A stretch of DNA of 31,268 bases from a virus, in the IMG/VR virus record IMGVR_UViG_3300017773_000079, positions 1 to 31,268 of that record; one strand, given 5' to 3'. The notes under the pieces were generated by a model that did no database searches, was not told the origin of the DNA, and was given only the letters and a program-made list of their open reading frames with translations. Of this stretch, positions 1 through 31,268 are shown in pieces. Within the stretch, counting starts at the first letter, position 1. Each line of letters opens with the position of its first letter. The translations under genes were made by a program, and so were the position numbers.

Positions 1-2315
1 AAATTTAAATCCGTCGAAGCATTCCGCAATTTTACTGCGGTCGACAAAAAGTCTGTGACAAACGCCGTGTTGTTCGCCTCGGCAGTGACTTGATTTGGCA
101 GCAAATACGGAATATCTGCGTCGTTGATTGGCGACCGAGTCTGATCTAAAACGATGTGTTCTGTGGCGTGCGTCGTTGTCAGCTTGAACGTCAGAAATTC
201 GGGCATTGCGTTTAAGCTGAGATATGGGCCACTGGTACTACTCCCGTTCCCGATATAACTGAAAATGTCGATCACACCCGGCGTCTCTGCTAAAACCAAA
301 TAATCATATGTTGCTGACGCGGCGGCGGAACCAATGTCAAAAGAGTTGGTCGTAATGTCGGTTATAACCGTGCTGCTAAACGGCAAAACGCTGCTATTAA
401 ATTTTAACAAACTTCCAGACGCAACGTCTGGATGGTAGTAGAAAATGTCGCCGCCAGATCGAGAGAATAGCAGCACAATATATCGACTGCTTCCAAGCGA
501 GTGCGTGACCGTCGTATCGCTACCATTGCTGTGCGATGCACTCCCGGCTGCGGTCCCGGCGCTTGAAGAGATGTTAAGGCTATAACCAACCCAATTGTCT
601 GTGCCGGACAACGAGCGAATTGATCCGTAAGTCATCGCCGTGTTATTAGCTGGCAAAATATATTCGTTACTCGAATCGTGCGAGAAGCTATAGCCCCATG
701 ACTCAGTTGCGACGGCAGACGCCCGGCTTTTATAAATTCGCAAAGTTGCGCTGTATGCCGCTTCGGCGGTGTTCATGCCCGAGAACAACGAGCCTTCTTG
801 AGCGAGTGTTGTTGAAAAATGGTCGACGCCTTGTGCGTTTGGTGTTGTTAGGTTTGCCGAATTCGGAGCTAAAAACCCAGACGGTACGGCATAGGCAAAA
901 AGGCCATGTCCGTTTTCATCAGCGTTTGTTCCAGCGGTCTCATTTCCAGAAAAAGTTGGATTATCACCAAAATTCATAACGCCGATGTCGCCTGACCGCT
1001 GCGCGCCTATAATGAAAACATAATCTTGTACTGTCAGTTGGTCGTCGTGATTATCAATATCTAACGTAGTGCTGTCTGTGGCTGACCCGTTTCTCCATGT
1101 GCCGTTTACACCTATCCAGACCTTTCCTGTTGAGGGTTCAAAAGCAAAGTTCTGTACCCCACCAACACCGGGGGTAGTAAAACCAGAGACGGCTGAGTTA
1201 CCATTGTCGTATAACGTACCTCGCTGAAAATATGCCGACTCTCCTCCAGCGCCATAAAAACCATTGCCATTACCAGCATTAAAATAGGGAACAGCAATTC
1301 CATTTCCTAATCTGCCGCCGCCAGATCCGCCGACAGACCCTGCCTCAACATAGAATTCCCAGTAAATTTTTGGGTCTTCTGCTTTTATTAAAGTTGTACC
1401 TATTAGTCCTTTTGATACTTGGTTGCCACCGCTGTAAACCATGCGGTTGCTTCCAAAACTCATTGTATAATTAGACGCCAAGTCTCCACTAGGAGTGCCA
1501 ATGTTTGAAATTTTGGGATACACTAAACTAGGTGTATTAGTTGATTGATTAACCGCCGCCATGCTGGTGGCTGTAAAGTCATTACTTCCGCTAGTATCAT
1601 TTCCAAGATCAGAACTATTTGCAAAGTCCAGACAAAAACTCCTACCCCCTGCTGAGCTAGCTAAAGCAGCGATGTCGCTATCAGCTTTGGGGCCAAACTG
1701 ACTGGTAGTCCCGTCAAGTAGGTCAGTAATGCTTAAATCACTATTCTGGAAGGATTTATTTTCCAGCATAGTAAATTGAGTTAGATAGGCATGACCATAC
1801 TGGCTACCGTTATAACTATACCGGCCAATTTCTTGAGTAACATTATCATTAAAAGCAGTTGTTTCACCGCTAGGTGTGTCTGTGTTTGCAGACAATTCTG
1901 TAACTTCGATACCATTTACAAATAATTTAATTCGGTCACTGGCAGTAACTCCACTATCCGAATCAAAACTTATGCAACAATGCATCCACGCGGTGTCGCG
2001 ATATTTCGCACTGCTTGTTTTTCTTGCAGTTGTGGCACCTTGATACACAGCAAAATCAAAGTGGTCTTGGTCGTCGAAGCGTATCCAAGATAAATTTGAA
2101 AGTGAACTACCGGCTGAGAAAATTGTATGGGCGTTCGCGGCATTGCCAAATTCGGTGCGTTGCACCCAACAAGACCATATCCAGCGAGTTGTCGTTCCCG
2201 CGCTAGGTGTTTTGTTCAGATAATCAGCAGACCCATCCAACCAAACTGAATTGGCGATAAGTTCGGGGTCGAATCCGCCCGCTGCGGATTTGCTGTTGCC
2301 TTGGATTATCGACAT
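1..2315 (-). CDS. LamG/SPRY-type tail fibre or receptor-binding protein (3' end outside window)
   Basis: I translated this frame by hand. It is open for 771 codons with no stop up to the window edge, so the C-terminus is missing. The ATG shares one base with the TAA of the tail fibre gene (TAATG), which implies translational coupling. Residues about 24-205 look like a LamG/concanavalin-A-like jelly roll (RWIWSCWVQRT, AWMHCCISFDSD, IKLFVNGIEV). This is followed by LGNDTSGSNDFTA, a phrase typical of phage LamG fibres. Residues about 318-456 look SPRY/B30.2-like (IYWEFYVEAGS, GKVWIGVNGTW, GVMNFGDNPTF). Residues about 530-730 hold another beta-rich module (SWGYSFSHDSSN, SLNAMPEFLTFK), similar to a domain often found after LamG in phage fibres. 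The likely role is glycan or receptor binding at the tail tip, as a second fibre or as a partner of the upstream fibre. Base composition is lower in GC than the head genes (two lines count to 38% and 45%). The domain names are from memory and were not checked by search. Confidence 0.85.
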   Translation of the reverse strand, partial: MSIIQGNSKSAAGGFDPELIANSVWLDGSADYLNKTPSAGTTTRWIWSCWVQRTEFGNAANAHTIFSAGSSLSNLSWIRFDDQDHFDFAVYQGATTARKTSSAKYRDTAWMHCCISFDSDSGVTASDRIKLFVNGIEVTELSANTDTPSGETTAFNDNVTQEIGRYSYNGSQYGHAYLTQFTMLENKSFQNSDLSITDLLDGTTSQFGPKADSDIAALASSAGGRSFCLDFANSSDLGNDTSGSNDFTATSMAAVNQSTNTPSLVYPKISNIGTPSGDLASNYTMSFGSNRMVYSGGNQVSKGLIGTTLIKAEDPKIYWEFYVEAGSVGGSGGGRLGNGIAVPYFNAGNGNGFYGAGGESAYFQRGTLYDNGNSAVSGFTTPGVGGVQNFAFEPSTGKVWIGVNGTWRNGSATDSTTLDIDNHDDQLTVQDYVFIIGAQRSGDIGVMNFGDNPTFSGNETAGTNADENGHGLFAYAVPSGFLAPNSANLTTPNAQGVDHFSTTLAQEGSLFSGMNTAEAAYSATLRIYKSRASAVATESWGYSFSHDSSNEYILPANNTAMTYGSIRSLSGTDNWVGYSLNISSSAGTAAGSASHSNGSDTTVTHSLGSSRYIVLLFSRSGGDIFYYHPDVASGSLLKFNSSVLPFSSTVITDITTNSFDIGSAAASATYDYLVLAETPGVIDIFSYIGNGSSTSGPYLSLNAMPEFLTFKLTTTHATEHIVLDQTRSPINDADIPYLLPNQVTAEANNTAFVTDFLSTAVKLRNASTDLN

Positions 2316-3772
2316 TACGCAAACACCGCGCTCGTGACCACTTGGACGTTTGTACCGTCACCGCAGAAATATGAAAGCCAGTAAGTCCCGGCGGTGCTAA
2401 TTGTGCTTGCCAGATTTGCGTCGCCCTTCGTGTTGGCGTGCAGCGAAATCGCATGACCGCCGCTGTTTATTAGTAAGATGTTTCCGCTCTGCCCCACCGT
2501 GATATTGGTGAAGGTCAGGGTTCCGGTTCCTGCCGGGGTGCATTTGAAATTGTTGGTCGCGTTTAAGTCAAAACTGAGATCATTGTCAGTGGTGGTAGTA
2601 CCGCGCTGACTTACCGTGAAAGTTTGCGCGGCGTCGGTGACAGCGTTCTGCGCGTCGAACGCCTGCACGTCGGTTCCGATGACCAGTCCTAAATTCGTGC
2701 GCGCCGTCGCCGCCGCCGCCAGGTCACTTAAATTATTTGAGGCAGCCAGCAAACCCGTTGTGGCAACCGCGGCTACCTGCCAAGCGCTCCCGCTATAGAC
2801 GCGGAGATTGTTGGCGCTCGTGTTGAAGTAGAGGTCGCCAGCATCAAGACCCGACGATGGATCACTCGACGCAGCGCCATGGTATTGCCCCTGGAACGTG
2901 CTGAGACTGGTCGCGGCGGATGCGGCAGACGTACTCGCCTCCCCGGCTTTTGTCGTCGAGATAACAGCTTGAGCTGTCGAGGTGCTCGCTTGAGACGTTG
3001 CCGTCGAGGCGCTGGAGGCGGCAGCCGTGGCGCTGGAGGCGGCAGCCGTGGCGCTGGCAGCGGCGGCGGCCGTCGAGGTGGTCACCGTAGCCGCGTCTAC
3101 AATGAGATCCCACTTTGCGCTATCGGTGTTAGTCGTCAGCGGCTGCGCGCCCGAACTGGTGTGCGCGGTGTTTGCCGAGAAAATATTATTTGTGCTCGTG
3201 TCTTTTACTAAATCCCGAGCCACGTATGCGGTGCTTGCAGCCCAGTTACCGCGGAACGTGCCAAATTCCTGCGTCGTGATCGGCGCGCCGGTCGTACTGT
3301 CGAACGACAGGATCTTGCCCGCACGCAGCGTCGCGTTTTGCAGGACGGCCGCGCTGGTTTCATCGATCGGGAGCTTCAATGACCGATCGACGTCGTCCTT
3401 CAGGCGCAGCATCTGCCGGACACGGCTGTCGTGCATCGGCTCGAGCGTATCGGCCGGGGAGACCGTACCGCCTCGAGGCAGGTCTGTGGTCTGCGTGAAG
3501 TCTGGCTTGAGCTGCACGACGAGCTTCGTGCCGCTCGCCGGTGTGAAATCGCTCGGACTTGTCGAGATCGTGACGGTGCCCGCGGATCCTGTGCCGGCGC
3601 CCGTGAGCGTGTACTCGGTGCCGAGGGTAAATTCTGTCTCGACGCCGGTCGCGGTCACAACTTTCGTGACCGTCACCTCATCATTTGCGGCAAACGTAAA
3701 GACCGTCGAGAAGCTCGTCGTACTGCCATTTCCGGCATACGTTACCTTGTTGGACTCTGCGGACACAGTCAA
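2315..3772 (-). CDS. Tail fibre protein with T7 gp17-like N-terminal domain
   Basis: The protein has 485 residues when started at TTG 3772. I prefer this start because a GAGGAGG Shine-Dalgarno sequence (3787-3781) sits 8 bases upstream and because the product then begins MTVSAESNKVTYAGNG, the usual beginning of this family. A GTG at 3796 extends the frame by 8 codons but falls inside a palindrome. Residues 1 to about 120 resemble the T7 gp17 N-terminal domain that docks fibres to the tail (FTLGTEYTLTG, LVVQLKPDFTQTTDLPRGG, MHDSRVRQMLRLKDDVDRSL). Residues about 155-205 resemble a small aromatic sugar-binding fold (WAASTAYVARDLV, AHTSSGAQP, KWDL). An Ala/Ser/Thr-rich coiled-coil shaft follows to about residue 285. 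Next come GAASSDPSSGLDAGDLYFNT and LSDLAAAATARTNLGL, both common in phage fibres. It is probably the adaptor that connects the LamG protein to the tail. Confidence 0.88.
   Translation of the reverse strand: MTVSAESNKVTYAGNGSTTSFSTVFTFAANDEVTVTKVVTATGVETEFTLGTEYTLTGAGTGSAGTVTISTSPSDFTPASGTKLVVQLKPDFTQTTDLPRGGTVSPADTLEPMHDSRVRQMLRLKDDVDRSLKLPIDETSAAVLQNATLRAGKILSFDSTTGAPITTQEFGTFRGNWAASTAYVARDLVKDTSTNNIFSANTAHTSSGAQPLTTNTDSAKWDLIVDAATVTTSTAAAAASATAAASSATAAASSASTATSQASTSTAQAVISTTKAGEASTSAASAATSLSTFQGQYHGAASSDPSSGLDAGDLYFNTSANNLRVYSGSAWQVAAVATTGLLAASNNLSDLAAAATARTNLGLVIGTDVQAFDAQNAVTDAAQTFTVSQRGTTTTDNDLSFDLNATNNFKCTPAGTGTLTFTNITVGQSGNILLINSGGHAISLHANTKGDANLASTISTAGTYWLSYFCGDGTNVQVVTSAVFA
3008..3057 (-). 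repeat. 21-bp tandem repeat in the fibre coiled-coil shaft
   Basis: Two exact 21-bp units lie at 3008-3028 and 3029-3049, followed by the first 8 bases of a third. On the coding strand each unit encodes seven residues (ATAAASS-like), exactly one coiled-coil heptad. Gain or loss of units would change shaft length without shifting the reading frame or the heptad register. Confidence 0.9.
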
Positions 3773-3780
3773 ATGACAGC

Positions 3781-3787
3781 CCTCCTC
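3781..3787 (-). promoter_or_regulatory. Shine-Dalgarno sequence that decides the TTG start of the tail fibre gene
   Basis: GAGGAGG on the minus strand is followed by 8 bases and then TTG at 3772. The alternative GTG at 3796 lies upstream of this site and has no comparable ribosome-binding site, so the TTG is the better start. Confidence 0.75.
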
Positions 3788-3792
3788 ATAGG

Positions 3793-3808
3793 GCACAATA
3801 TATTGTGC
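3793..3808. promoter_or_regulatory. Perfect 16-bp palindrome GCACAATATATTGTGC in the fibre leader
   Basis: The 16 bases equal their own reverse complement. The site lies between the promoter-like motif (3825-3839) and the Shine-Dalgarno sequence (3781-3787), only 5 bases from the latter. It shares CACAATAT with the promoter-like motif. It could be an operator for a dimeric DNA-binding protein. With almost no loop it is less likely to act as an RNA hairpin unless the stem opens at its centre. Confidence 0.6.
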
Positions 3809-3822
3809 TGATGTTAAGAATA

Positions 3823-3851
3823 TCTACCACATATTGTGTCACAGTGGTAGA
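3823..3851. repeat. Inverted repeat, 8-bp arms, around the third promoter-like motif
   Basis: TCTACCAC (3823-3830) and GTGGTAGA (3844-3851) are perfect complements separated by 13 bases. The repeat lies 22 bases beyond the stop of the giant gene and overlaps the promoter-like motif. There is no T-tract, so it is not a classical intrinsic terminator. It could be an RNA processing or stabilising hairpin at the 3' end of the giant-gene transcript. Confidence 0.55.
3825..3839 (-). promoter_or_regulatory. Promoter-like motif copy 3 (ACACAATATGTGGTA), upstream of tail fibres
   Basis: On the minus strand this 15-mer matches the two copies at 31008-31022 and 31040-31054 at 12 invariant positions (consensus ACACAAKATRTRGTA). 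It lies in the 101-bp gap between the giant gene and the tail fibre start, in the same orientation as the genes. Intergenic placement, shared orientation and recurrence suggest a late promoter, perhaps for a phage-type RNA polymerase. No polymerase gene is in the window to confirm this. Confidence 0.5.
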
Positions 3852-3873
3852 GGTGATGTGTGTATCGGTGGAG

Positions 3874-6800
3874 CTACCGGTCGCCGTGAATCAGCGATTT
3901 ATAGATCCCTTCAGCGATCGTGTCGGGCTCGTTTTTCAGCGTGCCCTGAGACCATTTGTAAAGGTAGTCGCTGGTCTTCGCGATCTGGTTTGAGCCCGGA
4001 ATGCCAGCGACACCTCCGACGACTTGAGTGATTTTCTTGGCAAGCGACGACACCGCCTCCTCAGAATATTCTGCTTCAATCGTTTTGTCGATTTGCCCCG
4101 GTAGGCGCGCCGCGGACTCGGCCATGCTCTCGAGCGGCGTGATCGAGAACCCGAAAAACGGATGCGTCACCGCGCTGCCAAAATCCCGCACGAAAACGAA
4201 CTCGCCCGTGACATAAGAGAATAGCGACTTCAACGACCATTTTGACCACGCGAACAGCGGATCCTCCTCGGCCTCATCTTCATCCGGCCACGGATCAAGA
4301 ACGAGCGAAGCCATCAAGGCGGGCAGTGTCTGGAGTAACATGGTCGACGCGATGAAGCTCGGCTTCATGACGGCCTTGGGAATGCTTGATCCGTCCGCTC
4401 GTGCCTTGGCAAACGCCTCCGCTTGCAAGTTGTATGTCGTATTAAAATACGAATACATCATCGTCATGAGCTTCATCGTTTCAGAGCGTTGCTGAACCAT
4501 CGACATATTCTGCGCGCCGCCCGCGGACTGCGTCATACGGACAACCATGTCCGCGTAAGCGTGCGCCTGGAGCTCGAGATCCGTGTACTGATTGCTCGTC
4601 GTATATTGAGGGTTGCTGGCGTCGATGCCCTCGACCCGTCCACTCATCGCTTTGTTGTATGCGCCGTACCAGGTGGGGTATGCGACGCTTACAACGTCGA
4701 TATACACCATCGGCTTGAATCCCCATTCCCTCATGCGGTCCATTTTCTTGCGGCGCTGCAGCGAGTTCGCTATGTCGTCCAGCTCGCGCGTCATCGTTGT
4801 CGCCCTCTCGCTCATATAGGGAGACATCGCGTGGATCTCAGCAATGCGGTCGTTAAGTTTTGTCTGGCGCTTGTACAGCCAAGCCAAACCGACACCGACG
4901 TCCTTCACACCGATCTCGTTGATGCTCTGTAATAAACCGAACGGCTGTGTACCTATCGAGCGCAGGTTGAGCCCCATGATCGCCGTCGTCATGTTGATGC
5001 GTAAATTTGCAATATGCTTATTAAACGCGCCCATCTCGTTGGAGTTGAGTTGCCCGGTCGCCGTGCGAACGAGGATCTCCTGCATGTTCTCGCGGAACGG
5101 GCGCCCCATCGTCTGCTCGATCGCGCTTACCACATCATTATTACCAAGGACCGCCGCAGCCTCCTGGACTGCGATGCGGTAACACAAGTCCTGCGTTACC
5201 TCGTCGAGATGTTTGTTGATGACGCCAAGGTCCGTGCGGATCGGGCGCCCGCCCGAGCCAACACGAGCAATCGTGAAACCGTGCGTTGTGTGCGCGCGCG
5301 CAAAACCGCCGGACAGCATTCGATCCATGAGCTCGGCTTCCGTTTCACGAGCAACGCGGACATCAGACAGGTTGTCATAGACCAGCGGATAATACCCCCC
5401 GGACATCTGACGGCCATTCACGAAAAACGGTGACGCTTCGATTTTGGGCGACACGACGCCGGTGCTCTCCAGCTCGAGCGTTTTTGTGCCGTTAACCGTG
5501 CGCCCGTTTGGAAGCGTTATGTCTTCCCAGAACAAATCGATGAATTGCCAGGTCGCCTCGACATAGTTGAGCGCGTTGTCGTCCAACGTCGAGAGGATCT
5601 CGTTGATCGCGTCCTCGTTCCAGTTCATGCCGTACATATCGATCTTTGCCCGGTCGTCGAGCACCGCCTCACGACTGCTCTCACTTCCCCAGTTCAGCGC
5701 GATGGCGAGACGGTCTTCCAACCGCATCGGCAGGCCGCCCAGCGCTTGGATCGGCACGTCTGACTTCGACGTATTAAAAGTCTTGCGCTGTTCCTCGGTG
5801 AGCAGTAGCCCCGTCTCGTTCTGCAATTTGAGGATCATGGTGACGAGATGCGCTTTGTTGTCGGCTGCCTCTGCCAGGCGCGAGAACACCGCGTCGTACA
5901 TCGGACCGAGTGCCTCAAAACCGTCGAGCTGTCGGATCATGCTTTCCAGCTTCCGGTGCTCTGCGAAAGTCGCCGCGCGCTGCAAGTTGGCTATAGTCTC
6001 ATTACGAGAATATGTTCGTGTCTTCTCTAGTTTCTTTCGACGGTACTGGGTCCGATCGAGGATGCCTTCAGCCAACTCTTCTCCGCGCTGCCGTCGTGCC
6101 TCTCTCGCGCTTTGACTGGAGTCTCGACCCTGCTTCATTAGATTGTCAGCAAGATCCCTAAGAGCACGCAGCTCCGGCATCGTCATGTCTTTCCAGAATT
6201 TCGTGCGGAGCACGTAGCGCGGCTCGCCGCTGTCCGGGTCGAGACCTGCGAGTTCAATCAGGTCGCCCGGCAATATGACTTGTGCGCCTTTGGACGCACG
6301 CATCTCGATAAACTCGATGACGCCGCGCGCTGTTTCGGGTTTTATCTGCCCGGTTGCGCTTGGCCGGCCGAACTCATAGAACTCGAGTAGTGCTTTAATC
6401 TGGGCGATATAGTCAGGAGCCACCTTTCGCGGATCCTGTTTGCGACGTTTATAATTGTTGAGTTTCGCCTGGATCTTCGCGACTTCGTATTTTGCTTTGA
6501 CTGCACGCCGGTGCAGCTCGAAGTTCAGGATCTCTTTGCGCTTCTCCTCAAACGCCTTTTGCCAGTTCTCTTTTGCCGCGGCTTGCTCGGATGCGCGAGC
6601 GGCGCGGCGACTGGCAGCGGCGAACTTGATCTGGGACAGCATGGTGCCGATCGGCTCGTCTTTGAACAGACGGTCGGCGACGGCCTGCAGGAATACGCGG
6701 CTTTCGCGTTGCGTGCCCGCGGCGCGTGCCAGGGCATCGAGCTCCATCTCGATGAGCTCCGCCAGCTCGGCGTTATAGAGCGCGTCCTCGGTGATCTGCT

Positions 6801-9800
6801 TCATCGTCCCGTCGTTGACCGGGTCCGTGTAGTCCGGGCGGGACGCCATGATCTCTTCGGCGCGGCGCGCGATCTCGTCGTTGGGGAAGTTGACCCCCAT
6901 CATATCATCGATGAGCTCGCGACCGCTGTCGTAGCCGAGGAAGACGGCCAGGATTTCCGGGTCCATCGCTTCGGTTTCCTTACCCGAGTAGAGCGCGCGC
7001 CCGCCTTTACCGTTCGCACGAGGCAGTGCCTGGAGCTGCTCCTTCGTGACCCCTGCGTCGAGCAGCGCCTGGCGGGATATACGTTTGTCTTTGAGCTCTT
7101 CCGGCGTTTCGCGGTCCCCGTAATATTCGCCGTTGGTCAGGAAATAGAACGAGGCATATTTCCGTTCGCGCATCACGACGGGCGTCAGCTCGTCGACCAC
7201 CCCGGCCATTTCTTCGGCGTATTTATCGCTCGCCATGACCGCGTCGAAACGCTCTTGCTCGAGCGCTCGGGCTTCGACAGCTCGGTCGCGCGCGCGGAGC
7301 TGGAGACCTTGGGCCTTTTCGCGTTCCTCCGCGCTCATCATGTTTAGGATGGACGGGCTGTCCTCCATGGTGAATTCGTTAACGGCAATCATGTCGTCGA
7401 TCTCGGCATCGGTCGCGAGCATCTTGTCAAAGACCGTGCGGATCTCGTCATCCATCGTGACGTCGAGCTGCGTCAGGTTCTGGTAGATTTTCTTGAGCCA
7501 CTCCCGGAATTGACTGAACGCCGACTGCAGCTTCGCGCTCGGCGCTTTGCCTTCTCGGAGATAGGCTTCGAACGCACGTGCCAGGCGCTCCTGCTTTTCG
7601 CGCGCGGCTTCGCCGTTGATCCGTATGTCGAGCTCGGACGCGTTCGTCGCGCCGACCCAGTCGAGCATCGCCTGATAATTTTCGGTGATGCGTGCCGGCG
7701 CGTCATCGCGCTTCGAGAGCTCCTCCATGATGTGGACGAAGGCGTGCCCGCTTTCGTGCAGGAGCGTGCTGTAGTTTGCTTGCTCGAAAAGATTTATAAC
7801 CTTGCGGACCGGGTCATAGGAACCAAACGGATCGTCGGGGTCCTGCATCATCGGCAGCCCTTCACCGAGGATCGTGTCTTTGATTTCGGGGGTTAGCGGG
7901 AAAACCCAAACGTCCTCGGTGACCGCGGGCTGTTCGCCTTGTTGAGCTTCATTAAACATGCGCGCGTAATTTTCGGCACTCTCTCTGTCCAGGAAACTTT
8001 CAAGCAAACTGCCATCGGGTCTCATCACCCCAAAGGTCAGGTTATCACCGGCGAGCTCTTCGTAGCCTTCCGGAATTACTGTGAAGTTGCCGGGGCTCAC
8101 GAGGCTACCTTGTTTAACCTTGAACTCTCCACCCGGATCGGGCGTCGCTTCCTCTACGATGATCTGGCCGACGCCGGTTCTGGGTTTTGGTTTGAACTTT
8201 TTACCGATATCGTTCGCGGCGTTGCGAACGATATTGTCGTAGAACTTTTTCATCCCCGTGCCGCCGACCCGCAGATCAAGGTCCGTGTAGGTCTGATTGC
8301 GACCACCCTCGACGATCTTGTCGGCAAAACTCTTACTGAATATCTGGGGCAGCATATCGATGGGCACCATGTTTATGATGCGGGTTCCAGTTGCACCGAC
8401 ATCCTCATCGTATAGGCGGAGGTTATCCAAGGCTTCTTCCGTGTCTTCGCGTGTTGGAAATCCATACTCAACAACGGCGCCGTCGTCTACAATCTGCCAC
8501 TCGTCATTTTCGTCTTGCCTTATCTCGTATTCGGGAGCGAAAGCGGAAGTTTCGTTTTGTGTTTGCGCGCCTTCCAAAGCGATCGAACCAAAACCAGTTT
8601 GATTGACGACGATCATTGCTTCGTCGTCTGTCACGTCGAGGACCTCGACCTTGTCGACTGCGTGATCCAACCCCCAGCGCGCGTTCTGCGTGTCCCCGGA
8701 CGTCCAGGAGATGGCATCATATCCGCGCTCGGTCGCCTCGATCATCATGCGTTTCAATGCAAGCGGGATGACCTTGTTCGATCCCAGGAAGGGACGGTTA
8801 GGTATTCCTGGCGGGTCATACGCTGTTTTGACGTAGTCGGGCTCGCTCTCCAATGCGGCGATGTATTTGTCGACGGTTTCGATCTGTTCGGGCGTGAAGT
8901 TAGCGCCGTCGAATGCAGCGTTTTCCGTCCATTTTGAATTCATTACCTGCGTATGAGTGGCAGCCGTAGTTAGAAAAACCCTTAGATTACTATCTCTCTC
9001 GCTCAACGGGAGCTCTCCAAGACCTACTACCCCGGATTCAATCGCCTGCCGAGCGTCGTACCAAAGTAAATTGAAGGCGTCACGCCGACCTTGAAGGTTC
9101 GGGATGTGTTCCGCGGCGCCTTGTTCTTCAGCCGCCTGACCCCGGTCGTCCTGCATCTCGTCGATGTGCAGAACACGTTGGCCGTCTTCGAGGATCCGAC
9201 CGCTCGCGCGGATCCGAATGACGAGCCGGCTATCGGCTTCGTCTTCACCGATCTCATGCCCCGCTGGGACCAGCCAGTCCTGTATGTCCGCGTTGCCTTC
9301 GGTGAGATCGGCGGGGAGGGTTATATAAAATTCTTGATGCTCCGCTTCAAGTGGTCCTTGAGTGACATAGCTGCGACTAGCGAAACGCGCGGGCAAATTC
9401 CGGGTGCCCTCGTATCTGCTAGCCTCTTCATCGGCTTTCTCCAAAGCTAACCGGTGTTCGCCAGCCGCCTTGAAAAACTCTTGTGCCGTCTTGAAAATTC
9501 CGGGGCTTTGTTCTCCCAGGTCCATTACGAACGTGGGTCCCCTTTCCGCGACTAAGTCAACGGTCCGCTGGATGTGGTCTTCAGGGAAATTCTCGATCTG
9601 CTCAAGCGCGCTATATAAAATGTCGTGTAGTCGATTGAGCTCCCCGCCGAGCTCTAATAAGTTTTCGCCCGCCGCAGAGAGTGATGCCGGTATTTCGGGG
9701 TCCGGTCCGCCGAGCTCCACCTCATCCAGCTTGATGCCGTTTTGCTGGATGAACGCGAGCAAATCGTCTTTGTCGATTGTCTTCTGACTATTCAGGAATT

Positions 9801-12800
9801 CCTGCAGGCCGACGATCCAATTGAGCTCATCGTCTTTGACACTGTTCTTTTTCAAATGAGAAAGCCACTGCGAGGCATCGGCTTTTTGTTGCGGGTGCGA
9901 TTGGGTTGCTCGTTGTGCTTGGCTGTAAAGCCGGCCGATCCCGGAAGGTGGTGGCTGGTTGTGCCCTATTGTGTGGAAGAGTTCTTCCGATCCTCTTCCG
10001 CGAATCTCTCCGCTAACCGCCCCAGTCCCTTCAGAACTTTCGGATCCTTCAAGTTGAGCATCTTGTCCAGCGACGGCTCCTGCTCCATCGCCTCCTGCTC
10101 GATCTCCCGCAGCTCCTTCGACTTCATATCCCTGGCTCCTTAATATACGGGCGAATACCGTATCATAACTCTCGTTCAGGTCGCTCGGCGGTACGATCGG
10201 AAGACCGTCTTCGTCAGTCGCCAGTTCGCTCGTGAGCGCACCCCATAGATCCTTCTCAGGATACCACAGGACAGCCTGCATGTCAGCCATTGTGATCGGC
10301 ACGCCGGCATCGCTAAGAATCTGTAACGCACGCGCGCCAGCCGCCTCTATCTGTTTGCGCTGCGTGCCGTTAGCGACCTGGTCGAGTGGCTTGCCGAGGT
10401 TCGTGACTATGGTCTTCGCAGCGCGCGCCCATGTTGGTTGCAGATCCGCCGACACCTTGCCCGAGTTGGATGTCTTTTTCAGTCGTTTGTATTCCGCGTC
10501 CCAAACACTGAGGACACGTTTGGCGTACTCGAGCAGGTCTTCCGGTGAGTTGTCGTAGTCATTGCTGTAGGGTTCGGGCGCTTTGATGTTTCGCAGATCG
10601 GGTATTGTTTCGACCGCGATCTCGAGCTCTCTCTTCAGACGTTTGCCTTCGTGGACAAAAGCCGCTTTGCGATCGCGCAGCGCATCCCGCAGGCGCTGCT
10701 TCTCGTCACGGAAATCGACCTTCGCCCTTTTAATATCGTCGCGGACCCGAGCTTTCTCGTCCGCGTAGATCGCTTTCGCTCGCTTGACCTCGTCCCTTAA
10801 CGCCCGCTTTGCTTCATTAAACGCTTTGCGGCTCTCGAAGTCGTCAGGATTCAGAGCTGCGATCCGTTCGAGGATGGGGCCGGTAAAGGTTTCAACGTTC
10901 AAGGCTTCGAGCTCGAGACGCGCCTCTTGGGTAAATGTATCCTCCTCAATGGTCGCGATCTCGTCGACCAGGTCCGCGACGAACGTCGTCGGGTCACGGG
11001 TCTCGATAATGTTCTCGAGTTCGGCGACACGCTCTACCGCTACCGCGATATGATCAGGGTCGCCATGGGCTCGAGATCGGGAGCGCTTGATTGAATCTTT
11101 TAGTCGTTGGCGCTGCGCCGGCAACGCGCCTGGATTGCCGATCGATGCACCGGTCAAACGCCCCCAGGTGCGTCGCATCCAGAGGTCGATGGTGAGAGGG
11201 TCAAAATTACCGTTCAGGTTTTGCCAAAACCCGTTTCCGATTTTCGGACCAAGCGCCGACGAGCCATATACAACAGCATCGACCGCGGTCTGTCCTGGCG
11301 CGTTGTAGGGTACGCCCTCCTCGTCCATATATTGGACCCACTCTTTGACCGTCATACTGCGACGGAAAATCCTATCGAGCGCCTCAATTTTCTCCGGGAA
11401 CGTGTCGCCGGGCATGGCTTCGATCATCGGTCCGAACTTGTCGAAGTTATCGCCCATCGCTTCCTGCTTGTCGCCAGTGCCCCACTCGCGCGGCATTGAG
11501 TATATACCGCTCCGAACAAGGTCGAGCATTTGCCCGAACGCCTGATCCGTGGCGACAGCGTTGGCAGCGACATCGAGGTTCTGGGAGGTCACGGCCATGA
11601 TGTAGGTCAGGATAAAGCGTGCGTTCTTCAATGTACCGAGCCCGGCCTCCGCCGCGGCAGCGTCATCAGCGACCATCGGATACTTGATTTTGATGATGTT
11701 AACCGCGCGCTCGATGGCAGCCGTGTACCAGTCAAATGCTGATCCAGACTTTTCGAGACCGAGCTGCGTTTCCGCAGCCATGATTTGAGCGATATCCTCG
11801 ATCTGCTCGTCGGTCAGCTCCTGCGTCATATCGGTGATCGGCTCGCCGACGAATTGACTCTCGAGCCATAGAGCTGCTTCGCGGTTGCTTGGCAGGCGCT
11901 CCGTCGGCAGCGTCTCGGGCCGGTATATATTATTCACCCGAGCCGCGCGCTCTGGTGTTAGGCCGAGGCTCTCCGGCTCGTCCCGGAGCCGCGCCTGCGC
12001 GACGGCAAGTTGGTTTTCGTCCGACTGAGTTTGGAACAGTTCGTTCGCAAAGTATTGCTGCAGCGCCTCGCTTCGATCGTCTGACTCGATAACGCGCAGG
12101 CCGCGCTCCTCTAACAGGTTGCGGATATCCTGCGGTGTGTTTGTCGGGACGATGGCGCCCTGGAACTCATCGAGCCCGACGGCGCGCTGGATCTTGGCTT
12201 CAAAATATTCCGTCGGCGCCTGGCGGAGATTAGAGAGGAAGTTGACGACCTGCTGCTTCGCCTCATCGCTGACGTTCTCAAAACCGGAATCGTCGAGCGC
12301 TCTCTCGCCGCGGCGCGCGTAACCGGAGAGCAGGTCGACAACGACATCGAGGAAACCGAATTGATTTGGATCACCGCTGTAGAAGGGTGATAACTCTTGG
12401 GCGAGAGCACCGAACGCATCGTCCGTGTCGTCTTTAAACGCCTGCATGTCGCCTTCGGTAACGATCGACTCCCGCGCGTCCTTTATCTGCTTGAGGCTTT
12501 TGAACTGCGTCGCAACCTGCGCGCGGACTGAACCGACGCCATAGGAAAAACGCTCGCCGCCGCGGAGCTCGCGCTTCATGATGCGAACGACAGTGTCGAG
12601 GTTATGTGGCAGGTAGCGGCGGCCGGTATCCGTGATCTCGTCGAGGATCCGTTCTTTCGTTATCAGCGAGCCGTAAGTGTCCTCGATGAATTTGTTGAAC
12701 TCGCCTTCTCTTCCTTCAATGGCGTCCGCGGTTGCTTCAATTCTTTGTTCAACACCGATCGAGCGCAGGAAAGCGATCTGAATGAGGCGCTCGTCTGCAA

Positions 12801-15800
12801 GGTATTTTATACCACTGTCCGACAGTTTTTCTTTTAACCATCCAGGACGAAATGCGCCCAGGCCGAGCTCTTCTGCAATAGCGTCCAGCTCGGCCTGGGC
12901 GGCGTCCGCTGCATCACTGTCGACGGTGCGCTCGATGTCGCCGCTCGGATATCGCGGTGAATAGATGTCGGCGTTGAACACGCGGTTCTTTCGGGATGCT
13001 CGTGGATCGACCATCGAAGGCGCGCCGACGAGCTGGATGTTTCCGAAATTCGTGAATTCCTGGTTGGCGTCGACGATTGCGAGAGACGGCACCGGCAGCC
13101 CGCCCATCTTCACGGCGTGCCGGAGCTTCTCTTCAGAGATGTTATGGACAACGGCAAGCGGTTTACCGGTCGCGTCGTTGATGGTCTGGTGGAGGATGTT
13201 GGCGTCGGAGGTGTCTACATTCTGGAAGCTCTGGTCGTCTTCGATCATACCGCGTTCGCGGAGGATAAAGTTAACGGCATCGATGGCGGTGTCGTAGCCT
13301 TCATCCGCCACATTGAAATCGGCGGTAGGATGGTTTCGGGATTGGTTTTCGTGGTCGGCGAAACGGACTTTTATAAAGTCGTCGTACTCTTCAATTTCCG
13401 CGTCATATGTGCCGGTGCCGACCATGTAATAATAAGACGCGACGTCCGAACCTTCCGTCGTGTAGTCAATACCAAGCTCGTCCAGGAGAGTGCCAAACGC
13501 CTTCGCGCGGACCAGGTGATCCTCGTGGTTCAGTGCGTCTTCGACAGTGTCGACCTGGCTTTCGGCGATTCTCTGATCGCCATACCGGCGTGCTAACGCG
13601 TCGAGGTCTTTCGGTACGAGTTCAACAAAAGTCTCATCTAGGTCGATCGTTCCGTCGTCGTTGCGGTAGAGCTGGACAATATCGATCTCGAAATCGTCCT
13701 GTGCCGCTTCGCGCCAGAAGCGACCCTCTGTCTGACGGCCGTCGCTCATATAAAGAAGAGCATCATCCACGACTGCCGATAACGGTAGCCGATCGCCCTC
13801 GACGGCATCATCGGGTATGACAAGGTCTGCCGGCATCAAGCTCCCATAAGAGACATACCCGTCCTCCATAACACCGAGATCGAGCTCGTCGACTATGATC
13901 TGGTCGATGTCGAACGTGTCAAAGATATCGAATTGAACGCCCAGATCTATGCGATCTGTCGCTTCCGCGTTGGCGGCCGCAACCACTCTCTCGAGCACGT
14001 CGTCGGGTAGCGTGTCCCGGAAGCGCTGGCGCTGTTCCTGGGGCGTCTGCTCTAACGGCTGACCGCGATCCTCAAACGCGACCGATCGGGCGCGGACGTT
14101 GAAGACCTGCTCCTCGAGCTCGCGTGCGATCTCGGACAGCGGACGGGTTCGGTTGGGGTCGTTAGCATACGCGTCGAGCGATGTACGGAATACGGCGTCC
14201 CAGACAGCGCCGGCGTTTTGAGCGTCGGCGCGGGGGCGACCTGCAGCGATCGCATCCTGGACGAAGCGCTGCCGGACGCGTTCTGTCGTGGTGTTTACCT
14301 CGGTGCGCTCTTCGGAGGTCATCTCCTCCATCATCTTTTCCATCCGCTCCTGCATCTGCGTCGAGCGGATCTCGGCCTCGGCGACGGTGGGAGCGCCTGC
14401 AGCTTCGCGCAGGTTGAGCAGGATCTGATCGCGGAATTCATTGTCCGGCATCAACGAGAAGAATTTGCCGGCCTTGATCTCAATGTCGCCGCCGGCCTCG
14501 TAGGCTTTTGTGATGGTCTCCTCATCGACGCCGAGCTGCTGGAAAAAGTCTCGAGGGTTTTCTCCGGCCTGCGCGAGGTAGTCCATGACCGGGGCGGCGC
14601 TGACGAGGATATCCCCCTGGTCGTTGTTATCGGAGAGCATCTGGAAGAATTCGTCGAACGCTTCGGGGGACCGTTGTCGGAGTATGTTATCACGCGTGCT
14701 GTCCAGCATTTGCCGCGTTTGAACTTGACGTCTAGCGGCGCGCTCTTTGTCCACGACAGCGCCATATACGTTTGTTGCCGTTGAAAGACCGCCACCGGCG
14801 CCGGCACCAATTATCATTGAGTCAATTATTTTACCGACCGCTTCGCCCGGTTTTACATTTTCACCAAGCACGCCCATATCGTAGGCTATGTTGAAGACTT
14901 CCATAAAGCCTTCCTGAATACCCTCAAGACCCATCGCTTTCAGGACATTTGCAGCTCGCTTCGTAAAGCCCCGCGTGCCCCCGGCTTTAACGATCGGCTC
15001 AAGTATTTTATCAAGGGGTATCTTTTCGGTCAGCATTTCCATCGCTGCCATATAGCTTGCCCGGATCGATGCGGTGTTTGGATCTAACCCCTTTTCTCGC
15101 CCTTCGTTGTACGATTGCCCAAACGCGAAAACCCCAAAATCACTGGTGGCAAGTCGAGATCCGCCCGCAGCGCCGAGCAGAACGGTGGGGATCATCTCCA
15201 CCGTAGAACGCAGTATCTCGGTGCCGTAATAGTCGATCGATCCTTTTTCCACTTGAGGTTTGATGCGCTTCAAACGCTCGCGAACTTCTTTCACAGTGTG
15301 CTCAACGGACTGGTTGATCGTTCTGTCTGGCGCGCCGAAAAGAGTTTCGTCAATAAATTGAGTCGCCCCGACCGCACCTTTTTGAATGAGACTAAACGGA
15401 TCAGGAATATATGAGCTAAAATTTGCTAGTGATGAAGCGATGCGGTCGTCGAGGGTTGCCTCTGGAGACGCAGCGCGGCGCTCGAGATCCAAACGGCGTT
15501 TTTCTTCGGCTTGATCACGTTCAATCGGGTTAACGATAATTCCTTGATAGCGGCCTTGGACTATGTTCGTCAGGCCAGTAAGTATGGCTCGGCTATAATT
15601 ATCATCGAACAACCTCGACAGGGGAGCGCCTTTATAGTCGGGGCGTCCTTCAAACGCGAAACGAAACCTGTCGGCCAGGTCCTCGATTTCTCCAAGACCT
15701 TTTAAATCATCGCGGGCGATCTTGGCGTTGTCAGGATTTGCCAGGTAGCCCTGGAGGCCGGGGCGGTCCGTGAGCTCGTCCTTTTCTTCCTTTGCGCGCA

Positions 15801-16044
15801 GAGCGCGGGTCGCAGTACCAAAATCAAGCTCAACGATACCGACCGGCGCGCCGAGACGTTTTGCTGTATCTCTTTGCGCGGCTACCTCTTCCGGCTTAAC
15901 GTCTTCGGTCGCACCTAGATTGTATTGAGCACGAGATTGGTCGACGTTCCGCGCCGCCGCGTCGAGATCGAGAGCGCCTTTGTTTTCTTCGTCGTCGTTC
16001 AGATCTTGAGCGGCGTCGTCGAAGTTAAGCCGGAGTTCGCTCAT
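3874..16044 (-). CDS. Giant 4056-aa polyvalent internal virion (ejection) protein with zinc-metallopeptidase motif
   Basis: This is the last of the internal virion genes, the position of T7 gene 16. Its ATG overlaps the previous stop as ATGA. Visible parts in order: hydrophobic Gly/Ala-rich segments near residues 284-295 and 408-425; a block at 965-1035 (VVHNISEEKL, KMGGLPVPSLAIV, PSMVDPR, YSPRYPSG); GPKIGNGFWQNLNGNFDP at 1599-1616; a charged helix at 1740-1807; an acidic, Gly-rich linker near 1925-1975; IGHNQPP at 2026-2032; QWLSHLKK through LDEVELG at about 2054-2113; HIDEMQDDRGQ at 2293-2303 to GGTGMKKFYDN at 2594-2604; HESGH at 2763-2767; and a C-terminal 3680-4056 region with a hydrophobic stretch at 3902-3916 that resembles the LPD38 region of large polyvalent proteins. 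Such proteins are known from phages and conjugative elements and are thought to enter the cell with the DNA. I see no lysozyme or transglycosylase motif. Individual domain functions are largely unknown. Confidence 0.88.
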   Translation of the reverse strand: MSELRLNFDDAAQDLNDDEENKGALDLDAAARNVDQSRAQYNLGATEDVKPEEVAAQRDTAKRLGAPVGIVELDFGTATRALRAKEEKDELTDRPGLQGYLANPDNAKIARDDLKGLGEIEDLADRFRFAFEGRPDYKGAPLSRLFDDNYSRAILTGLTNIVQGRYQGIIVNPIERDQAEEKRRLDLERRAASPEATLDDRIASSLANFSSYIPDPFSLIQKGAVGATQFIDETLFGAPDRTINQSVEHTVKEVRERLKRIKPQVEKGSIDYYGTEILRSTVEMIPTVLLGAAGGSRLATSDFGVFAFGQSYNEGREKGLDPNTASIRASYMAAMEMLTEKIPLDKILEPIVKAGGTRGFTKRAANVLKAMGLEGIQEGFMEVFNIAYDMGVLGENVKPGEAVGKIIDSMIIGAGAGGGLSTATNVYGAVVDKERAARRQVQTRQMLDSTRDNILRQRSPEAFDEFFQMLSDNNDQGDILVSAAPVMDYLAQAGENPRDFFQQLGVDEETITKAYEAGGDIEIKAGKFFSLMPDNEFRDQILLNLREAAGAPTVAEAEIRSTQMQERMEKMMEEMTSEERTEVNTTTERVRQRFVQDAIAAGRPRADAQNAGAVWDAVFRTSLDAYANDPNRTRPLSEIARELEEQVFNVRARSVAFEDRGQPLEQTPQEQRQRFRDTLPDDVLERVVAAANAEATDRIDLGVQFDIFDTFDIDQIIVDELDLGVMEDGYVSYGSLMPADLVIPDDAVEGDRLPLSAVVDDALLYMSDGRQTEGRFWREAAQDDFEIDIVQLYRNDDGTIDLDETFVELVPKDLDALARRYGDQRIAESQVDTVEDALNHEDHLVRAKAFGTLLDELGIDYTTEGSDVASYYYMVGTGTYDAEIEEYDDFIKVRFADHENQSRNHPTADFNVADEGYDTAIDAVNFILRERGMIEDDQSFQNVDTSDANILHQTINDATGKPLAVVHNISEEKLRHAVKMGGLPVPSLAIVDANQEFTNFGNIQLVGAPSMVDPRASRKNRVFNADIYSPRYPSGDIERTVDSDAADAAQAELDAIAEELGLGAFRPGWLKEKLSDSGIKYLADERLIQIAFLRSIGVEQRIEATADAIEGREGEFNKFIEDTYGSLITKERILDEITDTGRRYLPHNLDTVVRIMKRELRGGERFSYGVGSVRAQVATQFKSLKQIKDARESIVTEGDMQAFKDDTDDAFGALAQELSPFYSGDPNQFGFLDVVVDLLSGYARRGERALDDSGFENVSDEAKQQVVNFLSNLRQAPTEYFEAKIQRAVGLDEFQGAIVPTNTPQDIRNLLEERGLRVIESDDRSEALQQYFANELFQTQSDENQLAVAQARLRDEPESLGLTPERAARVNNIYRPETLPTERLPSNREAALWLESQFVGEPITDMTQELTDEQIEDIAQIMAAETQLGLEKSGSAFDWYTAAIERAVNIIKIKYPMVADDAAAAEAGLGTLKNARFILTYIMAVTSQNLDVAANAVATDQAFGQMLDLVRSGIYSMPREWGTGDKQEAMGDNFDKFGPMIEAMPGDTFPEKIEALDRIFRRSMTVKEWVQYMDEEGVPYNAPGQTAVDAVVYGSSALGPKIGNGFWQNLNGNFDPLTIDLWMRRTWGRLTGASIGNPGALPAQRQRLKDSIKRSRSRAHGDPDHIAVAVERVAELENIIETRDPTTFVADLVDEIATIEEDTFTQEARLELEALNVETFTGPILERIAALNPDDFESRKAFNEAKRALRDEVKRAKAIYADEKARVRDDIKRAKVDFRDEKQRLRDALRDRKAAFVHEGKRLKRELEIAVETIPDLRNIKAPEPYSNDYDNSPEDLLEYAKRVLSVWDAEYKRLKKTSNSGKVSADLQPTWARAAKTIVTNLGKPLDQVANGTQRKQIEAAGARALQILSDAGVPITMADMQAVLWYPEKDLWGALTSELATDEDGLPIVPPSDLNESYDTVFARILRSQGYEVEGAAGDRAGGDGAGAVAGQDAQLEGSESSEGTGAVSGEIRGRGSEELFHTIGHNQPPPSGIGRLYSQAQRATQSHPQQKADASQWLSHLKKNSVKDDELNWIVGLQEFLNSQKTIDKDDLLAFIQQNGIKLDEVELGGPDPEIPASLSAAGENLLELGGELNRLHDILYSALEQIENFPEDHIQRTVDLVAERGPTFVMDLGEQSPGIFKTAQEFFKAAGEHRLALEKADEEASRYEGTRNLPARFASRSYVTQGPLEAEHQEFYITLPADLTEGNADIQDWLVPAGHEIGEDEADSRLVIRIRASGRILEDGQRVLHIDEMQDDRGQAAEEQGAAEHIPNLQGRRDAFNLLWYDARQAIESGVVGLGELPLSERDSNLRVFLTTAATHTQVMNSKWTENAAFDGANFTPEQIETVDKYIAALESEPDYVKTAYDPPGIPNRPFLGSNKVIPLALKRMMIEATERGYDAISWTSGDTQNARWGLDHAVDKVEVLDVTDDEAMIVVNQTGFGSIALEGAQTQNETSAFAPEYEIRQDENDEWQIVDDGAVVEYGFPTREDTEEALDNLRLYDEDVGATGTRIINMVPIDMLPQIFSKSFADKIVEGGRNQTYTDLDLRVGGTGMKKFYDNIVRNAANDIGKKFKPKPRTGVGQIIVEEATPDPGGEFKVKQGSLVSPGNFTVIPEGYEELAGDNLTFGVMRPDGSLLESFLDRESAENYARMFNEAQQGEQPAVTEDVWVFPLTPEIKDTILGEGLPMMQDPDDPFGSYDPVRKVINLFEQANYSTLLHESGHAFVHIMEELSKRDDAPARITENYQAMLDWVGATNASELDIRINGEAAREKQERLARAFEAYLREGKAPSAKLQSAFSQFREWLKKIYQNLTQLDVTMDDEIRTVFDKMLATDAEIDDMIAVNEFTMEDSPSILNMMSAEEREKAQGLQLRARDRAVEARALEQERFDAVMASDKYAEEMAGVVDELTPVVMRERKYASFYFLTNGEYYGDRETPEELKDKRISRQALLDAGVTKEQLQALPRANGKGGRALYSGKETEAMDPEILAVFLGYDSGRELIDDMMGVNFPNDEIARRAEEIMASRPDYTDPVNDGTMKQITEDALYNAELAELIEMELDALARAAGTQRESRVFLQAVADRLFKDEPIGTMLSQIKFAAASRRAARASEQAAAKENWQKAFEEKRKEILNFELHRRAVKAKYEVAKIQAKLNNYKRRKQDPRKVAPDYIAQIKALLEFYEFGRPSATGQIKPETARGVIEFIEMRASKGAQVILPGDLIELAGLDPDSGEPRYVLRTKFWKDMTMPELRALRDLADNLMKQGRDSSQSAREARRQRGEELAEGILDRTQYRRKKLEKTRTYSRNETIANLQRAATFAEHRKLESMIRQLDGFEALGPMYDAVFSRLAEAADNKAHLVTMILKLQNETGLLLTEEQRKTFNTSKSDVPIQALGGLPMRLEDRLAIALNWGSESSREAVLDDRAKIDMYGMNWNEDAINEILSTLDDNALNYVEATWQFIDLFWEDITLPNGRTVNGTKTLELESTGVVSPKIEASPFFVNGRQMSGGYYPLVYDNLSDVRVARETEAELMDRMLSGGFARAHTTHGFTIARVGSGGRPIRTDLGVINKHLDEVTQDLCYRIAVQEAAAVLGNNDVVSAIEQTMGRPFRENMQEILVRTATGQLNSNEMGAFNKHIANLRINMTTAIMGLNLRSIGTQPFGLLQSINEIGVKDVGVGLAWLYKRQTKLNDRIAEIHAMSPYMSERATTMTRELDDIANSLQRRKKMDRMREWGFKPMVYIDVVSVAYPTWYGAYNKAMSGRVEGIDASNPQYTTSNQYTDLELQAHAYADMVVRMTQSAGGAQNMSMVQQRSETMKLMTMMYSYFNTTYNLQAEAFAKARADGSSIPKAVMKPSFIASTMLLQTLPALMASLVLDPWPDEDEAEEDPLFAWSKWSLKSLFSYVTGEFVFVRDFGSAVTHPFFGFSITPLESMAESAARLPGQIDKTIEAEYSEEAVSSLAKKITQVVGGVAGIPGSNQIAKTSDYLYKWSQGTLKNEPDTIAEGIYKSLIHGDR

Positions 16045-17819
16045 GGGACACCCGCGCCTTGTAGACTTCTCGCTCTGTCGACCGCAGCCTTGTAAGTCGC
16101 TTCAATGTTCGCCAGCGTCACGCGTTTGTTATTCCCCTCTAAGGCTGTGATGATGCTTGCAACATTAGCCTGAGTAATCCCGGTCGCTGTCGCAATTTTT
16201 GCCTGCACTTCTGCGTCGTCGACATTCTCAAGCTCAAACGGCTCGTCTAAATCTTCGGCTAGGAAGCGCATCCGGTCGGTGGTGGTGCTGCTCTCGTAGA
16301 AATTAACCATCAGCGTTTCGCGAGCGATATGCTTCATAAGCATTTCTCGAGTAGGATATTTTGCGTCGTTGTTTTCGATGTACTCGTCAGTGAATTCGCG
16401 GACGCTCTCTAACAGCGCGTTTGTTTTCGCGATTGCTGATTTCGACCGGGTTCCGGTTTGCTTGATGCCGAGCGCGCTTAGAGCTTCCTTCACCAGACTA
16501 TTGCCGGTCGAATAGTTCCTGGGTTTTTGAAGATTATCGCGGAGCTTTGCCTTCGCTCTAGTTTGTAGTGTGGCATAGTTTCCATAATCTATGCGAGTGA
16601 GCTTGCCGCGCAGCGCGTTAAGATCCATATCCCGAAACTTACTGGGGTCGGGATCGCCTATTGCTTCGAGTATCATGTTGACGGTTTTAGGGTCACTCGT
16701 CCTGCCAAAGCCTTGCGACGCGCTTTCCCTGCCGATCAGAAAACGCTCGATGGCGGTCAGGTAAGTCCCGTCTAGCCCAGCCTTTAATTCTGTCGGTATG
16801 TCCCTAACCGTTTTGTAAACCCCGGTGTCGATCTTTTTCCACATCTCCTCTTTTTGAATACGAATGTCGCGCTTTCGCTTGGCCTCTGTTTCCTGGTTGC
16901 GAACCTTTACGCGCGCTAATGTCTCGTCGCGCAATTTGTCGTCTTTAATAGCCCGCGCTGCAGCGAGCCGCGCCTCGGGCGTGTCGAGCTTTTTATTCGT
17001 GAATATTCCGTCGGTCGCGGTTTGCGATCGCTGTCGCAACACGCCGCCTTCGACAGCCTCGCGTAACTCTCTCTGTACGTCGGAATCTATTTCACCCGCC
17101 GTTATTTTAGCCTCGAGGTATGTTGCCGCTTTGGCTGGGTCTTTCTGTACAAGATCCAGAACGACGGAGGCGTGCGCTTTGCTTCGTTTTTCTTCCGCTA
17201 GGCTTTTAGCGGTTTTGAAGTCGTAACCATCGACCTCTTGAAATTGTCTTAGCGCGTTTGTGAAAATATCGAGTGTATGCTGCCCGTTATCGGGGTCAGC
17301 GATCGCACTCTCGACCGCTTCATTGTGGGTCGTCTCACGTACTTTAGCGCGGTAGACTTTTGTCTGGGCGTTATAGTGCGTCGACACTCTGTTGAGATAT
17401 TGTTCCTGGCGCGCGTCGGCGCTTGTATTAAAGAGCTTCTGCACGTGACCGTTTGACGCTCTCTCCGATATCTCGTCGCGAATTGTCTGCAGTTTTGTTT
17501 CATACTCCGCGCGGGCGTCTCTTGCGTTTTTGCCTAGCTGATTGAGATACCCCGCCTCATAGTCCGGATCGTTTTCTTCTTTACCGTTTCCCTGCTCGAG
17601 CAGACGCGCCCGAGTATTGAACTCGGTGCTCAACTCCTGGCCTTCCGTTTGGTTTAATTCGCCAAAGCGATCGAGCGCAAAATCCTGGACGATGTCTGCC
17701 ATCGCATTGAGTTCGGCCTCCGGCGCCTGAAACGCACCCGCGGGCACACTGACGCGGGGCAGGCGCTGCGGCTGGACTTTACCAATGACGTTATCGACGG
17801 TGGGGAGAGTGGTTGCCAT
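16041..17819 (-). CDS. Internal virion protein (592 aa, T7 gp15-like position)
   Basis: The protein is soluble, highly charged and mostly helical, and lies between a gp14-like protein and the giant protein. This is the place of the second internal core protein in T7-like phages. The N-terminus (MATTLPTVDNVIGKVQPQRLPRV) is followed by long Lys/Glu/Arg-rich helices, for example around residues 285-330 (ARVKVRNQETEAKRKRDI). No enzyme motif is evident; in particular, no transglycosylase signature is seen. It probably forms part of the ejected core or trans-envelope conduit together with its two neighbours. The ATG lies just after the previous TAA, and its own TGA overlaps the ATG of the giant gene (ATGA). 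The role is inferred from position, length and composition, because sequence similarity among these proteins is usually weak. Confidence 0.75.
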   Translation of the reverse strand: MATTLPTVDNVIGKVQPQRLPRVSVPAGAFQAPEAELNAMADIVQDFALDRFGELNQTEGQELSTEFNTRARLLEQGNGKEENDPDYEAGYLNQLGKNARDARAEYETKLQTIRDEISERASNGHVQKLFNTSADARQEQYLNRVSTHYNAQTKVYRAKVRETTHNEAVESAIADPDNGQHTLDIFTNALRQFQEVDGYDFKTAKSLAEEKRSKAHASVVLDLVQKDPAKAATYLEAKITAGEIDSDVQRELREAVEGGVLRQRSQTATDGIFTNKKLDTPEARLAAARAIKDDKLRDETLARVKVRNQETEAKRKRDIRIQKEEMWKKIDTGVYKTVRDIPTELKAGLDGTYLTAIERFLIGRESASQGFGRTSDPKTVNMILEAIGDPDPSKFRDMDLNALRGKLTRIDYGNYATLQTRAKAKLRDNLQKPRNYSTGNSLVKEALSALGIKQTGTRSKSAIAKTNALLESVREFTDEYIENNDAKYPTREMLMKHIARETLMVNFYESSTTTDRMRFLAEDLDEPFELENVDDAEVQAKIATATGITQANVASIITALEGNNKRVTLANIEATYKAAVDRARSLQGAGVP

Positions 17820-17822
17820 GCG

Positions 17823-18305
17823 TTAATCTATTCCTGCTTTTGGCGGCGGCTTCGGCGTGTTAATTTTAGCGACGGCCGACGCACCGCTTAACAATGCGCT
17901 GCCTGCGCGGAACGTACTTGCCCGCGCTGCGTTACGCCCGCGCGCCTGTGCAAGGACGGCCTGTGCCTGTGAGCTCGATGCCAATGCCGCGGCGTTGTTT
18001 TCGATCAGGCGAGCGTTGAACTCACCCTCCTCGGCGAGCTCCTCCTGGACAAGGAGCGCGCTGCCGGTCCCGGCGTCGCCGCCGCGCTCGTTGAGTAGCG
18101 CGCGTTGTGTTGCCTCTGTGCGTTTGCTCTCCTCCCGCGATTGTGACGCTTGCATGGCGCCGATCTGCTTGTCGCGCTTCGCCTGGCGACGTGCCAGCTC
18201 GGCCTCGGTGGCGGCCATATCTTTGGCCGCTTTTCCCGAACTCATCGCCCCGGCTACGCCAACGGCGGCGGAGGCGACAGCGGCTGCGGTTGCCCATCCT
18301 GACAT
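17823..18305 (-). CDS. Internal virion protein, gp14-like (160 aa)
   Basis: A short Ala/Gly-rich hydrophobic N-terminus (residues 4-21, WATAAAVASAAVGVAGAM) precedes a coiled coil rich in Ala, Gln, Arg and Glu (about 28-70). Next come the block GGDAGTGSALLVQEELAEEGEFNARLI and a second Ala-rich helix. This hydrophobic-helix plus GxGSxLxVxxE pattern is typical of the small internal virion proteins of podophages (T7 gp14 class), which can insert into the outer membrane during DNA ejection. The C-terminus is Pro/Lys-rich (KINTPKPPPKAG). The ATG is 3 bases after the cupin-like gene's TAG, so translation is tightly coupled. The order 14-15-16-like is preserved. Confidence 0.8.
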   Translation of the reverse strand: MSGWATAAAVASAAVGVAGAMSSGKAAKDMAATEAELARRQAKRDKQIGAMQASQSREESKRTEATQRALLNERGGDAGTGSALLVQEELAEEGEFNARLIENNAAALASSSQAQAVLAQARGRNAARASTFRAGSALLSGASAVAKINTPKPPPKAGID

Positions 18306-18308
18306 TTT

Positions 18309-18770
18309 CTATACCCCCGTTATGGTGGTGGTGTTGCAATCAAATCGACGCGACCCGAGCGTATCGGCCTCGTCCGTGAATTCGTTTTCGGCGTCCTCGA
18401 CGCTTTTTGCGTTGGTCGGGAACGCCATGGTGATCCAGGTATCTGCGTGCGCGTAGATCACCTGCTTGCGCCCAGCGGCCGCGGGGATGACCTGGTAGCC
18501 CTCTACCTCGATGGTCTCGCCGTCGCCCGTGTGAAAGGCTGCGTGGCCCTGGACGATGACAATCGTCGGGAGCTTGATGAGGGTGGCACAGAGCACGATG
18601 CCCGCCGGCACGACAATCGTGCGTGCGTACATTCCAGCGTGCAGGACATGAGAGGTCTCGAGCACGACCTGGGGTTCCTGTCGGACCAGTTGCTCGAACG
18701 CTCGGACTTGCTCGATCGTCTCGGCGGTCATTGCCGGGATCGTGGTTGTGGTCGCTGCCAGGGCTGTCAT
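18309..18770 (-). CDS. Cupin-like phage structural-module protein (153 aa)
   Basis: The start is ATG 18770, which overlaps the stop of the GNAT gene (ATGA); the longer open frame upstream is not real. After a Thr/Ala-rich N-terminus, residues 38-117 form a small beta-barrel pattern: SHVLHAGMYARTIVVPAG, TIVIVQGHAAFHTGDGETIEVEGYQVIPAAAGRKQVIYAHADT. This matches a family of small cupin-like proteins often found in phage structural operons. Histidines at 41, 44, 80 and 108 could bind a metal, but the exact cupin motif is not complete enough to claim catalysis. The function in the virion is unknown. The acidic tail (SVEDAENEFTDEAD) may be flexible. Confidence 0.72.
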   Translation of the reverse strand: MTALAATTTTIPAMTAETIEQVRAFEQLVRQEPQVVLETSHVLHAGMYARTIVVPAGIVLCATLIKLPTIVIVQGHAAFHTGDGETIEVEGYQVIPAAAGRKQVIYAHADTWITMAFPTNAKSVEDAENEFTDEADTLGSRRFDCNTTTITGV

Positions 18771-19216
18771 GCTGCCAGCCGCCGATAGAAAACGGTGTTG
18801 GCGGGCGCGTAGCCGGATCGCGGCAGGATGACCGACAGCGGACTGTCCGGTCGCGCGCTCAACAAAAGGACACCCGCCCCGAGCTCCTCGGACAGGCTCT
18901 CGGCTTTCCGTAACAGTTTGATGCCGGCGCCGCCGCGGCGATGCCTGGCGTCCACGAAATAGCTCTCGGCTGTCGCGCACGTCATATTGTAATGCGGGAG
19001 GACCGAGACGATCAGGCTCAAGAAACCAATCAATCTATCCCCCTGGTGCGCGCCCAGAATGTGCAGTAGTCCCGCTGCCTCCATCGATCGATAGATATGT
19101 GCCTTGTAGGACGGCATAGGCAGGTCATCGATGGCCGCTTCGGCGCGGTATGCGTCGGCCAGCGCGTCGAACTCAGGCGCGCTGGTGAGCTCCTCTAGGG
19201 TTATCTGTCGGATCAT
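18767..19216 (-). CDS. GNAT-family acetyltransferase, structural-module type (149 aa)
   Basis: A GNAT fold is suggested by RLIGFLSLIV (beta strand 4 region, 61-70), the acetyl-CoA pyrophosphate loop RRGGAG at residues 93-98 followed by IKLLRKAESLSEELGA, and a C-terminal SGYAPANTVFYRRL. The family moves acyl groups from acyl-CoA (sometimes acyl-ACP) to an amine. This subtype, with conserved HYN and YFVDARHRRGGAG segments, is recurrent between nozzle and internal virion genes in podophages, but its substrate is not known to me. It overlaps both neighbours by ATGA (nozzle stop upstream, cupin-like start downstream). A role in modifying a virion or host protein is an inference from location only. 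Confidence 0.85.
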   Translation of the reverse strand: MIRQITLEELTSAPEFDALADAYRAEAAIDDLPMPSYKAHIYRSMEAAGLLHILGAHQGDRLIGFLSLIVSVLPHYNMTCATAESYFVDARHRRGGAGIKLLRKAESLSEELGAGVLLLSARPDSPLSVILPRSGYAPANTVFYRRLAA

Positions 19217-21921
19217 GAGCTTGTATCGAGCTCCGGAGACAGGGCGAGGATGGTTGCCGGCAAAGGTGCGGTGCCCTGCAGCAACACGCGGATGTCGTCG
19301 TCGAAGCCGGCAGTGACGCCGAGGCGCAGTTCGCCCGAGAAGAAATTAACCGGATCGCCATCGATGTCGGTCGCTGCGCGCAGGTCGAGCTCTGTTGCGG
19401 TCCCCGTGACACCGTCCTCGACCGTCGCCAGGGAGAGCGCCCCCTCGCCTGTTTCCATAACGACAAGGATGACATCGGCGATTGATTTGGGTCGCCCCAG
19501 TGCGGACCCGTTATTCGATCCGAACGACAATTTCAGCGATTTAAATTTTCGGTCGTATTGCAGGCCGACGTGAACCAGCGACGCCTCGGCATCGAGCGTG
19601 ATCGCACCGCTGCTCACCACCTTCGATGCCTGGACCGCGCCGTCCGCAAAAATCTGAACGGTCTCTCCCTCCAGATGGCCGAGCCCGGAGATCGCGGATA
19701 CTTTTTCGCGGATCTCGCCGCCCGTCTTATATGTGCCGAACGCGGTCGTGTTCACGTTGACGCTGGATGTATCCTGCAGCTCGAAGGTGTTGGTGGTGAC
19801 GCCAGCCACCTTGAAACTTGTGTTGTTGAGTTCTGTCATGCCGACCACGCGGGTGATCCGGATGTCATCACCGTTGCTCAGACCATGGCTCGCACTGGTG
19901 ACGACGCCGGGGTTTGCTTTCGTGACGCCGGTGATCGCGAGCGGATTGTCGAGCGTCAGGCCGGAGTCGACATAGAAGGCGTCTTCCTGCAGATCCTCAT
20001 CACCATTAAAAATCTTCTCCATGCATTCGATCGTGCGAACGGTCGACCCGTTGATCTCGCGTTTGACGACGATCCACACCTCATCTCGAGCGGCGGAAGA
20101 TTTGAATTGGCCGCTGGCCGCTTGACCAGGAATAGTTGTTACACTTTCGACGACCGCGTTGGCGCCCTGGAAGCTGCCGCCAATGATATGCCGCGACCAT
20201 CCAAGGACGTCCTGGTCCGGTTGATAGGTGAGCGCTGATAACTGCCCGTCCCCGCGCACGCACCAGATCATGCTGTCCGGCTCTTGCTGGAATGCCATCT
20301 GGACGACACCGTCTTTTAGCACGCGGTCATTTAAGAGTGTCAGGTCGAACGCATCGAAACCCTCGAGGCCGTTGGACTGGATGACGTCCGCGAACTCGAC
20401 AATCTTTCGACCTTGCTTTTGGGCAAACACCAACCGGGACCGGATCTCGACCGGCGGGACCTTCGCGCAGCCGGACGTCACTTCGAAGTCCGCGGCGATG
20501 TCGCTCGGCGTCAGGATCGCGCCTTCGCTTCGCAGCGTCCAGTTCCCGTCCTGCGTGCCGATGATTGGTTTCTTACGGGCTGCGAACCAGAGGATCGTGT
20601 TGACCCGCTGGGCTGCCAGGCGAAACACGATCGAGCTGTCGTCGAGGGTGTCGCCTTCTTTGTCTGAATCCTGAAAGTTCTCGATGTCGCCGCTGACCGA
20701 CAGCCAAAACTTTTGCGGCTCTTTCAGGGTCGATGCCAGGGCCATGCGTTGCTGAATGAAACTGATCGCAGACGGCCATCCATCGGTGTCGTTGTATTCG
20801 CCAAGGCGCCAGTCGGTGGTGGTGCCGGTTGGCAGGGCTTCGCCGAGCACGTCCGCCGTGACGTTGAGGGTGTCTGTGAAACCGACGATCTGAGCGAACC
20901 CAAAATTTGAGCCGGACTTCATGCGAAGCATTCGCCCAACATCCGTCGCTCGGAAACCGAGGTCGTCATTGATGCCGGTGACAGCGGAAGCGGTGATCGT
21001 CACACCAAGACCGGTCCCGGCGGATGACGTCATTGTGGTCGTCTCGTCGTTCAGGTCGAGGTAGGGCCCGTCCTTAAACAGCACCTGCGTGAGCGACCAG
21101 GACGAATGACCAAACCGGTCGAGGCGATAGGGTCGCACCGCACCGCCCAGCGCGAGGTACATGACGTCGGCCGACTGCACATATGAGATATTGGGGAGGT
21201 CTGCCTCGAGGAAGGGGGATTGCAACTCGACGGGGACGTTGTCGAGGATCTCGATATTGTCGACTGACACGGTCTTCGCCATGTCGTTCTGGAACTCCAC
21301 AAAAAACGGCGAGGCTGCCGGTGTGAAGGCGACGGTGTGATATCCGACTTTGCTGACCTTGTCGGCGAGGAGCTGCGAGCCGCCGGCGGAGGATCCAACG
21401 CGGACGGTAACCTTGTCGCCCGCCGCACCGTGGACGGTGAAACGCATGACATGCTCGACGCCGGTGGTCGACGTTGTCACCGATTGCTGGGCCCGCCCTC
21501 CGCTTGCCGAGATGATCATTCGATCGTTGGTGGCGTCGTGGGTCAGGCTGCCCGCCGCGGCGGTCCAGTTCGAGACGTTATCGGCAAACGTCCCGTTCGT
21601 GATCGCCGCTCCGACATCCGCGGCGCTTATGATCGCCTGGTCTTTCAGGAACCGTATGGTCCCGGTCGACATTTCCAGGCAATAGGATTGGATATTGCTA
21701 AAGACAAATGGCAGCAACCAGGAGCGCACAGAATTTGATTTACAGTTCGCGATAAACCGCGTGCCGGGCCGGTACGTGAAACCGCCCTGGGGCAACGGGA
21801 TGATGTTTTCAAACTGACTGCCGGCGTTGGGGTATTTGGCAAACTGCAGTCGCGCCGCCATCTTCTCGCCAAACTCGCCAGCGTTAAACGATTCCTGGTT
21901 GGGTTGGGTCTGAAAACTCAA
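19213..21921 (-). CDS. Tail nozzle / tail tubular protein B-like (902 aa)
   Basis: This large, beta-rich protein sits directly after the adaptor, in the position of T7 gp12. The N-terminus QPNQESFNAGEFGEKMAARL followed by IIPLPQGGFTYRPGTRFIA is the hallmark start of this phage nozzle/stabilisation family. Internal segments such as FIQQRMALASTLKEPQKFW, NTILWFAARKKPIIGTQDG and KQGRKIVEFAD also fit. A central Ig-like or jelly-roll stretch is plausible (residues about 115-230), and a short beta module near 680-760 (VTKANPGVVTSASHGLSNG) resembles domains found in similar proteins. The protein should form the hexameric nozzle below the adaptor ring, through which DNA leaves. The ATG overlaps the adaptor stop by 4 bases. 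Length is slightly above the T7 gp12 size of about 794 residues. Confidence 0.85.
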   Translation of the reverse strand: MSFQTQPNQESFNAGEFGEKMAARLQFAKYPNAGSQFENIIPLPQGGFTYRPGTRFIANCKSNSVRSWLLPFVFSNIQSYCLEMSTGTIRFLKDQAIISAADVGAAITNGTFADNVSNWTAAAGSLTHDATNDRMIISASGGRAQQSVTTSTTGVEHVMRFTVHGAAGDKVTVRVGSSAGGSQLLADKVSKVGYHTVAFTPAASPFFVEFQNDMAKTVSVDNIEILDNVPVELQSPFLEADLPNISYVQSADVMYLALGGAVRPYRLDRFGHSSWSLTQVLFKDGPYLDLNDETTTMTSSAGTGLGVTITASAVTGINDDLGFRATDVGRMLRMKSGSNFGFAQIVGFTDTLNVTADVLGEALPTGTTTDWRLGEYNDTDGWPSAISFIQQRMALASTLKEPQKFWLSVSGDIENFQDSDKEGDTLDDSSIVFRLAAQRVNTILWFAARKKPIIGTQDGNWTLRSEGAILTPSDIAADFEVTSGCAKVPPVEIRSRLVFAQKQGRKIVEFADVIQSNGLEGFDAFDLTLLNDRVLKDGVVQMAFQQEPDSMIWCVRGDGQLSALTYQPDQDVLGWSRHIIGGSFQGANAVVESVTTIPGQAASGQFKSSAARDEVWIVVKREINGSTVRTIECMEKIFNGDEDLQEDAFYVDSGLTLDNPLAITGVTKANPGVVTSASHGLSNGDDIRITRVVGMTELNNTSFKVAGVTTNTFELQDTSSVNVNTTAFGTYKTGGEIREKVSAISGLGHLEGETVQIFADGAVQASKVVSSGAITLDAEASLVHVGLQYDRKFKSLKLSFGSNNGSALGRPKSIADVILVVMETGEGALSLATVEDGVTGTATELDLRAATDIDGDPVNFFSGELRLGVTAGFDDDIRVLLQGTAPLPATILALSPELDTSS

Positions 21922-22541
21922 GAGGGCGGATCCCCAGGCTCATAGCTGCGCCCGCCGCCAAAGCGCGCCGAGATAAAACTGCTCTCGGGGAGCTGATCCG
22001 CGAAGTTCTGGATCGCGTCGGTGGATTTCGCGAAGGGTAAATCCTGGTCGTGGAATTGAGCGAATAGCTCTTTGGAAAGACTGACCGAGCTCGAGAGCGC
22101 TGTCGCGAGCTGGGCTGCGACGAGCTTCGACAGAGCGCGCCGGAACGTCGGGGGCATTTTGTTCGGATCCTCGACACGACCGACATAGCGCAGATAGATC
22201 TCGTCGGCGTCGGCAAGGATCTGATCGCCTTCAATCTTATATGCCACCATATCATCGCCGGTGTCGTGCTCATGCACAGACATCACACGAATGAAGTCGG
22301 CCGGGAGCTGGTAGGCGTGATCCCATTCGAATGCCGGTGCGCTATCGGCAGATAGCTGGCCGAGCTGGACGCGTCGGGTGGCAAAATTCCAATGATGCAT
22401 GTCGAGCAGTAGATCGCGCATTTCGTCATAGACCAGTTCCGCCGCGTTCGCCTCTTTGGTGCCGGACGTCAGCGACGTGATCTGCTTCGAGTGCTTGATC
22501 AGTTGCAGCGCGATGTTGCAGATCGAGACCTCGGAGGCCAT
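21918..22541 (-). CDS. Head-to-tail adaptor / tail tubular protein A-like (207 aa)
   Basis: The sequence MASEVSICNIALQLIKHSKQITSL, followed by AAELVYDEMRDLLLDMHHWNFATRRVQL and AYQLPADFIRVMSV, is characteristic of the gp11-like adaptor family of podophages. A YLRYVGRVEDPNKMPPTFRRALSKLVAAQLA helix completes the signature. The protein forms the dodecameric ring linking portal to nozzle. Length matches the family (about 190-210 residues). A GAGGCGG sequence lies upstream of the ATG, and the preceding gene ends only 3 bases away. The TGA overlaps the nozzle ATG (ATGA). Confidence 0.88.
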   Translation of the reverse strand: MASEVSICNIALQLIKHSKQITSLTSGTKEANAAELVYDEMRDLLLDMHHWNFATRRVQLGQLSADSAPAFEWDHAYQLPADFIRVMSVHEHDTGDDMVAYKIEGDQILADADEIYLRYVGRVEDPNKMPPTFRRALSKLVAAQLATALSSSVSLSKELFAQFHDQDLPFAKSTDAIQNFADQLPESSFISARFGGGRSYEPGDPPS

Positions 22542-22544
22542 CCG

Positions 22545-22865
22545 CTATGCCGCCTCTTTGACAGGCGCGGCCGCTTTGCGTTTGGGTTTGTTAAACTGTT
22601 GCCAGGCGCCGACGGGCTCGATGACGGTCGTCTCGGGGGAGATGGCGATCACCTCATACCAGCGCTTCGACCAGGACTTGTCCTCGTGCTTGATGTTCAC
22701 GCGGATCTCGTCGCCGGGTGCGAAGTAGCGGCTCGAGATATTATGGAAATAGTTGTCGGCGTCGACATCGTCTTTAGTGTGGTGCTCGGGCGTATAGTTG
22801 AACTGGCTGCCGAACTTCAGACGAGAGATGTACTCGATGTCTTCCGGTCGCGATCGCGCGGTCAT
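22545..22865 (-). CDS. Small head-module protein of unknown function (106 aa)
   Basis: I start this gene at ATG 22865 (MTARSRPEDIEYISRLKF), which has GAGG six bases upstream. The longer open frame runs back through the terminator and is unlikely. The product is polar, with an acidic/aromatic first half (QFNYTPEHHTKDDVDADNYFHNI), a middle that looks like a small beta barrel (FAPGDEIRVNIKHEDKSWSKRWYEVIAISPETTVIEPVG), and a basic Ala/Pro/Lys tail. I recognise no named family. As the first gene after the capsid terminator and just before the adaptor, it may be a head completion or minor capsid protein. Confidence 0.75.
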   Translation of the reverse strand: MTARSRPEDIEYISRLKFGSQFNYTPEHHTKDDVDADNYFHNISSRYFAPGDEIRVNIKHEDKSWSKRWYEVIAISPETTVIEPVGAWQQFNKPKRKAAAPVKEAA

Positions 22866-22887
22866 GGGGAACCTCATAAATGTTTTG

Positions 22888-22919
22888 GAAAGAAAAGGGG
22901 CGACCCGAAAGCCGCCCCT
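22888..22919 (-). terminator. Intrinsic terminator after the capsid genes
   Basis: On the minus strand AGGGGCG (22919-22913) pairs perfectly with CGCCCCT (22902-22896) across a 10-base loop and is followed by a T-rich tract (TTTCTTTCC). It lies 7 bases beyond the stop of the 88-aa capsid-linked gene. In T7, the T-phi terminator occupies the same place, after gene 10, and limits transcription of tail genes relative to capsid. The same effect is likely here. Confidence 0.82.
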
Positions 22920-22926
22920 GATCCGA

Positions 22927-23193
22927 TTAGTCGCCGTCAGTCTCAGCGACGGCAGTGCCGTCCGAGACGTCGCACGTTGACACTCCGTCACAGCTCAACA
23001 CTGTTACGAAATGTGTGGTCGGCGTCGCGGTGTCGATCACGATCATAAGATCGCGAACCGACAACATCGGCGCCGCATCCGCGAAGTAATTCGCGGTGTT
23101 CACAGTTGCAATTGCATCTGCGGATTTATAAACCCACATTTTGAACCCAGCGCCGTGGGCCAGTTGGGTTAAGTTTGAAGCTGAATAAGCCAT
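22927..23193 (-). CDS. Capsid-linked small protein (88 aa), possible decoration protein
   Basis: The start MAYSASNLTQLAHGAGFKMWVYKSADAIATVNTANYFADAAPML is close to a conserved small protein found next to the major capsid gene in many podophages. It then has LSVRDLMIVIDTATPTTHFVTVLS and an acidic end (VSDGTAVAETDGD). Its predicted beta-rich content and its place between the capsid gene and the terminator suggest high expression, as expected of a head decoration or cement protein, though I know of no demonstrated role. A strong AGGAGGG site precedes the ATG, and only 12 bases separate it from the capsid stop. Two cysteines (68, 74) are present in the C-terminal part. Confidence 0.8.
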   Translation of the reverse strand: MAYSASNLTQLAHGAGFKMWVYKSADAIATVNTANYFADAAPMLSVRDLMIVIDTATPTTHFVTVLSCDGVSTCDVSDGTAVAETDGD

Positions 23194-23205
23194 ATCAAAT
23201 CCCTC

Positions 23206-24096
23206 CTAGCTCGTTGCGATGGCAGTGGTGTCATTGAGGTTGGCCTCAATAACGCCGGTGTCATCAATCATGACAGCGGCACCACTCATCATGTGGTTGA
23301 TGAAATACGCCGCACGATCACCGTGCCACGTAATGTCAGCACTGACGTTTTCGCCGCCGCTGACGTTTCGATCGGCCTTCTGAATCGCGTATCCCACGGC
23401 GTTCTTGTGGTACACGAAACACTTCGCCGTTGAGGTGCCTTGCCCTGGGAGGGCCGGAAGCATTCCCCATTTTACACCTAACCAGTCGCGCATCTTGCGA
23501 TGCCCCGGAATGCCCTCGCCAAAGGGTAATCCGTTGGCTCCGACATAGTCGGAAGAAGCGAATGATTCGACGGTCATCGCCTGGGCATAAGCACGCGGTG
23601 TTAACACACCATAACGCTGCCCGTCGTTTGGAACGCTGTTGGCGTCCAGGGCTTCGACCATTGAGATCAGCCCGGCCTGAATAGCCGCCGACGAGGTTAC
23701 CGCAAGGGTAACGGTCGATTGCGTGGTGCTATCGAGTACGGTCGTGATCTGCGAGTCCACCTTTCTCCCCAAGGCCATGGCGCCCGATTTTGCATAAGCG
23801 AGTCGGACATCGATATTGACTTTGGCTTCGTCAAGGCTGTCGCTCCATTCGCCAGCGTAGAAGTCTGCTAACGCAACGGATGGTGCAGTGTGCGTCACGT
23901 TCATCGGTGTGATTTCACCATGGCGTGACTTGGTGGTTGCGGTGCCGGTGCCCAGTTTCTGGAAGTGAGCGGTGGAACCAACGATACCGTCTTTGAGGAA
24001 GACGGTGTCCTTTAGCATTGAGCCTTCGCGTTGAAATACATGGTGTAAATCAGTCATGTACTCTTGTACGAAGGACGTCGTGATTGAAGTAGCCAT
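23206..24096 (-). CDS. Major capsid protein (296 aa)
   Basis: The start MATSITTSFVQEY at 24096 is preceded by TGGAGGC with a 7-base spacer; the 14 extra upstream codons are not supported. The protein has an HK97-like capsid pattern as seen in podophages: an N-terminal helix (FVQEYMTDLHHVFQREGSML), an E-loop-like DGIVGSTAHFQKLGTGTATTKSRHGEITP, an A-domain with GQRYGVLTPRAYAQAM, and the terminal VYHKNAVGYAIQKAD and ITWHGDRAAYFINHMMSGAAVMID. Length is typical for this family (about 300-340). It is the T7 gp10 counterpart by position, downstream of scaffold and followed by a terminator. I see no evident slippery sequence for a gp10B-type frameshift product. Confidence 0.9.
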   Translation of the reverse strand: MATSITTSFVQEYMTDLHHVFQREGSMLKDTVFLKDGIVGSTAHFQKLGTGTATTKSRHGEITPMNVTHTAPSVALADFYAGEWSDSLDEAKVNIDVRLAYAKSGAMALGRKVDSQITTVLDSTTQSTVTLAVTSSAAIQAGLISMVEALDANSVPNDGQRYGVLTPRAYAQAMTVESFASSDYVGANGLPFGEGIPGHRKMRDWLGVKWGMLPALPGQGTSTAKCFVYHKNAVGYAIQKADRNVSGGENVSADITWHGDRAAYFINHMMSGAAVMIDDTGVIEANLNDTTAIATS

Positions 24097-24276
24097 CTGG
24101 CTTGCCTCCATTCGAGAGTGTTGTCGAGTGGGGTGCAAACCTCTTCCGGGATAGCCGAGCGGAACGGTTGCGGGATGCCCTTCGCAGGGGCCGCGAATAG
24201 TTCCCAGTCAGCGCCTCAGAGTTGCGGTGTACGCTTGTCTGCCGGGCCGCAGAGCGGGGTGCCGGCGGGGCGTTGG
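24097..24276 (-). other. 180-bp non-coding leader between acyl carrier protein and major capsid genes
   Basis: This is one of only three large gaps in the operon. It contains the capsid Shine-Dalgarno site (24104-24110). I found no copy of the 15-bp promoter-like motif, no convincing -35/-10 pair and no terminator. Several GC-rich segments (for example around 24190-24265) could fold. An mRNA leader or processing region for high capsid expression is possible but unproven. Confidence 0.5.
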
Positions 24277-24519
24277 TTATTCGGAGACTGACGCCTCAGA
24301 ATTCTTGAGCCGATCGATGGCGCCGGAGAGGTCTGCCATTGTCGTGAACCCTCCGTCGAAGTCGGTCGGAATCTTGATGTCGTATGCCTCTTCGATCTCG
24401 AAGATGAGCTCGACAAAATCCAGGCTGTCGATTTGGAGATTCGAAATCTCGGTCGACGGTTGAATCCATTCGGCCGGCATTGCCGCTTTAGCGGCGACCA
24501 GCTCGGTTAACTTGTCCAT
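24277..24519 (-). CDS. Acyl carrier protein (80 aa) within the capsid module
   Basis: The start ATG 24519 overlaps the stop of the 85-aa gene (TGATG) and has AGG seven bases upstream. The sequence is a complete acyl carrier protein: helix 1 (MDKLTELVAAKAAM), EISNLQIDSLDFVELIFEIEEAYDIKIP with Ser32 in the DSL phosphopantetheine site, and helix 4 (TTMADLSGAIDRLKN). A holo-ACP synthase would attach 4'-phosphopantetheine at Ser32; the carrier would then hold acyl or malonyl groups as thioesters. No partner synthase, ligase or phosphopantetheinyl transferase is visible nearby. The only possible partners in the window are two GNAT-fold proteins. Placement between scaffold and capsid genes is unusual and suggests a virion- or assembly-linked role, or expression at high late levels. 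ACP identity is clear; function is not. Confidence 0.92.
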   Translation of the reverse strand: MDKLTELVAAKAAMPAEWIQPSTEISNLQIDSLDFVELIFEIEEAYDIKIPTDFDGGFTTMADLSGAIDRLKNSEASVSE

Positions 24520-24776
24520 CAGTGTACCTGCAGGTCCTCCCAAGAGGCCGGGTGCATGAACAGCGGCGTGGTGTTGCCCATCCATGCACCCTCGATGTTA
24601 AATTCAAAATACTCGATTGCTTCGTCGTTCGACATGCCGTGGCCGTCCATCAGGATCTCGATGACACGCTCGACCGCGTACACGACAACCGGCGGCTGAC
24701 CGCAGCGGTAGCCGACCCCGATGATCGCGGCATCGAAACCTCTCGCGACGGTCAGCTCGTCCGGGTCTGCAATCAT
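24519..24776 (-). CDS. Conserved 85-aa protein of unknown function
   Basis: The conserved core is FDAAIIGVGYRCGQPPVVVYAVERVIEILMDGHGMSNDEAIEYFEFNIEGAWMGNTTPLFM. Related small proteins with AIIGVxxRCGQ, a helix, and EAxEYFEFNxxGAxxGxxTP occur widely in phages and bacteria, as far as I recall. No biochemical role is known to me. Cys26 and the invariant Gly/Asn residues stand out. The ATG overlaps the scaffold stop (ATGA), and its TGA overlaps the acyl carrier protein start, so the three are translationally coupled. The place between scaffold and capsid raises the possibility of an assembly factor, without direct evidence. Confidence 0.82.
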   Translation of the reverse strand: MIADPDELTVARGFDAAIIGVGYRCGQPPVVVYAVERVIEILMDGHGMSNDEAIEYFEFNIEGAWMGNTTPLFMHPASWEDLQVH

Positions 24777-25633
24777 ACAGCTCGACCAGCTCCAACGACG
24801 CTTTCATTGCCGTGTAGCTTTTCCGCCAGGGCGGAGCGCTGCACCGATAGCGACGCCGCCTGCGATCGATCACCACGCTGATAGGCCGTGTGGATGTCGC
24901 GGGACAGTGTGTCGTACTGCGTCTGCATGTCCGCCGCTGCGTCGCTTCCGGCGATGCCGAAACGCAGTTGACCTTCGTTCGTCAGGCGCCCGACCTCTGC
25001 CATCTGGCGCACGAACGCGGGGTGGCTGCCGAGCAGCGTGCCGTCTCTGAGCTCGAGCTGCACGAGGTCAGGGGATGCCGTCAGGTAGTCGTTCGCAAAA
25101 GCGACATTCTCGTCGTAGCTGGATCCCCACTCCTTTCGGAGATCGGCCTCGGTTTTGGTCATATATTCCTGATCTCGCCGAGCGATTTCAGCCTTACCGG
25201 TGGCTTCGATCTCGAGATATTTCGACAGCATAGCGCTGACGACGGCCTGGCTCGCACCTTTGGCGTGCATGTCGGCGACGATCGCTTTGATCGGTGTCTG
25301 GTACTCCTCAGTGTCGTAAAGCTCGCTGTCGAAACCTTCCGGCTGCGACAGATCGTAATCGTCCAGGGTCTCGGGCACGCCCATCTGTTTGTTGAACTTG
25401 GCGCGGTCCTCATCCGACGCGTCGTCGCCTGGCATTTTCACGCGTTGGCTGAGTTCGCGGTTCGCCTCATAGAGCGCATTCGCCATGGCGGCCGGTGTTG
25501 TGTAGCGGCCGGCAAGACCGCGGACCTTGTCGTCCTCGATGCCGTCCATCCACGATTGCTGCTCGGTTGTTGCCTCAGTGGCCTCCGGGGTAGCCGTCTC
25601 CTCGACAGCGCCTTCGGTCATTTCTTCGGACAT
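24773..25633 (-). CDS. Scaffold / capsid assembly protein (286 aa)
   Basis: The protein is acidic and helical with a low-complexity N-terminus (MSEEMTEGAVEETATPEATEATTEQQSWMDGIEDDKVRGLAGRYTTPAAMANALYEANREL). It contains the typical phage scaffold middle (MPGDDASDEDRAKFNKQMGVPETLDDYDL), a helix region (AEIARRDQEYMTKTEADLRKEWGSSYDENVAFANDYL) and a basic C-terminus. It guides procapsid assembly and leaves before DNA packaging. An AGAGGAT site lies 8 bases before the ATG, and the upstream stop is 2 bases away. Position between portal and capsid agrees with T7 gene 9. Its stop overlaps the next ATG. Confidence 0.88.
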   Translation of the reverse strand: MSEEMTEGAVEETATPEATEATTEQQSWMDGIEDDKVRGLAGRYTTPAAMANALYEANRELSQRVKMPGDDASDEDRAKFNKQMGVPETLDDYDLSQPEGFDSELYDTEEYQTPIKAIVADMHAKGASQAVVSAMLSKYLEIEATGKAEIARRDQEYMTKTEADLRKEWGSSYDENVAFANDYLTASPDLVQLELRDGTLLGSHPAFVRQMAEVGRLTNEGQLRFGIAGSDAAADMQTQYDTLSRDIHTAYQRGDRSQAASLSVQRSALAEKLHGNESVVGAGRAV

Positions 25634-25635
25634 TT

Positions 25636-25941
25636 TTATAGATCCTCTAGGTTGTTAAGGTCAGCGTATAGCGCCGCCTTCAGTCGGGCGGCGATCTCTC
25701 GTTTTCCAGCCCATCGCTGGAGTTCGTTGTTGTCGAGTGGCGGGATGCGGCCACCGTCATCGGAGACGTCGTACTCGCCGCACCAGCTCATCAACATGAA
25801 CAGAACACGGCGGCCGAGGCCCTTGTCTTCGAGGAACAAGGTTCGAAAGTCTCGAGCGACATCCGCCGGTCCGTGGCGATGCAGATCGACAGACGTGACG
25901 AGCTGCTTGTGGAAATCCTCGAGATCCGGTCGGACTGTCAT
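25636..25941 (-). CDS. Bbp19-like small head-module protein (101 aa)
   Basis: The segment DVARDFRTLFLEDKGLGRRVLFMLMSWCGEYDV, followed by NNELQRWAGKREIAARLKAAL, matches the pattern of the Bbp19 family of phage BPP-1 and relatives (DFRxxFxxxxGRRVLxxLxxxCGxF, then an xGxRxxxxxLxxxL helix). It is an all-helical small protein of unknown role, encoded near the portal or scaffold. The ATG follows immediately after the portal TAG, with no gap. Family assignment is from memory. Confidence 0.78.
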   Translation of the reverse strand: MTVRPDLEDFHKQLVTSVDLHRHGPADVARDFRTLFLEDKGLGRRVLFMLMSWCGEYDVSDDGGRIPPLDNNELQRWAGKREIAARLKAALYADLNNLEDL

Positions 25942-27660
25942 CTATGCGCCGAGCGCCTGTTGTAGTTGTTCCATGGCTTCCGGCGGGAGCTCGCCCGCAC
26001 CGCCGCCCTGTTGAGCTGCGGCGGTCGTCTGAGCGGCGGACTGCGCCACCGGCGCCATCCGTTCCATGGTCGACATCTTCTTCTCCATCGCGGCCTGTTG
26101 CGCTTTGGCTTCCGCCTCCTCCGCGACCTGTGCGTCAGTCTTGAGTAACTCGTTCGGGAAGTCGTTCGATTTGGCGATGAACTTGCCGAACGCATCAAAG
26201 TCGAACCTGTCCATGATTTCGGGTCGGATCTGTCCGATCTGCAGCACTTTGTCCATCGCCATCGAGACCCCAGCCTCCTCGATCTGGCGCTTGGCTTTCT
26301 CGACCGGCGACGCAAAGCGGAACTGTATGTCCGTCCCGCGCAGGACCTCGGGTATGGATTCGGGCGGGCCGAACGCGCCTTTGCGGAGCAGAAGATTGAA
26401 GCTCCGTTCCGTGACGACTGACGTGTAGGAGTTCTCGAGGGAGCCGTATAAAGACCCGACTTCACGCACGAAACTTTCACGGCGCTCGAGCACTTCCGTC
26501 GCCGTCATGCTTGGGCCGTTGATCGGGAGGTTGAGTACGTTCTTGAAGAACAGCGCCATGATCGATTCACGTTCGGCGGTCTGTGCGTTGAGACCCCAGG
26601 GGATTTGAGCTGCGGAATCCATCTGTTGGAACGGCTTCGATAGGCCGAGATTACGGATGGCCTTGGCGTCATAATAAGAAACCCCGCCAGGCCGGAGCTG
26701 CGGGGCATTTACCATACTATCGCTGGGCAAGAGCCATGGTGGATCGACGGCGCGGTGCAATGCCCGCAGCATGGTCTTGCCCATCTGGTTCAACGTGAGC
26801 ACGGACGGCAGCGCTAGGGTTCCAACGCCACGCCCGAACGCCTCATCAGATCGAGTGTCCCATCGTGGGATGAAGAACGGCATCTCTTCGTAGCCGGTCT
26901 CCTCGATGATGTGTTCGCTGTCGACGTCGATGATCGTCGACGCCCACGGCATGTCGAGATTTGACCGCGACATCGGCTCGAACTCATAGCGTCGGCAGAC
27001 CGACCACACGAATTCGCTTTTCTCATCGCGGGCTTTCTTGTCGCGTTGCCTTAATCGCTCGAGCGTCTTCGCGCCCAGGCGTTCTTCGCCAAACAGCATC
27101 GCCGCCTGGCGTGGCGTGAACTTCTCAGAAATGAAGACGCCGACGATCTCGTTCAATCCGTCGACATCGAGGTAGAGCTTGTTGAGGTGGAAAGCCTTGT
27201 ACATCAGACCGCGCATATCGGGCGCCATGCCAACGTATCCGACACCCGTCCCAAACGTCACAAGGTCGTCGTCGACCTCCCCGGTCGCGGATATGAAGTT
27301 GGCGTCCGGGTTATACATGTGGCGCCAGAGGATGTCTTCCGCCTGGTCAACCCAGCCCTTGACCTCGACGTCATCGAGCAGGTCTTCGTCGATCGGGACA
27401 ATGTCAAACCATTTGCCGCCACTCGTCGACTTCGGTCGAAGCATACCGCTGATCGAGTTGACGAGACCACGCTTTGCGATGATCGGCGTCGTGTCGTAGA
27501 TCGCGTAGTCGTTGCGGTTTCTGTTGGTTGATGACGCCGTGAAGCCGCAGCGCTCGGGCGCCAGCACTTCGGCAATCTCTTCCCATAGTCGGTTGAGGGT
27601 CGTGCGCTCGGCTTTGCGTTGCCGGTATTTGTCGAGGAGTTGCTTAACGAGTGCTGTCAT
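25942..27660 (-). CDS. Portal (head-tail connecting) protein (572 aa)
   Basis: This is a podophage portal of the T7 gp8 / head-tail connector family. Recognisable parts are RTTLNRLWEEIAEVLAPE near the start, YDTTPIIAKRGLVNSISGML, WVDQAEDILWRHMYNPDANFISATGEVDDDLVTFGTGVGYVG, FGRGVGTLALPSVLTLNQMGKTMLRALHRAVDPPWLLP, and the stem region MTATEVLERRESFVREVGSLYGSL. The C-terminal 70 residues are Ala/Gln/Glu-rich and coiled-coil-like (KAQQAAMEKKMSTMERMAP). Twelve copies form the packaging vertex ring. Length is usual for the family. The start overlaps the stop of the small upstream gene (ATGA). Confidence 0.92.
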   Translation of the reverse strand: MTALVKQLLDKYRQRKAERTTLNRLWEEIAEVLAPERCGFTASSTNRNRNDYAIYDTTPIIAKRGLVNSISGMLRPKSTSGGKWFDIVPIDEDLLDDVEVKGWVDQAEDILWRHMYNPDANFISATGEVDDDLVTFGTGVGYVGMAPDMRGLMYKAFHLNKLYLDVDGLNEIVGVFISEKFTPRQAAMLFGEERLGAKTLERLRQRDKKARDEKSEFVWSVCRRYEFEPMSRSNLDMPWASTIIDVDSEHIIEETGYEEMPFFIPRWDTRSDEAFGRGVGTLALPSVLTLNQMGKTMLRALHRAVDPPWLLPSDSMVNAPQLRPGGVSYYDAKAIRNLGLSKPFQQMDSAAQIPWGLNAQTAERESIMALFFKNVLNLPINGPSMTATEVLERRESFVREVGSLYGSLENSYTSVVTERSFNLLLRKGAFGPPESIPEVLRGTDIQFRFASPVEKAKRQIEEAGVSMAMDKVLQIGQIRPEIMDRFDFDAFGKFIAKSNDFPNELLKTDAQVAEEAEAKAQQAAMEKKMSTMERMAPVAQSAAQTTAAAQQGGGAGELPPEAMEQLQQALGA

Positions 27661-27971
27661 TTGGAATCACCCAAAAGCGTCGCCCGCTGCACGACGCCTT
27701 TTGATCGATTTGAACGGCCTCCCGTCGTCCCCCCGCGGCGCGCTATTGGCGCGCTCTGCCCTGCTTTTTTCGTTGCGACTTCCGCCCCGCCCCGATCGCG
27801 CGCCGCCATGTAGTTCTTCAGTGTGTCTGAGTCTGATTGACTGGTTTCGCTACCGGTAAGGACCGTGCCGGCATGGCGGCCGACTGCACGGTTAACGTCC
27901 GCCGGCAGCGCGCGTCCGGCCTGGTCCTTGAACTCCATCTGCTTTGCCAGGTTATCGAAACCGGCTGACAT
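27657..27971 (-). CDS. Small RATLLG-tail protein, long form (104 aa)
   Basis: I prefer ATG 27971 (MSAGFDNLAKQMEF); a GTG three codons upstream is also possible. Features are GRHAGTVLTGSETSQ around the middle and the C-terminus RATLLGDSK. A T[IV]LTG block followed by a terminal TLLG motif marks a small protein family encoded between terminase and portal genes in many podophages; its role is unknown. Between the two blocks lies a basic, Gly/Arg/Lys-rich stretch (AARDRGGAEVATKKAGQ, ARRGGTTGGRSNRSKG) that may bind nucleic acid. It shares the RATLLG end with the next gene upstream and overlaps the portal start. Confidence 0.72.
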   Translation of the reverse strand: MSAGFDNLAKQMEFKDQAGRALPADVNRAVGRHAGTVLTGSETSQSDSDTLKNYMAARDRGGAEVATKKAGQSAPIARRGGTTGGRSNRSKGVVQRATLLGDSK

Positions 27972-27981
27972 TTTTCCCACG

Positions 27982-28197
27982 TTAAGCGGAGCCGCCTAAC
28001 AACGTGGCACGGCTGGTCGGGGCCGCTGACGCAACGCCGGTCCCGGTCGTGTTCGTCGTGTCACCTAACCCGACGCGTGTCCGAGCCAGGCGAGACGCCT
28101 CGGCCTTCTTCTTCTTGACCTCCGCGTCAGTCTCCTTGTCGGGGACGGGGGGCGCCTCCGGTGGCAGTGCTGGTTTCGATGGCGCAAATTTACCCAT
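27982..28197 (-). CDS. Small proline-rich RATLLG-tail protein, short form (71 aa)
   Basis: ATG 28197 is chosen because GGAGG lies 8 bases upstream and because the family begins M-x-K/F-x-P-x-x-P. The sequence is MGKFAPSKPALPPEAPPVPDK, then a charged helix (EVKKKKAEASRLARTRVGLGD), then GVASAAPTSRATLLGGSA. This proline-rich start, basic helix and TLLG end is a known small phage protein type near the portal, without an assigned function. The start overlaps the last 8 bases of the GNAT gene. Confidence 0.78.
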   Translation of the reverse strand: MGKFAPSKPALPPEAPPVPDKETDAEVKKKKAEASRLARTRVGLGDTTNTTGTGVASAAPTSRATLLGGSA

Positions 28198-28666
28198 TGG
28201 CGGATCCTCCAAGATCGGCGGCGAGTGTGGGCCCGACATCGTCGAACCCGTGTGATTTCATGAGGCGGACGAACAGCATCTGTTCGACCTTGTTGAGACC
28301 GGCGGTGGCGGTCGTGAATACGTGAGAGCAGTTGCGATCGGCAGCCCATTGCCGGATGTCGTTGACGAGGATGTTCGAGACGTCGCCGCGGCGGTGTTCC
28401 TTCACCACCCAGAACTTGCAGACGTAACAAAGGGGGCGCAGATGAAACTCGTAGCTCGCCGCGACAAACGCGCCGGCGACCGGTACGTGATCGACCTCGA
28501 CCAATAGGATGTCAGTCGCCAGGCTCTCGACCAGCGACGTCAGGTATTGCCGGCCGACGTCACGCGACCAGGACAGATTCCAATCGCTTTCCGCATTCAT
28601 GTCCTCGGCCCGGTCGAGGATGAAATCAATATCTCCAACCGTTCCAGCACGTGATGTGAGCAACAT
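28190..28666 (-). CDS. GNAT-fold acetyltransferase-like protein (158 aa)
   Basis: The start ATG 28666 overlaps the terminase stop (TGATG); upstream in-frame codons belong to terminase. GNAT features are VPVAGAFVAASYEF (60-73), PLCYVCKFWVVKEHRRGDVSNILVNDIRQWAADRNC (78-113), with HRRGDVSNIL in place of the acetyl-CoA loop, and a C-terminal LMKSHGFDDVGPTL. The loop lacks the classic second glycine (GxG/A replaced by GDV), so cofactor binding may be weakened. GNAT-like proteins between large terminase and portal genes occur in other podophages; the substrate is unknown to me. Confidence 0.8.
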   Translation of the reverse strand: MLLTSRAGTVGDIDFILDRAEDMNAESDWNLSWSRDVGRQYLTSLVESLATDILLVEVDHVPVAGAFVAASYEFHLRPLCYVCKFWVVKEHRRGDVSNILVNDIRQWAADRNCSHVFTTATAGLNKVEQMLFVRLMKSHGFDDVGPTLAADLGGSANG

Positions 28667-30255
28667 CAGCCGTATCGAAACTCGTCGTAAGCCATCTCGG
28701 GGGCTGGCGTGCTGCCAACGGTCGATCGGCCTCTTGTCCGGGCCCGTGGCCCGACATCGAGGTCGCCGGCATTCCATCCGTAGACGACGGCGTCGCCGCG
28801 GTCGGGTGACCGTCCAAGGCGCTTGATGATGTCCTGCTTGCCTTCGACGTAGAGCTTCGGCGGCTGCCCAGGGCGGACCGAGTACGTCGGAGCCGTCAGG
28901 TCAGCCTGGAGTTTTGGATCGAGCGGCAGTGCGACCTCGAGCCCGTAGTCCGGGTCGAGCGCTTCGCGTAGTCGCCACCACATTTCACTGCGATGGTTGT
29001 AGAACGCGAAGTTGCCGTCTCTCGTATGGCCTGTCGCCTTCTCTGATCCGTTCATTGCCTCGAACGGTAGTCCGGCATTCTTCAGCGCTGTCTCGGCGTC
29101 GGCACCGATGCCGATGCTGTCGACCGCCACGATGGCGTTCTCTCGCAGCATTCCGGCTGCCAGAGCTGCGACGGAGGGCCCGTCCGGTGTTTCCTTGCCT
29201 GGGACGACAACGAGCTCGTCGAACCAGGCGGCGTATCGCGGTGCGAACACCGTGTCATCGCGTCCACCTCGAGCCACATCCAGACCAATGCAAGAGAGAG
29301 GCTTGTCGCCTTTGCCAACACGCCAGCGTTCATTTGCTTCGAGCACCCAGGGCGTCGGGATCACCTGCCATTCGTCGTCCTCGCGGGCTGCCATGAAGTT
29401 GCCGTCGCGGATCGCTGAGCGCAGCGGCTCCGGCATCGCGTCCAGCGTGGCTTGGTAATTCGTCGATACCAGGAACGGGTTGTCGGCCAACGCGGCCGGT
29501 ATGAACGTCCGCGATCGCGGCACATAATCCTTGTGATCAAACGTCCTGACGTCGTCAGGGCCGTCCACTTCCATGTCGCGACCATCCGGATCGATGATGA
29601 ACCAACGCAGCTCGCCGTGCTTTGCTGGTCTCGTATGCGTTATATCGAGCCACGGCCTGAACATCCCGATGACCCAGTCACCGCCCGCAGCGATCGGCGG
29701 GTTCGATGCCATCACCGTTCGAACGCGTTGTCTGTTGTCGCCGCCGAGTGTCTTGTCGGCCGCTCTGTTCCAGCCCATCAGAAACCTCACGACGGGCTCG
29801 ACGAACTGGCACGCCTCATCGAAGGCGATCAGATCGTGTGGATTGCCTTGCCAGGTCTCGGCTCGATCGAGCGTCGACGCGGCACCGAAATCGATGACAC
29901 GGTCGTCGATCTTGAACTGTGCCGGCGGGGCTGAGTTCAGCCCTTTACGCGTCCCAGCCACGGCCACAACTCTTTCAATCAGCGCACCGAGATCGGTGTA
30001 CTGAGGTCGCAGCAACAGGCTCCGCTCGTGCTCGGTTAACGCCAGGCCGGCGATGAGATCCGTCTTACCGCCGCCGCCCTGCCCTCCGTAGAGCAGAAGA
30101 TCGGCCTCACTGTAGAAGGCTGCCGTTTGCGGACCCGGATTCGGGATCCAGGGCGTGTCGCCGATTACGCTCTTCGCTTCTTCGTAGAGCCGATCGACCT
30201 CTTCAGGCGGCAGGCCGTTCAGTTTCTCGAGATACGCGTCAAGCGTCTGGAGCAT
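28666..30255 (-). CDS. terL: Terminase large subunit (529 aa)
   Basis: This is the DNA packaging motor with all landmarks: Walker A GGQGGGGKT at residues 57-65, Walker B LIAFDE at 142-147, a coupling motif SNPP at 184-187, and an RNase-H-like nuclease domain with Asp326 (GLDVARGG), Asp379 (VAVDSIG) and the DRGDAV segment at 485-490. The ATPase pumps DNA through the portal and the nuclease cuts the concatemer. Length fits Terminase_6-type large subunits. It overlaps the small subunit by 17 bases and the next gene by TGATG, as expected for coupled production. Confidence 0.95.
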   Translation of the reverse strand: MLQTLDAYLEKLNGLPPEEVDRLYEEAKSVIGDTPWIPNPGPQTAAFYSEADLLLYGGQGGGGKTDLIAGLALTEHERSLLLRPQYTDLGALIERVVAVAGTRKGLNSAPPAQFKIDDRVIDFGAASTLDRAETWQGNPHDLIAFDEACQFVEPVVRFLMGWNRAADKTLGGDNRQRVRTVMASNPPIAAGGDWVIGMFRPWLDITHTRPAKHGELRWFIIDPDGRDMEVDGPDDVRTFDHKDYVPRSRTFIPAALADNPFLVSTNYQATLDAMPEPLRSAIRDGNFMAAREDDEWQVIPTPWVLEANERWRVGKGDKPLSCIGLDVARGGRDDTVFAPRYAAWFDELVVVPGKETPDGPSVAALAAGMLRENAIVAVDSIGIGADAETALKNAGLPFEAMNGSEKATGHTRDGNFAFYNHRSEMWWRLREALDPDYGLEVALPLDPKLQADLTAPTYSVRPGQPPKLYVEGKQDIIKRLGRSPDRGDAVVYGWNAGDLDVGPRARTRGRSTVGSTPAPEMAYDEFRYG

Positions 30256-30727
30256 TTGCTCCCCTGCTTAGAGCTGCCGCGATGATGCGGGCTTTCTCTT
30301 CCGGTGTCGCTTCGATGTTGACGACAGCGGCGCGGATGTCTGTCTCGACGCGATCGCGCCAACGGTCAGGGTTTCTGTTCTTCAGCCAGAAGATGGCCGC
30401 GGTGTCGGATCCGTGGAATCGTTTTGTAATTACCGATGGACCTTCCCGCGTCATCACCTCCTCTTGGTATTCATAGCCCGTTGCGCGCTGCGTTAGAGCC
30501 TTCTCAACGACCTCAGTGTCGTAGCGATCGCGTCCTCTTTTTATGGCCTCGCAAAATTCCGGGTGCGCGTTCTTGTAACGGTAAAGCGTCGCTTCATCGA
30601 TTTTTAGCGCTCCAGCAATTTCACCGTCCGTCATTCCAATCAGCGCGAAATCAAATGCACGATCGCAATATTCGTCTTTGAACTTACTCGGGCGACCAGC
30701 GCCACGTTTCTTAACGGCTTGAGCCAT
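30239..30727 (-). CDS. terS: Terminase small subunit (162 aa)
   Basis: After a basic start (MAQAVKKRGAGRPSKF) there is a helix-turn-helix at about residues 28-52 (LIGMTDGEIAGALKIDEATLYRYK), then HPEFCEAIKRGRDRYDTEVVEKAL, typical of phage small terminases that bind the packaging site. RFHGSDTAAIFWLKNRNPDRWRDR is also characteristic. The C-terminus is Ala/Glu-rich and probably helical. It oligomerises and presents DNA to the large subunit, whose start overlaps its end. The ATG lies 5 bases after the stop of the 49-aa gene. Confidence 0.92.
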   Translation of the reverse strand: MAQAVKKRGAGRPSKFKDEYCDRAFDFALIGMTDGEIAGALKIDEATLYRYKNAHPEFCEAIKRGRDRYDTEVVEKALTQRATGYEYQEEVMTREGPSVITKRFHGSDTAAIFWLKNRNPDRWRDRVETDIRAAVVNIEATPEEKARIIAAALSRGANAPDA

Positions 30728-30732
30728 CTCGG

Positions 30733-30882
30733 TCAGGCTTTCTTCTTCATTTTCATTTTACGGGCGGCGCGCGCTTTGTTGGCGTTCGTCCAGGCCGTCG
30801 ATTTGACGTTTTTCTTAGCCCGGCGCGCCTGGGCTTTGCCCTTTTTGGTGTATGGATATTTCTTGCCGGCAACGGTTGGCAC
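30733..30882 (-). CDS. Small basic phage protein (49 aa), GTG start
   Basis: This short gene has a GTG start with an excellent GGAGGT site (30892-30887) four bases upstream. The product begins MPTVAGKKYPYTKKGKAQA and ends KMKMKKKA; about 40% of its residues are Lys or Arg. Proteins with GKKYPYTxKGxxxA are a recurrent small family in podophage packaging or head modules, as I recall, with no known function. A nucleic-acid-binding or packaging accessory role is an inference from charge and position as the first gene of the structural operon. Confidence 0.8.
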   Translation of the reverse strand: MPTVAGKKYPYTKKGKAQARRAKKNVKSTAWTNANKARAARKMKMKKKA

Positions 30883-30902
30883 GGTCACCTCCAATCAAAA
30901 GA

Positions 30903-30933
30903 AAAAGCCCCGGACAGGGAGGCCGGGGCTTTT
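30903..30933 (-). terminator. Strong intrinsic terminator upstream of the structural operon
   Basis: AAAAGCCCCGG (30903-30913) and CCGGGGCTTTT (30923-30933) are perfect complements around a 9-base loop. On the minus strand the stem is followed by TCTTTTG, so it should stop transcripts coming from the right. It lies between two promoter-like motifs and the first structural gene. On the plus strand it also ends in TTTT and may work weakly. Confidence 0.88.
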
Positions 30934-31007
30934 AGTAAACACAGGAAAGGGAAATAAGAGAGACCATCGAGGACCGGACCATCCGATACCTCAATGCTAA
31001 ACAAAAT

Positions 31008-31022
31008 TACTATATCTTGTGT
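31008..31022 (-). promoter_or_regulatory. Promoter-like motif copy 2 (ACACAAGATATAGTA)
   Basis: This is the minus-strand copy closer to the structural operon. It matches the consensus ACACAAKATRTRGTA and starts 32 bases downstream of copy 1. It points toward the terminase genes, with the terminator in between. I see no clear -35 element, which argues for a phage-type polymerase or an activator site rather than a simple sigma-70 promoter. Confidence 0.5.
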
Positions 31023-31039
31023 AACACGGCAACCCCCAA

Positions 31040-31054
31040 TACTACATATTGTGT
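31040..31054 (-). promoter_or_regulatory. Promoter-like motif copy 1 (ACACAATATGTAGTA)
   Basis: This copy is identical to copy 3 near the tail fibre except at one position (GTAGTA versus GTGGTA). It is followed downstream by TTGGGGG. It lies in a 241-bp gap that has no other gene. The 32-bp spacing to copy 2 is about three helical turns, which would also fit paired binding sites for a regulator. Confidence 0.5.
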
Positions 31055-31084
31055 TTACGCGCTGCTTTTAGCTTATCGCAGTCT

Positions 31085-31117
31085 CGATCGCATTAAGAGG
31101 GGGGCTTAATGCGATCG
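31085..31117. repeat. Perfect 13-bp stem with 7-base loop after the right-hand gene
   Basis: CGATCGCATTAAG (31085-31097) and CTTAATGCGATCG (31105-31117) pair completely around AGGGGGG. It starts 6 bases beyond the stop of the partial gene. No T-tract follows on either strand. It could be a processing hairpin or transcript-end stabiliser, or a factor-dependent or phage-polymerase terminator. Confidence 0.7.
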
Positions 31118-31123
31118 GCCGGA

Positions 31124-31268
31124 TCAAGCCATATCGTCGTAATCCGCTTTGGCGCCGGCCCAGCTATGCAACGCCAGGTCGATCGCCTCAACACCCTCGG
31201 CACAGACACGTCGAAACAGGCCCTCGGCCGGCTGATCGTCGACGAACTCGAAATCATAGATGGCGATT
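31124..31268 (-). CDS. 3' end of an unrecognised gene (47 codons visible)
   Basis: This frame is open from the window edge to TGA at 31126-31124. It reads IAIYDFEFVDDQPAEGLF, then RRVCAEGVEAIDLALHSWAG and AKADYDDMA. The acidic, soluble C-terminus does not remind me of a known family. It lies in the same direction as the structural genes and is followed by a hairpin, so it is probably the last gene of the preceding transcription unit. The start is outside the window. Confidence 0.65.
   Translation of the reverse strand, partial: IAIYDFEFVDDQPAEGLFRRVCAEGVEAIDLALHSWAGAKADYDDMA

What the first reader, a model, noticed from the sequence alone, without database searches (positions are those of the whole stretch)
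24277..24519. A complete acyl carrier protein encoded between scaffold and major capsid genes
The DSL phosphopantetheine site (Ser32) and four-helix pattern are intact, so the protein is probably functional. A metabolic carrier translationally coupled to capsid assembly genes is unusual. Possible roles are a lipid- or acyl-linked virion modification, diversion of host fatty-acid or lipid-A synthesis late in infection, or interference with a host ACP-dependent process.
Basis: partly seen in the sequence, partly recalled or inferred. Interest (0 to 1): 0.75.

Follow-up and report, generated by a model that had tools for sequence, protein, structure and literature searches.

The report
Phage acyl carrier protein beside capsid genes
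A marine phage carries a real, conserved acyl carrier protein gene between its scaffold and major capsid genes, but related phages show that this spot is a parking slot for exchangeable small genes, so the protein probably acts on host lipid (acyl) chemistry and is not needed to build the capsid.

Summary
Window 24519-24277 (minus strand) encodes an 80-aa stand-alone acyl carrier protein (ACP): Pfam PP-binding over its cut-off, PHROG 'acyl carrier protein', predicted ACP fold. Twelve other IMG/VR contigs carry an ortholog at the same place; Ser32 is invariant and the gene is under purifying selection, so this is a functional and probably phosphopantetheinylated ACP. The preceding Asp is Glu in 6 of 9 sequences. 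The special link to capsid assembly is not supported. Across 71 compared scaffold-to-capsid intervals of related phages this spot is a cargo slot: often empty, otherwise holding nucleases, a methyltransferase-like gene or unknown small genes. ACP occurs in only one clade; close relatives (85% identical capsid protein) lack it. The nearest other phage ACP sits in a replication module. Phage ACPs are a known kind. Best reading: a late-expressed cargo gene whose ACP is charged by the host and works in host acyl/lipid metabolism; the exact step is inferred. The capsid gene is separated from the ACP by a strongly covarying structured RNA leader (24274-24097, minus strand) that ends at the capsid start codon and has no Rfam match; this side finding may be more novel than the ACP.

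The parts
24277..24519 (-). acyl carrier protein, 80 aa, phosphopantetheine site Ser32 (IDSLD)
   Evidence: PF00550 E 5e-9, phrog_5934, orthologs and invariant Ser, ACP fold
24519..24776 (-). 85-aa phage protein of unknown function (phrog_13182), overlaps the scaffold stop and the ACP start
   Evidence: phrog_13182 E 5e-21; 412 related loci in viral contigs; no PDB match
24773..25633 (-). scaffold/capsid-assembly protein, 286 aa (by position and weak PHROG match)
   Evidence: phrog_3742 (unknown) and phrog_458 'protease'; always upstream of the capsid gene in relatives
24097..24274 (-). structured RNA leader of the capsid gene, between ACP stop and capsid ATG
   Evidence: alignment and covariation; found immediately before the capsid start in independent loci; no Rfam match
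23206..24096 (-). major capsid protein (start at ATG 24096; the listed ORF with TTG 24138 is longer)
   Evidence: PF19821 E 4e-54, phrog_3437 major head protein
28190..28666 (-). GNAT acetyltransferase-like protein between terminase and portal (candidate acyl-transferring partner, considered and not supported)
   Evidence: PF00583 E 3e-4, phrog_1249; also present in relatives without ACP
18767..19216 (-). second GNAT acetyltransferase-like protein
   Evidence: PF00583 E 1e-5, phrog_1249; absent from ACP-bearing relatives L012 and L023

Best explanation
A cargo (auxiliary/moron) gene encoding a genuine, phosphopantetheine-bearing acyl carrier protein, carried in an exchangeable slot of the late structural operon. 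Shown: it is an ACP; its serine and its enzyme-docking helix II are conserved; it is kept by selection; the slot is exchangeable; the structural genes around it occur without it. Inferred: it is made late together with structural proteins, charged on Ser32 by the host holo-ACP synthase (no synthase is encoded in the record), and then joins the host's acyl-ACP pool, taking up 4'-phosphopantetheine and acyl chains and changing the flux into phospholipid or lipid-A acylation of a probably alphaproteobacterial host. It acts in trans on host metabolism, not as part of the capsid.
For: ACP identity. Ser32 and helix II (L33, F35, E37-E43, apart from conservative changes) invariant across orthologs, including the 45-47% identical L036 protein. 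Purifying selection, dN/dS 0.05-0.23 (for pairs with dS below 1: 0.05 to 0.23). Slot: 71 non-identical scaffold-capsid intervals of 111-1965 bp; ACP in 10 rows, all one capsid clade, others empty or with HNH-nuclease-like, methyltransferase-like and unknown small ORFs. Capsid, scaffold, portal and the 85-aa gene occur without ACP in L014-L017. No ACP beside the 85-aa gene outside the clade. No PF01648 synthase in 21 records. Capsid relatives in GTDB genomes are mostly Alphaproteobacteria; best cellular ACP matches include S. meliloti AcpXL and NodF-type ACPs, with a PDB best match to the specialised ACP of Rhodopseudomonas.
Against: No acyl enzyme is encoded beside it, so the pathway step is unknown. 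In 6 of 9 sequences the residue before Ser is Glu, not the usual Asp, which by my own knowledge of E. coli AcpP could weaken AcpS recognition. ACPs have been reported in purified virions of other phages (PMC7760394; one spectrum in PMC10892097), which keeps a virion role open. Late expression is inferred from position only. Host assignment is indirect. The plasmid collection that gave the AcpXL and NodF matches lacks most chromosomal AcpP genes.
Confidence: 0.5

Rival explanations
1. Inhibitor/decoy: late overproduction of (partly apo) phage ACP drains CoA-derived phosphopantetheine and inhibits the host acyltransferases that feed phospholipid synthesis, stopping membrane growth before lysis.
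For: A review reports that excess ACP stops growth of E. coli through inhibition of glycerol-3-phosphate acyltransferase, apo-ACP more strongly than holo-ACP (PMC3896788). The gene sits in the structural operon. Other phages have ACP-like proteins without the serine (Mutine GGDDLD, an ICP1 neighbour gene LDELD), which must work without the prosthetic group.
Against: Here Ser32 is invariant, which a pure apo-decoy would not need. Expression level is unknown.
Confidence: 0.17
2. Virion part or assembly partner: the ACP binds scaffold, 85-aa protein or capsid protein and travels in, or helps to build, the head.
For: Position and overlap with the 85-aa gene and, through it, the scaffold. ACPs detected by mass spectrometry in virions of Erwinia jumbo phages (PMC7760394) and by one spectrum in Sajous1 (PMC10892097).
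Against: Phages with 84-85% identical capsid protein and the same scaffold and 85-aa genes lack it; the slot content varies freely; L036 has a related ACP in a replication module.
Confidence: 0.12
3. Acyl donor for a phage acyltransferase: holo-acyl-ACP feeds one of the two GNAT-like proteins of the operon, which acylates a virion or host protein.
For: Two GNAT-like genes in the same operon; some GNAT-fold enzymes use acyl-ACP (established knowledge: LuxI, FeeM).
Against: The terminase-portal GNAT is present in relatives without ACP (L015, L017, L018, L028, L031); the second GNAT was found only with the window's closest kin and not in ACP-bearing L012 and L023. No co-occurrence.
Confidence: 0.07
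4. AcpXL-like diversion: the protein mimics the ACP of very-long-chain acylation of lipid A in Alphaproteobacteria and changes the outer membrane, for example against superinfection.
For: Best PDB match is the specialised ACP RPA2022; a hit to S. meliloti AcpXL; in a small tree the phage family lies outside the well-supported AcpP group, near AcpXL, a rhizobial ACP and NodF.
Against: Scores against ordinary ACPs are practically tied (42.9 against 42.4 and 42.2 bits), the tree is mostly unresolved, and the C-terminal part of AcpXL is not matched.
Confidence: 0.1

Closest known systems
phrog_5934 phage acyl carrier proteins (ICP1 and others; phiCbK-like and P-HM1 by weak tblastn matches)
   Same: Small stand-alone ACP encoded by a tailed phage; the window protein matches this PHROG at E 4e-11.
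   Different: Those examined lie among unknown or nucleotide-metabolism genes, not between scaffold and capsid; the window family falls outside the group they form with AcpP (95/90 support).
ACP of Caudoviricetes sp. ctuI7215 (MW202777)
   Same: ACP (phrog_5934) about 0.9 kb before a major capsid gene.
   Different: Different capsid family (phrog_10), a 250-aa unknown gene between, DSF instead of DSL; in the tree it groups with AcpP-type proteins.
L036 phage ACP (IMGVR_UViG_3300030207_003729)
   Same: Closest relative outside the clade: 45-47% identity, same N-terminal AMPxEWI and helix II.
   Different: Lies between a DatZ-like HD gene and a helicase, beside PurZ-like, MazG-like and polymerase A genes, not in the head module.
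Specialised ACPs of Alphaproteobacteria (AcpXL, RPA2022, NodF)
   Same: Best structural match; shared SLDF...IKIP core.
   Different: Longer C-terminal part, encoded with ketosynthases and dehydratases; no such enzymes here.
acpP in Rhodobacteraceae prophages (PMC8224337), Alteromonas phage R22Y (PMC11705849), Erythrobacter phage R6L (PMC5463345)
   Same: Phage-borne ACP treated as an auxiliary metabolic gene.
   Different: In three of the prophages it comes as fabG-acpP-fabF; the window has the ACP alone. Sequence relation not tested here.

Membership tests
Acyl carrier protein / PP-binding (PF00550) | Profile score over the curated cut-off | tested here: met
   36.7 bits against 20.8
Acyl carrier protein / PP-binding (PF00550) | Phosphopantetheine serine at the start of helix II, conserved in orthologs | tested here: met
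   Ser32 invariant in 9 distinct orthologs and L036
Acyl carrier protein / PP-binding (PF00550) | ACP fold (helical bundle) | tested here: met
   Model pLDDT 79; best PDB matches are ACPs at TM 0.7-0.8; third helix not resolved
Acyl carrier protein / PP-binding (PF00550) | Serine carries 4'-phosphopantetheine in vivo | not testable with these tools
   needs mass spectrometry
Housekeeping FAS II ACP (AcpP, TIGR00517) | Score over the equivalog cut-off | tested here: not met
   38.4 bits against 70.45
AcpXL (PRK06508) very-long-chain ACP | Score over the equivalog cut-off, full-length match | tested here: not met
   36.3 bits against 83, N-terminal 52 residues only; that this model stands for AcpXL is my own knowledge
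phrog_5934 phage ACP | Best PHROG match over nearly full length | tested here: met
   E 4.1e-11, residues 2-74 on profile 17-90 of 93
Virion protein | Present in purified particles | not testable with these tools
   no isolate of this clade; precedents in other phages only
Core capsid-assembly gene | Present wherever the same scaffold and capsid genes are | tested here: not met
   absent in L014-L017 and in 61 of 71 compared intervals

The most novel reading that the evidence does not exclude
A phosphopantetheinylated phage ACP made with the head proteins acts inside virion assembly: it binds or acylates scaffold, the 85-aa protein or capsid protein through its prosthetic group, which would be a first covalent acyl-carrier step in the assembly of a tailed-phage head.
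Probability: 0.07. Interest if true: 0.85.

Novelty: new member of a known kind. Interest (0 to 1): 0.42.

Why it matters
It adds a distinct, selectively maintained family of phage ACPs with an intact modification site, most likely in phages of Alphaproteobacteria, and so gives a clean case for asking what phage ACPs, an old annotation of unknown purpose, do to host acyl metabolism. It also shows that the gap between scaffold and capsid genes of these phages is a cargo slot, which cautions against reading function from that neighbourhood, and it exposed a conserved regulatory RNA in front of the capsid gene.

Tried and rejected
Two genome-contig scans: the ACP profile found nothing; the capsid profile was used for the host clue. 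A direct link to the GNATs was rejected for lack of co-occurrence. A phage-encoded holo-ACP synthase was sought and not found, but the records are fragments. The structure of the 85-aa neighbour (pLDDT 66) gave no usable PDB match, with VIA Z under 5, and matched only viral unknowns in BFVD. MT838226 'Bacteriophage sp.', the best tblastn hit in the phage collection for one ortholog, is a fab gene cluster (fabD, fabG, fabF) and was rejected as a phage example. A tree to place the ACP among cellular ACPs was mostly unresolved (15 of 18 inner branches open). Translation coupling to the capsid gene was rejected because of the intervening leader. Single-sequence folding of the leader was uninformative (z -0.9); covariation was needed. 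Paper searches found no study of an ACP between scaffold and capsid genes and none of the capsid leader, in the open-access library only.

Full report
What is there. The window is a whole IMG/VR virus record of 31,268 bases that holds the structural half of a podovirus-like phage: terminase, a portal of the head-tail connector family, scaffold-type protein, major capsid protein, tail tube proteins and a 4,056-aa protein, on the minus strand. The finding's coordinates give an 80-aa protein on the minus strand. Pfam PP-binding scores 36.7 bits against a cut-off of 20.8, PHROG calls it acyl carrier protein, and several NCBIfam ACP models match below their equivalog cut-offs. A profile of the family matches ACP after ACP in the PDB. 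The AlphaFold model (mean pLDDT 79) has helices 3-12, 25-28, 32-46 and 61-73, and its Foldseek matches are ACPs, first the specialised ACP of Rhodopseudomonas palustris.

Is it alive? Orthologs lie at the same place in 12 other contigs. Ser32 and nearly all of helix II, the docking surface for ACP enzymes, are invariant. Pairwise dN/dS is 0.05 to 0.23, although dS is saturated for many pairs. The residue before the serine is Asp in three sequences and Glu in six. By my own knowledge of E. coli AcpP this Asp matters for AcpS, so modification by the host enzyme is likely but not certain. No holo-ACP synthase was found in 21 records, which are fragments.

Anatomy. The order of transcription is scaffold, an 85-aa protein, ACP, a 180-base gap, capsid gene. 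The scaffold and 85-aa genes overlap by four bases and the 85-aa stop overlaps the ACP start (TGATG). So translational coupling is plausible within this block but does not reach the capsid gene. In L002, L003 and L005 another small gene lies between the 85-aa gene and the ACP, and in L007 two minus-strand ORFs do, so even this coupling is not essential.

The slot. I compared 71 non-identical scaffold-to-capsid intervals from related phages. They range from 111 to 1,965 bases. Many hold nothing but a leader. Others hold the 85-aa gene alone, a family of about 75-95 aa with the motif HVNQHVIKRN, HNH-nuclease-like genes (L029, L166, L171), a methyltransferase-like gene (L149) or unknown ORFs; these names are my reading of the translations and were not profile-tested. 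The ACP is in 10 rows, all from one clade of capsid proteins (L007, with a cut-off capsid gene, is an additional case). L014, L015, L016 and L017, with capsid proteins 84-85% identical to the window's, have the scaffold and the 85-aa gene but no ACP, and PF00550 finds no ACP in the L014 and L017 records or in the records of the more distant relatives tested. The 85-aa family is common in viral contigs (412 matches) and among the 80 loci fetched only this clade has an ACP next to it. Of 80 capsid relatives in GTDB genomes, mostly Alphaproteobacteria, none has an ACP or the 85-aa gene nearby. This pattern says that the ACP is a cargo gene, gained once in this clade and then kept, and not a part of the capsid machinery.

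Relatives of the ACP. The nearest protein outside the clade, 45-47% identical, is in L036, between a DatZ-like gene and a helicase, close to PurZ-like, MazG-like and polymerase genes. The same ACP type thus serves in a wholly different module. Among phage records, ACPs occur in kutterviruses, ICP1, phiCbK-like phages, cyanophages and jumbo phages, with many of these matches weak. One, ctuI7215, has an ACP about 0.9 kb before its capsid gene. Mutine and one of two neighbouring ICP1 ACP-like genes lack the serine, so not all phage ACP-like proteins can carry the prosthetic group; the window family can. A small tree leaves most branches open but puts AcpP and the other sampled phage ACPs in a supported group (95/90) that excludes the window family, AcpXL, a rhizobial ACP and NodF.

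How it most likely works. Shown: a conserved ACP with an intact attachment site, in an exchangeable late-operon slot. Inferred: late expression, charging by host AcpS, entry into host acyl-ACP traffic, and a change in lipid or lipid-A acylation. A related possibility is inhibition by excess ACP, which is reported for E. coli (PMC3896788). A virion role cannot be excluded, since ACPs were seen by mass spectrometry in virions of Erwinia jumbo phages (PMC7760394) and by a single spectrum in Sajous1 (PMC10892097). Acylation by the phage GNATs is not supported by co-occurrence.

Side finding. The gap between ACP and capsid gene is a structured RNA. A covariance model built from 13 leaders finds further leaders directly before the capsid start in loci not used to build it, for example L157 at 93 bits and L147 at 92 bits. 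On 22 such matches, 16 of 22 pairs show changes on both sides, 94.9% of cells pair, and the covariation score is 0.398 against 0.129 in shuffles and at most 0.07 when slid; that alignment was fitted to the model, which favours it. A last hairpin, predicted by single-sequence folding in most leaders, often encloses the ribosome-binding site. Rfam has no match. It is probably a translational control element of the capsid gene. It is present with or without the ACP.

Verdict. A real and conserved phage ACP, a new family of a known kind, in an unusual but exchangeable position.

Noticed in passing
window 24097-24274 (minus strand); also L157 3819-3994, L147 3824-4000, L160 3830-3998 and others: Structured RNA leader of the major capsid gene with strong covariation, always ending at the capsid start codon, with a last hairpin that often covers the ribosome-binding site; no Rfam match.
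   Followed up: yes
L008 1731-1956, L023 4898-5117, L025 1620-1832: Group I introns (RF00028) interrupt the major capsid gene in three relatives; the window copy has none.
   Followed up: partly
L036 3707-10228: A phage contig with a 2-aminoadenine-type cluster (PurZ-like, DatZ-like, MazG-like, polymerase A) carries an ACP gene overlapping the DatZ-like gene.
   Followed up: partly
L050 3845-4156 and L051 3533-3874: ACP-like proteins of kuttervirus Mutine (GGDDLD) and ICP1 (LDELD) lack the phosphopantetheine serine, so phages also keep ACP-like proteins that cannot be charged at that site.
   Followed up: no
window 24519-24776: 85-aa family phrog_13182: very common in viral contigs (412 matches), also in SPO1-like Bacillus phages, unknown function, no PDB fold match.
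   Followed up: partly
window 18767-19216 and 28190-28666: Two GNAT-like acetyltransferase genes within the structural operon; the second (between terminase and portal) is conserved in distant relatives.
   Followed up: partly
window 19213-21921: The tail tube protein carries an insert matching the E1_FCCH domain (PF16190, E 4e-12).
   Followed up: no
L042 (MT838226.1): A record deposited as 'Bacteriophage sp.' from faeces is a bacterial-type fatty acid synthesis cluster (acpP, fabD, fabG, fabF), so phage-collection hits to ACP need checking.
   Followed up: yes
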